Assembly: GCF_900182725.1 (NCBI RefSeq)
Contig: NZ_FXTO01000003.1
Span: forward strand, 62,001 to 126,000
Direction of reading: 5' to 3'
Length of the DNA: 64,000 nucleotides
Source: Thalassovita litoralis
GTDB taxonomy: Bacteria > Pseudomonadota > Alphaproteobacteria > Rhodobacterales > Rhodobacteraceae
The first letter of the stretch is position 1, and each line of letters opens with the position of its first letter. The position numbers and the translations under genes were made by a program. The notes beneath the pieces were generated by a model, which saw only the letters and a list, made by a program, of their open reading frames with translations, was not told the DNA's origin and did not search any database. Positions 1-64,000 of the stretch are shown piece by piece.

Positions 1-331
1 TATCCAGCACTGAAATCCCAAATGACAGGTTCAGGATCGTCACCGGGCCGCATGGCATCAACACCCCCTTTAGCGCGGTTTTCGGATCATCGGCAAATTG
101 CAGATGCAGCTTTTCACCCGGACATTCGACAAGCTGGCTGAACCGGGACAGGCGGGGGCGGGTCAGGTCGAACACATCCAACAGCGGTAGCCCCGCCAGC
201 CTGCGCTGTGGCCGCAATTTGCACAGCGTCGGCCCGGCGTGGCGGATCACCCCATTGGCATCCAGCATCGCATACATGGGACACAGCACATCCATTAGGC
301 CACGGATTGCGGCTTCGCTGACCTGTTCCAT
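1..331 (-). CDS. HNOBA-type (H-NOX-associated) signalling protein, N-terminal part only
   Basis: Reading leftward from ATG at 331, an open frame of 110 codons runs off the window edge, so only the N-terminus is seen. It starts one base after the stop of the H-NOX gene, so the two are almost certainly co-transcribed and translationally coupled. The visible part contains a PAS-like stretch (MLDANGVIRHAGPTL, about residues 22-36) followed by LLDVFDLTRPRL, the pattern of the heme-NO-binding-associated (HNOBA) domain. In the known family this domain precedes a guanylate cyclase, diguanylate cyclase/phosphodiesterase or histidine kinase output domain; the output domain lies outside the window. The partner role with H-NOX is inferred from adjacency. 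Confidence 0.75.
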   Translation of the reverse strand, partial: MEQVSEAAIRGLMDVLCPMYAMLDANGVIRHAGPTLCKLRPQRRLAGLPLLDVFDLTRPRLSRFSQLVECPGEKLHLQFADDPKTALKGVLMPCGPVTILNLSFGISVLD

Positions 332-332
332 G

Positions 333-920
333 TCAGCCCTTCCCCGCGCTGAGGGTGAAACTTCGCCCTTCTGCAAAAGCGGTTTCCACCAGCGCAATAT
401 AGATTACATCGTCCCCCGGCCCACGATGGCGCAGGTCCAGAAACACCAACGCGCCGTAATCATCCGCCATCGTCCGCAGTACCCCCAGCATCACGGGACC
501 AAACCCATCACGATCCGACCGCACATGCAGGTGCAAACAACTGTCCCGGTCATCATGCAGTTCCAGCCTTGGCAATTCCAGATCGGACACAGCCATCCGC
601 GCCCTATCCGGCAAATCATCCAAAGAATGCAGAAATTCCATGAAATCGACGCCGCCAAAGCGTAACAAACGGCGCAAGGCTTCTGCATTGGGATGGGACA
701 CCAGATAGGTTCCGATGTCTTCTAACACCTCATCACGCGGCTTATTCAGCAACGATACGATCCCGCCCAAAACCTGATCCGTCAACGCGTCGTCATAAAA
801 TAGCATCGCCTCGAACCCCGAGGCATCCAACGCAACGCCGCGCGCCACGTCCATCCAGATTTCTTCGCCATATGTATCGCGCACAAAACACTGTATTGCG
901 CGGTTGATCAGCCCGTGCAT
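333..920 (-). CDS. H-NOX (HNOB) domain protein, apparently lacking the heme-ligand histidine
   Basis: This 195-residue protein starts MHGLINRAI, the usual H-NOX N-terminus, so the ATG at 920 is preferred over the in-frame ATG at 932, whose purine-rich stretch lies too close to it. It is a stand-alone H-NOX fold covering the whole chain. H-NOX proteins bind heme through a proximal histidine and sense NO or O2, controlling a partner enzyme. Here the segment FMEFLHSLDDLPDRA (93-107) lines up with the family segment FFEFLNAMDEIHTHL, placing Pro104 where the heme-ligating His is expected. The YxSxR heme-propionate motif reads VRSDR (133-137), keeping Ser and Arg but not Tyr. Heme binding is therefore doubtful. 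The gene is immediately followed by an HNOBA-domain gene. Confidence 0.9.
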   Translation of the reverse strand: MHGLINRAIQCFVRDTYGEEIWMDVARGVALDASGFEAMLFYDDALTDQVLGGIVSLLNKPRDEVLEDIGTYLVSHPNAEALRRLLRFGGVDFMEFLHSLDDLPDRARMAVSDLELPRLELHDDRDSCLHLHVRSDRDGFGPVMLGVLRTMADDYGALVFLDLRHRGPGDDVIYIALVETAFAEGRSFTLSAGKG

Positions 921-988
921 ACCGCCCACCATTCCTCTGTTCGTGGGTCGAGTGTGGCGGTGCTTTCCTTAACAAGCCCTCAACATAT

Positions 989-2761
989 TCAATTGTCAGG
1001 AAATAGTATCAGATCACCGATATGCAGGGCGTTCACCTGCGCAGGGGCGATGGCATACGCGCCATCCAGCACCCGTTTGATGACCAGCGCCTTCAAATTC
1101 ACCCAACGCCCGTCCGGCAGGTTACGCAAATCACCGTCACGTTCCAGCATGTCGCCATTCAGCCGAACCGCCAGTGCTTCGGCCCTGTTATTCGCTGTCC
1201 GAAACAAAATGACGCCCTGCTGCATCTGAAGGTCCGGTCGGAACGCCACCTCCAGATAGACGCAACCGGGGCTGCCATCCTCGAAGGTCATGCTGCATCC
1301 CTGACGGATTTGAGCGATCAGGTATTCGGGCAGTTTGCCAAACGCCCCACCCGGCAACCCAACCCCTTCGGGGCGCAGGGGGATCAGTTCCGCCAATTGT
1401 CCGGCCTGTTCTGCCGGTGTCGCTTGTCGCTGATCGTCGTTATACTCGTATCGGCTTGCCTTGGCGTTCGCCTTGGCCGCCAATTCCAAAACCCGGTCCC
1501 GCTGCGGTAAATCCGACACATCCGAAAGCTGCGCCAATGCCGCCCTGCCCGGTAATCCCCAGCGATGCGCCATTTCCCACAATGCCGCGTTTTCCGGCGC
1601 GACCCGCCCCGCCGCAATCCGCGCCAATTGCGACTGCGCCGACAACCGTTCTGCATTCAGGATCGGGGTCAGCCACAACACCGCCAAGACCAGAGACAAC
1701 AAGGCCATGCCGATATTCACGCCGCGCACCCGTGCGCCCCAATCGCCGGGCCACAGAACCAGCGGCGCATAGGCCAGCCCGTACAGCATCACCATACCCA
1801 CGCTTAGCGCCGCCAATACCCGCTCGGGCGTCCAGCCATAGGTCAGAACCCGGACACCGATGCCCCACACGGCCAGCACCGCCAGCGGCACCACCATCAC
1901 CGCCAGCGCCTTTACCCCCCAGCGCATCGGCCACGCAAAGACCTGATGAAAACCATCACGATCCACGGACACCGTGATCAGGGTAATACAACCAATCGCA
2001 ACAGCGGTCAGCGTCGCGGTTTCCGACGTGAAATTCAGTACCTCGTCCAACCCTGTCACAAATACCGCCAGCAGAAACAGCGCCAGAACGGGGACGACCA
2101 TCGGCACCAATAAGCGCAGCAGACGCAGCAGCAAATGCGGGGATACATAGTCTTTCCATTCATGTGCCACGGCCAACGCCAGCCCCAGCACCGTCCCGGT
2201 CAGCACGAATGGCACCGCATCCACGCGGATCATCCGTTCAATCGCATCAATCCCCACCAAGGACAGCAGCGCATCGCTCAGATACAGCACGCCCCAGAAC
2301 ACGCCTGTGAACAGACCCGCAGCAGCAAAGCGCACCAAAATTCCCCACGCGGTCTGAAACAGCGCGGCATAGTCCCGCCACGCCCCCCGGCCATATTCCA
2401 GCATCACCGATAGAAACGGCGTTCCCACCAGATAGATCATCGCCAAGGCAACCATTGGATGCCCCGCTTCGATAAAATCGGCAGCCGAGGGAAAGCGCAG
2501 GCTTCCCCAAATCGTCAGCCCGGCAATCATCACCGCTACCCCCGCCGCCGGGGCCAGCGCCCGCGACAGTTGGATGGGGCCAGTCAGTGCCATAACGTGA
2601 ACGAAAAAGCTTAGAATCGCCAGCGTCAGGAACATTTCCATCCGATCATGGCCCAACAAGGACGGCAGTTCTGCAGTCAACCACCACAGTGAAAAGCCCC
2701 CCGCCGCCCCCACAAGCGCCATCAGCAGCCGGGTCCGTGTCCAATCCTCGGTCTGTTCCAT
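989..2761 (-). CDS. DUF4153 domain-containing membrane protein
   Basis: A 590-residue protein starting at ATG 2761 behind an AAGGAA ribosome site. Residues 1-370 contain about ten to eleven hydrophobic membrane segments. The C-terminal third (about 375-590) is soluble, with the NAERLSAQSQLARIAAG segment following the last helix. This architecture matches DUF4153 proteins, which are common in alphaproteobacteria and have no established biochemical role. The gene stands alone between the H-NOX gene and a HAD phosphatase on the same strand; the 39-base gap to the HAD gene would allow co-transcription. No catalytic motif is evident. Confidence 0.85.
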   Translation of the reverse strand: MEQTEDWTRTRLLMALVGAAGGFSLWWLTAELPSLLGHDRMEMFLTLAILSFFVHVMALTGPIQLSRALAPAAGVAVMIAGLTIWGSLRFPSAADFIEAGHPMVALAMIYLVGTPFLSVMLEYGRGAWRDYAALFQTAWGILVRFAAAGLFTGVFWGVLYLSDALLSLVGIDAIERMIRVDAVPFVLTGTVLGLALAVAHEWKDYVSPHLLLRLLRLLVPMVVPVLALFLLAVFVTGLDEVLNFTSETATLTAVAIGCITLITVSVDRDGFHQVFAWPMRWGVKALAVMVVPLAVLAVWGIGVRVLTYGWTPERVLAALSVGMVMLYGLAYAPLVLWPGDWGARVRGVNIGMALLSLVLAVLWLTPILNAERLSAQSQLARIAAGRVAPENAALWEMAHRWGLPGRAALAQLSDVSDLPQRDRVLELAAKANAKASRYEYNDDQRQATPAEQAGQLAELIPLRPEGVGLPGGAFGKLPEYLIAQIRQGCSMTFEDGSPGCVYLEVAFRPDLQMQQGVILFRTANNRAEALAVRLNGDMLERDGDLRNLPDGRWVNLKALVIKRVLDGAYAIAPAQVNALHIGDLILFPDN

Positions 2762-2800
2762 ATTGCGTTTCCTTTTCGGGGCGTCAGGACGACGAACAGG

Positions 2801-3499
2801 CTAGCCCGTCAGCGAATCCAGCCAAACCGGGATATGACCAATATCGGGCAGAACCGCATCGGCCAGCGGGGCCAACTCCCCGGCCAGTGCGGTGCCGGTC
2901 AGAACGCCCAGCGTCCGCATCCCGGCACGACGCCCCGCCAGCAGATCATGGGTACTGTCCCCCACCATCACCACGGTTTCCGGCTCCAGTCCGACATGAT
3001 CGGCGAATGCCAGCAAAGGCCGGGGCGATGGTTTGGCCCCAAATCCGCTGTCGAATCCGGCGATGAATTGAAACTGCGCCTCGACGCCTGCTTCGGACAA
3101 ATGTGCGCGGGCTGCATACTCAGAATCGTTGGTCATCACGCCCAGCATCAGCCCCCGACCAGCCAGTTCGGCCAAAAATGGCGACAGCTCCACCGCCGGG
3201 GCCAGTGTAGCTTCGGTCGCGCGAATGCTAAGCAACGCTTCCAGTTCGTCAGGTTCGTATTGCGGCAATACTGCTGCCAAAGCCAGCGCCACCTGATCGT
3301 TGGACCCGGCAATGAACGGGCTATCCGGCAAAAAACCGCCATCTTGCAGATCGTAACACACCACGCGGGCAACGGTTGCCATCAGCGCCGGATCGTTCCC
3401 GGCAAGCTCTGCAATCATCCGCCCGGCCCAGCCATCCCACGTCTGGCGAAAGTCAAACAATGTGCCGTCCTTGTCGAACAGAAGCCCTGCAATCCGCAT
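2801..3499 (-). CDS. HAD-superfamily hydrolase, phosphoglycolate phosphatase-like
   Basis: A 232-residue soluble HAD hydrolase. The longest frame begins at 3646, but the conserved start is MRIAGLLFDKDGTLFDF at ATG 3499, preceded by GAGGCGGG. Motif I is DKDGT (about 9-13, the two catalytic aspartates), motif II is MTND, motif III Lys lies in the FGAKPSP segment, and motif IV is VGDSTHD. The order and size match Gph/PGP-type phosphatases that remove phosphate from 2-phosphoglycolate or similar small esters. The true substrate cannot be told from sequence. It is divergent from a MarR regulator with 137 bases between the two starts. Confidence 0.88.
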   Translation of the reverse strand: MRIAGLLFDKDGTLFDFRQTWDGWAGRMIAELAGNDPALMATVARVVCYDLQDGGFLPDSPFIAGSNDQVALALAAVLPQYEPDELEALLSIRATEATLAPAVELSPFLAELAGRGLMLGVMTNDSEYAARAHLSEAGVEAQFQFIAGFDSGFGAKPSPRPLLAFADHVGLEPETVVMVGDSTHDLLAGRRAGMRTLGVLTGTALAGELAPLADAVLPDIGHIPVWLDSLTG

Positions 3500-3636
3500 A
3501 TTCCCGCCTCGTTGTTCCGCGCGATTGTATCTGGTGTCAAACTGCCCGCACACCGAACAATTGGCAAGCCGCATCCCGCCCGGTTTCCATCGGGGATCGC
3601 TTGACTTTCGCCCCCGGTTCGGGTCGCTTGTGCGGC

Positions 3637-4092
3637 ATGAAAACACTGCCCCCCTATCGTTTGCACACTTCGCTTGGTTATCACCTTTCTATTGCCGCCC
3701 GGCTTCAGGAACGGCGGCTGGATGAACAGTTGAAAACGCTGGGACTGACCCGCACGACATGGTGTATTCTGCTGGCTGTCGGGAACGAGGATTTATGCCA
3801 ACCTTCGGATATTGCCGAATTCGTGGGCATCGACCGCACCGCCACGTCCCGCGCCCTGCGGCATATGGAAGATGACGGCCTGTTGGCCCGCTCCTCGGGA
3901 ACCGAAGATCGCCGCACCCGACGCGTTGAACTCACCCCCAAGGGGCAGCAGGCCATCGCCACAGCCACGCCGTTTGCCCGTGAAAATGCCGATCTGATGT
4001 CAGACCTTTTGTCCCCCGGAGAAGAGGCCGAACTAAAACGGTTGCTGACCAAATTGCGCCAGACAGGCGATTTACGGCTGAAAACGCTGTAA
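3637..4092 (+). CDS. MarR-family winged-helix transcriptional regulator
   Basis: A 151-residue protein starting MKTLPPYRLHTSLGY at ATG 3637; the upstream in-frame extension overlaps the divergent HAD gene and is not protein-like. The winged helix spans about residues 35-105, with the recognition region DIAEFVGIDRTATSRALRHM and the wing EDRRTRRVELTPKG typical of MarR proteins. These act as dimers on palindromic operators and often respond to small aromatic ligands. The likely target is the intergenic region shared with the HAD hydrolase gene, although no clear palindrome was noticed there. Confidence 0.9.
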   Translation: MKTLPPYRLHTSLGYHLSIAARLQERRLDEQLKTLGLTRTTWCILLAVGNEDLCQPSDIAEFVGIDRTATSRALRHMEDDGLLARSSGTEDRRTRRVELTPKGQQAIATATPFARENADLMSDLLSPGEEAELKRLLTKLRQTGDLRLKTL

Positions 4093-4120
4093 CTCTCCGC
4101 CCGGTGCCAGCAGCGACCGC

Positions 4121-4405
4121 TCAGGTCCAGTGCATGACCTCGCCCCCCGGCAAGGCAGCCCGCGCCTGCATCAGGCGCTCATAGGGCATTGCCTGCGCAT
4201 CGCAAAAGGCGATAACCCACTGGTCGTCCATCAGCAGAAAATCCAGCACGGACCCCAAAAACGCCGGATCGCCTGCGCCGGTTTTCAGCTCTTCGATGCC
4301 TGCGCCGGTTGACCCCATAAAGATGGGCAGCAATTCATCATTTCCGATCAGCCATTCCAGCGCCCGAAGCGCCAGTGTTTCGGCGAAATCCTGCGTCACA
4401 GCCAT
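4121..4405 (-). CDS. DUF3572 family protein
   Basis: A 94-residue acidic, all-helical-looking protein (starts MAVTQDFAETLALRALEWL). The N-terminal helix and the segment FLGSVLDFLLMDDQWV match DUF3572, a small alphaproteobacterial family of unknown function. It ends 28 bases from the MarR gene in convergent orientation and is divergent from the PleD-like gene, sharing a 120-base intergenic region with a CtrA-like site. No signal peptide or membrane segment is seen. Confidence 0.85.
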   Translation of the reverse strand: MAVTQDFAETLALRALEWLIGNDELLPIFMGSTGAGIEELKTGAGDPAFLGSVLDFLLMDDQWVIAFCDAQAMPYERLMQARAALPGGEVMHWT

Positions 4406-4420
4406 CTGCGTCCGGTCTCT

Positions 4421-4435
4421 TTAACATTTGGTTAC
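4421..4435. promoter_or_regulatory. CtrA-like box (TTAA-N7-TTAC)
   Basis: The divergent region between DUF3572 and the PleD-like gene contains TTAA, seven bases, then TTAC, one base off the CtrA consensus TTAA-N7-TTAA. It lies inside an AT-rich stretch that also forms the imperfect inverted repeat TTGGTTA/TAACCAA (4428-4448). In related bacteria CtrA controls motility and c-di-GMP genes. The assignment rests on one near-consensus match. Confidence 0.35.
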
Positions 4436-4525
4436 TCTTTCTTAACCAATCCCACGAAATAAAGGAGCATTCAAGCTGACCCCTCCTGCACCCCAAGGGT
4501 GCGCTGATATCAACCAAGGCCCCTC

Positions 4526-5932
4526 ATGACTGGCAAAATTCTGATTATTGACGGGATTACCACCAACCGGATCAGTCTACGCGTCCGGCTGTGCGCCGCA
4601 TATTACGAGGTGGCGCAGGCCGCCACGGGGGCCGAAGGGCTGGCAATGCTGGACACCGCCCGGCCCGATCTGGTGCTGATTTCATCAACCTTGCCGGATA
4701 TGAAACCGTGCGACCTGTGCCGTAGTTTGCGGCAAAACCCTGCGCAGGGCGATCTGCCGGTGATTGTTCTGGATACCGCCCCCACACGCGAACGCCGTCA
4801 TGCCGCGTTGGCCGCAGGGGCGGACGATACGCTGGACCGCCATACCGAACCCCGCCTGTTGCTGGCCCGTCTGCGCAGCCTGTTGCGCGGCGGGACCAGC
4901 CGCGAAGACCGGAACCTGCATTCCCATGCCCGTGCCTCGGTCGGGTTTGCAGAACCGACGACTGCCTTTACCCAAAAGCCCCATGTGGCGCTGATTTCCG
5001 AAGATACCGGGCGCACGCTGACCTGGGTCAAACGGCTGGAACGGCTGCGCCCGTGGCGGTTTTCACTGCATTCGCCGCGTGCGCTGTCACTGGATTTCGG
5101 GCAGGATGGCGTGCCGGATGTGATCGTAATCGCGGGCGGCTCTGGGGATGAACCCGATCTGGGGGCGGCCCTACTGGCGACATTAGGGGCGCAGCCCGGC
5201 TTTCGGCGCTGCAAGTTTTTGGTTGCCTTGCCCGACACCCGCCCCGATCCCGCCGCCCAAATGCTGGACCTTGGTGCGCATGATCTGATGACCGGCCCCT
5301 TTGACGCGGACGAGGCTGTCTTGCGTCTGGATCAGCTTTTGCGACGCAAAGCGCGGTCCGATCAACTGCATGAAACCCTTCAAAACGGTCTGCGGGCGGC
5401 CTTGATCGACCCGCTGACAGGGCTGCATAATCGCCGCTATGCCCTGCCGGAATTGGGGCGTCTGGTCGAAGAGTCAGCCAGAAACAACACCGGACTGGCC
5501 GTTATGCTGGCCGATCTGGACCATTTCAAACGGTTGAATGACAGCTATGGCCATGCCGCAGGCGACGCCGTTCTGGCCGAGGTATCCCGCCGCCTGCGCG
5601 GCGCGATGCGCCCCGGCGACCTGCTGGCCCGCTACGGTGGCGAAGAATTCCTGATCGCCTTACCTCAGCTTAGCCCATCGGAAGCCAGACAAGCCGCAGA
5701 TCGGCTGTGCCGGGCGGTGGGGGATTTGCCCCTGACGATCCCCGGCCACGCGCAACCATTGCCCGTTACCATCAGCATCGGGCTGGCCGTCATGGCCCCC
5801 CAGCCTGCAGAAATGAATACCTGCGCTCAAACCCGCATTACCGGGCTGCTATCCCGCGCGGACCGGACACTATACGGTGCCAAAGCAGACGGGCGCAATC
5901 AGGTCACGATGCTGGACCGCCCCGCAGCCTGA
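4526..5932 (+). CDS. pleD: PleD-like two-receiver diguanylate cyclase with degenerate first receiver
   Basis: A 468-residue cytoplasmic protein laid out as receiver (1-120), receiver-like domain (about 155-275) and GGEEF domain (about 300-465). The cyclase site is GGEEF at 371-375, with an intact RxxD product-inhibition site RPGD (362-365), so it should make c-di-GMP and be feedback-inhibited. The first receiver keeps Asp9, but the paired acid is Gly10. The phospho-acceptor position, Asp53 in Caulobacter PleD, reads Ser53 in LVLISSTLPDM, and the conserved Lys is replaced by Arg105. It therefore looks unable to be activated by phosphorylation in the usual way. It is divergent from DUF3572. Confidence 0.93.
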   Translation: MTGKILIIDGITTNRISLRVRLCAAYYEVAQAATGAEGLAMLDTARPDLVLISSTLPDMKPCDLCRSLRQNPAQGDLPVIVLDTAPTRERRHAALAAGADDTLDRHTEPRLLLARLRSLLRGGTSREDRNLHSHARASVGFAEPTTAFTQKPHVALISEDTGRTLTWVKRLERLRPWRFSLHSPRALSLDFGQDGVPDVIVIAGGSGDEPDLGAALLATLGAQPGFRRCKFLVALPDTRPDPAAQMLDLGAHDLMTGPFDADEAVLRLDQLLRRKARSDQLHETLQNGLRAALIDPLTGLHNRRYALPELGRLVEESARNNTGLAVMLADLDHFKRLNDSYGHAAGDAVLAEVSRRLRGAMRPGDLLARYGGEEFLIALPQLSPSEARQAADRLCRAVGDLPLTIPGHAQPLPVTISIGLAVMAPQPAEMNTCAQTRITGLLSRADRTLYGAKADGRNQVTMLDRPAA

Positions 5933-5947
5933 TCCGCCAAATACAGA

Positions 5948-5971
5948 AAACGGCCCACATCGGGGCCGTTT
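5948..5971. terminator. Bidirectional terminator hairpin between pleD and the metal-sensor gene
   Basis: AAACGGCCC and GGGCCGTTT form a 9-bp stem with a 6-base loop between two convergent genes. It ends in a short T run on the plus strand and an A/T run on the other, suiting termination from both sides. Confidence 0.6.
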
Positions 5972-6000
5972 CGCACGCCTTCAACCACCGCAAAACGGGC

Positions 6001-6525
6001 TTAGTCGCGGTCTTTTTTCCAATCCTTCTTATGATCGTCGCGGTGCTTCTTCAGCCCCTCTTCCAGCCGATCCGCGAAACCAGCCCGTTCGCTGTCACTC
6101 ATTGCGGCCAAGCGATCAATCAGCATCCGCTGCCCCAATTCCTGCCGTTCCATCCCGCCCTGCAACTGGTTCATCAAGATCGTTTCGACCTTGGCCGCGT
6201 CATAGGGCGTGGCGCGCAATGCTGCCAAAACATTGGCAAACTCGGCGCGGATTTCCTCGCGCGAGGGGCGCTGACTGCGATAGGCTTCGCGCATCTGTTT
6301 ACCAATGGCGCGGCGATCTTCGCGGCTCAGCGCGTGGGTGTATGGTCCCACCACCATATCCAACCGGGGCGGATGACGTCCGTCCTTGCCGGGCGCGAAT
6401 TTCCACGCCGCCCCCGCAATGATCCCAACCACAGCCAGATTCATCGCCAACGAAGCGAATAAAACACCTTTTAGCCAAGGGCGCATTCCCGTGCGGGTCG
6501 TTTTGGTTTCCTGCGTCTGGGTCAT
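6001..6525 (-). CDS. Periplasmic heavy-metal-sensor-like (Spy/CnrX-type) membrane-anchored protein
   Basis: A 174-residue protein. ATG 6525 is chosen because AGAGGGG lies just upstream; the longer frame overlaps the previous gene. One transmembrane segment (about residues 18-40) anchors a helical periplasmic domain with the pattern LSREDRRAIGKQMRE and repeated Arg/Glu-rich helices, ending in a His/Lys/Asp-rich tail. This fits the metal-resistance (CnrX/CzcI/Spy-like) family, which senses metals or binds unfolded protein in the periplasm. It is the last gene of a module with an ECF sigma factor, a small membrane protein and an EF-hand protein, suggesting that it feeds an envelope signal to the sigma factor. 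That role is inferred. Confidence 0.8.
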   Translation of the reverse strand: MTQTQETKTTRTGMRPWLKGVLFASLAMNLAVVGIIAGAAWKFAPGKDGRHPPRLDMVVGPYTHALSREDRRAIGKQMREAYRSQRPSREEIRAEFANVLAALRATPYDAAKVETILMNQLQGGMERQELGQRMLIDRLAAMSDSERAGFADRLEEGLKKHRDDHKKDWKKDRD

Positions 6526-6529
6526 GTCT

Positions 6530-6904
6530 TTACCCCTCTGCCATCGCAAATTCATAACTGGGCATCAGATCAACCAGATATTGATCCGTCACAGTCGTTC
6601 CTAAAAAGCTTTCCGCCGTGGTCATAATGGATGCAGGCGGGTTCACCCCGATCCACAGCCCCGCCACACCAGCAGTTGCCAACCCAGCCACCGCAGGCCA
6701 GCCGCCAATCGCCGCCAATAGCTGCCGCAACCGTGACGGCGGTCGGGGGGCCACAGTCACCGGCGCAGCCGCCGCCTGCGCGTCCAGCGCATCCGCCAGC
6801 ACCCGCGCCATGAAATCGGGCGCAGGCACGACATCTTGCGTGCGCATATCGGCGAACATAGCGTCCAGATCGAAATCTTCGGTCTTTTTGTCCATCTCAG
6901 CCAT
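6530..6904 (-). CDS. Small single-pass membrane protein, probable anti-sigma factor
   Basis: A 124-residue protein with an acidic cytoplasmic N-terminus (EDFDLDAMFADMR), one hydrophobic segment (about 66-92) and a short outer tail. Its start overlaps the 3' end of the ECF sigma gene by 8 bases, the usual arrangement for a sigma/anti-sigma pair made in fixed ratio, and its stop is 4 bases from the start of the metal-sensor-like gene. I recognise no named domain. The anti-sigma role is inferred from size, topology and translational coupling. Confidence 0.75.
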   Translation of the reverse strand: MAEMDKKTEDFDLDAMFADMRTQDVVPAPDFMARVLADALDAQAAAAPVTVAPRPPSRLRQLLAAIGGWPAVAGLATAGVAGLWIGVNPPASIMTTAESFLGTTVTDQYLVDLMPSYEFAMAEG

Positions 6905-7475
6905 CTGTATACCCCAATTCCTCGCGTCGACCGGCCAGAATGGCCGCCAGCGCCCGTTTGCCCCGTGCAGTCAGACTTTCGACCGCTTCGGTGCTGATCT
7001 CCATAATCTCGGCAATCTCGGGATTGCCCAAGCCTTCGATGTGCCGCAGCACCACCGCCTGACGCTGCCTGTCCGGCAGTTCCGCCAAGGCATCGCGCAG
7101 TGCCGCCATCCGCGCCGCATTCTGCATATCGCCTTCGACCCCGTCGCGGTCGTCTTCGGGTTCCGGAACCGAATCGATATCGACATTGCGCTGCTTCCGC
7201 AGCCGGTCCGTGCAAAGGTTGGCAACCACACGATACAGCCAGGTTGTCACCTTCGCCTCGCCCCGCCGCCAGTCGGGGGCGATTTTCCACAGCCGCAACA
7301 TGGCGTCCTGCGCCACATCCTCGGCCTCGGCCCGGTCGCCCAGCATCCGCATCGCCTGCCCGAAGGCACGCGGCGTCAATCGTATGTTCAGCGCACGCGC
7401 AGCATCCGGGTCGCCATTGGCATATAACACCAAAAGCGCATCGTCCGACACATCCGCAAAGGCATCAAAGGGCAT
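6897..7475 (-). CDS. ECF-type RNA polymerase sigma factor
   Basis: A 192-residue sigma factor of the two-domain ECF class. Region 2 includes DRAEAEDVAQDAMLRLWK and the -10-recognition helix TWLYRVVANLCTDRLRK. Region 4 includes LPDRQRQAVVLRHIEGL and the helix-turn-helix EIAEIMEISTEAVESL. ATG 7475 has AAAGGAC at proper distance; ATG 7481 is two codons upstream but only 2 bases from that site. It is flanked upstream by a secreted EF-hand gene and downstream by an overlapping membrane gene and a metal-sensor-like gene. The cognate promoter was not identified. Confidence 0.92.
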   Translation of the reverse strand: MPFDAFADVSDDALLVLYANGDPDAARALNIRLTPRAFGQAMRMLGDRAEAEDVAQDAMLRLWKIAPDWRRGEAKVTTWLYRVVANLCTDRLRKQRNVDIDSVPEPEDDRDGVEGDMQNAARMAALRDALAELPDRQRQAVVLRHIEGLGNPEIAEIMEISTEAVESLTARGKRALAAILAGRREELGYTDG

Positions 7476-7507
7476 CTTCATTGTCCTTTTGCCGTATCCT
7501 TTCGGCA

Positions 7508-7532
7508 GGTCCGGGGCAATGCCCCGAAGGAC
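7508..7532. other. GC-rich hairpin between EF-hand and sigma genes
   Basis: GGTCCGGGGC and GCCCCGAAGGACC pair around a 3-base loop with a two-base bulge. There is no T run, so it may tune read-through or mRNA stability rather than end transcription. Confidence 0.35.
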
Positions 7533-7570
7533 CGGGGCGACCTGCGCCGCCCCCGCCCAACAGTCACCGA

Positions 7571-8149
7571 TTACTGGCCGCGCTGACGCTGGCAATCGCC
7601 TTTGCCTTCACCTTTGCCCCAGCCGTGGCCATCACCACCGTGGCGCATCATGCGATCCCCATGCCCCATGCGGTCATCTTTTCCGCCCATGCGCTTTTGC
7701 ATTTTATTCTGCATCTGGGCCATTTCCTCGGCCGAGATTGCCCCGTCCTTGTCAGCATCCAGACGGTCGAACATTTTCCCCTGCTGCTTGGGCTGCATTT
7801 CCTCAAGGCTCAGCTTGCCATCGTCATTCGCATCGCGATCCACGATCATGTGCTTGGCCTGACGGGCCATACGATCCGCCATTTGCTGTTGACGCTGGGC
7901 CACGATTTCTTCGGCGCTCAGGGTGCCGTCCTTGTCAGTATCCGCCGCATCGAAGCGGGCTTTGAAATGGGCAGCGATTTCTTCTTTGGTGATCTTGCCA
8001 TCGGCGTTGGCATCCATTTCTTCAAAGTTGAACATTTCACCACGCGGGCCACCGAAATGGCCGCCCATGCGGTCCTTGCCAAATGCCAGCGCCGCGCCCC
8101 CGGTCAGGGTCAGTGCCGCAACGGTCGAGATCAGAATTGCACGTTTCAT
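7571..8149 (-). CDS. Secreted EF-hand calcium-binding protein
   Basis: A 192-residue protein with a Sec signal peptide (cleavage likely after ALA at 22) and a good GGAGAACG ribosome site. Four canonical EF-hand loops are visible, each with Asp at positions 1, 3 or 5 and Glu at 12: 46-57 (DANADGKITKEE), 70-81, 106-117 and 131-142. The tail is rich in Gly, His, Met and Asp (KDDRMGHGDRMMRHG), which could bind transition metals. It is the first gene of the ECF sigma module, 95 bases upstream of the sigma factor, so a calcium- or metal-linked envelope function is plausible. The ligand is inferred from the loops only. Confidence 0.9.
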   Translation of the reverse strand: MKRAILISTVAALTLTGGAALAFGKDRMGGHFGGPRGEMFNFEEMDANADGKITKEEIAAHFKARFDAADTDKDGTLSAEEIVAQRQQQMADRMARQAKHMIVDRDANDDGKLSLEEMQPKQQGKMFDRLDADKDGAISAEEMAQMQNKMQKRMGGKDDRMGHGDRMMRHGGDGHGWGKGEGKGDCQRQRGQ

Positions 8150-8193
8150 TTGCGTTCTCCGCTTTTCAGTTTGCTTTTGAAACCGGCCATTCA

Positions 8194-8219
8194 GCCCGTT
8201 TTCTGATCACTAAACGGGC
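8194..8219. promoter_or_regulatory. Inverted repeat upstream of the EF-hand gene
   Basis: GCCCGTTT and AAACGGGC flank a 10-base centre, 45 bases upstream of the EF-hand start codon. It could be an operator or a 5'-leader hairpin of the module; nothing ties it to a specific regulator. Confidence 0.3.
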
Positions 8220-8403
8220 CTGTCGTGCAGTTCCGTCGCGCCTCATCGAAAAAAATGCGCCCCATCACGCAGCCGTGACAGTGCTGTGATCGCCCCCCCT
8301 TGCATCCCGGTTTTGCGACATCGGGACGCAAGGACAATGCGCGGGCTTTTTATTCTTGATCTCCTGACGCAATTTCCCCGGTCTATGGAAACGCGAGGAA
8401 ACC

Positions 8404-8793
8404 ATGTCTGACAACGCCGTTCACGTTCACGAACGCCCCACCTGGCCGGCCATCATGACCGGATGGAAGCGCAAATGCCCCAATTGCGGCAATGGCCCTA
8501 TGCTCAAGGGCTATCTGGGTGTGCGCAAATCCTGCCCCGTCTGCAAAGAAGAATTTCACCATCACCGCGCCGACGATGGCCCGGCATATTTGACGATTTT
8601 GATCGTTGGTCACTTGATGGCCCCGCTGCTTTTGCTGGTATTTGAAACATGGCGCCCGGAACCTTTGGTTCTGTTTACCATCTTCGCTATTGGCACCGTC
8701 GCCCTGTCGCTTTACCTTCTCCCTCGGTTGAAGGGGGCAATGATCGGGTATCAGTGGGCGCATCGGATGTATGGGTTCGGCAAAGCCGATTAA
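8404..8793 (+). CDS. DUF983 family membrane protein
   Basis: A 129-residue protein with an N-terminal zinc-ribbon-like pair of Cys motifs (CPNCGNG and CPVCKEE, about residues 25-47) followed by two transmembrane segments (about 61-80 and 88-108). This is the standard layout of DUF983 proteins, whose function is unknown. It starts at ATG 8404 behind GAGGAAACC and lies 21 bases upstream of a Nudix hydrolase gene on the same strand, so the two are probably one transcript. Confidence 0.9.
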   Translation: MSDNAVHVHERPTWPAIMTGWKRKCPNCGNGPMLKGYLGVRKSCPVCKEEFHHHRADDGPAYLTILIVGHLMAPLLLLVFETWRPEPLVLFTIFAIGTVALSLYLLPRLKGAMIGYQWAHRMYGFGKAD

Positions 8794-8814
8794 GCCTCCT
8801 GCGAGGGAGGAAAC

Positions 8815-9522
8815 ATGACGCAAGACAAAACCGCTATCCGAAACGCAGCTACGGTCATCGTGCTGCGCGATCGTTTGAATGATCCGCATGTGCTGATGGG
8901 CCAGCGCGGCGCGACCGCTGCTTTCATGCCCAATAAGTTCGTCTTTCCCGGCGGCGCGGTGGACAAAGAGGACGCCGCAATTCCGCTGGCCACACAGTTG
9001 CAACCGATCTGCCGTGATCGGTTGCTGGAAGATGTCGAACAGGATCTGACCCATGCGCTGTCCGTGGCCGCGATCCGCGAATTATGGGAAGAAACTGGCC
9101 TGATCCTTGGGCAAAAAGGCGAATGGGACATGACCCCGCCCGCCGATTGGGAAAGCTTCGCCGCCACGGGCCACGTTCCGGCAGCGCATCCGCTGCAATT
9201 CGTGTTCCGCGCCATCACCCCGCCGGGCCGCCCCCGCCGGTTTGATGCCCGGTTTTTCATGATCGACGCCGATGAAATCGCCAGCGATCTGGATGATTTC
9301 GATGCCGCCTGTGACGAGCTTTCGCACCTGCAATGGATTCCCCTGCCCAAGGTGCGCGAATTCGATCTGCCGTTTATCACCGAGGTCGTTTTGGCGGAAA
9401 TCGCCAAACGCGCCCACGATCTGACGCCACCGGATTCGGTTCCGTTCTTCAAGAACAACGAAGAACAGAACCTGTTCCTGCGCCTTAAAGGAGTAGGACC
9501 AATGACAGGACGCTCGCACTGA
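8815..9522 (+). CDS. Nudix hydrolase family protein
   Basis: A 235-residue protein starting behind GGGAGGAAAC. The Nudix box core is seen as AIRELWEETGLILG, with the metal-binding REXXEE acids, about residues 84-97. The preceding FVFPGGAVDKED is the usual Nudix beta-strand region. The box has a longer insert before RE than the minimal consensus, as in CoA-pyrophosphatase/NUDT7- or NUDT19-like members, so the substrate (CoA esters, nucleotide sugars or other diphosphates) is open. Its 3' end overlaps the convergent DMT transporter gene by 38 bases. Confidence 0.9.
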   Translation: MTQDKTAIRNAATVIVLRDRLNDPHVLMGQRGATAAFMPNKFVFPGGAVDKEDAAIPLATQLQPICRDRLLEDVEQDLTHALSVAAIRELWEETGLILGQKGEWDMTPPADWESFAATGHVPAAHPLQFVFRAITPPGRPRRFDARFFMIDADEIASDLDDFDAACDELSHLQWIPLPKVREFDLPFITEVVLAEIAKRAHDLTPPDSVPFFKNNEEQNLFLRLKGVGPMTGRSH

Positions 9523-10384
9523 TCAACGCGATCCCGGCGCTTTCGCGCCGGGTCAGCCGCTCTTTGAAGACCAGAACCGACGCGGCTATGGAAAAAATTA
9601 CCTCGACCTGCCCCACGGCAAAAACATAGGCCGCATTCATCAGGGCAAAGGCCGTAAACCAGCCCAGCGACCCGCCCATGCTGGCAATCCCCATCCAGAT
9701 AGATTTGCGCCACGATCCCAGAACCTTGGCCATCTGTCCGGGTTCTTTCCAGATCACCCACAGGCTTAGCCCCAGCGCCTGCGATGATGTCACCACCACC
9801 ATCGAAGCAAGCGACCGCATCAGCGTATCGTCGCTAACCACCTCCAGCGTGGCCCCCCGATAGCCCACGGCCGACACCGCAAACAAAGCCCCGGACAGCA
9901 GACCCAGCCCTGCGCCCTTGTTCATGAACCGCCGCCAGCCACGGCCACCGACGTTTTTCATGTCGGACAGCACCAGCACGCCGACCAGACCCAGCAGGAT
10001 CGCCACCAACCCGCCCAGCGAAATCCGATCCCCCAGCACCACGAATCCGGCAAGGGCCGTTTGCACCACCTCGGTTTTCTTGAAGGTGATCCCGACCGCG
10101 AAATTGCGTTCAGCAAATAGGGCCACCACGCACCACGTTGCCAGAATTTGCGCCAGCGCACCGCTTAGCGCATAGGGCAGAAACAACGCCCCGACATCAG
10201 GATAGCCCTGCCCGTTCCACCAAATATAGCCCGTCGCCAGCACAACGACAAAAGGCGCCGAATACAGAAAGCGGGCCAAGGTGGCACCGCCCGCAGACAG
10301 CGTTCCCATCGCCAACATTTTTTGCAACATAAACCGCAACGTCTGAAACGCCGCTGCGACAACCGAAATCAACACCCAAGTCAT
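9485..10384 (-). CDS. EamA-type (DMT superfamily) transporter
   Basis: A 299-residue inner-membrane protein with about ten hydrophobic helices in two repeated halves of five, the EamA arrangement, including the second-half segment GQVEVIFSIAASVLVFKERLTRRE. These proteins export or import small metabolites such as amino acids; the substrate is unknown. Its ATG at 10384 overlaps the stop of a small interrupted open frame (10381-10566) as ATGA. Its 3' end overlaps the convergent Nudix gene. Confidence 0.9.
   Translation of the reverse strand: MTWVLISVVAAAFQTLRFMLQKMLAMGTLSAGGATLARFLYSAPFVVVLATGYIWWNGQGYPDVGALFLPYALSGALAQILATWCVVALFAERNFAVGITFKKTEVVQTALAGFVVLGDRISLGGLVAILLGLVGVLVLSDMKNVGGRGWRRFMNKGAGLGLLSGALFAVSAVGYRGATLEVVSDDTLMRSLASMVVVTSSQALGLSLWVIWKEPGQMAKVLGSWRKSIWMGIASMGGSLGWFTAFALMNAAYVFAVGQVEVIFSIAASVLVFKERLTRRESAGIALISASVLSLVLLL
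9533..9552. terminator. GC-rich hairpin at the Nudix/EamA convergence
   Basis: CCCGGCGC-TTTC-GCGCCGGG is a perfect 8-bp stem with a UUCG-like loop, 11 bases after the Nudix stop and inside the end of the EamA coding region. There is no strong T run, so termination is only possible, not certain. Confidence 0.4.
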
Positions 10385-10566
10385 TCACGCCTCCGCCTGA
10401 CCGTCTTGCGCCAGCCGGTCCGCAGCGTGCTGCCGCCGGTCGTGTGTTTGCGCCCCTCGTCGGCAATAGGCCCGATTTCTACTTTGACCTCAACGCCTAA
10501 CTACTGCCACTCGCCCGGCACGAAACCAAAGGCACGGGTTTTGAAGACCCGCCCCCGATCAGGCAT
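10381..10566 (-). pseudogene. Small open frame interrupted by one in-frame TAG, coupled to the EamA gene
   Basis: From ATG 10566 the frame reads MPDRGRVFKTRAFGFVPGEW then Gln and a TAG stop at 10501-10503. It then continues open for 39 more codons (starting LGVEVKVEIGPIADEGRKH) to a TGA at 10381-10383 that overlaps the EamA start as ATGA. Ignoring the TAG it would give a 61-residue basic protein whose composition looks protein-like on both sides of the stop. It may be a recently inactivated small gene, a sequencing error, or chance. I do not recognise the family. Confidence 0.3.
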
Positions 10567-10640
10567 AACCTGAACATACGAGAATCACCGCCCCCCGCCA
10601 TACCAAGTGGGGGGCGCAATCGCTTGGCACTTGTGACGGT

Positions 10641-11687
10641 TCAGAACGGCATCGGATGGGCGCGATGCACCTCGTTCAATTCGGCCAAAACCTCCTCTGA
10701 CAGCGTCAAATCCGCCGCCCCCAAAGCGCGCTCCAACTGCTCCAGCGTGGAGGCCCCGAAAATCACCGACGTCATAAATGGCCGCCCCGCACACCAAGCC
10801 AGCGCCATATGCACCGGGTCCAGCCCGTGCCGCGCCGCCACCGCCAGATAGGCATCAACCGCCGGAAACACCCGTTCCGTCCGGCGTCCCCCCAATTCAG
10901 GCACCAAGGACATCCGCGACCCGTCTGGGACTGCCCCATGCTGATACTTCCCCGTCAGCAACCCGGCGGCCAAAGGCGAAAATGCCAACAGGCCAATGTC
11001 TTCATTCACGGCCATCTCGGCCATATCCGTATCGAACAGACGGCACAGCAGTGAATATTCATTCTGAACCGACGCCACACGCGGCCCGCCCATGCGCTCT
11101 GCCGTCATCGCCCACATGGCGCATCCCCACGCACTTTCGTTGGACAGGCCAAAATGGCGGATATTGCCTTTGTCCACCTGTTGCTGAAGCGCCCCCAACG
11201 CGTCTTCCATATGGCCCAGTGTTGCCCCCCGGTCCTGCCCCGTCGGATCATAAGCCCAATTCTTGCGGAACATATAACTGCCCCGGTTGGGCCAATGGAA
11301 CTGATACAGGTCGATGTAATCAGTCTTCAGCCGCCGCAAAGACCCCTCGATCGCCTCAGGAATCGTCGCCGAGGATATAGGCGCCCCATTCCGCGCATGT
11401 TTCATGCCTTCGCCCGAATGCTTGGTCGCCAGAATATAATCGCCGCGCCGCGCAGGGTGGGCGGCGTTCCAATTGCCGATGATCTCTTCGGTTCGTCCAA
11501 TCGTTTCAGCCGCAACCGGGTTCACGGGATACATCTCTGCCGTGTCGACAAAATTGATCCCGCGCGCCAACGCCATGCTCAATTGCGCATGGGCCACGGT
11601 TTCCGAGGTCTGCGTCCCAAAAGTCATGGTGCCCAGGCACAACTCTGTCACATCCAGCCCGGTACGTCCCAGCGGTTTCGTTTTCAT
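10641..11687 (-). CDS. Aldo/keto reductase
   Basis: A 348-residue NADPH-type aldo/keto reductase. The start MKTKPLGRTGLDV at ATG 11687 (site ATAGGACGC) is the family N-terminus; the longer frame is not conserved in form. The catalytic Asp/Tyr pair lies in NFVDTAEMYP (about residues 48-57), the active-site Lys in ATKHSGEG and the His in YQFHWPNRG. The C-terminal nucleotide-binding segment is SVIFGASTLEQLE. The WPNRG and AYDPTGQDRG features resemble the Tas/YghZ-like potassium-channel-beta-related subgroup acting on small aldehydes. The physiological substrate is unknown. The gene is monocistronic. Confidence 0.92.
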   Translation of the reverse strand: MKTKPLGRTGLDVTELCLGTMTFGTQTSETVAHAQLSMALARGINFVDTAEMYPVNPVAAETIGRTEEIIGNWNAAHPARRGDYILATKHSGEGMKHARNGAPISSATIPEAIEGSLRRLKTDYIDLYQFHWPNRGSYMFRKNWAYDPTGQDRGATLGHMEDALGALQQQVDKGNIRHFGLSNESAWGCAMWAMTAERMGGPRVASVQNEYSLLCRLFDTDMAEMAVNEDIGLLAFSPLAAGLLTGKYQHGAVPDGSRMSLVPELGGRRTERVFPAVDAYLAVAARHGLDPVHMALAWCAGRPFMTSVIFGASTLEQLERALGAADLTLSEEVLAELNEVHRAHPMPF

Positions 11688-11846
11688 GCGTCCTATCCCC
11701 ATTGAAATGTCATGCAATCTGTCGCGCAACATACCCGGACAAAAGGAAAAAACCAGCAATGAACCCTATTGTGCGCCTGACGGCGCTCATGTTCCTGCAT
11801 CGTCGGCCTCCGGCCTCCTCGTCAGGTCTTGGGGCGTGGCCCCAAA

Positions 11847-11910
11847 CCCCAGAGTATTTTTCATCAGAAAGAAACCAAATTGCTTCTTTCTGATCTGAAA
11901 TACTCTGGGG
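11847..11910. repeat. Long imperfect intergenic hairpin carrying the CCAGAGTATTT repeat
   Basis: The 301-base gap between the aldo/keto reductase and MFS genes holds no gene but two nested inverted repeats: CCCCAGAGTATTT (11847-11859) with AAATACTCTGGGG (11898-11910), and TCAGAAAGAA (11864-11873) with TTCTTTCTGA (11884-11893). A GGGGGC-AAA-GCCCCC-TTTT hairpin follows at 11928-11946. A similar AGAGTATTT-type sequence occurs before recJ and, more weakly, before a LysR gene, so this looks like a dispersed intergenic repeat. Confidence 0.65.
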
Positions 11911-11988
11911 GTAAGGGCGCAGCCCGAGGGGGCAAAGCCCCCTTTTGAAAGCGCTTGCCTTGTACGCAGATTACGGCAGGTTGGGATC

Positions 11989-13206
11989 ATGCGCATGATC
12001 ATCTCTTTTGCCGCCCTGTTTCTGTCCGTGATTCTGCTTCAGCTCTCGTCTGGTGGGGTTGGGCCGCTGGATGCCTTATCGGGGGCGCAGCTTGGGTTTT
12101 CCACCGGGCAGATCGGCCTGTTGGGGTCGGCGCATTTCATGGGGTTTTTCGTAGGGTGCTGGTGGGCACCGCGCCTGATGGGAACGGTTGGACATTCCCG
12201 CGCTTTCGCGGCCTTTACCGCTGCCGGCACCATTGGGTTGATGTCTCATATGATGCTGGTTGGTCCGTTGACATGGGCCGTGATGCGGATGGGGACCGGG
12301 CTGTGTGTGGCCGGGTGTTACACGATCATCGAAGCATGGTTGCAGGCCAAGGTGACAAACGAAACACGGGGCCGCGCGATGGGGGTTTACCGCGTGGTGG
12401 ATATGGGGGGATCGCTGGTGTCGCAAATGCTGATCTCTGTTTTGGCCCCGGCCAGCTATGTTTCTTATAATCTGCTGGCCATTCTGTGTTGCGCCGCCTT
12501 GGTTCCGCTGGTGCTGACCCGCGCGGAACAGCCCGAAACCCCCGATGCCCCCCGTTTGCGCCCGATGCTGCCGGTTCGTCGCTCCCCTTTGGCGGCTGCC
12601 GGGGTGATCGTGGCGGCGCTTTCCAGTGCGTCCTTTCGGATGGTTGGCCCGGTGTATGGACAAAAAGTGGGCCTGCCCGCCGATCAGATTGCGTATTTTC
12701 TGGCCGCATTCGTGGCCGGTGGGGCGATTGCGCAATATCCGATAGGTTGGCTGGCAGATAAATTCGACCGGCGTTGGGTGCTGATCTGGCTGTCTGTTGC
12801 GGCAATTATCTCTTGTACCGTGACGGCGCTGACCCATGACCTGTCTACCGCAGGCATTCTGCTGACGGCTGGTTTTTTCGGCCTGACCACATTCCCCATT
12901 TATTCGGTTGCCGCCGCCCATGCCCATGATTTCGCCGAAAGCCATGAACGGGTCGAACTGTCTGCGGCCTTGATGTTCTATTTCGCGCTGGGGGCCATTG
13001 CCGCCCCGCTTTTGGCGTCGTGGCTGATCGAGGCTTTTGGTCCCCCCGCCATGTTTGTGTTGATCGCGGCGGGTCATGCGGTGCTGATTGTGTTCGGCCT
13101 GATCCGGATGCGCGCCCGTCCGGCCCCACGCCGTACCCGCTATGTCTGGAGCCCCCGCACCTCGTTCCTGATTGGTCGCCTGATCGGCCGCAGCCGTGAC
13201 GATTAA
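11989..13206 (+). CDS. Major facilitator superfamily transporter (YcaD-like)
   Basis: A 405-residue inner-membrane protein with about twelve transmembrane helices, starting MRMIISFAALFLSVILLQ. The loop after helix 2 has a weak MFS motif A. The middle loop PVRRSPLAAAG separates two six-helix halves, and GWLADKFDRRWVL (second half) is a clear motif A. The layout resembles the YcaD/UMF3-type efflux family. The substrate is unknown. It is a single gene downstream of the intergenic repeat, and metG follows 65 bases later. Confidence 0.9.
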   Translation: MRMIISFAALFLSVILLQLSSGGVGPLDALSGAQLGFSTGQIGLLGSAHFMGFFVGCWWAPRLMGTVGHSRAFAAFTAAGTIGLMSHMMLVGPLTWAVMRMGTGLCVAGCYTIIEAWLQAKVTNETRGRAMGVYRVVDMGGSLVSQMLISVLAPASYVSYNLLAILCCAALVPLVLTRAEQPETPDAPRLRPMLPVRRSPLAAAGVIVAALSSASFRMVGPVYGQKVGLPADQIAYFLAAFVAGGAIAQYPIGWLADKFDRRWVLIWLSVAAIISCTVTALTHDLSTAGILLTAGFFGLTTFPIYSVAAAHAHDFAESHERVELSAALMFYFALGAIAAPLLASWLIEAFGPPAMFVLIAAGHAVLIVFGLIRMRARPAPRRTRYVWSPRTSFLIGRLIGRSRDD

Positions 13207-13271
13207 GGGTGCTGGCACACCCGGCCCCCATGCGCTAAAGGGGTCGGGAAACGGACGAAGGGTACGCGTAT

Positions 13272-14984
13272 ATGGCACGGCATCTGATCACATCGGCAAT
13301 CCCCTATATCAACGGGATCAAGCATCTGGGCAACCTTGTGGGCAGCCAATTGCCCGCCGACCTGTTCGCCCGCTACCAACGCGCCCGCGGAAACGAGGTG
13401 CTGTTCCTGTGTTCCACCGATGAACACGGCACCCCGGCAGAGCTGGCCGCCGCGAAAGCAGGGCAGCCCGTTGCCGAATATTGCGCGGAAATGCATCAGG
13501 TTCAGGCCCGCATCGCCGAAGGTTTCCGCCTGTCCTTTGATCATTTCGGTCGTTCCTCCAGCCCGGAAAACCACCGGCTGACGCAGCACTTGGCGGGCAA
13601 GCTGGCCGAAAACGGGCTGATCCGCGAAGTCAGCGAAAAACAGATGTATTCCAAGGCCGATGGCCGTTTCCTGCCGGACCGCTATATCGAAGGCACCTGC
13701 CCGAACTGCGGCTTCGACAGCGCCCGTGGCGACCAGTGCGACAACTGCACGAAACAGTTGGACCCGGTGGACCTGATCAACCCGCATTCCACGATCAGCG
13801 GCTCGACCGATCTGGAAATGCGCGAAACCAAGCACCTGTACCTGTGCCAGTCCAAGATGAAAGACCAGCTTGAGGCATGGATCGACAGCAAAACCGACTG
13901 GCCGGTACTGACGACATCCATCGCTAAGAAATGGCTGAACGATGGCGATGGCTTGCAGGATCGTGGCATCACCCGTGATCTGGATTGGGGCATTCCGGTG
14001 AAAAAGGGCGAACAGGACTGGCCCGGCATGGAAGGCAAGGTGTTCTATGTGTGGTTCGACGCCCCCATCGAATATATTGCCTGCGCACAGGAATGGGTGG
14101 ACGCTGGCAAGGGCGACAACTGGGAACGCTGGTGGCGCACCGACAAGGGCGCCGATGACGTGACCTATACGCAGTTCATGGGTAAAGATAACGTGCCGTT
14201 TCACACGCTGGGGTTCCCCACAACCATGCTGGGTTCGGGCGAGCCGTGGAAGCTGGTGGATTACATCAAATCCTTCAACTACCTGAATTATGACGGCGGT
14301 CAGTTCAGCACCTCGCGCGGGCGTGGAGTGTTCATGGATCAGGCCTTGGAAATCCTGCCCGCCGATTACTGGCGCTGGTGGCTGCTGTCGCACGCGCCGG
14401 AATCTTCGGACGCTGAATTCACCTGGGAAAATTTCCAGGCGTCTGTGAACAAGGATCTGGCCGATGTGCTGGGCAATTTCGTGTCGCGCATCACCAAGTT
14501 CTGCCGCTCCAAATTCGGCGAAGTCGTCCCCGAAGGCGGCAGCTATGGTGACGCCGAACAAACCCTGATTGCTGATCTGACCGCGAAAATCGCCGCCTAT
14601 CAGCAGTTCATGGAAGAAAAAGAAGTCCGCAAGGCTGCACAGGAATTGCGGGCGATCTGGGTGGCGGGCAACGAATACCTGCAAGCTGCCGCGCCGTGGT
14701 CCACCTTTAAGACCGACCCGGAACAAGCCGCCGCACAGGTGCGTCTGGGCCTGAACCTGATCCGGTTGTATGCGGTTCTGTCCTCGCCCTTTATCCCTGA
14801 TGCCAGCGCCACGATGCTGGCCGCGATGCAGACCGAAAATGGCGATTGGCCCGATGACGTGCCCGCCGCGCTGACCGCGCTGGCCCCCGGCCATGCCTTC
14901 ACCGTGCCGGATGTGCTGTTCGGCAAAATCACCGATGAACAGCGCGAGGATTGGCAGCAGCGTTTTGCGGGCATCCGCAGCTAA
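13272..14984 (+). CDS. metG: Methionyl-tRNA synthetase
   Basis: A 570-residue class I synthetase that charges tRNA-Met with methionine in the cytoplasm. The HIGH-type signature is HLGN (18-21). The connective peptide carries a zinc knuckle with two CxxC pairs (CPNCGFDS and CDNCTKQ). The KMSKS-type loop reads QFSTS (344-348), with Gln in the first position and Thr for the second Lys. No C-terminal dimerisation domain is present, consistent with a short-form enzyme. It starts at ATG 13272 and is followed by a strong hairpin before the next gene. Confidence 0.96.
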
Positions 14985-15012
14985 CACTCTTGGCCTAGGC
15001 CCAAAAACATGC

Positions 15013-15046
15013 AAACTCCCTTTCGGAAGCGAGAGGGAGTTTTTTC
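15013..15046 (+). terminator. metG terminator whose 3' arm contains the next gene's ribosome site
   Basis: AAACTCCCTTTC and GAGAGGGAGTTT make a 12-bp stem (one wobble pair) with loop GGAAGC, followed by a T run, ending directly before ATG 15047. The GAGGGAG of the 3' arm is also the only Shine-Dalgarno-like sequence for the downstream thiamine-diphosphate enzyme. Confidence 0.65.
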
Positions 15047-16582
15047 ATGAACGGCGCAGAAAGCCTTGTCCAAAGCCTGTTGAATGCAGGGATTGATACT
15101 TGTTTTGCCAATCCCGGCACCAGCGAAATGCACTTTGTATCCGCGTTGGATCGACATGCGGGTATGCGTTGCGTGCTGGGCCTGTTCGAAGGCGTGGTGA
15201 CAGGTGCCGCCGATGGCTATGGCCGGATGATGGACAAACCAGCCATTACCCTGATGCACTGCGGCCCCGGCCTGACCAATGGCATGGCCAATCTGCATAA
15301 CGCGCGGCGCGCCAATACGCCCGTGCTGAACCTGATCGGGGATCAGGCCGACACGATCGTTCATCTGGACCCGCCCCTGACCGCCGACACCACGGCGCTG
15401 GCGCGTACCCTGTCCGTCTGGACCCGCCGCAGCAACAGCGCCGCCCGTGTGGCCGCCGACGCGATGGAAGGCATCCGCGCCAGTCTGGAAGGCCCCGGCG
15501 TTGCCAGCCTGATCCTGCCGTCCGATGCGGCATGGACCGAAGGCGGCGAACTGGCCGCCTATCTGCCCCCCGCCGCCCCAACCGGCCCCACCGGGTTGGC
15601 TGTGGACCGCGCTGCGGCAATGCTAACCAACGGCAAGAAAACCGTGTTGCTGCTGTCCAACCGTGCCCTGCGCGAAGCCCCGTTGGAAATCGCGGGCCGC
15701 ATCGCCCATAAAACCGGCGCTCGGCTGATGACCCTGTCGCAAATCCCGCGCCTACAGGCCGGGTTGGGCCGCGTTCCGGTGGAACGTATCCCCTATAACG
15801 TGGACCTGTCGATCAAGGCACTGGCCGGGGTGGAACAGATCATCCAGATCGGTTCGCGCGAGCCGGTGAATTTCTTTGCCTATCCAAACAAGCCCAACAC
15901 CCCCATGCCCGAAGGCTGCGAATGCCTGATGGTCACGCGCCCCGAGCAGGATCACATGGCCGCGCTGGACGCCATCGCGCAAGCGGTACAGGCCAAGGAC
16001 GCCGCCCCGCTGTCCGCCGCCCCGGATCACGGCACCCTAAGCGGCGCACCGACACCCGAATTGCTGGGTGCGGCGATCAACCAGAACCTGCCCGAAAATG
16101 CGATTATCGTGGATGAAAGCGTCAGCTATGGCCGCGCCCTGCTGCCCGCCTTCAGCACCGCCAAGCCACATGATTACCTGCACCTGAACGGCGGCGCGAT
16201 TGGCTTGGGCATTCCGATGGCCACCGGGGCGGCTGTGGCCTGCCCGGGTCGTCGCGTGGTGGCATTACAGGCAGACGGATCGGCGCTGTACACCGTACAA
16301 GGGCTGTGGACACAGGCCCGCGAGGGGCTGAACGTCACCACCGTGATCCTGTCCAACCGCCGCTATGCGATCCTACAGGGCGAAATGACCGCCGTGGGTG
16401 CCAACCTTGGCCCCGCCGCGCAGGAATTGTTTGAACTGGATCGTCCAGCAACGGATTGGCAGGCCATCGCCAAAGGGTTCGGTGTTCCGGCCACGCAGGC
16501 TACTGATATGGAAAGCTTTGTGGATCAGTTGAACCGCGCCAACGCCACCCCCGGCCCCAGCCTGATCGAGCTGATGATCTGA
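15047..16582 (+). CDS. Acetolactate-synthase-large-subunit-like thiamine diphosphate enzyme (IlvX-type)
   Basis: A 511-residue enzyme with the three-domain layout of the acetohydroxyacid synthase/benzoylformate decarboxylase family. The N-terminal pyrimidine-binding domain has the catalytic Glu in LGLFEGVV (about residue 48). The central domain is about 180-320. The C-terminal diphosphate-binding domain has GDGS-like ALQADGSALYTVQGLWTQ and the Asn-containing VILSNRRYAIL motif. It is shorter than IlvB and no small subunit gene is nearby, so it may not be the biosynthetic enzyme. Reaction (2-keto-acid decarboxylation or carboligation) is certain only to family level. Confidence 0.88.
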   Translation: MNGAESLVQSLLNAGIDTCFANPGTSEMHFVSALDRHAGMRCVLGLFEGVVTGAADGYGRMMDKPAITLMHCGPGLTNGMANLHNARRANTPVLNLIGDQADTIVHLDPPLTADTTALARTLSVWTRRSNSAARVAADAMEGIRASLEGPGVASLILPSDAAWTEGGELAAYLPPAAPTGPTGLAVDRAAAMLTNGKKTVLLLSNRALREAPLEIAGRIAHKTGARLMTLSQIPRLQAGLGRVPVERIPYNVDLSIKALAGVEQIIQIGSREPVNFFAYPNKPNTPMPEGCECLMVTRPEQDHMAALDAIAQAVQAKDAAPLSAAPDHGTLSGAPTPELLGAAINQNLPENAIIVDESVSYGRALLPAFSTAKPHDYLHLNGGAIGLGIPMATGAAVACPGRRVVALQADGSALYTVQGLWTQAREGLNVTTVILSNRRYAILQGEMTAVGANLGPAAQELFELDRPATDWQAIAKGFGVPATQATDMESFVDQLNRANATPGPSLIELMI

Positions 16583-16591
16583 TACGGGAAA

Positions 16592-16606
16592 GGGGGCGAT
16601 GCCCCC
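16592..16606. terminator. Short GC hairpin after the thiamine diphosphate enzyme
   Basis: GGGGGC-GAT-GCCCCC lies ten bases downstream of the stop codon. There is no T run, so it is only a possible terminator. The rest of the gap up to ribD holds a short open continuation of the ribD frame and nothing else recognised. Confidence 0.35.
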
Positions 16607-16706
16607 GCCCATCCAATAACAATCAGGCCGCCAATATGCGGTCATACCATGTGCCGACGTGGGCGGCGCATGGGGTACTATCCAGCCACCACCGGGGGCT
16701 TTCTTT

Positions 16707-17798
16707 CTATATTCGGGTCCAGCGGTGGAACACATCCGGGCCAATGGCGCGGGTTTCAACCAGTTGAAAGCGCGGTGCCTCGGCCAGACGGTCCAGACCC
16801 AAAGCCCCCAGCGCGGGCCGTCCTTCGGCCCCAAGCGCCACACCGGCGGTAAACCCGATCAGTTCATCCACCAATCCGGCGCTTAGCAAAGACGCCGCCA
16901 ACATGCCCCCACCTTCGCAGAAGACACGGGTCAGCCCCTGTTCCCCCAATCGGCGCAACACCGAAGCCGGGCAAATCTGTCGGCTTTGCAGATCGCATTC
17001 CAGCAGGGTCGCGCCCAACCCTTCCCACGTGTCGCGCAACATCGGGTCAGGGTTAGGGCCATGACAGATCCAAACCGGAATTTCGCGCGCCGTGCGGGCC
17101 AGATTGCCCATCAGCGGCAAATCCAGATGACGGGATACGACCACACGTACCGGCTGCCGCACCGGGGGAAAATCGCGTACCGTCAGCGATGGATCATCGG
17201 CCCGCGCTGTTCCTGCGCCCACCATCACCGCATCATGCCGCGCCCGCTGCGCCTGTACCAGATGGCGGGCGGGCGGTGCAGTGATCCATTGGCTTTCGCC
17301 CGATGCGGTGGCAATGCGCCCGTCAAAGCTGCTGGCCAGTTTCAGCGTCAGCCACGGGCGGCTTTCTTCGGTCTTCAGGAAAAATCCAGCCAGATCATTT
17401 GCCGCTTCTTCGGCTAATAGGCCCGTTTGCACCACGATCCCGGCATCGCGCAGCATCGCCAGACCACGGCCTGAAACACGCGGATCGCTATCGCCCGCAG
17501 CCACCACCACACGGGCCACACCCGCCGCAATCAACGCATCGGCGCAGGGTGGGGTTTGTCCGTGGTGGGAACATGGCTCCAACGTCACATAGGCCGTTGC
17601 CCCCCGTGCTGCGGCCCCGGCCTGCGCCAAGGCCTGCGGTTCAGCATGAGGGCGTCCGCCCGGCGCAGTCCAGCCCCGCCCCACGATGCGCCCCTCCTTC
17701 ACGATGACGCATCCCACGGCGGGGTTGGGCCAGGTATTCCCCTGCCCCCGGCGGCCCAATGACAGGGCCAGCCGCATGTAACGCAGATCGTCGCTCAC
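16707..17798 (-). CDS. ribD: Bifunctional riboflavin deaminase/reductase RibD
   Basis: A 363-residue cytoplasmic enzyme for the second and third steps of riboflavin synthesis. The N-terminal deaminase domain (1-145) shows the zinc site HAEPQAL and [11 protein letters not shown]. The C-terminal reductase domain (about 150-363) has the NADPH-binding [15 protein letters not shown] and VFCEGGG segments. It begins with GTG at 17798, which overlaps the nrdR stop as GTGA, so translation is coupled to nrdR. No ribE/ribBA/ribH follows in the window, and 16583-16706 is intergenic. Confidence 0.95.
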
Positions 17799-18262
17799 TC
17801 TTCTGGCGCAACGTGAGGGCGCAATTCCGATACGAATTTATCGAAATCACCCGCCGCTTGGAAATTCTTGTAAACGCTGGCAAACCGCACATAGGCCACG
17901 GTGTCGATCCGGGCCAAGGCCTCCATCACGATTTCCCCGATGGTTTTGCTGGGAATGTCGGTTTCCCCCATGCTTTCCAGCCGCCGGACAATACCGCTGA
18001 TCATCTGATCAATCCGTTCCGGTTCCACCGGGCGTTTCTGCATGGAAATCCGGATCGAGCGTTCCAGCTTATCCCGATCGAAATCTTCGCGCCGACCGTT
18101 GGATTTTATCACCACCAGATCACGCAGTTGCACCCGCTCATAGGTCGTGAACCGGCCACCACAAGCCGGGCAGAACCGACGCCGCCGGATCGAAACGTGA
18201 TCCTCGGCCGGTCGTGAATCTTTTACCTGAGTGTCGATATTTCCGCAAAACGGGCAACGCAT
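17795..18262 (-). CDS. nrdR: Transcriptional repressor NrdR
   Basis: A 155-residue repressor of ribonucleotide reductase genes. The N-terminal zinc ribbon has CPFCG and [14 protein letters not shown] (1-42), with the Arg-rich RRRRF between. The ATP-cone domain spans about 48-140, with [19 protein letters not shown]. It starts at ATG 18262 behind GAGAGGGATC. The downstream ribD overlaps by four bases, a pairing common in this group. A perfect DnaA-box sequence lies 54 bases upstream. Confidence 0.96.
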
Positions 18263-18315
18263 TGCCGATCCCTCTCTTTCATCACCGCCTCTTTGGTGTT
18301 GGGTTTGGCCCCAAC

Positions 18316-18324
18316 TTATCCACA
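18316..18324 (+). promoter_or_regulatory. DnaA-box-like sequence upstream of nrdR
   Basis: TTATCCACA matches the 9-base DnaA-box consensus exactly, within the nrdR leader/promoter region. Another exact copy on the opposite strand occurs inside a coding gene at 62061-62069, so single boxes can occur by chance. Confidence 0.35.
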
Positions 18325-18400
18325 GCCACTATAGGGGGGCCGCTAGAGTTTGGGTAGAGGGGAAATGAAACCGCAAAACCAAGGGTCTATTGCGCGATTT

Positions 18401-18817
18401 TCACACCAAATGCGCGACGACCTGTCGGCTATGCGGGCGGTTGCGGTGTTCAAACAGATAAATACCCTGCCATGTCCCCAAAACAGGCCGCCCCTGTGCG
18501 ACCGGGATCGACAGGGACACAGGCATCATCGCGGCCTTGATATGGGCGGGCATATCATCCGGCCCCTCATAGGTATGGGTCAGATAGGACATGGACGGAT
18601 CCGTTGTGGGCGGCACCAAGCGATGAAAAAACGCCCGCAAATCCGTTTGCACCTCGGGGTCGGCATTTTCCTGTATCAGCAAACTGCATGACGTATGGCG
18701 CACGAACAGGGTGAGCAGCCCATGCTGTCCTCCCGTCCCCGCGCACCAGCGGGTCACATCGCGGGTAAATTCATAAAGCCCCTGCCCCTGCGTGGCGATT
18801 TCAAATGTGGTTTGCAC
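18401..18817 (-). CDS. YjbQ (UPF0047) family protein
   Basis: A 138-residue protein. The family start QTTFEIATQGQGLYEFT is reached from a GTG at 18817 preceded by AGGAGAAGGCCA; the longer upstream frame has no family similarity. The conserved HTSCSLLIQENADPEV and the C-terminal GTWQGIYLFEHR segments identify the YjbQ family, which forms trimers with a metal-binding His/Glu site. Some members show weak thiamine-phosphate synthase activity in vitro; the true role is not settled. The gene stands between nrdR and a small secreted protein gene. Confidence 0.92.
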   Translation of the reverse strand: MQTTFEIATQGQGLYEFTRDVTRWCAGTGGQHGLLTLFVRHTSCSLLIQENADPEVQTDLRAFFHRLVPPTTDPSMSYLTHTYEGPDDMPAHIKAAMMPVSLSIPVAQGRPVLGTWQGIYLFEHRNRPHSRQVVAHLV

Positions 18818-18905
18818 TGGCCTTCTCCTGCCGCAAAGGGCCGGGTGCGGTCCCCTCCCCCTTGAACCGCGCATTGTTTTTGAAACGCCGAAATTCGGGG
18901 CTGGA

Positions 18906-19325
18906 TCAGGGAATGATATCCGGCCCGTCAAAACAATACTGACGGGCGGAATCCACAGACAGGGCGTATCCCTTCTTGGACAATGACAAGACCAAATCAC
19001 CCCGTCCCCCATCCGGCAACTGTGCAACAACCGGATGCGTCGGATCGGTGGTAAACGTCACAGCCGTCCACCCCGAACGCGTCACGGACGGGGCGCGGCC
19101 TTGTACCAGATACACCCGCTTGTTTGGGCCAAGCCCCAGTTCGTGAAAGGCATAGGCGCCCGCAGCGCACCAAAACATTGCAGGCCCAGCCCCCGGATGG
19201 TTCAACACCTCGAACTCCTGCCGTTCGCCCGACAGGGTATTCACCGTCATCAAATCTTCCATATTGCGGGCATCCGCCGCCATCGGCAGGGCCACCAACG
19301 CCGCCATAAGCACAACAGATTTCAT
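18906..19325 (-). CDS. Small secreted protein of unknown function
   Basis: A 139-residue protein starting MKSVVLMAALVALPMAADARN at ATG 19325 (GGGGGAATGTT upstream), with a Sec signal peptide cleaved near residue 18-20. The mature chain has two cysteines (WCAAGAYAFHELG and ARQYCFDG) that may form a disulfide, and no recognised catalytic motif. It is flanked by YjbQ and the rpoD terminator, in its own transcription unit or with YjbQ 88 bases downstream. I cannot name a family with confidence. Confidence 0.8.
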   Translation of the reverse strand: MKSVVLMAALVALPMAADARNMEDLMTVNTLSGERQEFEVLNHPGAGPAMFWCAAGAYAFHELGLGPNKRVYLVQGRAPSVTRSGWTAVTFTTDPTHPVVAQLPDGGRGDLVLSLSKKGYALSVDSARQYCFDGPDIIP

Positions 19326-19420
19326 AACATTCCCCCGTCGACTGAACCGATCACACAGCAATATAATACAAAACCCCGGTGATCATAGTACCAGCACAGT
19401 CACAGATATGTGCGATACTA

Positions 19421-19447
19421 AAAACGCCCCCGAACCGGGGGCGCTTT
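19421..19447 (-). terminator. rpoD transcription terminator
   Basis: Read on the minus strand, CGCCCCCG-GTT-CGGGGGCG makes an 8-bp GC stem followed by TTTTTAG, right after the rpoD stop codon, a standard intrinsic terminator. Confidence 0.75.
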
Positions 19448-19449
19448 TC

Positions 19450-21438
<1,989 letters not shown>

Positions 21439-21575
21439 GTAAGTCTCCTGCACGGTGCGAATTCTTGCAGTTAATTCAGGTCGTCGGGTGATTCGCTAAA
21501 ACGAATCAATAGCGTGTCTGTCCGATTCGGCCACCCGTCTAACCCGTTTTATTGCTCATTTCCTGCCCGAAACGT

Positions 21576-23543
21576 CTATCCCTTACCTTTCGAGAAGGAA
21601 ATTTTACCCAATAGCGCGTCCAGCGCTGCGCGTTCATCCCGATTGATTCGCGCGCCGTTCGTACCAACATCGTATTCCGCCCTGTCCTCGTTTTCGCTGC
21701 GCAGGGCGCGGTTTCGGGTTTCAGCGGCCTGATGCAAGCGCCACGTCACCGCCTCGTCGGCAACACCGGACAGCTCTTCTTCGGCCTCTGCGATTTCTGC
21801 GCTCAGCCCCCTATACGCGCGCAGCTTCGCCAATTCTTCGGTCACGGTCATCCGCGCCGCCTCCAGATCGCCCGCCCGGCGGATCGAGGGGGCAATGGCG
21901 ACATGGGGCAGCGCGAACAAGCTTTCAAGCCCCCCCGGTCCCAAATCCATTGAAATCCGTTCTTCCAGATCGTCCAGCGCCCCCAGATGGGCGTTCCCCA
22001 GCACCAGATCGCGGATCAGCGCATGATCGGGGTCGATACAGTGCATCGCCTCGACCTCGGCCTCGAATTCCAGCGCCAGTTCAGGGGACCGGATCAATGT
22101 CGCCAGAATGACCGCCTCGCGCACGCGTTCCTGTACATCATCCCCGGCCGCCACCAGCATGGACTGGCGCGTACTGGACACTGGCACAGGTTCCGGCTTG
22201 AACCCCGGTCGCCATTCGCGCCGCGCGGCACTGCCCTGCCCCGGATTTTTCCGGCGCGATTGGCTGAACAAATCCCAGCGCAAATCCTTGATCGCCAGCC
22301 CGTAATGCGCCCGGATGGACGGGTCGCGGATCAGCTTGATCTTTTCGCGCAGCGCCTTGTCCAGCGCGGCCCGGCGTTCGGGGCTGTCGAATATCCGCCC
22401 TTCGGTTTCGCGCCGCCACAGCAGGTTCACCATCGGGATCGCATCATCCAGCACTTGCTGTACCGCCCCCGCGCCCTTTTGGCGGATCAGATCATCGGGG
22501 TCCATGCCTTCGGGCATCAATGCAAACCGCAGCGATTTACCAGCCTCCAGCAGCGGCAGCGCCAGATCAATCACCCGCATTGCCGCCCGCAGGCCCGCAG
22601 TATCCCCATCCAGCGCAATCATCGGTTCATCCGATATACGCCACAACATCTGTAGCTGGCTTTCGGTGATTGCAGTCCCCAAGGGCGCGACTGTCGCGCC
22701 AAACCCGGCCTCGGACAGGGCGATGACATCCATATACCCTTCGGCCACCAAAAGCGGCTTGCCCTTTCCGGCGGCTTCGCGTGCGGGACCGTGATTATAC
22801 AGGCTGTGGCCCTTGTCGAACAATTCCGTTTCGGGCGAGTTCAGATATTTCGCATTGTCATTCGGGTCCATCGCCCGCCCGCCAAAAGCAATACACCGCC
22901 CGCGCGGGTCGCGGATCGGGAACATGATCCGGTTGCGAAACACGTCATAAGGGCGTTTGCCCTTGTTCGACGGCTTCGCCAGTCCGGCCCCAAGAATCAA
23001 ATCCTCGGCCACACCCTTGCCGGTCAGATGATCCCACAGCGCCTGCCAGCCATCCGGCGCAAACCCGATCTCGAACCTGTCCTGCGTTGCCACGCTTAGC
23101 CCGCGCCGATCCAGATAGGCCCGCGCGTCCTCGGCCACGGCGCGTTTCAGTTGCAGGCGGAAGAACTGCACCGCCTGTTCCATCACTTCAGCCAGTTGCG
23201 CCCGGCGGTCGGCTTTTTGCTGGGCGCGAGGATCGGCCTTGGGCAGGGTCATCCCGGCTTCGCGGGCCAAAATCTCGATTGCTTCCATGAAGCCGACATT
23301 TTCGGTTTCCTGCACAAAGGAAATCGCATCCCCTTTGGCATGGCAGCCGAAGCAGTAATAAAACCCCTTGCGGTCATCCACATGGAAGGACGCGGATTTT
23401 TCCTGATGGAACGGGCATGGCGCCCACATGTCGCCCTTGCCCTGATTGGATTTGCGCGTGTCCCACATGACTTTGCGCCCCACCACCTGAGTCAGGCTGG
23501 TGCGGCTGCGCAGTTCATCCAAAAATCCGGGTGGCAGACTCAT
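21576..23543 (-). CDS. dnaG: DNA primase DnaG
   Basis: A 655-residue primase that makes RNA primers for replication. The N-terminal zinc finger is CPFHQEKSASFHV...YYCFGCHAKGD (about 42-66). The catalytic core follows, with the TOPRIM signature LVAEGYMDVIALSEAGF and ALDGDTAGLRAA (about 255-330). The C-terminal helicase-binding region (about 450-655) is less conserved. It starts at ATG 23543; the upstream ribosome site is weak. rpoD follows on the same strand. Confidence 0.97.
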   Translation of the reverse strand: MSLPPGFLDELRSRTSLTQVVGRKVMWDTRKSNQGKGDMWAPCPFHQEKSASFHVDDRKGFYYCFGCHAKGDAISFVQETENVGFMEAIEILAREAGMTLPKADPRAQQKADRRAQLAEVMEQAVQFFRLQLKRAVAEDARAYLDRRGLSVATQDRFEIGFAPDGWQALWDHLTGKGVAEDLILGAGLAKPSNKGKRPYDVFRNRIMFPIRDPRGRCIAFGGRAMDPNDNAKYLNSPETELFDKGHSLYNHGPAREAAGKGKPLLVAEGYMDVIALSEAGFGATVAPLGTAITESQLQMLWRISDEPMIALDGDTAGLRAAMRVIDLALPLLEAGKSLRFALMPEGMDPDDLIRQKGAGAVQQVLDDAIPMVNLLWRRETEGRIFDSPERRAALDKALREKIKLIRDPSIRAHYGLAIKDLRWDLFSQSRRKNPGQGSAARREWRPGFKPEPVPVSSTRQSMLVAAGDDVQERVREAVILATLIRSPELALEFEAEVEAMHCIDPDHALIRDLVLGNAHLGALDDLEERISMDLGPGGLESLFALPHVAIAPSIRRAGDLEAARMTVTEELAKLRAYRGLSAEIAEAEEELSGVADEAVTWRLHQAAETRNRALRSENEDRAEYDVGTNGARINRDERAALDALLGKISFSKGKG

Positions 23544-23597
23544 GGCCCGACTATACGCCCCAAACGCGCAGGTGCAAACGGCGCTGCATCAACGAGA

Positions 23598-23906
23598 TCA
23601 CTGATAATCCAGACAGGCCGTTTCAAACGTGCTGACGGTTTCAGGCACCAGCTGCGCGTCCGGCAGGGAATAAATCCACGCCACCAGCACATCGACATTC
23701 GCTTCGTATTTGCTGCCTTTGATCGGGTCCGACTTCAGGATTTTCTTGGTTGCCCGGTTCTGATTGCGCCCCTCAGTACGGTGCGAAATCGCCGCTTCGA
23801 CAATCCCGGCCTGAATGGCACAGCGATCCGCTTTCTGCTCCTTGGTTTCGGCCAAGGCAGGCACGGCGAAAACAGACAAGACGGTCAGTATCAAAGCACG
23901 AAACAT
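23598..23906 (-). CDS. Small secreted protein of unknown function
   Basis: A 102-residue protein starting MFRALILTVLSVFAVPALAET at ATG 23906, with a clear Sec signal peptide cleaved after ALA near 19. The longer frame to 24011 is not protein-like. The mature part is a short, Lys-rich, probably helical chain with two Cys (DRCAIQAG and TACLDYQ) likely to form a disulfide. No named domain is recognised. It lies upstream of dnaG on the same strand, 54 bases before it. Confidence 0.8.
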   Translation of the reverse strand: MFRALILTVLSVFAVPALAETKEQKADRCAIQAGIVEAAISHRTEGRNQNRATKKILKSDPIKGSKYEANVDVLVAWIYSLPDAQLVPETVSTFETACLDYQ

Positions 23907-24312
23907 AGGCACCCCCGGATAGCAGATCAGACCCCGCCTAGATGACAGCCCGCCCCGTTTTTCGCAAGGGTCGGCTGCGCATTCTGACCTCCCCGCCCCG
24001 ACCGGGGTCATCTTGGTCAGCGTTGCGGGTCAGATGATTCGGGCAGCGCCCCTTGCGCGATCCCATAGGGTGAGCAGCCCAGAACAATTCCCCTCTTAGG
24101 GTGCGGGGCATCAAAACCAGCGCCCGGCCCCACGGATTGATACCCCATTCAAAACCAATAACAACAGCCGACAATACATTGAATTAAATACCAAAGACAC
24201 CTGCCACGGAATGCCCGCTTCACGCCTTATTTCAGCCATCATACCCCGCCAAACATAATCCCGATGGATTCTGAGTCGTCAGTTCCCTGCGTCCAATGCG
24301 CAGACAGAAAGT
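23907..24312. other. 406-base intergenic region before the Tad minor-pilin genes
   Basis: No open frame here looks like a gene on either strand. The right half (about 24160-24205) is AT-rich (ACAATACATTGAATTAAATAC) and is the likely promoter area for the TadG-like operon. No clear regulator site, repeat or RNA gene was found. Confidence 0.5.
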
Positions 24313-26043
24313 ATGTGGGACCTAGTCATGTGTTCGAAGAAAAATACCCCGTCCGCCCCTTCGCCGCGCCCCGTGCGGGTCAGAAGGATTGGTCAGCAGA
24401 TCACCAACCATCTGCACCGCTTCCGAAAAGAAGAGGATGGGGTCATGATCGCCTTCGCCATGCTGATGTTGATCACCATGCTGATGATTGGCGGGATCGG
24501 CATTGACGTCATGCGATTTGAAATGGATCGGTCCCGATTGCAAAACACATTGGACCGTGCCGTTCTGGCTGCCGCCGACCTGGATCAGCAACTTGGCGCC
24601 GAAGAGGTCGTAAGCGACTACTTCTCCAAGGCGGGCATGGCCCAGTATCTGACCGGCGTGAATGTAGAAAGCGGGCTTGGCTCCAAACGCGTGAATGCGA
24701 CTGCGGAAACGACCTTCAACACGTTTTTCCTGAAACTGATGGGGGTCAAAACTCTGACGGCCAAGGCCCAAGGCACCGCAATGGAAAGCATCGACGGGCT
24801 GGAAATTTCGCTGGTTCTGGACGTGTCGGGATCAATGAACAGCAACTCGCGCCTGTCACGCCTGAAACCTGCGGCCAAGGAATTCGTGGAAACCATCCTG
24901 AATTCGGCGGAAACCGGAAACGTATCCATCTCGGTCATTCCCTATGCCACGCAGGTCAGCGCCGGTCCCGACATCATGCAACACCTGAACGTGTCGTCAG
25001 AACACAGCTATTCCGATTGCGTCAACTTCATCGCCGATGAATTCAGCAAACCCGGCCTGCATGACGAAGGTTTGCTGGAACGCACCGCGCATTTTGACCC
25101 TTTCACCTATAGCGAAGACCCGATTGACCACCCCGTTTGCCCCGTCGAGACGTCGCGGGACATCCTGCCCCTGTCGAACGACTTGACGGAATTGCAGACC
25201 TATATCGACAACCTGATCGCCAAGGGGAACACGTCGATCGATATCGGGATGAAATGGGGTACTATGATGCTGGACCCCAGCTTTAACCGCGTGGTCAATG
25301 ATCTGGTATCCGATGGCGTCGTGGATAGCGTATTCACGGCACGCCCCGTCGCCTATACCAGCAGCATGATGAAAATCATCGTTCTGATGACAGACGGCCA
25401 AAACACCACGCAGTATTTGCTGAATCCGTCGCTGCGGACGGGTCTGTCCCCGGTCTACTACAACGTATTGGAAGACAAATATTCGGTCTACCAGTCGTCG
25501 GGAACCTCAAACTCCTCTAATTCCGATACAAGCTATTACTGGCCGCATACGGATGACTGGCACGATCACCCCTATGGGAACGGCACCTACGAAGAATGCT
25601 CCACCAGCTATGGCCAGAAAAGCCGGGATAAGAATAACTGGTGGTGGGGTGGCGGCAGCACGACCACCTGTGAAGACGTCGAAGAACCCGGTACGGCCAT
25701 TCGCCTGACCTTTCAGGAATTGTGGGACCGCGTTTCGCTGGCCTGGAATGCCACCTACAACTATGCCGACATGAGCAACGCATGGGCCACTTGGTACACT
25801 GCCGCCTTCAGCACTGTGAACGGCACAGTCAAGGACCAGCGCACCAAACATATCTGCGACGCCGCCAAGGACGAAGGCATCATCGTCTACACCATCGGAT
25901 TTGAAGCGCCCCGCAATGGCCAGAAAGTGCTGGCAGACTGCGCGTCCTCCGACGGTCACTATTTCGACGTGAACGGGTTGGAAATCGAAGATGCCTTTTC
26001 CTCGATCGCCGCGTCGATCCGTAAACTGAGGCTGGTTCAATGA
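24313..26043 (+). CDS. TadG-like pilus assembly protein with VWA domain
   Basis: A 576-residue membrane-anchored protein. A short cytoplasmic N-terminus and one TadE/TadG-type helix (MIAFAMLMLITMLMIGGIGID, about residues 45-65) are followed by a large periplasmic von Willebrand A domain whose MIDAS motif is DVSGS (170-174), with the later acidic strand IIVLMTDGQNTT. A Ser/Tyr/Trp-rich insert (about 390-450, including NNWWWGGGS) separates the halves. Such proteins are accessory components of Flp/Tad pili. ATG 24328 is an alternative start. The stop overlaps the next gene start (ATGA), so three genes form one operon. Confidence 0.9.
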   Translation: MWDLVMCSKKNTPSAPSPRPVRVRRIGQQITNHLHRFRKEEDGVMIAFAMLMLITMLMIGGIGIDVMRFEMDRSRLQNTLDRAVLAAADLDQQLGAEEVVSDYFSKAGMAQYLTGVNVESGLGSKRVNATAETTFNTFFLKLMGVKTLTAKAQGTAMESIDGLEISLVLDVSGSMNSNSRLSRLKPAAKEFVETILNSAETGNVSISVIPYATQVSAGPDIMQHLNVSSEHSYSDCVNFIADEFSKPGLHDEGLLERTAHFDPFTYSEDPIDHPVCPVETSRDILPLSNDLTELQTYIDNLIAKGNTSIDIGMKWGTMMLDPSFNRVVNDLVSDGVVDSVFTARPVAYTSSMMKIIVLMTDGQNTTQYLLNPSLRTGLSPVYYNVLEDKYSVYQSSGTSNSSNSDTSYYWPHTDDWHDHPYGNGTYEECSTSYGQKSRDKNNWWWGGGSTTTCEDVEEPGTAIRLTFQELWDRVSLAWNATYNYADMSNAWATWYTAAFSTVNGTVKDQRTKHICDAAKDEGIIVYTIGFEAPRNGQKVLADCASSDGHYFDVNGLEIEDAFSSIAASIRKLRLVQ

Positions 26044-26573
26044 GAAAATTGTTTACCCTTCCCCACCATCTTCTGCGCGAAGAAACTGGCACAGCCACCG
26101 TTGAATTCGTGATCGTCTTTCCGTTCTTTCTGGGGCTTATGCTGTCCATGTTTGAACTGTCGCTAATCACCATGCGGGAAACCATGCTGGAACGGGCGCT
26201 GGATCTGACGGTTCGGGAAATCCGTCTGGAAACCGGGGCAGCCCCCCAACACGACGAAATCAAGACCCGCGTCTGCGAACGCGCGCCCGTCATTCCGGAT
26301 TGTGAAAAAAACCTGCGGCTGGAAATGGTACAGGTCGACCCACGTGCATGGACACTGCCGGACGCGGAATTTGACTGCGTTGACCGTTCCCAAGACGTGC
26401 AGCCCGTTCGTAACTTTGTGAACGGTATGGAAAACGATCTGATGCTGTTGCGGGCCTGTGCCAAATTTTCCCCGGTCTTTCCGGGGGCCGGTCTGGGGAA
26501 AAAACTTAGCAAGGATGGCGCAGGTATGGCCGCTCTGATCGCAACCTCCGCCTTTGTTCAGGAGCCGATGTGA
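26040..26573 (+). CDS. TadE-like minor pilin
   Basis: A 177-residue protein with an N-terminal TadE-like motif: EETGTATVEFVIVFPFFLGLML (about 14-35) holds the Gly/Glu processing region and the hydrophobic pilin helix. The periplasmic part has four cysteines that could form disulfides (VCERAP, DCEKN, DCVDR, ACAKF). Minor pseudopilins of this type are cleaved by TadV and join the Flp pilus machine. The start overlaps the TadG-like stop by four bases, and the stop overlaps the next gene. Confidence 0.88.
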   Translation: MRKLFTLPHHLLREETGTATVEFVIVFPFFLGLMLSMFELSLITMRETMLERALDLTVREIRLETGAAPQHDEIKTRVCERAPVIPDCEKNLRLEMVQVDPRAWTLPDAEFDCVDRSQDVQPVRNFVNGMENDLMLLRACAKFSPVFPGAGLGKKLSKDGAGMAALIATSAFVQEPM

Positions 26574-27130
26574 TGTCAGTCAAATCTATTCTTTCCCGCC
26601 AGTTGCGCCGTTTCCGCGACGACACGCGCGGCACTGTTGCCATCGAAGCCGTGATTGCCTTGCCTGTGCTGTTTTGGGTCTTTCTGGCGTCTTTCGTGTT
26701 CTTTGACGCCTACCGTCAGCACAGTATCAACGTGAAAGCCGCCTATATGGTTGGGGATATGCTGTCGCGCGAAACCAATGCCGTGGACACCGAATATCTG
26801 GACGGTATGAAATCGCTGTTCGACTACCTGACCAAAGCCTCGACCCAGTCCCGCATTCGCGTCACCGTGCTGCAATGGGATGAAGAAGACGAAGCCTATA
26901 CCCGCGACTGGTCCGAGGTCCGGGGCGGCGGCATCGCGGAACTGACAAATGCCGATTTACAGTCGCTTAGCTCGAAACTGCCGGTCATGTCGGATAATGA
27001 GCGTCTGATCTTGGTCGAAACATGGGCGCATTACACACCGCCGTTCAAAGTAGGTCTGGCCGAACGGGACATGTATAATTTTGTCTTTACCAGCCCCCGT
27101 TTTGCACCATTGCTACGCTGGCAAAGCTGA
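26573..27130 (+). CDS. TadE/TadF-like minor pilin
   Basis: A 185-residue protein with the pilin motif DDTRGTVAIEAVIALPVLFWVFLASF near residues 16-42 and a periplasmic domain rich in acidic residues. ATG 26573 follows AGGAGCCGATGTG and shares its A with the stop TGA of the preceding gene; a GTG at 26570 is possible. It is the last gene of the three-gene operon and is followed by a strong terminator. No other Tad genes (flp pilin, TadA ATPase, secretin) are in the window. Confidence 0.87.
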   Translation: MSVKSILSRQLRRFRDDTRGTVAIEAVIALPVLFWVFLASFVFFDAYRQHSINVKAAYMVGDMLSRETNAVDTEYLDGMKSLFDYLTKASTQSRIRVTVLQWDEEDEAYTRDWSEVRGGGIAELTNADLQSLSSKLPVMSDNERLILVETWAHYTPPFKVGLAERDMYNFVFTSPRFAPLLRWQS

Positions 27131-27143
27131 CCGACCCCACATA

Positions 27144-27180
27144 CAAAAAACCGCACGTTTTCATAACGTGCGGTTTTTTT
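27144..27180. terminator. Bidirectional terminator after the Tad operon
   Basis: AAAAAACCGCACGTT and AACGTGCGGTTTTTTT form a 15-bp stem around a 5-base loop between convergent genes. With A and T runs on both sides it should stop transcription in both directions. Confidence 0.85.
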
Positions 27181-27183
27181 GAT

Positions 27184-27666
27184 CTAATCGCGTTCCGCCA
27201 GCATGGCCTGCAACATTTCCGCCATGAATTTGGTTTGTCCACCGGGCATCACCCCGCCAATCCCAACCTTACGTCCCATCCGCCACCAAATCCCCGGCTT
27301 CCAGCGGCGCGGCTGCGGCGTGGTCAATTGCACTGTGAACCCGTGCGATGGCTTGAACGCAAACGTGCCGCGTTCGATCCGGGCGATCTGTTCCAGGGGG
27401 GCGATCACCTCGCCCGCGCTGTCATGCAGCCCCGCGTCAGTTAGGTAAATTGATAGCTCGGTCGCGCGGCGCATCTTTTCCGCCAGCCCCAGCGACGCCA
27501 GCCCCAGCACGATCAGGAACACCTGCCACAGCATGTTATCCGGCGGCGTCGACAGCGCCACATACAGCAGCAGGCCGCCCAGAACTGCCAACATACCCAC
27601 ACCCATCCAGCGGCGCGGAACCGAGGCAGCGGCGCTGGCCAGATACGGGGTTTTTGCGTTTTGCAT
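27184..27666 (-). CDS. Two-helix membrane protein of unknown function
   Basis: A 160-residue protein starting MQNAKTPYLASAAASVPRRWM at ATG 27666, preceded by GAGGAGACATC; the longer frame to 27825 lacks such a site. Two adjacent transmembrane helices (about 23-41 and 47-65) are followed by a soluble beta-rich domain containing ELSIYLTDAGLHDSAGEVI and a basic RRWKPGIWWRMGRK segment, resembling PH-like membrane protein layouts (bPH2/YdbT style). No catalytic residues are seen. It is convergent with the Tad operon and downstream of a TetR gene. Confidence 0.75.
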   Translation of the reverse strand: MQNAKTPYLASAAASVPRRWMGVGMLAVLGGLLLYVALSTPPDNMLWQVFLIVLGLASLGLAEKMRRATELSIYLTDAGLHDSAGEVIAPLEQIARIERGTFAFKPSHGFTVQLTTPQPRRWKPGIWWRMGRKVGIGGVMPGGQTKFMAEMLQAMLAERD

Positions 27667-27740
27667 GATGTCTCCTCTGCGCGTTTCGCCCGGATGTAGC
27701 GCCAAACGCCCCGCTTGACGAGAGGGCGAAATCGCAAAGC

Positions 27741-28328
27741 TCAGGCGGAAACCCCCTTGCGCACCATCTGCCAGTAGATTTCCTGTACCTCGTCCACGGT
27801 CAGGCGTCCTGCCGTGCGATACCAAGTCGTCACCCCCGTCACCATCGCGATCACCGCCATTGTGGCCACCTTTGGGTCCGGCACATCGAAATCCCCCGAC
27901 TGCGCCCCATCCCGCAAAATCGCCTCGAGCTGGTCTTCGTAGCGGCGGCGCAAGGCTTCGATCACGCTGAAATTATCCGGGGTCAGGTTGCGCAGTTCCA
28001 TATAGGACACGAACACCTCGTCCGGGCGTTCAAGGTGATAGCGGATGTGAAACCGGGTAAACCGTTCCAGCCGCGCAGGGGCGGTATCCGCCCCGGCCTC
28101 GTCCTGCCAGGCGGACAGCAATTCTTCCATGTGGGTGCGCATCAGATCAAACAGCAGGGTCTGCTTGTCCGGGATATAGTTATATAACGCCCCCGCCTGC
28201 ACCCCCACCTGCGCCGCGATCTGGCGCATGGACACAGCCGCAAACCCATGCCGCGCAAAAAGCTGCAACGCAGCTTTCAGGACGCGTGGGCCTGTGATAT
28301 CGGAATGAGAGCCAGCGGTTCGTGCCAT
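27741..28328 (-). CDS. TetR/AcrR-family transcriptional regulator
   Basis: A 195-residue regulator starting MARTAGSHSDITGP at ATG 28328. The N-terminal helix-turn-helix is AAVSMRQIAAQVGVQAGALYNYIPDK (about 31-56), and the C-terminal ligand domain holds a long helix RYHLERPDEVFVSYMEL. The fold and helix 3 resemble regulators of fatty-acid/CoA metabolism. It is divergent from a LysE-type exporter. A 14-base palindrome lies 15 bases before its start codon and is the likely self-operator. Confidence 0.9.
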   Translation of the reverse strand: MARTAGSHSDITGPRVLKAALQLFARHGFAAVSMRQIAAQVGVQAGALYNYIPDKQTLLFDLMRTHMEELLSAWQDEAGADTAPARLERFTRFHIRYHLERPDEVFVSYMELRNLTPDNFSVIEALRRRYEDQLEAILRDGAQSGDFDVPDPKVATMAVIAMVTGVTTWYRTAGRLTVDEVQEIYWQMVRKGVSA

Positions 28329-28342
28329 TGGCCAAGCATAAC

Positions 28343-28356
28343 TGAACACACGTTCA
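28343..28356. promoter_or_regulatory. Palindromic operator candidate for the TetR regulator
   Basis: TGAAC-ACAC-GTTCA is an inverted repeat immediately upstream of the tetR start in the shared divergent region with the LysE-type gene. The GAAC-N4-GTTC form is typical of TetR-family operators, so autoregulation is likely. Confidence 0.5.
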
Positions 28357-28419
28357 AATCAATCACAAACCCCAACCTCGTGCGTTGACAGTTCCCGCCC
28401 CCGCTGCAAAGGCTGTGGC

Positions 28420-29010
28420 ATGGATGCGGTATTCTCTTTCGTGATCTCTGCCTTTGCCCTGACGGGCAGCCCCGGCCCTAACACGCTCAGCCTTGCGGCG
28501 GTGGGGGCATCCTTTGGCCGCGCGCGCGGCATGGCCTATCTGGCGGGACTGACTCTGGGGGTAATGCTGGTGGTTGTGCTGGTCGGATCGGGCCTGTCCG
28601 GGCTTGTGCTGGCCCTGCCCGGTGTGCGCCCGGTCGTTTCCGTATTGGCTGCGGTTTATTTTCTGTACCTTGCATGGAAAATCGCCACCGCCCCGCCGCT
28701 GGGCGCACCTTCAGCCACCGCCGCAGCCCCCCGCTGGTATGCGGGCGTATTTCAATCCCTGTCCAACCCCAAGGCCTATGCCGCGATGGCCGCATTATTT
28801 TCCGGCCATATGCTGTATCCCGACCTGCCGCTTCAGGACGCCCTGAGCAAAGCCGCGCTGGTGGCTTCGGTCATTCTGGTGGTGAATCTGGCATGGCTGA
28901 CCATCGGCGCAGCCCTGACCCATGTGCTACGTGCGCCCCGCGCGGCGCGTGCCGTCAATATCGCCTTTGCGCTGTTGCTGCTTATCTCGGTCGCGCTATC
29001 CGTGATGTGA
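28420..29010 (+). CDS. LysE/RhtB-family amino acid exporter
   Basis: A 196-residue inner-membrane protein with five to six hydrophobic helices. The N-terminal TGSPGPNTLSLAAVGASFG (about 16-34) is the LysE/RhtB signature, and FQSLSNPKAYAAMAALF (about 110-126) is the second conserved loop. Family members export amino acids or related compounds. It is divergent from the TetR gene, which may control it. The substrate cannot be predicted. Confidence 0.92.
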   Translation: MDAVFSFVISAFALTGSPGPNTLSLAAVGASFGRARGMAYLAGLTLGVMLVVVLVGSGLSGLVLALPGVRPVVSVLAAVYFLYLAWKIATAPPLGAPSATAAAPRWYAGVFQSLSNPKAYAAMAALFSGHMLYPDLPLQDALSKAALVASVILVVNLAWLTIGAALTHVLRAPRAARAVNIAFALLLLISVALSVM

Positions 29011-29080
29011 CCGTTGCGCCGCTTGCGCCCCACCCCGGTTTCAGGGCAAAACAGACCCACCCCTGACAAAGGTCTTTGAT

Positions 29081-29338
29081 ATGCGCCCTGCCCTGCCTGC
29101 TGTTTTGCTGCTGAACGCCCTGCTGATAGCGGCGGGCTGCGCACAGGTGCCGGAACTGGACGATCACGTTACCCCCGCCGCCAAGGCCGCGCCATATCCG
29201 GCGCTGGTTCCACTGGACCCGCTGCTGAACAGCACCGCCGAAACCCGCATCACCGACCAGACAGACCCGCAACTGCAAGCCCGCGCCGCAGCCTTGCGCG
29301 CCCGTGCGCAGCGTATGCGGCAGGCGACCAATCCCTGA
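29081..29338 (+). CDS. Small lipoprotein of unknown function
   Basis: An 85-residue protein with a lipoprotein signal peptide: lipobox LIAAGC with the acylated Cys at about residue 20. The mature chain of about 65 residues is Pro/Ala-rich, followed by a short Arg/Ala-rich amphipathic helix (QARAAALRARAQRMRQ). It starts at ATG 29081 behind AAAGG. It precedes hom by 120 bases on the same strand. Family unknown. Confidence 0.8.
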   Translation: MRPALPAVLLLNALLIAAGCAQVPELDDHVTPAAKAAPYPALVPLDPLLNSTAETRITDQTDPQLQARAAALRARAQRMRQATNP

Positions 29339-29458
29339 TCGACCATAAAATCCATCGCATCTGTGCAATGGGGGGACAAATCGTGATTTGCCGCGTTGCA
29401 TGGTCCCCGCTTAGGCGATACATCCCGCCTGAATTAAAACAAGAGTCAGGAGGCTTCG

Positions 29459-30745
29459 ATGAGCCAACCCTTGCGTCTGGGCATTGCCGGGCTGGGCACC
29501 GTGGGCGTCGGTGTCGTGAAAATCATTCAGCAGCAAGCCGACCTTCTGACCATGCGCACCGGGCGCACTGTCACGATCACCGCGATTTCCGCCCGGTCCC
29601 GCAACAAAGATCGCGGTGTCGATCTGTCCGCCTATGGATGGGAAGATGACCCTGTCGCGCTGGCGAAACGCGACGATGTGGATGTCTATGTCGAACTGAT
29701 GGGCGGATCGAACGGTCCGGCCAAGGCCTCTATCACTGCTGCGCTGGATGCGGGCAAGGATGTCGTGACCGCCAACAAGGCGCTGCTGGCCCTGCACGGG
29801 CAAATGCTGGCCGAAAAAGCCGAAGCCGCGGGCCGCGTGATCCGGTACGAGGCCGCCGTGGCCGGGGGCATCCCCGTCATCAAGGCACTGGCCGAAGGGT
29901 TGGCAGGCAACCGCATCACCCGCGTGATGGGCGTGATGAACGGCACCTGCAACTATATCCTGACCCGGATGGAAGCCACCGGCCAAGGATATGAGGCGCT
30001 GTTCGACGAAGCCAACAAACTGGGCTATCTGGAAGCAGACCCCAATCTGGACGTGGGCGGCATTGACGCCGGTCACAAACTGTCGCTGTTGTCCTCCCTG
30101 GCCTTTGGTACGCAGGTGGATTTCGATGGCGTAGAACTGGAAGGCATCCAGCGCATCGCCCTGCAAGACATCCGCCACGCCGCCGATATGGGATACCGGA
30201 TCAAATTGCTGGGCGTGGCCCAGATGACCGGGCGCGGGCTGGAACAGCGCATGTCGCCCTGCCTTGTCCCCGCCGACAGCCCGCTGGGGCAGTTGGAAGG
30301 TGGCACAAACATGGTGGTGATCGAAGGCGACAGCGTTGGCCAAATCGTGCTGCGCGGCGCAGGCGCGGGCGAAGGCCCCACCGCCAGCGCAGTGCTGGGC
30401 GACATCTGCGACATCGCGCGGGGCTACCGCTACCCGGTCTTTGGGCAACCTGCTGGCACGCTGACCGCCGCACCACGGGCGCAATCGGCCCTGCCCGCCC
30501 CCTATTACCTGCGCATGTCGCTGCGGGATAAACCGGGGGCGCTGGCCAAAATCGCCTCGATCCTTGGCGAAGCAGGCGTTTCAATCCACCGGATGCGTCA
30601 GTACGATCATGTTGACGATATCGCCCCGGTGTTGCTGGTCACGCATAAAACCACCAAGGCCGATCTGGACGCCGCCCTGGCCGCAATCGAAAAAACCGAT
30701 GTGGTGACAGAAGCGCCCGTGGCCTTGCGGATCGAAACCGTCTGA
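29459..30745 (+). CDS. hom: Homoserine dehydrogenase
   Basis: A 428-residue enzyme reducing aspartate semialdehyde to homoserine (Met/Thr branch). The N-terminal Rossmann fold is GIAGLGTVGVGVV (about 8-20). The catalytic domain has MGGSNGPAKAS, the conserved VTANKALLA (about 101-109) and GVMNGTCNYILTRM. A C-terminal ACT domain (about 350-428, starting YYLRMSLRDKPGALAKIASIL) gives allosteric control, usually by threonine. Its ribosome site is CAGGAGGCTTCG. It is followed by only 70 bases of repeat-containing DNA and then recJ. Confidence 0.96.
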   Translation: MSQPLRLGIAGLGTVGVGVVKIIQQQADLLTMRTGRTVTITAISARSRNKDRGVDLSAYGWEDDPVALAKRDDVDVYVELMGGSNGPAKASITAALDAGKDVVTANKALLALHGQMLAEKAEAAGRVIRYEAAVAGGIPVIKALAEGLAGNRITRVMGVMNGTCNYILTRMEATGQGYEALFDEANKLGYLEADPNLDVGGIDAGHKLSLLSSLAFGTQVDFDGVELEGIQRIALQDIRHAADMGYRIKLLGVAQMTGRGLEQRMSPCLVPADSPLGQLEGGTNMVVIEGDSVGQIVLRGAGAGEGPTASAVLGDICDIARGYRYPVFGQPAGTLTAAPRAQSALPAPYYLRMSLRDKPGALAKIASILGEAGVSIHRMRQYDHVDDIAPVLLVTHKTTKADLDAALAAIEKTDVVTEAPVALRIETV

Positions 30746-30780
30746 GGACAGCGCCGGGGGCCAAAGACAAGAGCCTTCGG

Positions 30781-30810
30781 CCAGAGTATTTGTAGCAAAA
30801 TGAACAGGGG
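30781..30810 (+). repeat. Second copy of the AGAGTATTT intergenic element
   Basis: CCAGAGTATTTGTAGCAAAATG followed by an A/G-rich end matches the left part of the hairpin at 11847. Its AGGGGG end doubles as the ribosome-binding site of recJ. A weaker form (CCAAGGTATTTG) occurs at about 38729. Confidence 0.45.
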
Positions 30811-30815
30811 GCGGC

Positions 30816-32564
30816 ATGGCCTTTCTGGACGTGGAAACTTCGGCAAGCGGACGGCGCTGGATCGGCCTTGATCCAGCGGTGGCGCGGCTGGCCGAGGCAA
30901 TGGCCCAGCAAACCGGCCTGCCCGCGCCCCTGTGCAATGTGCTGGCGCGGCGCGGGGTCGATCCAGCCGCAGCACAGGGCTTTCTGGAACCGCAACTGCG
31001 CGACCTGCTGCCCGACCCTCGTAGCCTGAAAGACATGGAAGCCGCCGCCGCCCGGTTTTTGCAGGCCGTGAAGCACCGCGAAAAAATCGCGGTTTTTGCC
31101 GATTATGACGTGGATGGCGGATCGTCCGCCGCGCTGCTGCTGGACTGGTTGAACCGTATGGGGCGACAGGCCACGCTATATGTGCCCGACCGCATCGACG
31201 AAGGCTATGGTCCCAACGAACCCGCTATGGCCGCGCTGGCCCGCGATCACGACCTGATCATCTGCGTCGATTGCGGTACGCTTTCACATGGCCCAATCGC
31301 CGCCGCCAAGGGCGCGGATGTCGTGGTGCTGGATCACCACCTTGGCGGTGAAACCCTGCCCGATTGCGTGGCCGTGGTGAACCCCAACCGACAGGACGAA
31401 ACCGGCGATCTGGCCCATCTGTGCGCCGCCGCCGTGGTGTTCCTGATGCTGGTCGAAGCCAACCGCCAAATGCGCAGCGACGGGGCGCAAGGCCCCGATC
31501 TGATGACGCTGCTGGATCTGGTCGCGCTGGCCACGGTGGCCGATGTCGCGCCCCTGATCGGCGTCAACCGCGCGCTGGTCCGTCAGGGGCTAAAGGTCAT
31601 GGCTCGCCGCGACCGCCCCGGTCTGGTGGCGCTGGCCGATGTGTCGCGGATGGATCAGGCCCCGAACACCTATCACCTTGGGTTTCTGCTGGGGCCGCGC
31701 ATCAACGCAGGTGGGCGGATCGGTCAAGCCGATCTGGGCGCGCGCCTGCTGGCCTGTCAGCACCCGCTTGAAGCGCAGGCCATGGCCGAACGGTTGGACC
31801 ACCTGAACAGCGAACGCCGCGAGATTGAGAATCAAGTCCGCGCCGCCGCGGTGGCCCAAGCCGAAGACCGTGGGCTGGACGCGCCGCTGGTCTGGGCGGC
31901 AGGCGAAGGCTGGCACCCCGGCGTTGTCGGTATCGTCGCCTCTCGTCTGAAAGAAGCCACCAACCGCCCCGCCGTGGTGATCGGGCTGGATGGCGACGAA
32001 GGCAAGGGATCGGGCCGTTCCGTGACAGGGGTGGACCTTGGGGCGTCGATACAACGACTGGCGTCCGAAGGTCTGCTGATCAAGGGCGGTGGTCATAAAA
32101 TGGCGGCAGGGCTGACCGTGGCCCGCGACCAGTTGGACGCCGCAATGGCCCGCCTGTCCGAATTACTGGCCAAACAAGGCGCGGGCGCAAGCGGCCCAGC
32201 CGATTTGAAACTGGACGGCATCCTGATGCCCGGCGCGGCCACGGTCGATCTGATCGAAGACATTGAAAAGGCAGGCCCATTCGGGGCGGGTGCCCCTGCC
32301 CCGCGCTTTGCCTTTCCAGATGTGGCGATCCAGTTCACCAAACGGATCGGCGAATCCCATCTGAAGCTGACCTTTGGCGACGGGCTGGGCGCACGGGTCG
32401 AAGCGATTTGTTTCGGGGCCTATGACAGCCCGCTTGGCGCCTTGCTGGAAGGCCACAATGGTGCCCGCTTCCATCTGGCCGGGCGGCTGGAAATCAACAC
32501 ATGGGGCGGTCGGCAAACCCCACAATTACGGATCGAAGATGCCGCCCCTGCCAGCCCGGCCTAG
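30816..32564 (+). CDS. recJ: Single-stranded-DNA exonuclease RecJ
   Basis: A 582-residue 5'-3' ssDNA exonuclease of the DHH family used in recombination and mismatch repair. The metal-binding core shows FADYDVDGGSSAALL (about 90-104), ICVDCGTLSHGP and VVLDHHLGGE (DHH). The DHHA1 domain contains GIVASRLKEATNRPAVVIG and GSGRSVTG, and the OB-like C-terminus contains GGGHKMAAGLTV. It starts at ATG 30816 inside the end of a repeat element. The tRNA-Glu gene follows. Confidence 0.96.
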   Translation: MAFLDVETSASGRRWIGLDPAVARLAEAMAQQTGLPAPLCNVLARRGVDPAAAQGFLEPQLRDLLPDPRSLKDMEAAAARFLQAVKHREKIAVFADYDVDGGSSAALLLDWLNRMGRQATLYVPDRIDEGYGPNEPAMAALARDHDLIICVDCGTLSHGPIAAAKGADVVVLDHHLGGETLPDCVAVVNPNRQDETGDLAHLCAAAVVFLMLVEANRQMRSDGAQGPDLMTLLDLVALATVADVAPLIGVNRALVRQGLKVMARRDRPGLVALADVSRMDQAPNTYHLGFLLGPRINAGGRIGQADLGARLLACQHPLEAQAMAERLDHLNSERREIENQVRAAAVAQAEDRGLDAPLVWAAGEGWHPGVVGIVASRLKEATNRPAVVIGLDGDEGKGSGRSVTGVDLGASIQRLASEGLLIKGGGHKMAAGLTVARDQLDAAMARLSELLAKQGAGASGPADLKLDGILMPGAATVDLIEDIEKAGPFGAGAPAPRFAFPDVAIQFTKRIGESHLKLTFGDGLGARVEAICFGAYDSPLGALLEGHNGARFHLAGRLEINTWGGRQTPQLRIEDAAPASPA

Positions 32565-32601
32565 ATGATGAAGATTTCGTAAAATTCCGCGCATTTTCCT
32601 C

Positions 32602-32630
32602 TTGCGGAACTGCGCAGCTTTCCCTAGAAG
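32602..32630 (+). promoter_or_regulatory. Promoter of tRNA-Glu
   Basis: TTGCGG (32602-32607) and TAGAAG (32625-32630) are separated by 17 bases and lie about 19 bases before the mature tRNA 5' end. This fits a sigma-70 promoter read by eye. Confidence 0.4.
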
Positions 32631-32648
32631 ACGCCTCACGCCAAGCGC

Positions 32649-32723
32649 GGCCCGTTCGTCTATCGGTTAGGACGCCAGGTTTTCAACCTGGAAAGAGGGG
32701 TTCGATTCCCCTACGGGCTGCCA
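32649..32723 (+). tRNA. tRNA-Glu (anticodon TTC)
   Basis: A complete cloverleaf: acceptor GGCCCGT/ACGGGCT (first pair G-U), D arm, anticodon stem CCAGG/CCTGG with loop TTTTCAA giving anticodon TTC, T arm AGGGGTTCGATTCCCCT and an encoded CCA end. No integrated element borders its 3' end, although tRNA genes are common integration sites; the 157 bases to pssA are simple intergenic sequence. Confidence 0.97.
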
Positions 32724-32880
32724 TTTTTTCAGCCATTCAGTCATACGAAATCACCTTTGGGACTTTCCCTTGGGACGTTTCAGACAATGATCGCGCACAT
32801 CATCCAAACCATCATATGCGGCAAATCAGGGCAACCGCAAACGATTGCCCTATCCGGGTTCTATCCGGATTCTGTACGTT

Positions 32881-33648
32881 TCAGGAAAACAGCCGACCGC
32901 GTACCTTGATCACCCCAATCAGCAGCGGCACCAGATACAGCAGGTCAATGATCACCAGTAACAGCCAGGGGCGGGTGAAAATCAGGCCGATTCCGATCAC
33001 CAGCGAAAACATGATGATCGCCACCAGTCCACGCGGTACATTCAGTCCCTTAGGTGAAAACGTCCGCAGGCTGGACACCATCAGCAAGCCGACCAAACCC
33101 AACCAAAGCGCGGTCCAGATCGACGGCAGATCAAAGCTGATCAGCCCGGCTTGTGTGGCGAACACAGGCAACAGGCACAGTAACGCCCCCGCAGGCGCAG
33201 GCACCCCTACGAAATAGGGCTTTTCCTTTTCTTTATCCGCGTCTTCCTGCGTGCTGGGACCATCGCCGCGCATCACGTTGAACCGCGCCAGCCGCAAACA
33301 GGTGGACGCCGCGAAGATCAGCACGAAAATCCACCCCAGCGACCCCAGGGTGGACAGGTGATACTGATACACCAAAATCCCCGGAGCCACCCCAAAGCAC
33401 AGGAAATCCGACAGCGAATCCAGCTCGGCCCCGAAATTCGAGGTCGCGCTGAGCCGCCGCGCCAACAGCCCGTCCAACCCATCCATCAGCACGGACAACA
33501 GGATCAGCAGCACGGCAAAGCCGAACCGTTCATCCATCGCATACTGGATCGAGGTCAACCCCAGACACATCCCCGTCAACGTCACCATATTGGGCAGCAA
33601 TTGCAGGAACGGCACGCGGTCTTTGTCCGGGCGGGGCAGCAGTTTCAT
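32881..33648 (-). CDS. pssA: CDP-diacylglycerol-serine O-phosphatidyltransferase
   Basis: A 255-residue inner-membrane enzyme making phosphatidylserine from CDP-diacylglycerol and serine. The CDP-alcohol phosphotransferase motif [19 protein letters not shown] plus the final Asp (about 68-90) is complete. About eight hydrophobic segments follow the active site in the Bacillus/rhizobial-type PssA layout. Its start overlaps the psd stop as ATGA, so the two phosphatidylethanolamine genes are translationally coupled. Confidence 0.95.
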
Positions 33649-34343
33649 TCGTCAGCCCCGGCCATAACCCCGGTCGTCGCGGTCAGGTCCGCCAGCACGG
33701 TTTCCCCGGCAATCATCGTCTGGCCGATGGATACCAGCGGCTGCACCCCTTCGGGCAGATAGATGTCCAGCCGCGATCCGAACCGGATTAGCCCGAACCG
33801 TTCCCCCCGGCCCAACGTCTGCCCCTCTTGCGACCAGCACAGGATACGCCGCGCCACCAGACCGGCAATCTGCACCACGCCATATTGACGGCCATCCGCG
33901 ATTTGCACGGTCAGCCCGTTGCGTTCGTTATCCTCGGACGCCTTATCCAGGGACGCGTTCAGGAACTTGCCCGGACGATAGGCCACGGTGGTAATCGTGC
34001 CTTCGTGCGGCAGGCGGTTCACATGGCAGTTGAACACAGACATGAACACCGACACGCGGGTCATCGGCTGATCGCCCAAGCCCAGTTCAGCAGGCGGCAC
34101 CGCCGGTTCCAGCAGCGAAATCACCCCATCCGCAGGCGAAACCATCAGGCCGGGGCGGTTCGGCGTCACCCGTTCGGGATCGCGGAAGAAATAGTAAACC
34201 CAGATCGTCAGGCCCGCCCCGATCCAGCCCAGCGGTTCCCACAGCCAGAACAGCGCCAGCGTGATCGCGGCGGCAATCGCCACAAATTTGCGCCCTTCCG
34301 GGTGCATCGGCTTCACGAATGTGGACAGCATCGAGACTGACAT
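33645..34343 (-). CDS. psd: Phosphatidylserine decarboxylase proenzyme
   Basis: A 232-residue short-form Psd that converts phosphatidylserine to phosphatidylethanolamine. The start [17 protein letters not shown] at ATG 34343 has GGAGGG just before it. N-terminal membrane helices (about 22-50) precede the catalytic domain, with [18 protein letters not shown] and the self-cleavage site in [13 protein letters not shown], where the Ser becomes the pyruvoyl group. It is followed by pssA with a four-base overlap. Confidence 0.96.
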
Positions 34344-34462
34344 GGACCCTCCGTCCGTTACAATTTGGTCATGATCGTTGGAGCGGTGCATAGATCAATC
34401 CCGCGCCTTTGCAAATGACCGATCTGCCGCAGCACGGGGATTGGGGGCCAAAGCCCCCCTTG

Positions 34463-35785
34463 TTATCCGTGAATATAATGTAGCGTGTCAAAGCTGCGTC
34501 GCCAGTCTGCCACCTCGGCGGCCAATGCTTCGGGGGCGTTGGACCGCAGCGCCGCCGCAATCAGCCCCGCCAGACGCGGCATATCGGCGGGCGTCATGCC
34601 CCAGCGCACCAATTCGGGCGTTCCCAATCGCAACCCGTTCACATCCCCCGGCACCTCGGGCAGGGGCAAGCCAATACCACAGGCCAGAATCCCCGCCCGC
34701 CGCAGGGTTTTCGATGCGGCCTGACCACCGCCCAATCCCGCCGCTTCGATCGCAAATTGATGCGACCCGGTGAACCCGCGCCCAGCGGCAAAAATCGGCA
34801 AGCCCTGTTCGGCCAGCGCCCCGGCCAGCGCCTTGGACGTGTCCACCATCTGCTGCGCATAGGCCGCGCCAAAATCGCGCCAGTCCAGCAACCCCACCGC
34901 CAGCGCCGCCGACTTCGCCACATCGAAATTGGCCGTCAGCCCCGGAAAGGCAATGGCGTCCAGCTTTTGCGCCAGATCGGGTTCGTTGGTCAGGATCAGC
35001 CCGCCCGCCGGACCGCCCAGCGATTTATAAGTGCTCATCGTCATCAGATGCGCGCCTTCGGCCAGCGGATCAGGGAATGTGCCGCCCGCAATCATCCCGC
35101 ATTGATGCGCCGCATCGAACAGCAGCTTTGCGCCCACCTCGTCTGCAATATCGCGCAGGGCGGCTACCGGATGCGCAAACAAGTTCAGGCTTTGGCCGAT
35201 GGTGATCAGCTTGGGCCGCACCTGACGCGCCATATCGCGCAGCCCGTCCAGATCCACGGTATAGCCATCGGCATCCACCGGGGCGCGGTGGATTTGCAGC
35301 CCATACAGCCCCGCGCATCCTGCCTCGTGATGGGTGACATGCCCGGCAACCGAAGCAGGCGGCGCAATGATGGCATCCCCCGGTTTCGTCGTCGCCATGA
35401 ACGCGTACAGATTTGCCAATGCGCCAGACCCAACCCGGATTTCCGCGTATTTGGCGTTGAACACCTCGCACGCCAGCGCGGCGGCGATCACTTCGATCTG
35501 TTCGATTGCTTCCAGACCCATTTCGTATTTATCGCCCGGATAGCCCAGCGACGGACGCGACCCCATGCCGGAACACAACAGCGCCTCGGCGCGGGGGTTC
35601 ATGACGTTGGTGGCAGGGTTCAGGTTGAAACAATCCTGTTCGTGAATCTGGCGGTTTTCCGCAGCCAGTGCTTCGATCCGCGCGGTCAGGGTGGCGGCAT
35701 CCGCACCGGGCAGCCCGGCCTGAATCTGATCTATCCGTGCCACTGCAACCGGCGGCAACCAAGGGTGGGTCTGTGCAACGCTCAT
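34463..35785 (-). CDS. Serine hydroxymethyltransferase-like PLP enzyme
   Basis: A 440-residue fold-type I PLP enzyme of the SHMT family. Visible features are LNPATNVMNPRAEALLCSGMGSRPSLGYPG (substrate/PLP loop), LLFDAAHQCGMIAGG (the Asp for the PLP ring) and the PLP lysine in MSTYKSLGGPAGG, which is divergent from the usual THKTLRGPRGG of GlyA. The folate-binding loop also differs from canonical GlyA. It may act as an aldolase on beta-hydroxy or alpha-methyl amino acids rather than as the housekeeping GlyA. The start is ATG 35785. It is divergent from a GcvA-like LysR regulator. Confidence 0.88.
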   Translation of the reverse strand: MSVAQTHPWLPPVAVARIDQIQAGLPGADAATLTARIEALAAENRQIHEQDCFNLNPATNVMNPRAEALLCSGMGSRPSLGYPGDKYEMGLEAIEQIEVIAAALACEVFNAKYAEIRVGSGALANLYAFMATTKPGDAIIAPPASVAGHVTHHEAGCAGLYGLQIHRAPVDADGYTVDLDGLRDMARQVRPKLITIGQSLNLFAHPVAALRDIADEVGAKLLFDAAHQCGMIAGGTFPDPLAEGAHLMTMSTYKSLGGPAGGLILTNEPDLAQKLDAIAFPGLTANFDVAKSAALAVGLLDWRDFGAAYAQQMVDTSKALAGALAEQGLPIFAAGRGFTGSHQFAIEAAGLGGGQAASKTLRRAGILACGIGLPLPEVPGDVNGLRLGTPELVRWGMTPADMPRLAGLIAAALRSNAPEALAAEVADWRRSFDTLHYIHG

Positions 35786-35848
35786 GTCAAAGCTCCATAC
35801 TGTTCCCCATCACGATGCGGCTGAAAAAGCTGGCACACAAATCAGATT

Positions 35849-35871
35849 TCAGAAATATTAGGGTCAGAAAT
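35849..35871. promoter_or_regulatory. Direct-repeat operator candidate between SHMT-like and LysR genes
   Basis: Two exact copies of TCAGAAAT start 15 bases apart at 35849 and 35864, with a partial third copy (ATCAGAT) at 35841, all inside the 101-base divergent region. They may be the binding site of the adjacent LysR protein. Confidence 0.35.
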
Positions 35872-35886
35872 TCTAAGGCTAACCCC

Positions 35887-36783
35887 ATGCCCGTTGCACC
35901 GCCCTTTCCCCGTCTGCCATCGCTGAATGCCCTGCGCGCATTCGAGGCCGCCGCGCGTTTGGGGGGCTTTGCCCAAGCCGCGCAGGAATTACAGGTCACG
36001 CCCGGCGCCATTTCCGCGCAGGTCAAACTGCTGGAGGACGATCTGGGCGCCCCACTGTTTGAACGATCCGCGCGGGGGGTCCGGCTGACATCGCTGGGAG
36101 CGCGGGCCTTACCGGGGTTCATTGCGGCCTTTGATGGTATGTCCGAAGCCATGCGTCACTTGCGGCAAGAGGCAACACCGGGGCGCGTTCATATCGCCAC
36201 CCTGCCCGCGTTGGCACAGCTATGGCTGGCCCCACGCCTGCCGGGGTTGCGGGCGGCCCTGCCCGATATGGAAATCTCCATCACCGCGCTGGAAACCCCG
36301 CCGAACCTGAAACGGGTGCCGTTCGATCTGTGCCTGTTTTACGCTAACCACAACGGGGCAACGCCGCTGTGTGATGATCACATCCTGCCGGTTTGCACCC
36401 CGGAACTGGCCCACCACCTGCACCACCCGCGCGATCTGGCGACGGCGACCTGCCTGACCGATGCCACATGGGCCGGGGATTGGGAAATTTGGGCCGAACG
36501 CGCCCTGCCCGATCACGCCTTTACCCCGCGCGGCCCGGTGTTTTCGCTCTATGCGCTTGCGGTCCAAGAGGCGCTGGCCGGTGCGGGTGTGTTGATCGCG
36601 CGGCGGGCGCTTGTGGCCCCGCATCTGGACAGCGGTGCCTTGGTCGCGCCTTTTGCCACCTCTGCCCCGGCACCCGCGCCCATCGCCGCATGGTCATTGC
36701 CGGGCAGCATCAGCAGCCCAACCGCCATTGCCCTTGATCGCGCGTTGCGCAGATCAGCCGCCGAACCCACCAAATCCACCTGA
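35887..36783 (+). CDS. LysR-family regulator (GcvA-like)
   Basis: A 298-residue regulator starting MPVAPPFPRLPSLNALRAFEAAARLGGF at ATG 35887. The N-terminal helix-turn-helix contains QAAQELQVTPGAISAQVKLLEDDLGAPLFER (about 29-59), and residues 90-298 form the ligand-binding domain. The LPSLNALRAFEAAAR start is typical of GcvA-type regulators of glycine/serine metabolism, which fits divergent control of the SHMT-like enzyme. Its 3' end overlaps the convergent lipoprotein gene by 30 bases. Confidence 0.93.
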   Translation: MPVAPPFPRLPSLNALRAFEAAARLGGFAQAAQELQVTPGAISAQVKLLEDDLGAPLFERSARGVRLTSLGARALPGFIAAFDGMSEAMRHLRQEATPGRVHIATLPALAQLWLAPRLPGLRAALPDMEISITALETPPNLKRVPFDLCLFYANHNGATPLCDDHILPVCTPELAHHLHHPRDLATATCLTDATWAGDWEIWAERALPDHAFTPRGPVFSLYALAVQEALAGAGVLIARRALVAPHLDSGALVAPFATSAPAPAPIAAWSLPGSISSPTAIALDRALRRSAAEPTKST

Positions 36784-37344
36784 CGCGCGGGTATTACTGT
36801 TTCCAAACCCTCCGCGCGAAAACGCCGTGGTCTTTGTCATCGGCGGTTTCCCGACCGTCGTAGGGGCTTTGCTGAAGGCCGACGATCCCAGTTTCGCCTT
36901 GCCGGTATTGTTGGAATATGTGGCGTTTCCGGCGGGGTTGGTGAAGCGCCCGTCCGGGGTTTTATACAACGGCTGTGCCGCCACCCCACGCCCACCGCCC
37001 AGCATGTTGCCGATCAAATATCCAGCCAGCAACGGCATGAAAATACTACCGGACCCGCCCGTGGTTGCCTGCGCTTCGGACCCGCAATTACCTTCGCCAT
37101 ATTGCTGTTCGCACACTTCCAAACTGTCGTATCGCGGCGCGGTTTCCACATTCAGCGCCTGCGCTTCGGCAAAGGCGGTGCGGCAATCCTCGCCGGAAAA
37201 CAGGCTACCAGCGCCAGAGGCATCCAGACAGCTTTGCAGATCGGGGAACGCCTGCGCGTCAACCGCTTCGTCGCGGCATCCGGCCAGTGTGAACGACGCA
37301 GCCCCAACAATCACAAGCGCGGCGGTTTTAGAACGTTTTCTCAT
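36754..37344 (-). CDS. DUF1190 (YgiB-like) lipoprotein
   Basis: A 196-residue protein starting MRKRSKTAALVIVGAASFTLAGC at ATG 37344 with GGAGAG upstream; lipobox LAGC gives the acylated Cys at residue 23. The mature part matches DUF1190/YgiB: conserved Cys spacing (SCLDASG, DCRTAF, VCEQQYGEGNCG), a middle hydrophobic GSIFMPLLAGYLIGNMLGGG segment and a Gly/Phe/Ser-rich tail. It lies 19 bases downstream of a YgiC-like gene, the same pair as E. coli ygiB-ygiC in swapped order. Function unknown, probably envelope-linked. Confidence 0.88.
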   Translation of the reverse strand: MRKRSKTAALVIVGAASFTLAGCRDEAVDAQAFPDLQSCLDASGAGSLFSGEDCRTAFAEAQALNVETAPRYDSLEVCEQQYGEGNCGSEAQATTGGSGSIFMPLLAGYLIGNMLGGGRGVAAQPLYKTPDGRFTNPAGNATYSNNTGKAKLGSSAFSKAPTTVGKPPMTKTTAFSRGGFGNSNTRASGGFGGFGG

Positions 37345-37363
37345 GGAACTCTCCGGGGAATGA

Positions 37364-38590
37364 TCAATCACGGATGAAATGGGGTTTAAAGCGGGACAGG
37401 TCTTGTGTGATACGCGCCCGATCCTCGCGGATACCGATCCCTGCACAGGCATCGCCCACGATCCAGGCCCCGATCACCGGGCGGAACCCATCAAAGACAG
37501 GCAAGGGCGCATACCCCTGCACGATCCGCGGATGTGCCGCGTAAGCGTCATTGGTTGCAACCTCGGTCAGCCGCCCATCCTCGAAAATCGAAATAGACGC
37601 ACCTTCGCGGGAAAAAATCGGTTTGCGCACATACCCCTGCGCCAAGGCAGGCCGCGCGCGTTCAAAGCTGGCGGCGATGGCATCCACTGGCCCACCCTGC
37701 CCGTCAAACGCCCCGGCCACATCGGCCTCGAAGAAGGCAGGCAGCAAATTCGGGTGTCCCTCGAACATGTCCCACAGAACCGGCAAGATACCCTTGTTCG
37801 ACAAGATCGCCTTCCACGGCGGTTCGATCATCAGACATTGCGCCGTGGCCAGATGGGCGGCGTAATCGTCCCGCAGCAAATCCTCCCACGGGTATAGTTT
37901 GAACAGGATGCCGATCACCCGGTCCTGATCGTCCACGAACTGCCCATCGGGGCTAAGGCCGATCTTTTCCAGATCGGTATAATGCGCCCCCAATCCGGCT
38001 TCGCGGGCGGCCCAACCCAGCCCTTCGACCGTGGCGTAATCTTCGGGATTGCCACCAACGGCAGTAAAATGCAGGTCCGTTTCCGGCGCGAACAGGCTGC
38101 GCAGACGGTCCACAACAGCCTCGTGAATGCCGTTGAACTGATCGTCCCCCGCATTCAGTACGCCAGCGGCAATCTGATCTTCCAGCCATTGCCACTGAAA
38201 CGCCGCGCTTTCGTACAGCGATGTCGGCGTATCCGCGTTATATTCCAACAGCTTGGCCGGACCTGTCCCATCATAAACCAAATCGAACCGACCATAGAGC
38301 GACGGTTCGCGGTTTTTCCAGCTTTCGGCAATATAATCACGATGCGCCGCCGGGATTGCCAGCTTGTCCAGCAATTCCTCGCTTTGCAGAACACGGTCTA
38401 CCGCCTCCAGACACATGGCATGTAGCTCGGTCGCGGGGTCTTCGATCTGGTTTTCGATCTCGCTCAGGGAAAAGCAATAGGCCGATGTTTCATCCCAATA
38501 GGGTTCGCCATGCATGTCGACAAAGGTAAAACCCTGCGCTTCGGCCTTTTCGCGCAAATCCGGGCGCTCCGGCAGTTCGATCTTCTTCAC
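37364..38590 (-). CDS. Glutathionylspermidine synthase family protein (YgiC-like)
   Basis: A 408-residue ATP-grasp-type protein. Conserved stretches include GRFDLVYDGTGPAKLLEYNADTPTSL, LGWAAREAGL, LFKLYPWEDLL, PPWKAILSNKGILP and YVRKPIFSREGASISI (ATP/Mg site). It corresponds to the synthetase half only; the amidase domain of GspS is absent, as in YgiC and YjfC. The start codon is GTG at 38590 with AGGG upstream. Members ligate amines to peptides in the best-studied case, but YgiC activity is not established. It is paired with the DUF1190 lipoprotein gene. Confidence 0.92.
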   Translation of the reverse strand: MKKIELPERPDLREKAEAQGFTFVDMHGEPYWDETSAYCFSLSEIENQIEDPATELHAMCLEAVDRVLQSEELLDKLAIPAAHRDYIAESWKNREPSLYGRFDLVYDGTGPAKLLEYNADTPTSLYESAAFQWQWLEDQIAAGVLNAGDDQFNGIHEAVVDRLRSLFAPETDLHFTAVGGNPEDYATVEGLGWAAREAGLGAHYTDLEKIGLSPDGQFVDDQDRVIGILFKLYPWEDLLRDDYAAHLATAQCLMIEPPWKAILSNKGILPVLWDMFEGHPNLLPAFFEADVAGAFDGQGGPVDAIAASFERARPALAQGYVRKPIFSREGASISIFEDGRLTEVATNDAYAAHPRIVQGYAPLPVFDGFRPVIGAWIVGDACAGIGIREDRARITQDLSRFKPHFIRD

Positions 38591-38899
38591 GTCAGGGATA
38601 CCCTTTTTCCTACATCAAGCGTTCTGCCTGTTGGTCATAGCAGTCGCGCCCCGGCCTATATGGGGGTTGGTCGCCGCATTGTGAACCATCAAAACCCGAA
38701 CAATCCCGATCCACGTCGCCCCCCGCGGCCAAGGTATTTGCTCAATAATCGGGCAAAACCCTTTGATACCGCCCAAAATCCTTTCGCTTCCATATCAGCC
38801 CATCAGAATGTGTAATATGGAGCGACCATCGGCATCAGCGGGCCATTTTAGCCATTCCGTATGCCGCACAGCCATTGGGAAAGGCGGGGGATCGAACAC
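38591..38899. other. 309-base intergenic region between ygiC-like and LysR genes
   Basis: No convincing gene is seen. It holds a weak copy of the intergenic repeat (GGCCAAGGTATTTG, 38728-38740) and must contain the divergent promoters of the ygiC-like and lysR genes. No clear operator was found. Confidence 0.45.
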
Positions 38900-39823
38900 A
38901 TGAAAGGCGCCAAGCCGATCAATACGCGCGAATTACGGGTGCTGTTGCACCTGCTGGAAGAACGCAGCGTCACCCGCACAGCCGAGGCGCTGGACATGAC
39001 ACAGCCTTTTGTCAGCCTTGTGTTGCGCCGTTTTCGGGACATGACAGGCGATCCCATCCTTGTGCGCAGCGGGGCGAAACTGGTGCTGACGGTACGGGGC
39101 CAAGAAATGATCGAACCCTTGCGCAGCGCCCTGTCCGGGATTGATCAGGCCGTGGGGCAACCCGCCGCCTTCGATCCCCAAAACGCCAAAGGAGAATTCC
39201 GCATCGCCTCCGCCGACTGTATGGAGGCGATTATTCTGCCAAACCTGATTGCCCGTCTGCAAGACGCCGCGCCGGGGGTGCGTGTGCTGGTTCGGGCGGT
39301 AGATCAGGCCTATGACTATGCCGGGGCGCTGGAACGTGATGAACTGGACGTGGTCATTAGCAACTGGCCCGGCGCGCCCCAACACCTGAAAACGGCCCGC
39401 CTGCTGACCGAAGATGTCGTATGCCTGTTCGGTGCCAATCATCCATTTGCCAATCAGGAAAGCATATCCCTACAGGATTATCTGGCCGCCGATCATCTGG
39501 CCCCGGTCGCACGGTCCAAATCCGACCCCGGCCCGATTGACAGTCATTTGGCCGCCGCAGGGTTGAAACGGGACATTCGGGTGATGCTGCCGGAATTTAA
39601 CCTGATCCCCCACATGTTATTGAATGGGCAGTTGGTTTTCACCAGCAGCGCCAACTTTGCGCGGTATCAGTGTTCAATCCTGCCGCTGGCCAATCTTCCC
39701 GCGCCTGCTGAGTGCGGCTCGCTGGATTTTTATCTGCTTTGGCATGAACGCGCACAGGCGGACGCCCGCAACACATGGCTGCGCCAGCAAATCATTGCCG
39801 TGGCCCGCAGCCTGAAATCCTGA
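38900..39823 (+). CDS. LysR-family transcriptional regulator
   Basis: A 307-residue LysR protein. ATG 38900 (MKGAKPINTRELRVLLHLLEER) is chosen since a GGGGATC site precedes it. The helix-turn-helix contains SVTRTAEALDMTQPFVSLVLRRFRDMTGDPILVR, and the C-terminal effector domain (about 90-307) has the LPEFNLIPHML and WHERAQADARNTWLRQQ segments common to NodD/PcpR-like members. It lies just upstream of the folate-enzyme-like gene and the BMP transporter on the same strand and is the likely regulator of that cluster. Confidence 0.93.
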   Translation: MKGAKPINTRELRVLLHLLEERSVTRTAEALDMTQPFVSLVLRRFRDMTGDPILVRSGAKLVLTVRGQEMIEPLRSALSGIDQAVGQPAAFDPQNAKGEFRIASADCMEAIILPNLIARLQDAAPGVRVLVRAVDQAYDYAGALERDELDVVISNWPGAPQHLKTARLLTEDVVCLFGANHPFANQESISLQDYLAADHLAPVARSKSDPGPIDSHLAAAGLKRDIRVMLPEFNLIPHMLLNGQLVFTSSANFARYQCSILPLANLPAPAECGSLDFYLLWHERAQADARNTWLRQQIIAVARSLKS

Positions 39824-39969
39824 TGACAATAAACCCCACTATATCGAAAACAGTATAAACTTTTTACCGGATCACAGACTCCCCCCGGTTGACCCACCCG
39901 CCTAAGCTTTCTGCAAGAGCGAAGAAACCAGAGGTATCCATCACGATACCGGGCCGAACGGGAAACAGA

Positions 39970-40785
39970 ATGACACACTCGACGATGCAATCGACGCTGG
40001 TCGCTACAGAAAGTGAAAAATCCGGTCGTTGGGCCGGGCGCAACGCCGACAAGGACCGCCTGCGCCAGGAAATCTGGCAGGGCTTGGAAGACAGCCGTAT
40101 GAATGTCGGCCCGGTCTGGAGCCGGATTTCCAACTGGGTCGGTGCGGATATGGCGGCAAAGCTGTTGTCGGAACTGGACATCTGGAAACAGGCGCAGGTT
40201 GTGAAATGCAATCCCGATCCGCCACAAATCCCAGTCCGCCTGCGTGCCTTGTATGACGGTAAAATCGTGCTGATGCCGGTTCCTGAATTCGGCACTGGCG
40301 ACTTACCTTGGGTCTTGCTGGCCCCCAAGGAACTGGAACGTCAGGGCGTGCAATTTGAACTGGCCGCGACATCGGTCGGCGCGGTGCAGGTCGGGCGCAA
40401 ACTGTCTTTCGAGGATTTACCGAAAATTGATCTGGCGGTCTGCGGCTGCGTGGCTGTCACCCGTGCGGGCGGACGTACCGGCAAGGGCGGCGGGTTCGCT
40501 GATCTGGAACTGGGCCTGTTTCGTGATCTGGAAAAAATCGACGCGACAACCCCGATTGTAACCACGGTTCATTCCAGCATGGTCGTCGATGATGCCCGCC
40601 TGCCCGTGATGGCGCATGACTCTTTGCTCAACTGGATCGTGACGGAAAGCGACGTGATCGAAACCACCCCCAGCGGCCCGCAACCCGGCGGCGTGAACTG
40701 GGATCTCGTGCTGCCAGACCAGCTAGAGGACATCTGGTTCCTGAAAGACCTGAAAGACAAGATTCTCGCCCGAAAGGCGGGTTAG
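39970..40785 (+). CDS. 5-formyltetrahydrofolate cyclo-ligase-like protein
   Basis: A 271-residue protein starting MTHSTMQSTLVATES at ATG 39970. It has the 5-FCL family pattern: N-terminal DKDRLRQEIWQGLE helix, LYDGKIVLMPVPEF strand and the C-terminal GRTGKGGGFADLELGL loop, which replaces the usual RxGxGGGYYDR of MTHFS and resembles the MTHFSD-type subfamily. Canonical members use ATP to convert 5-formyl-THF to 5,10-methenyl-THF. Loss of the Tyr/Asp pair makes the substrate uncertain. It is the first gene of a run with a complete BMP-type ABC transporter, suggesting it processes the imported compound. Confidence 0.85.
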   Translation: MTHSTMQSTLVATESEKSGRWAGRNADKDRLRQEIWQGLEDSRMNVGPVWSRISNWVGADMAAKLLSELDIWKQAQVVKCNPDPPQIPVRLRALYDGKIVLMPVPEFGTGDLPWVLLAPKELERQGVQFELAATSVGAVQVGRKLSFEDLPKIDLAVCGCVAVTRAGGRTGKGGGFADLELGLFRDLEKIDATTPIVTTVHSSMVVDDARLPVMAHDSLLNWIVTESDVIETTPSGPQPGGVNWDLVLPDQLEDIWFLKDLKDKILARKAG

Positions 40786-40943
40786 GTCGGTTTCCCGACC
40801 GTCATGGGAGGAGAAAAACCGGCTGTCGCGGCCCTTCGCGGCGGTCACACCAGCAGACAGGGTGCCATCGCGCCCCCTGCGCATGAACAGACATAAAACC
40901 AATAAACTGCCGGACACCGGCACCCAACAGACGGAGTGAACCC

Positions 40944-42050
40944 ATGACAATGACCTCTTTTTCCCGCCGGGGCTTTTTGAAAAGCGGTGCGGCACTGGCG
41001 GCGGCCTCGGTCCTGCCGATGGGCGGCGCCCATGCTGCAAGCAATATCACCATTGGCGCGATCTATGTCGGGCCACGTGACGATTTCGGCTGGAACCAAT
41101 CCCACGCTGCCGCAATGGACATCCTGCGCAATGTCCCCGGCGTGACAGTCATCGAAGAAGAAAATGTTCCCGAAACCGATGCCGTGGCCCGGTCGATGGA
41201 ATCCATGATCAATCTGGACGGGGCGAACCTGATCCTTGCCACCTCCTTTGGCTATTACAACCCGTTCGTGCTGGAAACTGCCGCCAAATATCCCGATGTC
41301 CAACTGCGCCACTGCGCCCCGTTGTGGAACCCGGACACTGATCCGAAAAACGCAGGCAGTTATTTCAGCTATCTGAATCAGGCGCATTTCGTGAACGGTG
41401 TGGCGGCGGGGCTGTCCAGCCCTACCGGGAAACTGGGGTTCGTCGCGGCCAAGCCCGTGCAAACGGTGCTGTCCAACTGCAACTCTTTCCTGCTGGGGGC
41501 GCGCAGCGTGAACCCGAATGCCACGGTGCAGGTGATCTTTACCGGCGAATGGTCGATGCCCGTCCGCGAAGCCGAAGCCACAAACGCCCTGATTGATGCG
41601 GGTTGTGACGTGGTGTCCTGCCATGTGGACAGCCCCAAGGTGGTGATCGAAACCGCCGAAGCGCGGGGTGTGAAAACCTGTGGCCACAATGCCGATCAGC
41701 GCCAGCTTGCCCCCAACGGCTTTATCACTGGTGCAGAAAGCAAATGGTCCACCACCTACAAAATCTACGCCAATGCACTGATGAATGGCGAAGAGGTGCC
41801 AAATCTGATCGCAGGCGGCTATCATAATGACATGGTGATGAACACGCCCTTCGGTGCAGGTGCTACACCCGAAGCCATCGCAGCGGCCAACGCTGCAATC
41901 GACGGATTGAAAGCGGGCAAACCGATCTATGTCGGCCCGCTGAAGGACAACAAGGGCAATCTGGTGATTCAGGGCGAAATGGACAATTACGCCCCCGAGC
42001 TGGAAAAGATGAACTATCTTCTGGACGGGGTCATGGGGTCCACCACCTGA
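40944..42050 (+). CDS. BMP-family ABC transporter substrate-binding protein
   Basis: A 368-residue periplasmic protein with a twin-arginine signal (SRRGFLKSG, 7-15) and likely cleavage after AHA at 31. The mature chain is a BMP/PnrA fold: ITIGAIYVGPRDDFGWNQSHAAAM at the N-terminus, FGYYNPF (ligand loop) and GAESKWSTTYKIYANALMNGE near the hinge. Known BMP proteins bind purine nucleosides or related heterocycles. It is preceded by a good GGAG site and followed by two permeases and an ATPase. Tat export implies folding before transport. Confidence 0.93.
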   Translation: MTMTSFSRRGFLKSGAALAAASVLPMGGAHAASNITIGAIYVGPRDDFGWNQSHAAAMDILRNVPGVTVIEEENVPETDAVARSMESMINLDGANLILATSFGYYNPFVLETAAKYPDVQLRHCAPLWNPDTDPKNAGSYFSYLNQAHFVNGVAAGLSSPTGKLGFVAAKPVQTVLSNCNSFLLGARSVNPNATVQVIFTGEWSMPVREAEATNALIDAGCDVVSCHVDSPKVVIETAEARGVKTCGHNADQRQLAPNGFITGAESKWSTTYKIYANALMNGEEVPNLIAGGYHNDMVMNTPFGAGATPEAIAAANAAIDGLKAGKPIYVGPLKDNKGNLVIQGEMDNYAPELEKMNYLLDGVMGSTT

Positions 42051-42159
42051 TCCGATGAAACCGGGCGTCAGGAAACTGGCGCCCATTTTTGCTCTGTCCA
42101 ACATGCGCTGCCAATGCATGATGGTGCCATACCCCAGCACCGGAGAACGTCATCCTTCC

Positions 42160-43266
42160 ATGTCCGTCATATCCCCTACGATGCGCCGCCGTTTCCGGCC
42201 AGACGCACGCATTGCCACAATAGCAGAGGCAATCCTGATCCCTGTCGGGGCCTTGATCGTCGCGGCCCTTGTTTTTTCCGTCTTCTTGCTGGTTCTGGGC
42301 AAAGACCCGGTGCGCTTCTTTGGTCTGGTCTGGACCGGCGGGGCAGCTTCGGCGTTTTCGCTTCAGAACACGTTGCAGCGTGCCGCCCCTTTGATCCTGA
42401 CCGGGCTTGCCTTTGCCGTACCCGCGCGCATTGGTCTGACGCTGCTGGGGGCCGAAGGGGCGCTGGTGCTGGGCGGGTTCACCGCCGCCGTGACTGCCAT
42501 CCCGATGATACAGGCCGGATGGTCGCCGTGGATCGGATTGCCGCTTGTGGCCGGGATCGCCATGTCGGTCGGGGGTGTCTGGGTCGGATTGGCAGGATGG
42601 TTGCGACACTATCGCGGGGTGAATGAAACGATTTCGTCTTTGCTGCTGACGTATATCGCCATCGCAATCATGAACTTTCTGGTCGAGGGCGTGTTTCGCG
42701 ATCCCGGATCGACCAACAAAGCGTCAACCATGCCGCTAAGCGCGGACTGGCGGATCGGTGACATCCCCGGCACGTCTGTGCATTGGGGGCTGGTCGCGGG
42801 CCTGATTCTTGCTGCGCTGCTGTGGATTTTGATGGAGCGCACCACCTTTGGGTTTTCTGCTCGTATCGCAGGCGGCAACCTGCGCGCGGCACAGGCACAG
42901 GGGTTGCCCGTCGGACGGCTGGCCATCGCAAGCTGCGCCATCGCCGGAGCCTGCGCCGGATTGGCAGGATTCTTTGAAGTGGTCGCCGTCCACGGACAGG
43001 CAAATGCCTCGCTTGCGGCCAAATACGGATTTACCGGCATTCTGGTGGCGTTTCTGGCCCGTCAAAACACGCTGGCGGTGGTGCCAGTGGCCTGCCTGTT
43101 TGGCGCGCTGGCGGCGTCTGGCGGCTTGGTGCAACGCCGCATGGATATGCCAGACGCCACGATGCTGGTGCTTCAGGGGATCATCTTTGTCACCCTTCTG
43201 GTCAGTGAAACATTCTATGGGCGCTTGCCGTTTTTCCGCACTTCGCAAAGCGGGGACCGGACATGA
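42160..43266 (+). CDS. BMP-type ABC transporter permease (first subunit)
   Basis: A 368-residue inner-membrane protein starting MSVISPTMRRRFRPDARI at ATG 42160, with about nine to ten transmembrane helices. The conserved GLAFAVPARIGLTLLGAEGALVLGG segment (about 80-105) and the coupling-helix region GGNLRAAQAQGLPVGRLAIAS mark the permease family that pairs with BMP binding proteins (BmpC/NupP type, BPD_transp_2). The stop overlaps the next permease start as ATGA. Confidence 0.93.
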   Translation: MSVISPTMRRRFRPDARIATIAEAILIPVGALIVAALVFSVFLLVLGKDPVRFFGLVWTGGAASAFSLQNTLQRAAPLILTGLAFAVPARIGLTLLGAEGALVLGGFTAAVTAIPMIQAGWSPWIGLPLVAGIAMSVGGVWVGLAGWLRHYRGVNETISSLLLTYIAIAIMNFLVEGVFRDPGSTNKASTMPLSADWRIGDIPGTSVHWGLVAGLILAALLWILMERTTFGFSARIAGGNLRAAQAQGLPVGRLAIASCAIAGACAGLAGFFEVVAVHGQANASLAAKYGFTGILVAFLARQNTLAVVPVACLFGALAASGGLVQRRMDMPDATMLVLQGIIFVTLLVSETFYGRLPFFRTSQSGDRT

Positions 43267-44180
43267 GCGATGCAGTATTTAGTGTCCTGATGGCGATGAT
43301 TGGCGGCGCGATCCGGGTTTCCACCCCGTTTCTGTTTGTCGCCTTGGGCGAAACCCTGACGGAAAAATCGGGTCGCATCAATCTGGGACTAGAAGGGAAT
43401 CTGGTGCTGGGCGCGATGGTCGCCTATGCCACGTCCTATTCCACCGGAAACCCCTGGCTTGGCGTACTGGCCGCAGGCGCGGCGGGCATGGTGCTAAGCG
43501 CCGGGCATGGCTGGATTTGCAAGCTTCCCAAGGTCAATGACATTGCCGTGGGCATTGCGTTTATGAACCTTGGCACCGGGCTGGCGTTTTTCTTTGGTAA
43601 ACCCTTCATTCAGCCCACCGCCCCCCGGCTGGACGCGGTGGCATTGGGGAACTGGTCCGCAACCCCGCAGGTTCGGCAGGCGCTGCTGGTCAATCCCCTG
43701 TTTTTTGTCGGGCTGGCGCTGGCTGTGATCCTGTGGTGGATGCTGAAAAGCACCCGCTGGGGGCTGACCATTCGCATGACCGGCGACAGCGCCGCGTCGG
43801 CGCGGGCAATGGGCGTATCCGTGGATCGGGTCCGCCTGCTGACCACAGCTTCGGGCGGATTTCTGGCCGGGATCGGTGGCGCGTTCCTGTCGCTGTATTA
43901 CCCCGGTAGCTGGAACGAAAGCCTGTCGTCTGGACAAGGACTGATGGCCGTCGCACTGGTGATTTTTGCCCGCTGGAACCCCTTGCGTTGTGTCTGGGCG
44001 GCCCTGCTGTTCGGGGCAACCGGCGCCTTGGGGCCAGCGCTGCAATCCATCGGCATCAGTCAGGGCTACTATTTCTTCAATGCCGCCCCCTACATCCTGA
44101 CATTGGTCATCATGATCATCTCGGCGCGGTCCGAAGCCGCCTCGCGGGCGGCCCCAAGCGAATTGTCAATTGTGAAATGA
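43263..44180 (+). CDS. BMP-type ABC transporter permease (second subunit)
   Basis: A 305-residue inner-membrane protein with about eight helices, partner of the preceding permease. LGETLTEKSGRINLGLEGNLVLGAM (about 24-48) is the family signature, and MTGDSAASARAMGVSVDRVRLLT is the coupling loop to the ATPase. Four-base overlaps with genes on both sides show a tightly coupled operon. Confidence 0.94.
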   Translation: MSDAVFSVLMAMIGGAIRVSTPFLFVALGETLTEKSGRINLGLEGNLVLGAMVAYATSYSTGNPWLGVLAAGAAGMVLSAGHGWICKLPKVNDIAVGIAFMNLGTGLAFFFGKPFIQPTAPRLDAVALGNWSATPQVRQALLVNPLFFVGLALAVILWWMLKSTRWGLTIRMTGDSAASARAMGVSVDRVRLLTTASGGFLAGIGGAFLSLYYPGSWNESLSSGQGLMAVALVIFARWNPLRCVWAALLFGATGALGPALQSIGISQGYYFFNAAPYILTLVIMIISARSEAASRAAPSELSIVK

Positions 44181-45718
44181 CGGGAACAAAGCAGATGACA
44201 GCGACACAAGCCCCTTCGCTTCGTACATTTCACATGAGCAAAGCCTTCGGTCAGCTACAGGCGCTGGACGATATATCGCTTGATGTGGCAGCCGGGTCGT
44301 TTCACGCATTGCTGGGGGAAAATGGCGCCGGGAAATCCACCTTGGTGAAATGTATCATGGGCTTTTATCAGGCCGATGCCGGGCAGGTTATGTTTAACGG
44401 CCACGAAGCAAAAGTGCGCAGCCCCCGCGACGCACATGCCTTGGGCATTGGCATGGTCTATCAGCACTTTACGCTGGTTCCTTGTCTGACGGCGGCCGAA
44501 AATCTGGTGATTGCGCGGGCGGATACGCCGATGGTCATCAACTGGAAAACGGAACGGAAGCGGCTGGACGCGTTCATGGAAACCATGCCGTTTCAGGTGC
44601 GTCTGGATGCCTTGGTTTCCACGCTTTCCGCCGGGGAAAAGCAAAAGCTGGAAATCCTGAAGCTTTTGTATCTGAACCAGCGCTTCCTGATTTTGGACGA
44701 ACCCACATCGGTCCTGACACCATCCGAAGCAGACGAAGTTCTGGGCGTCCTGCGGGATATGGCCCACCGGAATGACGTCACGGTTCTGATGATTTCCCAC
44801 AAATTCCGAGAGGTCAAAACCTTCTGCGACAGTTTCACGGTCCTGCGGCGCGGAAAATGCGCTGGAACCGGGGACGCCAGAACCGCCAGCATCGCAGAGC
44901 TAAGCCATATGATGATCGGGGACGCGGGGCTGCGTCCGCCAGCCACCCGAACCGCCGCCCCCAAATCCGCCCCCGCGCTGCACCTGAACAATCTGTCAGC
45001 CCGCGATGTCGAAGGCCGTCATGTCGTATCGAATGTCACACTGACCGTTCCAGCCGGGCAAATCGTTGGCATTGCCGGGGTATCCGGCAACGGCCAAAGC
45101 GCCCTGATCGAGGTGCTGTCCGGGCAGCGCGCGCTGGAAAGTGGCCACATCACCGTAGGCGACGCCGCCTTTTCGCCGACACGCCGGAATTTTGACCGTT
45201 TCAAGGTTTTCGGCCTGCCCGAAGAACCCTTGCGCAATGCCGTGGTCCCCCGCATGACCGTGGCGGAAAACATTGCCTTTCGCAGCTTTGACAAATCGCC
45301 GCTGGCCAATCGGCTGGGGATACTGTCCCCCGCCCGCATCCGCAAACGGGGCGCAGAGCTGATCAACAAATTCAACGTCCACACCAGTTCCCCGGATGCA
45401 CCGATTGAAACGCTTTCGGGCGGGAATGTGCAGCGCGCAGTTCTGGCGCGGGAATTGTCCGGGGCAGTGGATGTGCTGATCGTTGCGAACCCTTGCTTCG
45501 GTCTGGATTTTGCATCGGTTGCGGACATCCGGGGAAAAATCATGGAAAGCCGCAACAAAGGCGCGGCAGTTCTGCTGGTCAGCGAAGATCTGGACGAAAT
45601 CTTTGAACTGGCGGATCAAATCGCGGTCATGTCCGAGGGGCAAATCACCTATCTTGCCGCAACAGCAGACACCGATACCATGCAGGTCGGGCAACATATC
45701 GCGGGGCACGGCAAATAA
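44177..45718 (+). CDS. BMP-type ABC transporter ATP-binding protein (two NBDs)
   Basis: A 513-residue protein with two nucleotide-binding domains fused in tandem. The first (about 10-240) has Walker A GENGAGKST, signature LSAGEKQKLEIL and Walker B LILDEPT. The second (about 260-505) has a relaxed Walker A GVSGNGQSA, signature LSGGNVQRAVLAREL and Walker B DVLIVANPCFGLD, where the acid after the strand is missing. The degenerate second site is normal for this sugar/nucleoside-type family. ATG 44177 overlaps the preceding stop. Confidence 0.94.
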   Translation: MTGTKQMTATQAPSLRTFHMSKAFGQLQALDDISLDVAAGSFHALLGENGAGKSTLVKCIMGFYQADAGQVMFNGHEAKVRSPRDAHALGIGMVYQHFTLVPCLTAAENLVIARADTPMVINWKTERKRLDAFMETMPFQVRLDALVSTLSAGEKQKLEILKLLYLNQRFLILDEPTSVLTPSEADEVLGVLRDMAHRNDVTVLMISHKFREVKTFCDSFTVLRRGKCAGTGDARTASIAELSHMMIGDAGLRPPATRTAAPKSAPALHLNNLSARDVEGRHVVSNVTLTVPAGQIVGIAGVSGNGQSALIEVLSGQRALESGHITVGDAAFSPTRRNFDRFKVFGLPEEPLRNAVVPRMTVAENIAFRSFDKSPLANRLGILSPARIRKRGAELINKFNVHTSSPDAPIETLSGGNVQRAVLARELSGAVDVLIVANPCFGLDFASVADIRGKIMESRNKGAAVLLVSEDLDEIFELADQIAVMSEGQITYLAATADTDTMQVGQHIAGHGK

Positions 45719-45741
45719 AGCGCCCCGGTCGTTCTGTTGTT

Positions 45742-46521
45742 TCACTCGACCGCAGGAAGATCGAAATTCTTCAGCGTGCGGCGACTGTGATCCGCGCCGT
45801 AGATGCGGGCAATCGTTTCGTGAATGCACCGGGCATGGTCTGCCGCTTTATCTCGCACCCGATATAGCGGCCCAGCCACGGTGATCCCGTAAATTCGATA
45901 CCCATCCACCACCGGCACCGCCACCCCGCCCAGATCGGGCGAATAGTTCGACGCCGACTGAAACCAGCCCCGGCGACGGCCCTGCTCCATCTGCGCCAGC
46001 ACTTCGGACAGGCTCATCGGGGTGTTTTCCCCATAGCGTTCATAACTGACCTTGCGCAACAAAACCCCCAGATCGTTTTCCGAAAGCTGCGACAGCAACG
46101 CCTGACCTGATGCCGTGGCGTGGATCGGCACACGATTGCCCTGCGCGGCGGCATAACGGACGCCGGATTGGGACTCGACCACATCGACGAATACCGCGAA
46201 CAACCCGCTGGGGGCCGAAATCCACACGGTTTCCCCGGTTTCTGCGGCCAGTTCCCGCATCACCTGTATCAGCCGTTCGGGAATCGGTTCACCTTCGGCG
46301 ATGGCCTTGGACAGCAACAGCCAACGCGGGGTTGGATAAAACCCGGCCCGCGCCTTGGGTTCATACAGATAGCCGCGTTCTACCAGTGTGGACAGGATAT
46401 TGAACGCGCTGGATCGCGGCCAGCCGAAATGGGCCACCACCTCGGACAGGGTGGCCGGGCTTTTCCGATCCGCGAAAAATTCCAGCAATCCCAGTAGGTT
46501 TTCAACCTGTTTAACGGTCAA
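45742..46521 (-). CDS. IclR-family transcriptional regulator (TTG start)
   Basis: A 259-residue regulator whose start is TTG at 46521, placed by AACAGGAGAAAGCCT just upstream; the longer frame (to 46581) lacks a site. The N-terminal winged helix is VKQVENLLGLLEFFADRKSPATLSEVVAHFGWPRSS. The effector domain runs from about 85 to 259, with ATASGQALLSQLSE and SPDLGGVAVPVVDG. It is divergent from the CoA-transferase operon and probably controls it through the 18-bp palindrome at 46652. Confidence 0.93.
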   Translation of the reverse strand: MTVKQVENLLGLLEFFADRKSPATLSEVVAHFGWPRSSAFNILSTLVERGYLYEPKARAGFYPTPRWLLLSKAIAEGEPIPERLIQVMRELAAETGETVWISAPSGLFAVFVDVVESQSGVRYAAAQGNRVPIHATASGQALLSQLSENDLGVLLRKVSYERYGENTPMSLSEVLAQMEQGRRRGWFQSASNYSPDLGGVAVPVVDGYRIYGITVAGPLYRVRDKAADHARCIHETIARIYGADHSRRTLKNFDLPAVE

Positions 46522-46602
46522 AGGCTTTCTCCTGTTCCGGGGGTATTTCCCGCCCCTGTTCCCGGTTGTCCAGACACGCATTCGCGCAGGCCCAGAATCC
46601 AG

Positions 46603-46632
46603 TTGACAAGATAGTTCGCAGATTCATTAATA
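46603..46632 (+). promoter_or_regulatory. Promoter of the CoA-transferase/TRAP operon
   Basis: A consensus TTGACA (46603-46608) is followed 18 bases later by TTAATA (46627-46632), with the start point expected near 46640, just before the palindrome. Read by eye. Confidence 0.5.
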
Positions 46633-46651
46633 GTCCAAATACTGAATTATA

Positions 46652-46669
46652 TGTTCATATATATGAACA
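46652..46669. promoter_or_regulatory. Perfect 18-bp palindromic operator for the IclR regulator
   Basis: TGTTCATATATATGAACA is a perfect palindrome in the divergent region between the IclR gene and the CoA-transferase gene, placed just after the predicted -10 and before the ribosome site. This is the expected place for repression. Confidence 0.65.
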
Positions 46670-46685
46670 AATCGGAGGGAAAGCA

Positions 46686-47888
46686 ATGGGGCCATTGGCG
46701 GGGGTGCGTATCCTTGATCTGACCACGGTTCTGATGGGACCGTATGCCACGCAGATCCTTGGGGATTTCGGGGCTGACGTGATCAAGGTGGAATCGCCCG
46801 ATGGCGACGTGGTGCGCCAGATTGGCCCGGCCCGACATCCCGACATGGGGCCGCTGTTTATGAACGTGAACCGTTCAAAACGCGACATCGCGCTGGACCT
46901 GAAACGCCCCGAAGCCCGCCCCGCCATCCTGAAACTGGTGGAACAGGCCGATGTGCTGGTGACGAATATCCGCCCCCGCGCGATGGCGCGTCTGGGCCTG
47001 TCATACGAGGAACTGGCCGAACTGAACCCGCGCCTGATCTATGCCGCTCTGGTGGGCTATGACCAAACCGGCCCCTATGCGGATCGTCCCGCCTATGATG
47101 ATCTGATACAGGGCGGGTCTTGTATCGCGCATGGGTTTGTGCGGGCGGGCGGGCAGCCGTCCTATGTTCCGGCAGCGGTGGCGGATCGGATCGTCGGCAT
47201 GGCCGGGGTCAATGCCATTCTGGCCGCCGTGATTGAACGGATGCGATCCGGTCAGGGACAAAAGATCGAAATCCCGATGTTCGAAACCATGGTATCCATG
47301 ATCATGGGGGATCACATGGGCGGGCTGACCTTTGATCCGCCGCTGGATCAGGGCGGCTATGCCCGCCACCTGTCCCCGGACCGCCGCCCCTATCAAACGC
47401 AGGATGGTTATGTCTGCGCCCTGATTTACACAGACGGCCACTGGCAACGCTTCTTTGACGCCATCGGGCGCGGCGAAATGTTTACCACGGACGACCGTTT
47501 CAGCAGTTTCACCAACCGCATGGCCAATATCGACTTTGTCTATTCTGAACTGGGCAAAATCATCCGCACCAAAACCACCGCCGAATGGCTGGACATATTT
47601 GAACGCGCTGACGTGCCTGCCATGCCCATGCACAGCTATGAATCTGTGATGCAAGACCCGCATCTGGTGGCGACCGGGTTCTTTGACACTATCGAACACC
47701 CCAGCGAAGGCACCCTGCGCCAGATGGCCGTGCCTGTCAGCTTTTCCCGCACCCCGGTGAAACCATCCCGCCCCGCCCCGCGTCTGGGCGAACACGGGGC
47801 CGAGATTCTGGCCGAGGCCGGATTTTCAGACGATGACATTGCCCAAATGCAGCAAAACGGGGCGCTGTGCGCCATGAAGAAGGACTAA
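46686..47888 (+). CDS. CaiB/BaiF (class III) CoA-transferase
   Basis: A 400-residue enzyme starting MGPLAGVRILDLTTVLMGPYATQ at ATG 46686, behind GGAGGGAAAGCA. Family features are LGDFGADVIKVESPDGD, LDLKRPEARPAILKLVEQADVLVTNIRP and RPAYDDLIQGGS, where the Asp is the likely catalytic carboxylate forming a CoA anhydride/thioester. These enzymes move CoA between carboxylic acids, for example succinyl-CoA to itaconate or mesaconate. It is the first gene of an operon with acyl-CoA dehydrogenase, MaoC hydratase, CitE lyase and TRAP genes. Confidence 0.94.
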   Translation: MGPLAGVRILDLTTVLMGPYATQILGDFGADVIKVESPDGDVVRQIGPARHPDMGPLFMNVNRSKRDIALDLKRPEARPAILKLVEQADVLVTNIRPRAMARLGLSYEELAELNPRLIYAALVGYDQTGPYADRPAYDDLIQGGSCIAHGFVRAGGQPSYVPAAVADRIVGMAGVNAILAAVIERMRSGQGQKIEIPMFETMVSMIMGDHMGGLTFDPPLDQGGYARHLSPDRRPYQTQDGYVCALIYTDGHWQRFFDAIGRGEMFTTDDRFSSFTNRMANIDFVYSELGKIIRTKTTAEWLDIFERADVPAMPMHSYESVMQDPHLVATGFFDTIEHPSEGTLRQMAVPVSFSRTPVKPSRPAPRLGEHGAEILAEAGFSDDDIAQMQQNGALCAMKKD

Positions 47889-47891
47889 GAC

Positions 47892-49058
47892 ATGGATTTT
47901 GCCCTGACCGACGACCAAACCGCGATCCGCGATGCCGTGTCCCGTATCTGCGACCGTTTCGGCGCGGATTACTGGCTGACCCGCGACCGCGAAGGCGGCT
48001 TCCCGGTGGAATTTTATGACGCGCTGGCTACCGAAGGCTGGCTGGGCATTTGTACGGACGAAGCACAGGGCGGCGCCGGGCTGGGCATCACCGAAGCCGC
48101 AATCATGATGCGCACCATTTCGGAATCCGGGGCCGGGCTGTCGGGGGCGTCTGCGGTGCATATCAACATCTTCGGGCTGAACCCCGTGGCCGTGTTTGGC
48201 ACCGAAGAACAAAAGGACCGCATGATCCGCCCAATGGCCGCCGGTCAGGAAAAAGCCTGTTTCGCCGTCACCGAACCCAACACGGGGCTGAACACCACGC
48301 AGTTGAAGCTGCGCGCCGAAAAGCAGGGCGATAAATATGTGGTGAACGGACAAAAGGTTTGGATTTCCACCGCGCAAGTGGCCGATAACCTGCTGGTTCT
48401 GGCCCGCACCACCCCACTGGATCAGGTTAAATCCCCCACGCACGGGCTATCACTGTTTTACACCCCGTTCGACCGCGACCGGATCAAGGTGAACGAGATC
48501 GAAAAAATGGGCCGCAAGGCCGTGGATTCGAACGAGCTGTTCTTTGAGAACTTTGAAATCCCCGAAAGCGACCGGATCGGCGAAGAAGGCCGCGGATTTG
48601 AATACATCCTGCACGGGCTGAACCCCGAACGTATCCTGATCGCCGCCGAGGCCGTGGGGCTGGGTTTTGCCGCGTTGAAACGCGCCACCGATTACGCCAA
48701 GGAACGCGAGGTCTTTAACCGGCCCATCGGTAAAAACCAGTCGATCCAGCACCCGCTGGCGATTTGTCATGCGGAACTGGAAGCCGCGTGGCTGATGATC
48801 ATGAAAGCGGCGTGGGAATACGACAATGGCCTGCCCTGCGGCGCATCCGCCAACACCGCGAAATATCTGGCGGGCGAGGCCGGGTTCAACGCCTGCCAAA
48901 CTGCGGTGATGACGCACGGCGGCTTTGGCTATGCCAAGGAATATCACGTTGAACGCTACCTGCGCGAAAGCCTGATCCCCCGTATCGCGCCCGTGTCCCC
49001 CCAGCTTGCCCTGTGCTTCATCGCCGAGAAGGTGCTGGGCCTTCCGAAATCCTACTGA
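47892..49058 (+). CDS. Acyl-CoA dehydrogenase
   Basis: A 388-residue FAD flavoenzyme of the ACAD family that makes an alpha,beta-double bond in a CoA thioester. It shows the FAD-binding CFAVTEPNTGLNTT and WISTAQVADNLLVLART, the C-terminal helix bundle from about 230, and GHFGYAKEYHVERYLRE-type ending (read as HGGFGYAKEYHVERYL). The usual catalytic Glu of YEGT is absent (RIAPVSPQ there). Instead LNPERILIAAEAVG has a Glu where isovaleryl-CoA dehydrogenase places its base. Three bases separate it from the CoA-transferase stop. A branched dicarboxyl-CoA substrate is possible. Confidence 0.94.
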   Translation: MDFALTDDQTAIRDAVSRICDRFGADYWLTRDREGGFPVEFYDALATEGWLGICTDEAQGGAGLGITEAAIMMRTISESGAGLSGASAVHINIFGLNPVAVFGTEEQKDRMIRPMAAGQEKACFAVTEPNTGLNTTQLKLRAEKQGDKYVVNGQKVWISTAQVADNLLVLARTTPLDQVKSPTHGLSLFYTPFDRDRIKVNEIEKMGRKAVDSNELFFENFEIPESDRIGEEGRGFEYILHGLNPERILIAAEAVGLGFAALKRATDYAKEREVFNRPIGKNQSIQHPLAICHAELEAAWLMIMKAAWEYDNGLPCGASANTAKYLAGEAGFNACQTAVMTHGGFGYAKEYHVERYLRESLIPRIAPVSPQLALCFIAEKVLGLPKSY

Positions 49059-49069
49059 AAGGACCGATT

Positions 49070-49534
49070 ATGCCCGGATTGTATTTCGAAGACTTCGAGG
49101 TTGACCGCCAGTTTCGCCACGAACTGACCCGCACCGTGACCGAAGCCGACAATACCATGTTCAGCCTGATGTCGATGAACCCGCAACCCCTTCACATTGA
49201 TGCGGATTTCGCCGCAGGCACCGAATGGGGGCAGCGGTTGTTCAATTCGCTGTTCACGCTGGCGATCATGATCGGGATGACGGTGCAGGACACCACGCTT
49301 GGCACCACGATCGGCAATCTGGGCATGTCCGATGTGCGCTTCCCAAACCCGGTGTTTCATGGCGATACGCTGCGGGCGGAAACCCGGATCGTATCGAAAC
49401 GCGAAAGCAAATCGCGCCCGGATACGGGCTTGGTGGAATTTGAACATAGCTGTTTTAACCAGCACGGCACGCTGGTGGCGTCCTGCCGTCGGGTGGGGCT
49501 GATGCGCAAACGCCCAACCGAAGGGGCCGCATGA
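49070..49534 (+). CDS. MaoC-family (hot-dog fold) enoyl-CoA hydratase
   Basis: A 154-residue protein starting MPGLYFEDFEVDRQFRHE at ATG 49070, behind AAAGGACC. The hot-dog motif is FSLMSMNPQPLHIDADFAAGTEWGQ (about 28-52), close to the NPQPLHLD pattern seen in itaconyl-CoA/mesaconyl-CoA hydratase-type MaoC proteins; the general Asp of the R-hydratase motif is replaced here. The gene sits between the dehydrogenase and the CitE-like lyase, consistent with hydration of an unsaturated dicarboxyl-CoA. The stop overlaps the next start. Confidence 0.92.
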   Translation: MPGLYFEDFEVDRQFRHELTRTVTEADNTMFSLMSMNPQPLHIDADFAAGTEWGQRLFNSLFTLAIMIGMTVQDTTLGTTIGNLGMSDVRFPNPVFHGDTLRAETRIVSKRESKSRPDTGLVEFEHSCFNQHGTLVASCRRVGLMRKRPTEGAA

Positions 49535-50388
49535 TGCGCAGCTTTCTGTTCGTTCCCGGCGACAGCACCCGCAAATTCGCCAAGGCTCTGGGCGGCGAGG
49601 CGGACGCGCTGATCCTTGATCTGGAAGATTCCGTAGCAGCCCCCGCCAAGGATCAGGCCCGCGTCTGCGTGGCCGAGATGCTGGGCGCGGATCGGGGCGG
49701 CAAGGCGCTGTTCGTGCGGGTGAACGCGCTGGATACCGGGTTGACGCTGACCGATCTGGCCGCCGTGATGCCCCATGCACCCGATGGGATTGTGCTGCCA
49801 AAATGCGAAGGCCCGGACGATCTGCGGCAACTGGCGCATTATCTGGCCGCGTTCGAGGCCGCGCATGATCTGCGCCAAACCCGCATTCTGGCCATTGTCA
49901 CCGAAACCGCCGGTTCCCTGTTCAGTCTGGGCCAATACCGCGAGGTTGACCCGCGCCTGTGGGGGATGATGTGGGGGGCCGAGGATTTGGCCGCCTCGCT
50001 TGGGGCGCGGCAGAATGCGGAAAATGGCGTTTATCACGAACCCTTCCGACTGGCCCGCAACCTGTGCCTTGCGGGTGCTGCGGCGGCGGGCGTCGTGGCG
50101 GTGGATACGATCTGTGCCACGCTGAACGATCTGGACGCGTTAGAGACAGAGGCCCGGATCGCCCGGCGCGACGGGTTCGGGGCAAAGGCGGTGATCCACC
50201 CCAACCACGTTGCCCCGGTGAACCGCGCGTTTCAGCCAACGGAACAGGAACTGGATTGGGCGCAAAAAGTGCTGGACGCCTTCGCCGCCAATCCCAATGC
50301 TGGTGTCGTCAATATCGACGGGCAGATGATCGACAAACCGCATGAACGCGCGGCGCGTAAAATTCTGGCCGCACGCGCCCCGACCTGA
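49531..50388 (+). CDS. HpcH/HpaI-family (CitE-like) CoA-ester lyase
   Basis: A 285-residue TIM-barrel lyase starting MMRSFLFVPGDSTRKFAKAL. It shows DALILDLEDSVAAPAKDQAR (metal-binding acids), FVRVNALDTG, GIVLPKCEGPDDL, WGAEDLAASLGA and GFGAKAVIHPNHVAPVNRAF, the CitE/MCL pattern. Such enzymes cleave malyl-, beta-methylmalyl- or citramalyl-CoA to acetyl- or propionyl-CoA plus glyoxylate or pyruvate. The start overlaps the MaoC stop by four bases. It closes the catabolic part of the operon; TRAP genes follow. Confidence 0.94.
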   Translation: MMRSFLFVPGDSTRKFAKALGGEADALILDLEDSVAAPAKDQARVCVAEMLGADRGGKALFVRVNALDTGLTLTDLAAVMPHAPDGIVLPKCEGPDDLRQLAHYLAAFEAAHDLRQTRILAIVTETAGSLFSLGQYREVDPRLWGMMWGAEDLAASLGARQNAENGVYHEPFRLARNLCLAGAAAAGVVAVDTICATLNDLDALETEARIARRDGFGAKAVIHPNHVAPVNRAFQPTEQELDWAQKVLDAFAANPNAGVVNIDGQMIDKPHERAARKILAARAPT

Positions 50389-50401
50389 ACAGGAGGACAC
50401 G

Positions 50402-50989
50402 ATGGGAGGAGTTATGGAGGAGAACCGGCCGGTCAATGCGCTATCGGCGCTGTTGGCACGGGTGGAAACCGTGCTGATCGGGGTGTCAGGCGCAGCTATG
50501 GCGGCCATCATGCTGATCGTCGTGCTGGATGTATGCCTGCGCTATGTCCTGTCGTCACCGCTGACGTGGTCTTACAGCCTGATCGGGCTGTATATGGTGG
50601 GAGCGGTGTTTTTTCTGGCGCTGTCCGATACGATGCACCACCACGGCCATATCGCGCTGGATGTGTTCGTGCCCTTCCTGCCCCGGCCCGTCCGGCATTT
50701 GGCACAGGCCGCGGGCTACGGCGTGTCGACCCTGTTTATCGGCGCAATGACATGGCTGGGCTATACGCAGGCCGTCAGCGCGTTTTTATCCGATGACCGC
50801 GTGGCCGAGGCCGTGGCTTGGCCCACCTGGATTGCCTATGCGCTGCTGACCGTGGGCATGGGGGCGCTGTGCCTGCGCTGCGGCTATCGGGCTGTATTTC
50901 ATCTGGCCTCCATCTTTTCCGCCCGTGATCTGGTGGAACTGCCTGCGCCGCCCAATACCGAACTCAAAACCGGAGAACACGGCGAATGA
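50402..50989 (+). CDS. dctQ: TRAP transporter small permease (DctQ)
   Basis: A 195-residue inner-membrane protein with four helices (about 24-170), including MLIVVLDVCLRYVL and TWSYSLIGLYMVGAVFFLALSD, the DctQ family pattern. Two adjacent starts each have a good site: ATG 50402 after AGGAGGACACG and ATG 50414 after GGAGGAGTT. It is 13 bases downstream of the CoA-ester lyase gene and overlaps dctM by four bases. Confidence 0.93.
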   Translation: MGGVMEENRPVNALSALLARVETVLIGVSGAAMAAIMLIVVLDVCLRYVLSSPLTWSYSLIGLYMVGAVFFLALSDTMHHHGHIALDVFVPFLPRPVRHLAQAAGYGVSTLFIGAMTWLGYTQAVSAFLSDDRVAEAVAWPTWIAYALLTVGMGALCLRCGYRAVFHLASIFSARDLVELPAPPNTELKTGEHGE

Positions 50990-52272
50990 GCGTTTCCATT
51001 GTTCTGATCCTTCTTGCTGTTCTGCTGATCACCGGCCTGCCTGTCGCACTGGCGATGGGGGTATCCGGCGCTGTGGGCCTGTATATGTTCGGCGGCTGGC
51101 CTATCCTTCAGGGCATCCTGAAAACCACCCCGCTGTCCACCGCCAACAGTTATGAAATCATCACCATCCCGATGTTTATCCTGATGGCAGAATTCGTGAT
51201 CATTTCCGGCGTGGCAAACGATCTGTTCCGCGCGGCAACCGTGTGGGTTGGGCGGCTGCGCGGCGGCGTAGCGATGGCAACCGCATTGGCGGGCGCCGGG
51301 TTCGGTGCGATTTCCGGGTCATCCACGGCGGCGGCGGCAACGCTAGCGTCCACCTCGATCCCGGCCATGCTGAAAGAGGGGTACGATCCCAAACTGGCGG
51401 GCGGCGTCGTGGCGATTTCCGGCACCCTGTCGATGCTGATCCCACCGTCCATTGCGCTGATCCTGTACGGGATCATCGCGGATATTCCGGTTTCTGCCCT
51501 GCTGGTGGGTGGGGTTCTGCCCGGCATTCTGGTGACGGCCACGATCATGCTGACCATCGCCTTTCTGGTCTGGCACGACCCCAGTGCCGCCCCCAAGGGG
51601 CAGGCCTATAGCATGGCACAGAAATTCGGATCGCTGAAACGGGTGGGTCCGGTTCTGATCCTGTTCTTTGCCGTCACCGGCACGATCTATTCCGGCATCG
51701 CCACCCCGACCGAGGCGGCAGGCATCGGCGCCTTCTGCGCCATGCTGATCGCTGCATGGGAACGCAAGCTGACCATTGCAAATAGCTGGCTGGCGTTGCG
51801 GTCTGCCGCGCAAACCACATGTATGATCCTGTTCATCATTCTGGGGGCGCATGTCTTTGGCTACTATTTCACCCTGACCCGCGTCACCAATGATCTGGCC
51901 GATTGGGTGGGGGCGCTGGAAGCCTCGCGCTGGGTTATTCTGGCGGTGATCCTGTTTGGCTATCTGATCCTTGGGTTTTTCATGGACCAAATCGCCATCC
52001 TGATCCTGACCGTTCCCGTGGTGCTGCCGCTGGTCTATCAACTGGGGTTTGATCCGGTGTGGTTCGGGGTTCTGATCGTCGTCACCGCCGAGGTGGGCAT
52101 GGTCACGCCACCGATGGGGATGAATGTGTTCGTCGTCGCCCGATACACCCGCCGCCCGCTGGGCGAGCTGTTCCGGGGCGTCATGCCCCATGTCTGGGCG
52201 CATCTGATCGTTATTGCACTGCTGGCGGCCTTTCCGGCCATCATCCTGTGGCTGCCATCCACCATGCAGTGA
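50986..52272 (+). CDS. dctM: TRAP transporter large permease (DctM)
   Basis: A 428-residue inner-membrane protein with about twelve helices, the sodium-driven translocation subunit of a TRAP system. Conserved parts include LYMFGGWPILQGI, FGAISGSSTAAAATLAS (first hairpin loop), GTLSMLIPPSIALILYG and MDQIAILILTVPVVLPL. The start overlaps dctQ as ATGA. It works with DctQ and the DctP gene just downstream. Confidence 0.95.
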   Translation: MSVSIVLILLAVLLITGLPVALAMGVSGAVGLYMFGGWPILQGILKTTPLSTANSYEIITIPMFILMAEFVIISGVANDLFRAATVWVGRLRGGVAMATALAGAGFGAISGSSTAAAATLASTSIPAMLKEGYDPKLAGGVVAISGTLSMLIPPSIALILYGIIADIPVSALLVGGVLPGILVTATIMLTIAFLVWHDPSAAPKGQAYSMAQKFGSLKRVGPVLILFFAVTGTIYSGIATPTEAAGIGAFCAMLIAAWERKLTIANSWLALRSAAQTTCMILFIILGAHVFGYYFTLTRVTNDLADWVGALEASRWVILAVILFGYLILGFFMDQIAILILTVPVVLPLVYQLGFDPVWFGVLIVVTAEVGMVTPPMGMNVFVVARYTRRPLGELFRGVMPHVWAHLIVIALLAAFPAIILWLPSTMQ

Positions 52273-52301
52273 CAGTGTTCCAATAGGAGGAGGAGACTAA
52301 A

Positions 52302-53315
52302 ATGAAACATACCAAACTGGGCCTTATTACCGGGCTTATGCTGAGCGTCAGCGCAGGCGCGGCTGTGGCCAAGGACGTCAGCCTGCGCGTGGCCGACAGC
52401 CTGCCGGTCGGCCACTATATCGCCGAAAACCTGCTAAAGCCGTTTCTGGCGGATGTAGAAAAATCCACCGATGGCGCGGTGGGGTTTGATTATTTCCCCG
52501 CACAGCAGTTGGGCAAGGCAAAGGACATGCTGTCGCTGACACAAACCGGCGTGGCCGACATTGGCTATATCGGGGCGTCCTATCTGGCGGATAAACTGCC
52601 GCTTAGTTCCGTGGCGCAGCTTCCCGGCACGTTCAACAGCGCCTGCGAAGGCACGATGGCCTATTGGGAAATCGCCAAACCCGGCGGTGTGCTGGATCAG
52701 GCCGAATACGCCCCCGAAGGTGTGCGCGCCCTGATGGCGCTGGCATTGCCGCCCTATCAGTTGTTTTCAGCCAAGGAAATTTCCGGCGTAGACAGCTTTC
52801 AGGGGCAGAAAATCCGCACCAGCGGCGGCTCGCAGGCGCTGGCGATGACCAAGCTGGGCAGCGTTCCGGTGCAAATGTCCGCCCCCGAAGCCCGCGAGGC
52901 CCTGTCGCGCGGCACCGTGGACGGGATCGTGTTCCCCTATGGGTCGGTCATGCCGTATGATCTGGCCCCGCATCTGAAAACCGCCACGCAGGGGCTAAAC
53001 CTTGGGTCTTTCGTGCTGGCCTATATGATCAGCCAGTCGAAATACGACAGCCTGTCGCCCGAAATGCAGAAAACCCTGACCGAGGCGGGCGAACGCGCCA
53101 CCAAACACGCCTGTGCCGTGATCGACGATATGGTTGGATCGGACAAGCAAAAGATCACGGATGCTGGCGTGACCTTTGTCACCCTGCCGGAAGCGGATGT
53201 GGCGAAAATCCGCGAAACGCTGAAATCCGTGGGCGATGAATGGGCCGCCGATCTGGATGGCCGGGGCCGTCCGGCGACCGAAGTCATGAAGGCCTTCATG
53301 GCGGCACTGCAATAA
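52302..53315 (+). CDS. dctP: TRAP transporter substrate-binding protein (DctP)
   Basis: A 337-residue periplasmic binding protein with a Sec signal (cleavage after AVA at 23) and a strong GGAGGAGGAG site. The mature chain begins VSLRVADSLPVGHYIAENLLKPF. The ligand-clamping Arg typical of DctP is in GQKIRTSGGSQALAM (about 169-183), which binds a substrate carboxylate. It follows dctQM rather than preceding it. Linked to the CoA-ester operon it probably binds the dicarboxylate degraded there; the exact ligand is unknown. Confidence 0.94.
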   Translation: MKHTKLGLITGLMLSVSAGAAVAKDVSLRVADSLPVGHYIAENLLKPFLADVEKSTDGAVGFDYFPAQQLGKAKDMLSLTQTGVADIGYIGASYLADKLPLSSVAQLPGTFNSACEGTMAYWEIAKPGGVLDQAEYAPEGVRALMALALPPYQLFSAKEISGVDSFQGQKIRTSGGSQALAMTKLGSVPVQMSAPEAREALSRGTVDGIVFPYGSVMPYDLAPHLKTATQGLNLGSFVLAYMISQSKYDSLSPEMQKTLTEAGERATKHACAVIDDMVGSDKQKITDAGVTFVTLPEADVAKIRETLKSVGDEWAADLDGRGRPATEVMKAFMAALQ

Positions 53316-53329
53316 GCCCCTTGAATGCA

Positions 53330-53361
53330 AAAGGCCCCGGATGGTTCCGGGGCCTTTTTTT
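53330..53361. terminator. Bidirectional terminator after dctP
   Basis: AAAGGCCCCGGA-TGGT-TCCGGGGCCTTTTTTT forms a 12-bp stem with a T run, between convergent operons. It should end both the CoA-ester/TRAP transcript and the peptide operon transcript. Confidence 0.9.
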
Positions 53362-53378
53362 GCTGTATGGTGCGCGGC

Positions 53379-54512
53379 TTATTCCAACCGCATCAACAAT
53401 CCGGCAATCAGTTTCGCGCGTTCCGCCAGACTGGACACGTCAATCTGTTCGCCCAGCGTATGCAGCCCCCTGCCCCGGACCCCAAGCGAATCCAGCGTCG
53501 GAATGCCCATATAGCCGGTGAAATTGCCATCCGATCCGCCGCCTGCGCTGGCGCTGGTCAGATCAAATCCCAATTCCGCGCACAGTTCCTTGGCCAGATC
53601 GAACATTGCCATCGTTCCCGGTTGATCGGGTTCCCAAACCGGGCGGGTGACACCGCGCGTCACCTCGAAGATCACGCCGTTTTCTTCGCCTTGCAGGGCC
53701 ATCATCGCCGCCACGCCGCGATCCAGATCTTCCTGTGTCTTGGCCATGGTCAACGCCTGCGCCTCGCAACTGGAGGACACGCAATTCACCCATTGCCCGG
53801 CATGGATCACCCCAACGGAAAACGTGCAATCGTCCGAGGTCATCGCCTCGATTTCCAGTATCTTTTTCGCCATCGCGGCAATCGCAGATCGCCCATCCGC
53901 CAGCGCCGCCCCGGCATGGGACGGCTTACCCCGCGTCGACAGGTTGAACCGCGCAATCGCATAGCGCCCGATCACCGCGCCCCCATCCGGGCGGGCCGGT
54001 TCAGGAACCAGAACATATTTGTTCTTGGCCGCCTCTGCCTCGATCAGATCGCGGGTCGACGGCGTGCCGACCTCTTCGTCCGGGGTGAACAGAACGGTGA
54101 TCGGCAGGGGCGATTGCATCCCCGCCGCCCCCAATGCCTTGATCGCTTCCAGACTGACGAAATTGCCGCCCTTCATGTCCTGAATGCCGGGACCATAGCA
54201 AATATCCCCTTCGCGTTTGAAGGGCAGCTTTTCCAGCGTCCCGATGGGATGCACGGTGTCCATATGCCCGGCAATCAGGATACCGGGCTGTCCGAAATCG
54301 GGATGCGGAAACCGGGCGCGGACCGATCCGCCGAACCCCATCCGCCCCGGAATACGATCCACGACCGCCCCCGCCACGGTCAAATCATAGGCCGCGATGT
54401 CCATCATCCGATCCACTGCCGCCGCGTCATAGGTGGGGCTTTCGCATTCGATCCACGGACGCAGCCGGTCCAGCATGTCGTCCGTGTCGAATTTCAAATC
54501 AAGCGGGTTCAT
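53379..54512 (-). CDS. M20-family metallopeptidase (carboxypeptidase G2-like)
   Basis: A 377-residue zinc hydrolase. Metal and catalytic motifs are ILIAGHMDTVHP (His and Asp), GPGIQDMKGG (bridging Asp), FTPDEEVGTPS (Glu base and Glu ligand) and GVRGRGLHTLGE (final His). A dimerisation/lid domain lies at about 180-285. The pattern fits glutamate carboxypeptidase/ArgE-like M20 enzymes that remove an N-acyl or C-terminal amino acid. Its start overlaps the upstream M20 gene stop as ATGA. Last gene of the peptide operon. Confidence 0.93.
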   Translation of the reverse strand: MNPLDLKFDTDDMLDRLRPWIECESPTYDAAAVDRMMDIAAYDLTVAGAVVDRIPGRMGFGGSVRARFPHPDFGQPGILIAGHMDTVHPIGTLEKLPFKREGDICYGPGIQDMKGGNFVSLEAIKALGAAGMQSPLPITVLFTPDEEVGTPSTRDLIEAEAAKNKYVLVPEPARPDGGAVIGRYAIARFNLSTRGKPSHAGAALADGRSAIAAMAKKILEIEAMTSDDCTFSVGVIHAGQWVNCVSSSCEAQALTMAKTQEDLDRGVAAMMALQGEENGVIFEVTRGVTRPVWEPDQPGTMAMFDLAKELCAELGFDLTSASAGGGSDGNFTGYMGIPTLDSLGVRGRGLHTLGEQIDVSSLAERAKLIAGLLMRLE

Positions 54513-55699
54513 CCTGCGGCCTCGGCTGTGGTGTTGTCCAATGGCATCCGCCGTTCCACCACCCGCGCCATGATCGACGCCCCAACCGGCAGCATTTCCG
54601 TTCCCAGCACGAAACCGGGATTATGCAGCGGCACGGTGCCGGTATGGCCCACACGGCAATAAGCACCGGGAACGACCTTGAGCATATCCGCGAAATCCTC
54701 GGAGCCGGTGGCGGGTTCATCGGTGCGGCTGATCATGTCTTCGCCCACAATGTCACGCGCCGCATCCATATAGGCATCCGACAGCGCGTCATCGTTCATC
54801 AGCACGTCAAAGACATTGCGCAGCTCTGCCGTGATTTCCACGCCATAGGCCTGCGCCATCCCGGCGCACAGGTCTTTCATCCGGGTTTCGGCGGTTTCAT
54901 AGACTGAATCCTTGAAATACCGGATCGTCCCGCACAGATGCGCGGTTTCCGGCACAATGTTATAGGCGCTACCCGCATGGATTTGCGTCACCGACAGCAC
55001 GCAAGCATCCAGCGGTGCCACGTTGCGGCTAACGATGGTCTGCAACTGCCCCACCAAAGACGAGGCAATCACCAACGCGTCCCGCGATTGCTGTGGCATG
55101 GCGGCATGGCTGCCCCGGCCCGTCACGGTGATGTCAAAAAACGCCGCCCCCGCCATTGCCGCGCCTTTGCAGATACCCACGCTGCCCGGTGCGCCATTGG
55201 GGGAATTGTGCATCCCGTACACTTCATCACAGGGGAAGCGATCAAACAGCCCGTCCGCCAGCATCCCGCGCGCGCCGCCCAGCCCTTCTTCGGCGGGTTG
55301 GAAAATCAGGATTGCGGTCCCGTCAAAATCACGGGTTTCCGCCAAATGTTTTGCCGCGCCCAACAGCATCGTCGTGTGGCTGTCATGGCCGCAGGCGTGC
55401 ATTTTGCCCGGATTTTTCGACGAATACGGCAGGTTGGTCTGTTCGTGGATCGGCAGTGCATCCATATCGGCCCGCAGCCCCACACGTTTGCCACCTGTGC
55501 CTTTGCCCCGGACAATCCCGACAACGCCGGTTTTACCCACTCCGGTGTGGATTTCGTCCACACCGTATTCTTTCAGCTTTTCAGCGACGATGGCGCTGGT
55601 GCGCTCTTCTTCCATCCCGATTTCCGGGTGAGCGTGCAGGTCTTTGAAAATCTCGGTCAGCTCCTCGGTGCTGGCTTCGATCACGGGCAGAATGTTCAT
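54509..55699 (-). CDS. M20-family amidohydrolase (hippurate hydrolase/AbgB-like)
   Basis: A 396-residue enzyme starting MNILPVIEASTEELTEIFKDLHAHPEIGMEE at ATG 55699, chosen for AAGGAGAACCCC; ATG 55723 also is in frame. Motifs include RADMDALPIHE, KMHACGHDSHTTMLLG (metal Cys/His) and FQPAEEGLGGARGML (catalytic Glu), with the lid domain around SHAAMPQQSRDALV. This is the M20D group, which hydrolyses N-acyl amino acids or amidated compounds. Stop overlaps the next M20 gene. It lies directly downstream of the ABC ATPase gene. Confidence 0.94.
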   Translation of the reverse strand: MNILPVIEASTEELTEIFKDLHAHPEIGMEEERTSAIVAEKLKEYGVDEIHTGVGKTGVVGIVRGKGTGGKRVGLRADMDALPIHEQTNLPYSSKNPGKMHACGHDSHTTMLLGAAKHLAETRDFDGTAILIFQPAEEGLGGARGMLADGLFDRFPCDEVYGMHNSPNGAPGSVGICKGAAMAGAAFFDITVTGRGSHAAMPQQSRDALVIASSLVGQLQTIVSRNVAPLDACVLSVTQIHAGSAYNIVPETAHLCGTIRYFKDSVYETAETRMKDLCAGMAQAYGVEITAELRNVFDVLMNDDALSDAYMDAARDIVGEDMISRTDEPATGSEDFADMLKVVPGAYCRVGHTGTVPLHNPGFVLGTEMLPVGASIMARVVERRMPLDNTTAEAAG

Positions 55700-55736
55700 G
55701 GGGTTCTCCTTGGTATCTGTCATTGGGCGGGGGCGC

Positions 55737-57398
55737 TCAGGCCGCCCCCAATTCCCGGAAATTGGCAAAATCCCAGCTTCGGCCCGGTGCGGCCTCGATC
55801 AGGGAACGGGTATAATCATGCTGCGGGTTCGCCAGCACATCGGCGGCTGCCCCCTGTTCAACGACAACGCCGCGCTGCATCACCAGAACGTCGTCGCAAA
55901 TCTGAGCCGCAACGCGCAGGTCGTGTGTGATGAACACGATCGTGATCCCCAGTTTTTCTTGCAACTCGTCCAGCAGGTCCAGCACTTGCGCCTGAACCGA
56001 CACGTCCAGCGCCGAAACCGCCTCGTCCGCGACCAGAACATCGGGTTCCATCGCCACCGCGCGGGCAATGGCAATCCGCTGGCGCTGACCGCCGGAAAAC
56101 TGGTGCGGGTAACGGTCCAGACTGTCGCGCGGCAGGCCCACGATCTCCATCAGTTCCGCCGCACGTTCGCGGGCGGCTGCGGGGGATTGGCCGTAATTCA
56201 CCGGCCCTTCGACCAGACTGCGCCCCACCGTCCAGCGCGGGTTCAGCGACCGGAACGGATCCTGAAACACCACCTGCAAATGCTGGCGATGCGGCTTGAG
56301 CTGCTTGCGCGTCAACTGGGCAATATCGCTGTCACGCAGCCGGATTGCCCCGCTGGTGGGCTGGATCAGCCGCATGATACAGCGCGCAACGGTGGATTTT
56401 CCCGATCCGCTTTCCCCCACGATCCCCAGCGTCCGCCCCCGTGCCACATCAAATGTGACAGCTTTGGCCGCGTGGGTGCCGGGGTGGCGTTTGAATAAAC
56501 CGCCGCCGCCATACACCATATTCAACTGTTCGACCCGCAGCACCGGATCACCACCCGGCGCCGGGCGCGCGGCGCGTGGGGTCAGGCTGGGAACCGCGGC
56601 CAGCAGCTTGCGGGTATAGTCCTTCTTGGGGTCGCGCAGCAGGGTTTCGATGGGGGCATGTTCCACCATATCCCCGTGGTTCATCACATAAACGGAATCC
56701 GCGATTTCCGCGACCACGCCCATATCATGCGTAATGAACAACACCGCCGTGCCGTGCTTTTCCTGTAGTTCGGCAATCAGGGACAGGATTTGTTTTTGCG
56801 TGGTCACGTCCAGCGCCGTTGTGGGTTCGTCCGCAATCAGCAGTTCAGGTTCCAACACCAGCGCCATTGCGATCATGATCCGCTGCCGCTGCCCCCCCGA
56901 AAGCTGGTGCGGATAGCTGCGGTACACCCGTTCCACATCCGGCAAATGGACCTGTTCCATGATGTCGATCACCCGGCGGCGGCGTTCGTCGGCGGGCAGT
57001 TTGGTGTGGCTTTCCAAAACCTCCTCGATCTGTTCACCGACCCGCAACACCGGGTTCAGCGCCGTCATCGGTTCCTGAAAGATCATCGCCACACGACGGG
57101 CGCGCATGTCCTGCATCGCGCCAGGGGATTGCGCCAACAGATCGGTGCCAGACAGCGAAATGCTGCCCCCTGTCACAAACAGCGCATCCTTGGGCAACAG
57201 CCCCATCACCGCCAGCGAGGTCACGGATTTCCCCGACCCGCTTTCGCCGACCAGACACACCGTTTCCCCCTGCCGGATGGTCAGGCTGATACCGTTCAGC
57301 ACCGGCTTGGCCTTGGCGGCGGGTGGCAGGCTGACCACCAGATCAGAAATATCCAGTACGGTTTTCGCATCGTCGAAATTACGCGTTTTGAACAGCAT
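55737..57398 (-). CDS. Dipeptide/oligopeptide ABC transporter ATP-binding protein (DppD-DppF fusion)
   Basis: A 553-residue protein with two full ABC domains. The first (1-265) has Walker A GESGSGKS, signature LSGGQRQRI and Walker B LLIADEPTTALD. The second (about 280-540) has GESGSGKST, FSGGQRQRI and VLVADEAVSALDVS. Each carries the oligopeptide-binding C-terminal extension (HAPIETLLRDPKKDYTRKLL; LANPQHDYTRSL). It replaces two separate DppD/DppF subunits, as in GsiA. It starts at ATG 57398 with GGGGGAATAACCC, three bases after the DppC-type stop. Confidence 0.95.
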   Translation of the reverse strand: MLFKTRNFDDAKTVLDISDLVVSLPPAAKAKPVLNGISLTIRQGETVCLVGESGSGKSVTSLAVMGLLPKDALFVTGGSISLSGTDLLAQSPGAMQDMRARRVAMIFQEPMTALNPVLRVGEQIEEVLESHTKLPADERRRRVIDIMEQVHLPDVERVYRSYPHQLSGGQRQRIMIAMALVLEPELLIADEPTTALDVTTQKQILSLIAELQEKHGTAVLFITHDMGVVAEIADSVYVMNHGDMVEHAPIETLLRDPKKDYTRKLLAAVPSLTPRAARPAPGGDPVLRVEQLNMVYGGGGLFKRHPGTHAAKAVTFDVARGRTLGIVGESGSGKSTVARCIMRLIQPTSGAIRLRDSDIAQLTRKQLKPHRQHLQVVFQDPFRSLNPRWTVGRSLVEGPVNYGQSPAAARERAAELMEIVGLPRDSLDRYPHQFSGGQRQRIAIARAVAMEPDVLVADEAVSALDVSVQAQVLDLLDELQEKLGITIVFITHDLRVAAQICDDVLVMQRGVVVEQGAAADVLANPQHDYTRSLIEAAPGRSWDFANFRELGAA

Positions 57399-57401
57399 GG
57401 G

Positions 57402-58289
57402 TTATTCCCCCCGTTTCTTCAGGCGCGGGTCCAGCATGTCACGCGCGGTATCGCCCAAAAGGTTGATCGACAGAATACACAGCGACAGCATCAGGCCGGG
57501 CCACAGGATCAGTTCGGGCTTGATACGGAAATACTGCCGCCCCTCGGCCATGATATTGCCCCAGGTCGGGATTTCCGTGGACACGCCCGCCCCCAGAAAG
57601 GACAGGATCGCCTCGGTCAGGATGGCAGAGGCAAGGATATAGGTGCCCTGCACGATCAGCGGCGCCATCGTGTTCGGCATCAAATGCTGAAACAGGATTT
57701 TCGGCATCGACGATCCCAGCGCCTGCGCCGCCTCGACATAGGGTTCTTCGCGGGCCGTCAGCACCACCGAACGCACCAGCCGCACCACACGCGGGATTTC
57801 CGGGATGGTGATCGCCATAATGACCGATGTGATCGACGGGCCGTTCAGCGCCACCAGCGCAATCGCCAACAGGATCGACGGGATCGCCATCAGGCTGTCC
57901 ATGATGCGCATGATGATCGTGTCCAGCATACGGAAGAACCCCGCCACCAGACCGATCAGCAGGCCGATCAGCACGGACACCACCGCCGCACCGATCCCGA
58001 TCAGCAATGACACCCGCCCGCCGATCAGCACCCGTGAATACAGATCACGGCCATAGGGATCGGTTCCCAGCGGATAATCCGGCATCGGGCCTTTCAGGCG
58101 CAACAACGGCTGCATTTCCAGCGGATCATGCGGGGCCAGCCACGGCGACAGAAGGGTGATGATCACAATTGCCAGCAGCACCAGCGCCGCCAACAGCGGG
58201 CCAACGCCCAGCTTTTTCAGGCCCGGTATCGAAAGCAACCGCAGCACCGATTGCATGGCCGAGGCCGGAGGAACAGAATTCATAGCCAT
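57402..58289 (-). CDS. Peptide ABC transporter permease (DppC-like)
   Basis: A 295-residue inner-membrane protein with six helices, typical DppC form: a first helix near 32-50, then PDYPLGTDPYGRDLYSRVLIGGRVSLLIGIGAA and the coupling EAAQALGSSMPKILFQHLMPN motif. ATG 58289 shares its A with the stop TGA of the DppB gene, so translation is coupled; ATG 58283 is an alternative. Confidence 0.94.
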   Translation of the reverse strand: MAMNSVPPASAMQSVLRLLSIPGLKKLGVGPLLAALVLLAIVIITLLSPWLAPHDPLEMQPLLRLKGPMPDYPLGTDPYGRDLYSRVLIGGRVSLLIGIGAAVVSVLIGLLIGLVAGFFRMLDTIIMRIMDSLMAIPSILLAIALVALNGPSITSVIMAITIPEIPRVVRLVRSVVLTAREEPYVEAAQALGSSMPKILFQHLMPNTMAPLIVQGTYILASAILTEAILSFLGAGVSTEIPTWGNIMAEGRQYFRIKPELILWPGLMLSLCILSINLLGDTARDMLDPRLKKRGE

Positions 58290-59233
58290 CAGTAACGGAT
58301 CCTCGGGTCGAAAATCGTATAGGAAATGTCGATAATCAGGTTCACCACGACATAGGTGCCACTGGTCAGCAGGATCATCGCCTGAATAACCGGGTAGTCC
58401 CGCGCCAGAATGGCATCGACGGTCAAACGCCCGATACCGGGGATGTTGAACACGCTTTCCGTGACCACCACACCCGAAATCAACAGGGCAAAGCCAGTGC
58501 CGATCACAGTCAGGATCGGGACGGCAGCATTGCGCAACGCGTGACGGAACAGCACTTTGCTTTCCCGCACGCCCTTGGCGCGGGCGGTGCGGATATAATC
58601 CTCGCCCAGCACTTCCAGCATTGATGCACGGGTCATCCGCGCAATCAGCGCCACATAGATCGTGGCCAGCGTAAGCGCAGGCAAAATCGCCCGGTCCAGA
58701 AAGGCCAGCACGCCCTTATCCGTGGGCGAGGCATAGCCCTGCACCGGGAACCAGTCCAACGAGATCGCAAACACCAGAATGAACAGATAGCCAATCACGA
58801 AAACCGGCACCGAAAAGCCCAGCACGGAAAAGCTCATGACGGCGTAATCCACCCAGGACCGATGCCGCCATGCGGCCACCACGCCCATTGGCACGGCAAT
58901 CATCACGGCAATCACAATCGTCAGCAGCGCCATATTCAGGGTTGGGAAAATCCGCTGCCCGATCATCGTCGTAACATCGGTGCCGGAAATCAGCGATACA
59001 CCCAGATCGCCCTGTAGCAACCGCCCCATCCATGTAAAGAACTGGACCAGCAGCGGATCGTTCAGGCCCATCGCCTCGCGGATACGGTTCAGTTGTTCGG
59101 GGGTCGCCATATCGCCCGCGATGATCGCGGCAGGGTCGCCGGGCGTCAGCCGCAGCAACAGGAACACGAAAATGGCGACGATCAGCATCACGGGAATGAT
59201 AGCCAGAATTCGGCGGATGATATAGCCCAGCAT
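58289..59233 (-). CDS. Peptide ABC transporter permease (DppB-like)
   Basis: A 314-residue inner-membrane protein with six helices, starting MLGYIIRRILAIIPVMLIVAIFVF. It has LTPGDPAAIIAGDMATPEQLNRIREAMGL, the RTARAKGVRESKVLFRHALRNAAVPILT coupling helix and the GIGRLTVDAILARDYPVIQ end. It forms the channel with DppC. It is separated from the binding-protein gene by 103 bases with two stable hairpins. Confidence 0.94.
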   Translation of the reverse strand: MLGYIIRRILAIIPVMLIVAIFVFLLLRLTPGDPAAIIAGDMATPEQLNRIREAMGLNDPLLVQFFTWMGRLLQGDLGVSLISGTDVTTMIGQRIFPTLNMALLTIVIAVMIAVPMGVVAAWRHRSWVDYAVMSFSVLGFSVPVFVIGYLFILVFAISLDWFPVQGYASPTDKGVLAFLDRAILPALTLATIYVALIARMTRASMLEVLGEDYIRTARAKGVRESKVLFRHALRNAAVPILTVIGTGFALLISGVVVTESVFNIPGIGRLTVDAILARDYPVIQAMILLTSGTYVVVNLIIDISYTIFDPRIRY

Positions 59234-59269
59234 CGACAGAGCAGCCTTTCGTCGGGATAGTTTTCAGGG

Positions 59270-59327
59270 GGATGGCGACAACCCTGCCGCCATCCGAAAC
59301 AGGACCGCCCCAATCACAGGCCGGTCC
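59270..59327 (-). other. Tandem hairpins between binding-protein and permease genes
   Basis: GGATGGCG/CGCCATCC (59270-59277 with 59288-59295) is a perfect 8-bp stem, and GGACCG/CGGTCC (59302-59307 with 59322-59327) forms a second hairpin, both after the binding-protein stop. No T run follows. Such structures usually stabilise the upstream mRNA so that the binding protein is made in excess. Confidence 0.5.
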
Positions 59328-59336
59328 CTTGGGCGC

Positions 59337-60947
59337 TCAGCCCTCTTTCTTCACGTTCCAGAACACCGGCACCGGCGAGGCCAGCATATCCACGATATTC
59401 GCGCGGCGCGCCTGCGGATTGATGTACTGCCCCAGCGGGATATACAGCACGTTTTCCAGCGTATGTGCCTGAATTTTCTTGGCTACGGCCTGCTGTTCTT
59501 CCAGCGATGCGGCTTCGACGAATTCAGCTTTCAGGGCTTCGATGGTGGGATCATCCGGCCAGCCGAACCATGCGTTATCCCCACGTCCGTTCAGCATCGG
59601 CGACACCAGCGGGCTGCTGATTTCAGGCACCAGCCAGTTGGTGAAGAAGATGTTCCAGCCCCCTTCGGCGGGCGGGTTCTGGCTGGCGCGGCGAGTCACA
59701 AGCGTTTGCCAGTCCATCGGCTGCATATCCACATTGAACCCGGCATTCCGCATGGCCTGCGCGGCAACCACCGGCTGCGCGGCCAGCGTCACCACATCGG
59801 TCGGGGCCATCAACACAATCGGGGTGCCATCATAGCTGGATTCCGCCAGCAGTTTCTTGGCCCCTTCGATGTCGCCGCCCGACGTCAGGGTTTCCGCACC
59901 CGTTGCGTCGGCCAGCGGGGTGCCGCAGCCAAAGATTGCGCCGCAAACTTCGTAGTAATCCGGGTTGCCGACCAGCGTAGCCAGAACCGCCTCTTGCGAC
60001 AGGGCCATTTGGGCGGCTTGACGGACTTTGACATCATCAAACGGCGGATATTTGAAATTCATCCGGCCAATCGTCTGATACCCCATCGGTTCGCGCTTTT
60101 CATACACAACATCCGGGTCGCCATCCAGCAGCGGCAGCAAATCCACCTGAACCGCTTCGACATAGTCGATTTCACCGCCCAGCAGCGCATTCATCGCGGT
60201 TTGCACGTCCGGCATGGTGGTCCAGACCACCTTGTCTACGTTCACAACCTTGCCACCGGCCATGTTGTCCGCAGGTTCGGAACGCGGCACGTAATCTTCG
60301 TTTTTCACATAGGTGACGTTCACGCCGGGCTGGAATTCATCCACCACGAATTTGAACGGGCCAGACCCGATATGTTCCGAAATCGGTGTATCCGCCGGGG
60401 TGGCCGCAATCCGGGCAGGCATGATGAACGGCGGCAGTGCCGATTGCTTGCCAATCGTATCCAGCAGTGGGCCGAACGATTTGGTCAGTTTCCAGACCAG
60501 CGTTTTATCGTCCGTCGCGGTCAGGCTTTCGGTCACGTCCATGATCAGCTGACCACCAGCATCGCGCTTGGCCCAACGCTTCAGGGATGCTTCGGCATCT
60601 GCCATCGTGACCGGCGCACCATCGTGGAATTTCAGCCCATCGCGCAGGGTAAAGGTATAGGTCAGCCCGTCCTCCGAAACAGTCCAGTCCGCCATTTGCG
60701 GCTGCGGGGCGAATTTACCATCCACGGCCACCAGCACATCGTAAATCATATACGCATGGTTCCGGGTGATATGGGCGGTGGTGATCACCGGGTCCAGCAC
60801 GCGCAGGCCGGAGTGCATCACGGCGGTGATGGTCGTTTCAGCCCAGGACGCCCCGGCTGCCAGCATCGCGGTCGAGGCCATCAGCGCGCCGGCCATCAGG
60901 CTTCGCGCGCGCAAGGCACCACGGGATCGGAAGGAATGAAAGGTCAT
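59337..60947 (-). CDS. Peptide ABC transporter substrate-binding protein (SBP_bac_5/DppA-like)
   Basis: A 536-residue periplasmic protein with a Sec signal (residues 1-36, cleavage after SWA). It follows the SBP_bac_5 pattern: SGLRVLDPVITTAHITRNHAYMIYD, DGLTYTFTLRDGLKFHDGAPVTM (about 91-113) and a long beta-domain. The ending is acidic. It delivers small peptides, opines or similar compounds to the DppBC channel; the ligand cannot be predicted. It lies between the M81 hydrolase gene and dppB on the same strand. Confidence 0.94.
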   Translation of the reverse strand: MTFHSFRSRGALRARSLMAGALMASTAMLAAGASWAETTITAVMHSGLRVLDPVITTAHITRNHAYMIYDVLVAVDGKFAPQPQMADWTVSEDGLTYTFTLRDGLKFHDGAPVTMADAEASLKRWAKRDAGGQLIMDVTESLTATDDKTLVWKLTKSFGPLLDTIGKQSALPPFIMPARIAATPADTPISEHIGSGPFKFVVDEFQPGVNVTYVKNEDYVPRSEPADNMAGGKVVNVDKVVWTTMPDVQTAMNALLGGEIDYVEAVQVDLLPLLDGDPDVVYEKREPMGYQTIGRMNFKYPPFDDVKVRQAAQMALSQEAVLATLVGNPDYYEVCGAIFGCGTPLADATGAETLTSGGDIEGAKKLLAESSYDGTPIVLMAPTDVVTLAAQPVVAAQAMRNAGFNVDMQPMDWQTLVTRRASQNPPAEGGWNIFFTNWLVPEISSPLVSPMLNGRGDNAWFGWPDDPTIEALKAEFVEAASLEEQQAVAKKIQAHTLENVLYIPLGQYINPQARRANIVDMLASPVPVFWNVKKEG

Positions 60948-61044
60948 AGTCTTCTCTCTCTGTTGCTAGTTGGTTTTATGGTTGCTCTGCCCTGCATTCT
61001 TTGGGCAGGTGCAGATGTCTGGGTGACGGAACGCCTGTATCTGT

Positions 61045-62565
61045 TCAGCTCACCTCTTGCTTTGCGGGTGTGAAACGCGCGCCCAGCGGTTCCAATTTCA
61101 TGCCGGGGGCCAGTCGATTCCACGGCAGGCTGGCCGGGCTAAGCGGCATCGGACCGGGGGCGGTGCAGGTCAGGATCGTTTCGGCAATCGGATCAAAATC
61201 CGCCCGGAAATGGACAGAGCTTTTGTTCACCAAAATCGCCTGTTCCGTGGGTTCTATGCCGACGAAACGGTACATATTCTGATCGGCCATCTGCGCCTTG
61301 TGCGTCGTGACCGCCACCCGCACATCACCAATCCGCAAACAGGCCGACGGCCCCAGATCCATCGGTGCGCCGCCGTAATACGGCCCCGATGCCACGAATT
61401 TCCCATCCGACAGGGTTTCCACCACGAACCGCCCGACAAAGGGGCTGTCGCCCGGCACATCGGAAAACCCGCCCACGGCAATTTCGATTTCCGCGCCCTG
61501 CCCTGCGGCATGAGCGGCGGCAGCGGCGGTGGGGTCCACCATCAGGCCCAAGGCCGCCCGCTGGGCATTCGCCCGGACCAACGCCCGCAACATGCCCGTG
61601 GTGTTGGAATCCCCGCCCGCGCCGGGATTGTCCTGTGTGTCGGCAATCACCACCGGGCGGCTGGCGGTTTCGGCGATCCGCATCGCCTCGGCCACGCCCG
61701 CATCGGGATCATAGGATTTGCCCGCGAACTCCGCCTCAGCGGCATTGACATCCGCCAGCACCGCATCCGCCCCGGCATCGGCATCGGCCTGCGTGTCACT
61801 ATAGGCCACAACCGTTGGCCCGCATTCGGGAAAATCCGCCGCCGGAAACCCAAAGAAATAAGACAAGCTGGACAAAGCCCCGCCTTCTTGTGCGGCCAAG
61901 CGATCATAAATCCCCTTCGCCGGTTCCGCGAATGTGCTTTGCCATGCGATCGGGATCAGGAAATCCAACCGCCGGAAAGCCTTGGCAAAGGGCTGTCCAC
62001 GGGTCATCAGCCGGTTCAATTGCTCTGCCGCGCGGTGGCCGGTTTCGGCCATATCCACATGTGGATAAGTGCGGAACCCCACCAAAACATCGGCGGCATC
62101 CACCATCTGTTGCGTGATATTGCCATGCAGGTCCAAAGCGGACGCAATGAACACATCCGGCCCCACCACCTGCCGCACCCGCGCCAGCAATTCGCCTTCG
62201 CCATCGTCGACATGTTCGGCAACCATCGCGCCATGCAGGTCCAGAAACACCCCATCCAGCGGCAAGGCGGCGCGGATACCTTCGACGATTTCATCCGTGA
62301 TCCGGTCATAGGCGTCGCGCGTCACCGCAGCGGACGGAATGGCCCCGCACCACAGCACCGGCACCATGTCCCAGCCCGCGGCCTCGCCATAGGTGACAGC
62401 CCCGCCAATCCCCAGATTGATATCGCGCCCGGCATCAATCAGCCGCTGGCCCCGCGCCAAGGGCATGTAGCCCCCGCCCTGAATGAAACTGTCCATATCC
62501 GCCGGACTGGGCGCAAAAGTATTCGTTTCATGCAGAAAACCGGCTAACGCCACTCGCTTCGCCAT
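61045..62565 (-). CDS. M81-family metallohydrolase (MlrC-like)
   Basis: A 506-residue protein starting MAKRVALAGFLHETNTFAPS at ATG 62565, the usual family N-terminus; an ATG at 62604 has a better ribosome site (AGGGAAG) and would add 13 residues. Metal-site segments are FLHETNTF, GVFLDLHGAMVAEH, SALDLHGNITQQM and RTYPHVDMAETG, matching the DUF1485/MlrC_C layout. MlrC cleaves the linear tetrapeptide product of microcystin breakdown; most family members have unknown substrates. It is the first gene of the peptide operon, divergent from the IclR gene. Confidence 0.93.
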   Translation of the reverse strand: MAKRVALAGFLHETNTFAPSPADMDSFIQGGGYMPLARGQRLIDAGRDINLGIGGAVTYGEAAGWDMVPVLWCGAIPSAAVTRDAYDRITDEIVEGIRAALPLDGVFLDLHGAMVAEHVDDGEGELLARVRQVVGPDVFIASALDLHGNITQQMVDAADVLVGFRTYPHVDMAETGHRAAEQLNRLMTRGQPFAKAFRRLDFLIPIAWQSTFAEPAKGIYDRLAAQEGGALSSLSYFFGFPAADFPECGPTVVAYSDTQADADAGADAVLADVNAAEAEFAGKSYDPDAGVAEAMRIAETASRPVVIADTQDNPGAGGDSNTTGMLRALVRANAQRAALGLMVDPTAAAAAHAAGQGAEIEIAVGGFSDVPGDSPFVGRFVVETLSDGKFVASGPYYGGAPMDLGPSACLRIGDVRVAVTTHKAQMADQNMYRFVGIEPTEQAILVNKSSVHFRADFDPIAETILTCTAPGPMPLSPASLPWNRLAPGMKLEPLGARFTPAKQEVS

Positions 62566-62645
62566 AAGACGGCCCACCCCATCGCTTTCGGTCCCCAAAC
62601 GCATCCCAAGCTTCCCTAACGGAATGCGCCGCTTTTTCGATTCTT

Positions 62646-62666
62646 CTGTATTGCATTATAATACAG
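62646..62666. promoter_or_regulatory. Inverted-repeat operator candidate for the IclR regulator of the peptide operon
   Basis: CTGTATT-GCATTAT-AATACAG has perfect 7-base arms and lies in the AT-rich divergent region between the M81 gene and the IclR gene. Position and symmetry suggest the regulator binding site controlling both directions. Confidence 0.5.
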
Positions 62667-62737
62667 TTGCATCGTATTTTCAGCGTAGGGGTCGAATTAT
62701 CCTCAAGTCAACAGAGATCGAGTAAAACGAGTACAAG

Positions 62738-63550
62738 ATGTCACGAAATACCCTGCGCGCTGAATCCGGCGTCCGTTATTTAAGCGACGAGCAGCGCGCC
62801 GATCCGTTGTTCACCAACTCCATCGCCCGTGCACTTCAGGTTCTGGCCGCATTCCATCAGGCGGACCGCCCGCTTTCGCTCAGCGAAATTGCATCACGCG
62901 CCGGGGTGGATCGCAGCGCCGCCCAGCGAATTGTTCATACATTACGCAGCCTTGGTTATATTGCGCGTGATGCCGATGACCGGGGATTCCTGCCCGGTAT
63001 TCGCATTCTGGATCACACGCTGGATTACCTGCGCCTGAATCCCCTGATCCAGAAAGCCACCCCCGTATTATTGGAACTGCGGCGCAACGTGCGCGAACGG
63101 GTTGACCTGTCGTTATTCGATGGGCAGCGCGTGGTTTACACCGCCCGGATGCAAAGCAAGCGGGAAACATTTTACGCCACATTGGTCGGTCATAGCGTCC
63201 CGACCTTCAGCTCCTCTGGGGGGTGGGCGATTCTGGCCCGCCTGCCCCAGGACGAGGCCCGCGACATCATCGAAGCCTCTGACCGCACCCCGTTCACCCC
63301 CCGCACCCTGACGGACACGGATGCCATCATGGAACAAATCCAACTGACCCAACAGCGCGGCTACAGCATCGCCGTTGAACAAATCCTGCTAGGCGAAGTC
63401 GCCCTTGGGGTTGCGATCAACGCCCCAAACGGCCGCCCGCTGGGCGCGATCCATGTGGCCGGATCATTGGCCGAATGGACGCCCGAAGAGTTTGCCAACC
63501 GCGTCGCCCCCCTTGCGTTGGAAGCGGCCCGCGCCATCAACCATTCCTGA
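62738..63550 (+). CDS. IclR-family transcriptional regulator
   Basis: A 270-residue regulator starting MSRNTLRAESGVRYLSDEQ. The winged helix is FTNSIARALQVLAAFHQADRPLSLSEIASRAGVDRSAAQRIVHTLRSLGYI (about 28-78). The effector domain (about 95-270) has SFSSSGGWAILARLP-type sequence and AVEQILLGEVALGVAINAPNG. It is divergent from the M81/Dpp/M20 operon and co-directional with the penicillin-acylase gene 16 bases downstream, so it probably controls both. Confidence 0.94.
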   Translation: MSRNTLRAESGVRYLSDEQRADPLFTNSIARALQVLAAFHQADRPLSLSEIASRAGVDRSAAQRIVHTLRSLGYIARDADDRGFLPGIRILDHTLDYLRLNPLIQKATPVLLELRRNVRERVDLSLFDGQRVVYTARMQSKRETFYATLVGHSVPTFSSSGGWAILARLPQDEARDIIEASDRTPFTPRTLTDTDAIMEQIQLTQQRGYSIAVEQILLGEVALGVAINAPNGRPLGAIHVAGSLAEWTPEEFANRVAPLALEAARAINHS

Positions 63551-63566
63551 CCCGAAAGGCTTGTCC

Positions 63567-64000
63567 ATGTCCGAATCCATGTCCGAAATCGCCCTTTCCG
63601 GCCTGTCGGCCCCTGTTACCCTGAAAATAGACCGTTGGGGGCTACCGCATATCAAGGCGGAAAATCTGCCCGATCTGTTTTTTGCCCAAGGGTTCAACGC
63701 AGCACGGGACAGGCTGTGGCAGATTGATCTGTGGCGCAAACGCGGGCTGGGGGTGCTGGCGGCGGATTTCGGCCCCGGTTATCTGATGCAGGACCGCGCC
63801 GCGCGGCTGTTTCTGTATCGCGGCGACATGGAACCGGAATGGGCCGCCTATGGCGAGGATGCGGAACTGATCTGCACCGCCTTTGCAAACGGGATCAACG
63901 CCGCTGTGGATCAGGTCTTGGCTGGCACCATGCCGCTGCCACAGGAATTTGCCGCCCTTGGCACCCAACCGGCCCATTGGTCCCCCGAAGATGTGGTGCG
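63567..64000 (+). CDS. Penicillin acylase family (S45) protein, N-terminal part
   Basis: An open frame from ATG 63567 runs past the window end (145 codons visible), beginning 16 bases after the IclR stop. It shows the S45 alpha-chain start: IDRWGLPHIKAENLPDLFFAQGF, ARDRLWQIDLWRKRGLG and the later QDRAARLFLYRGDMEPEW. These enzymes are self-cleaving N-terminal nucleophile hydrolases that remove acyl groups from amide-linked compounds, including acyl-homoserine lactones. The catalytic Ser after the linker lies outside the window. No signal peptide is seen, so a cytoplasmic form is likely. Confidence 0.9.
   Translation, partial: MSESMSEIALSGLSAPVTLKIDRWGLPHIKAENLPDLFFAQGFNAARDRLWQIDLWRKRGLGVLAADFGPGYLMQDRAARLFLYRGDMEPEWAAYGEDAELICTAFANGINAAVDQVLAGTMPLPQEFAALGTQPAHWSPEDVV

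Follow-up and report, generated by a model that had tools for sequence, protein, structure and literature searches.

The window analyzed here, a stretch of 64,000 nucleotides of Thalassovita litoralis DNA, contains four minus-strand genes at positions 6001 to 8149, which a preliminary description had read as a single envelope-signalling module and which ORF, Pfam, and NCBIfam profile evidence confirmed as real. The first gene (7571..8149) encodes a secreted protein of 192 aa with four canonical 12-residue EF-hand loops (residues 46, 70, 106, and 131), in which the Pfam scan detected PF13202 in four stretches (76.6 bits). A gap of 89 nt (7482..7570), in which neither a minus-strand terminator-like site nor the sigma motif described below was found, separates it from the ECF sigma factor gene (6897..7481). 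The 194-aa sigma factor matches NF009176 (PRK12524) with 324.9 bits (curated cut-off, 264); the score for the second-best NCBIfam model, NF004113, falls short of the cut-off (205 versus 208 bits). The third gene (6530..6904) overlaps the sigma factor gene by 8 nt and encodes a 124-aa single-pass membrane protein, the proposed anti-sigma factor. The product of the last gene (6001..6525) is a membrane-anchored periplasmic protein that passes the PF13801 (Metal_resist) gathering cut-off (68.6 bits versus 29.2), in agreement with the CnrX/Spy-type partner named in the preliminary description. Its ORF is open from 6555, but the gene probably starts at 6525 because the corresponding methionine, Met11, is kept in 109 of 109 aligned rows. 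The terminator scan placed an intrinsic-terminator-like hairpin 3' of this gene (5947..5972, minus strand); given six such sites in the region versus a mean of 2.7 (SD 2.0) in shuffled sequences, any single one is weak evidence.

To describe the conservation of this gene order, we used 109 loci from the bacterial family of the window organism. They are not a random sample: L006-L034 were picked because they match the 124-aa protein and L035-L114 because they match the sigma factor; seven sigma sequences occur twice, leaving 102 distinct ones. All four genes are present in 104 of these loci. Among the other five, two lie at contig ends (L090 and L095), two (L105 and L109) contain an upstream ORF that phmmer missed and that encodes two EF loops, and one (L065) has no EF-hand gene that we could find upstream. 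A class-wide set of 144 loci was chosen with NF004113, the model whose cut-off the window sigma factor misses by 3 bits. The core consisting of the sigma factor, the membrane ORF, and the PF13801-like gene was identified in 127 of them; by the criteria of this analysis, 9 lack the membrane ORF and 13 lack the PF13801-like gene. An EF-hand gene directly upstream of the sigma factor gene was found in only 66 loci, and most of the 78 EF-less ones, up to 6 of which have an EF-like ORF at another position, keep the core. No shared substitute for the EF-hand gene was detected in the EF-less loci, where any one upstream neighbor is common to at most 5 of 78; some of these neighbors resemble fliD/fliS.

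All four genes are found together in 53 of the 140 loci of the class that lie outside the family (about 4 in 10). The search for the same order in other genomes, suggested in the preliminary description, was therefore positive, and the order, kept across family and class, supports a single conserved module. A chance or loose neighborhood of unrelated genes, in favor of which one could cite only that the 124-aa protein belongs to no known family, is extremely improbable given this conservation and the one conserved promoter. In the open-licence literature, no published description of the four-gene set was found, the nearest reports being PMC13171946 and PMC12826043.

The conserved promoter is of the ECF type, GCGACGGAA-N14-CGTTT (8212..8239, minus strand), with a -10 box ending 62 nt upstream of the start codon (ATG) of the EF-hand gene. 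GACGGAA-N14-CGT was found in 94 of 101 regions upstream of the EF-hand gene, always with a spacer of 14, and is directly preceded by GC in 80 of the 101; the motif is also present in all 11 loci L294-L304. Beyond the family sampled here, the strict motif occurs unevenly: it is present in 21 of the 66 loci with an EF-hand gene and in 7 of the 78 without one, versus 0 in shuffled sequences. Directly upstream of the sigma factor gene, it was detected in none of the 66 class-wide EF loci; in two EF-less loci (L313 and L314), the motif lies upstream of the sigma factor gene itself. The connection of the EF-hand protein to the sigma factor is thus borne out by both gene order and promoter. Standing first behind a sigma-type promoter, the EF-hand gene is marked as a sigma target, so that the calcium binder would be the first output.

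The 124-aa protein is predicted to comprise two N-terminal helices (13-22 and 29-45), a membrane helix (69-87), and a short C-terminal tail, and has relatives in 90 of 120 genomes of the family. Searches with the window protein produced no Pfam or NCBIfam match up to E = 1, known anti-sigma families included, and two relatives from the family and four anti-sigma candidates from other families had no match over cut-off in these databases; these membrane proteins represent a family absent from both. The only match among solved structures (E = 1.1) was taken as chance. The membrane proteins of the family are related to those of Caulobacter-like and other loci (hhalign probability of 98%, E = 1.8e-13). 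Judging from the conserved module, this protein is likely to act as an anti-sigma factor, in line with the preliminary description. A precedent for this step is Asf6 of Azospirillum brasilense, a small protein encoded right behind rpoE6 that binds RpoE6 in a two-hybrid assay, according to the available text of PMC12826043, which also describes an RpoE8 operon consisting of a sigma factor, a hypothetical protein, and a "periplasmic heavy metal sensor". Unlike the candidate targets considered here, the outputs given in that text include flagellin and metabolism.

The solved CpxP, Spy, and CnrX structures share a hooked four-helix fold. The model of the PF13801 protein retrieved CpxP, NccX, Spy, and CnrX as the top Foldseek rows, with no E-value below 0.086. 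Fold comparison gave Z-scores between 7.0 (CpxP) and 4.7, including 5.1 for CnrX, with unrelated helical proteins interleaved, and the profile yielded only weak matches to solved chains, unrelated ones ranking above those of the Spy and CpxP types. The fold scores of this protein do not separate the CpxP, Spy, and CnrX subfamilies. The metal ligands of CnrX are contributed by HxxxH together with HxxxM. As a pattern test only, we searched for both motifs and found them together in 9 of 109 rows of the family and in none of the 131 rows of the class. HxxxM is absent from the window protein, whose single HxxxH lies in the C-terminal tail. The metal input through a CnrX-like protein that the preliminary description envisaged is not supported by these counts.

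The module resembles CnrYXH of Cupriavidus metallidurans in combining, in one operon, an ECF sigma factor, a small single-pass putative anti-sigma factor with short cytoplasmic and periplasmic parts, and a membrane-anchored PF13801 partner. It differs in the additional EF-hand gene in first position, in the 124-aa protein, whose sequence matches no solved chain beyond the chance hit mentioned above, and in the PF13801 proteins, most of which lack the CnrX-like ligand pattern. Because this pattern is absent from the window protein and from nearly all aligned rows, we did not file the module as a CnrYXH member; CnrH itself matches the sigma profile as one ECF factor among many (55 bits).

Further candidate targets were sought with the strict motif in 25 genomes of the family, which contain 79 matches versus 22 for the reversed pattern. 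In 11 of these genomes, the motif precedes an ORF of one RND-adaptor-like cluster, a possible further likeness to CnrYXH in relatives; the 4 of the 11 ORFs that were scanned pass TIGR01730. The motif also precedes an RpoH-like ORF in five genomes (the one scanned passes TIGR02392), DUF2282/DUF692-like (bufferin-type) genes in three, and cytochrome b561 and other envelope or redox genes in relatives. The genome of the window organism has four strict matches (reversed control, two), upstream of the EF-hand gene and of genes for a DUF4405 protein, a ferric-reductase-like protein, and a small membrane protein; none of the four precedes an RND adaptor. Because the motif precedes RND-adaptor, rpoH, and b561 genes in relatives, the interpretation we prefer for the circuit is an envelope, metal, or redox stress response with a calcium-binding arm.

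These candidate targets bear on two alternatives. In one, the PF13801 protein would be a transition-metal sensor of the CnrYXH type that, on binding a metal, releases the sigma factor and thereby switches on efflux, the EF-hand protein being a bystander target. The gene set, the PF13801 domain, and the RND-adaptor and bufferin-type genes behind the motif agree with such a sensor, but the rarity of the ligand pattern, together with the fact that the adaptors exceed the cut-off only for the general TIGR01730 and not for the CzcB/NccB model, makes it unlikely. In the other, the PF13801 protein would report misfolded envelope proteins in the manner of CpxP, Spy, or RseB, and the EF-hand and RND proteins would form a repair regulon. 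CpxP heads both fold lists and rpoH is found behind the motif, but the fold scores do not discriminate between the subfamilies and, to our knowledge, neither CpxP nor Spy sits in a sigma/anti-sigma operon; we regard this alternative as tentative and on the whole rather improbable.

A third alternative assigns the input to calcium: the EF-hand protein, calcium-free or calcium-bound, would act on the PF13801/anti-sigma pair to release the sigma factor, the motif providing positive feedback. Among the metal sites of the module, the EF loops are the best conserved, with positions 1, 6, and 12 kept in 92 to 100% of 106 aligned rows (Asp at position 1 in 103 to 106 rows and Glu at position 12 in 98 to 105), and most PF13801 proteins lack a CnrX-like pattern. 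The preliminary view of such an input as unusual holds, but a calcium-linked EF-hand/ECF circuit, cabp-sigV (CCNA_02838-CCNA_02837) of Caulobacter vibrioides, had been published in May 2026 (PMC13171946). According to the available text of that report, cabp is induced by EGTA and depends on SigV, and CaBP raises sigV expression, but acid stress also induces both genes. Many loci, moreover, lack the EF-hand gene and mostly keep the core, which disfavors calcium as the core input and makes the EF-hand protein no obligatory sensor. With that gene in only 66 of 144 class-wide loci, the earlier proposal of a sigma release set by calcium or a metal is unsupported as stated; calcium is a possible releasing signal, and this third alternative as a whole appears rather improbable.

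As in the window, the gene for a Sec-type EF-hand protein immediately precedes an ECF sigma factor gene in the Caulobacter circuit. The window motif is compatible with the promoter that 5' RACE located for cabp (GGAAA-N13-CGTTCA; PMC13171946), both EF-hand genes being preceded by GGAA-N13/14-CGT; C. vibrioides has an NF004113 sigma factor over the cut-off, and the sigV primer sequence translates to HRVALN, a stretch also present in the sigma group of the window. The Caulobacter EF-hand protein has three loops, whereas that of the window has four. The available text reports cabp and sigV as monocistronic, with separate promoters, a condition that the preliminary description had named as refuting; in the window, the terminator scan returned no minus-strand site between the module genes. 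That text draws the SigV anti-sigma factor as "?", naming none, and makes no reference to the two genes downstream. Two Caulobacter-like loci (L298 and L299) match two of its primers with one mismatch each, from which we infer that they belong to Caulobacteraceae, and have the order EF-hand (about 134 aa, three loops), sigma factor, transmembrane ORF, and PF13801.

We favor, with a probability of roughly 60%, the reading that the operon is an autoregulated, CnrYXH-like transmembrane switch made up of sigma factor, anti-sigma factor, and periplasmic partner, with the EF-hand protein as its first target. The 124-aa protein would hold the sigma factor at the inner membrane via its two N-terminal helices, and its short periplasmic tail could communicate with the PF13801 protein, a role suggested by conserved synteny and by CnrY/CnrX. 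An envelope signal would release the sigma factor, which would then transcribe its own operon from GCGACGGAA-N14-CGT. Depending on periplasmic calcium, the EF-hand protein probably modulates the switch or protects the envelope; by analogy with CaBP and SigV, it probably feeds back on the switch in a calcium-dependent manner. A complete, ancient alphaproteobacterial calcium-to-transcription circuit, in which the PF13801/anti-sigma pair reads the periplasmic calcium occupancy of the EF-hand protein and frees the sigma factor to produce more EF-hand protein and turn on efflux and repair genes, is a speculative extension that we consider unlikely. If it were true, membrane proteins of the 124-aa type would supply the link missing from the CaBP-SigV loop. 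The module offers a candidate membrane anti-sigma factor and a candidate periplasmic partner at the place of the question mark in the 2026 study, and this pair travels with the sigma group across the class. With a promoter and a candidate regulon supplied for the sigma factor, the route from periplasmic calcium to a sigma factor becomes testable by genetics.

Several features of the EF-hand protein itself can be added. EfhP of Pseudomonas aeruginosa, according to papers that cite it, is another EF-hand protein from a bacterium that connects calcium with gene expression; we know of no ECF module encoded with it. Lanmodulin loops carry Pro at position 2, a residue found there in 0 of 407 loops, and the window protein scores 52.7 bits against NF053806 (cut-off, 135), so that an assignment to lanmodulin was rejected; the match to the EF-hand protein XopAW is similarly weak (54.9 bits versus a cut-off of 120). 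The window protein does carry the His/Met-rich tail noted previously (43 residues beyond position 149, with three His and five Met), but such a tail is no family trait, the median one having 19 residues, two His, and one Met. EF-hand_5 matches occur at only two places in the genome of the window organism.

The module occupies the minus strand of the window and begins with the gene for an EF-hand protein (192 aa, signal-peptide-like N-terminus; 8149-7571), followed by genes for an ECF sigma factor (194 aa; 7481-6897), a 124-aa membrane protein (6904-6530), and a protein with the CnrX/CpxP/Spy-type domain PF13801 (6555-6001, start probably at 6525). The sigma and membrane-protein genes overlap. 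A simple consensus scan of the minus strand detected no terminator-like site between the four genes and a terminator-like hairpin behind the last one (5972-5947). The flanking genes, both on the plus strand, encode a DUF983 protein (divergent; 8404-8793) and a GGDEF protein (convergent; 4526-5932). The sigma factor passes the NF009176 cut-off of 264 bits with 324.9 bits and falls 3 bits short of that of NF004113. The 124-aa protein showed no Pfam or NCBIfam match up to E = 1; its predicted structure (pLDDT 74.7) starts with two helices, continues with a membrane helix, and ends in a loosely predicted tail. AF2 modeling of the PF13801 protein (pLDDT 84.1) revealed a membrane helix and a helical hook, for which CpxP, NccX, Spy, and CnrX are the closest solved folds, with weak scores. 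Most PF13801 members lack CnrX-type ligand motifs.

The 124-aa protein was matched in 90 of 120 genomes of the Rhodobacteraceae sample. We compiled 109 loci from this family, 29 chosen via the 124-aa protein and 80 via the sigma factor (102 distinct sigma sequences, seven present twice). According to phmmer, all 109 encode the sigma factor and the membrane protein, 108 the PF13801 protein, 105 the EF-hand protein, and 104 the complete set. The calcium loops are conserved: in the EF-hand alignment (106 rows), Asp occupies loop position 1 in 103-106 rows, Gly position 6 in 101-104, and Glu position 12 in 98-105, and 87 of the 106 proteins contain exactly four canonical loops. The membrane protein retains GGWPA-(x)-AGLATA in the membrane helix and LVD..P......EG near the C-terminus.

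Across Alphaproteobacteria, NF004113 (E ≤ 1e-40) matched in 129 of 337 genomes, 70 of which exceed its cut-off; of the 14 named genomes used as controls, Caulobacter vibrioides alone had a match. The resulting class set (L128-L271; 144 loci, four of them from the family of the window) was searched for membrane ORFs starting -35 to +90 nt relative to the sigma stop. Such an ORF is present in 135 loci and a downstream PF13801-like gene in 131, with 127 loci containing both; an EF-hand gene lies directly upstream of sigma in 66, and all four genes occur in 57; without the four family loci (n = 140), the counts are 131, 127, 123, 62, and 53, respectively. Six class loci that lack the upstream EF-hand gene have an EF-like ORF at another place in the locus. 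Outside the family, the membrane ORFs are frequently extended at the N-terminus by a segment containing an RWP motif; a profile comparison relates them to the window family through the second helix and the membrane part (hhalign, 98%, E = 1.8e-13). Of the 337 class genomes, a profile built from the family alignment matched only 14, including 5 from the family itself, so the kinship beyond it is distant. One family (L161, L165, L168, and L174) encodes a second, smaller EF-hand ORF with two loops upstream of a six-loop EF-hand ORF that precedes sigma. Four loci without the EF-hand gene (L197, L242, L244, and L245) have, upstream of sigma, putative fliD and fliS genes, a neighborhood resembling the RpoE6 cluster of Azospirillum.

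A two-box motif, GCGACGGAA-CTGCACGACAGGCC-CGTTT, is located upstream of the EF-hand gene in the window (8212-8239, minus strand). GACGGAA-N14-CGT was found in 94 of 101 EF-gene upstream regions, with a 14-nt spacer in all 94 and a preceding GC in 80. The spacing equals that of the mapped Caulobacter cabp promoter, reported as GGAAA, 13 nt, CGTTCA (PMC13171946). Class-wide, the strict form of the motif has a patchy distribution (21 of 66 loci with the EF-hand gene and 7 of 78 without it) and is absent from shuffled regions. It directly precedes the sigma gene in none of the 66 class-wide loci with the EF-hand gene; two EF-less loci carry it upstream of sigma itself. The region separating the EF-hand gene from the divergent DUF983 gene contains an inverted repeat, CCTTGCGTCCCG-ATGTCGCAAAAC-CGGGATGCAAGG (8298-8333), whose core 7-mer ATGTCGC occurs in 66 and whose ATGTCGCAA occurs in 49 of the 101 upstream regions; it may belong to the divergent gene or to a second regulator.

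A query derived from the sigV primer sequence of PMC13171946, extended to read HRVALNLC, had matches in 11 genomes out of 298 from a single order. All 11 loci, nine from one family (L294-L302) and two from another (L303-L304), have the EF-hand, sigma, membrane, and PF13801 genes in this order on one strand, and all contain [CG]CGACGGAA-N14-CGT. L298 and L299 differ by one base each from two primers of that paper; their EF-hand protein has three loops (134 residues from the likely start in L298). From the gene order and primer match in these Caulobacter-like loci, we predict that the gene directly behind sigV encodes the missing membrane component of the CaBP-SigV model.

Beyond the observed gene set, gene order, sigma/membrane gene overlap, conserved promoter, and conserved calcium loops, the proposed mechanism would have the 124-aa protein sequester the sigma factor and contact the PF13801 protein through its tail; the module would be autoregulated, and the EF-hand protein would bind calcium. 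A precedent for the anti-sigma step is the related RpoE6-Asf6 arrangement of Azospirillum, where Asf6, encoded directly behind rpoE6, is reported to bind its sigma factor in a two-hybrid assay (PMC12826043). The preliminary description had suggested that calcium or a metal could act at the input of the circuit. Because the EF-hand gene comes first behind the promoter and is absent from more than half of the class-wide loci, we interpret its product as an output with a probable feedback role rather than the core sensor. In Caulobacter, cabp is reported to be induced by calcium depletion and CaBP to raise sigV expression (PMC13171946); these data are compatible with both feedback and input roles.

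The strict motif, GCGACGGAA-N14-CGTW, had 79 matches in 25 family genomes versus 22 for the reversed pattern. We clustered ORFs located at most 260 nt downstream as candidate targets. The clusters comprise EF-hand proteins (19 ORFs), RND-adaptor-like proteins (11 of the 25 genomes; 4 of 11 ORFs pass TIGR01730), RpoH-like sigma factors (5; one passes TIGR02392), cytochrome b561 (4), DUF4405 (3), DUF2282 (3; L357, L363, and L370), ferric-reductase-like (2), and YHYH (2) proteins, with one member of each of the last five passing its own Pfam cut-off, and a two-member cluster that is presumably DUF1800-like. Many single ORFs also follow the motif, part of them surely by chance. The genome of the window has four matches versus two for the reversed control, preceding genes for the EF-hand protein, a DUF4405 protein, a ferric-reductase-like protein, and a small membrane protein. 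In L357, the DUF2282 gene (1789-2100) is followed by an ORF that we take to be DUF692-like, and therefore the pair is likely a bufferin-type (copper-chelator) operon. Caulobacter operons of this type are reported to be under SigF, with a different motif (PMC3511200). Two module-bearing genomes (modules L315 and L324) contain an extra EF-hand-like ORF behind the motif elsewhere (L341 and L355).
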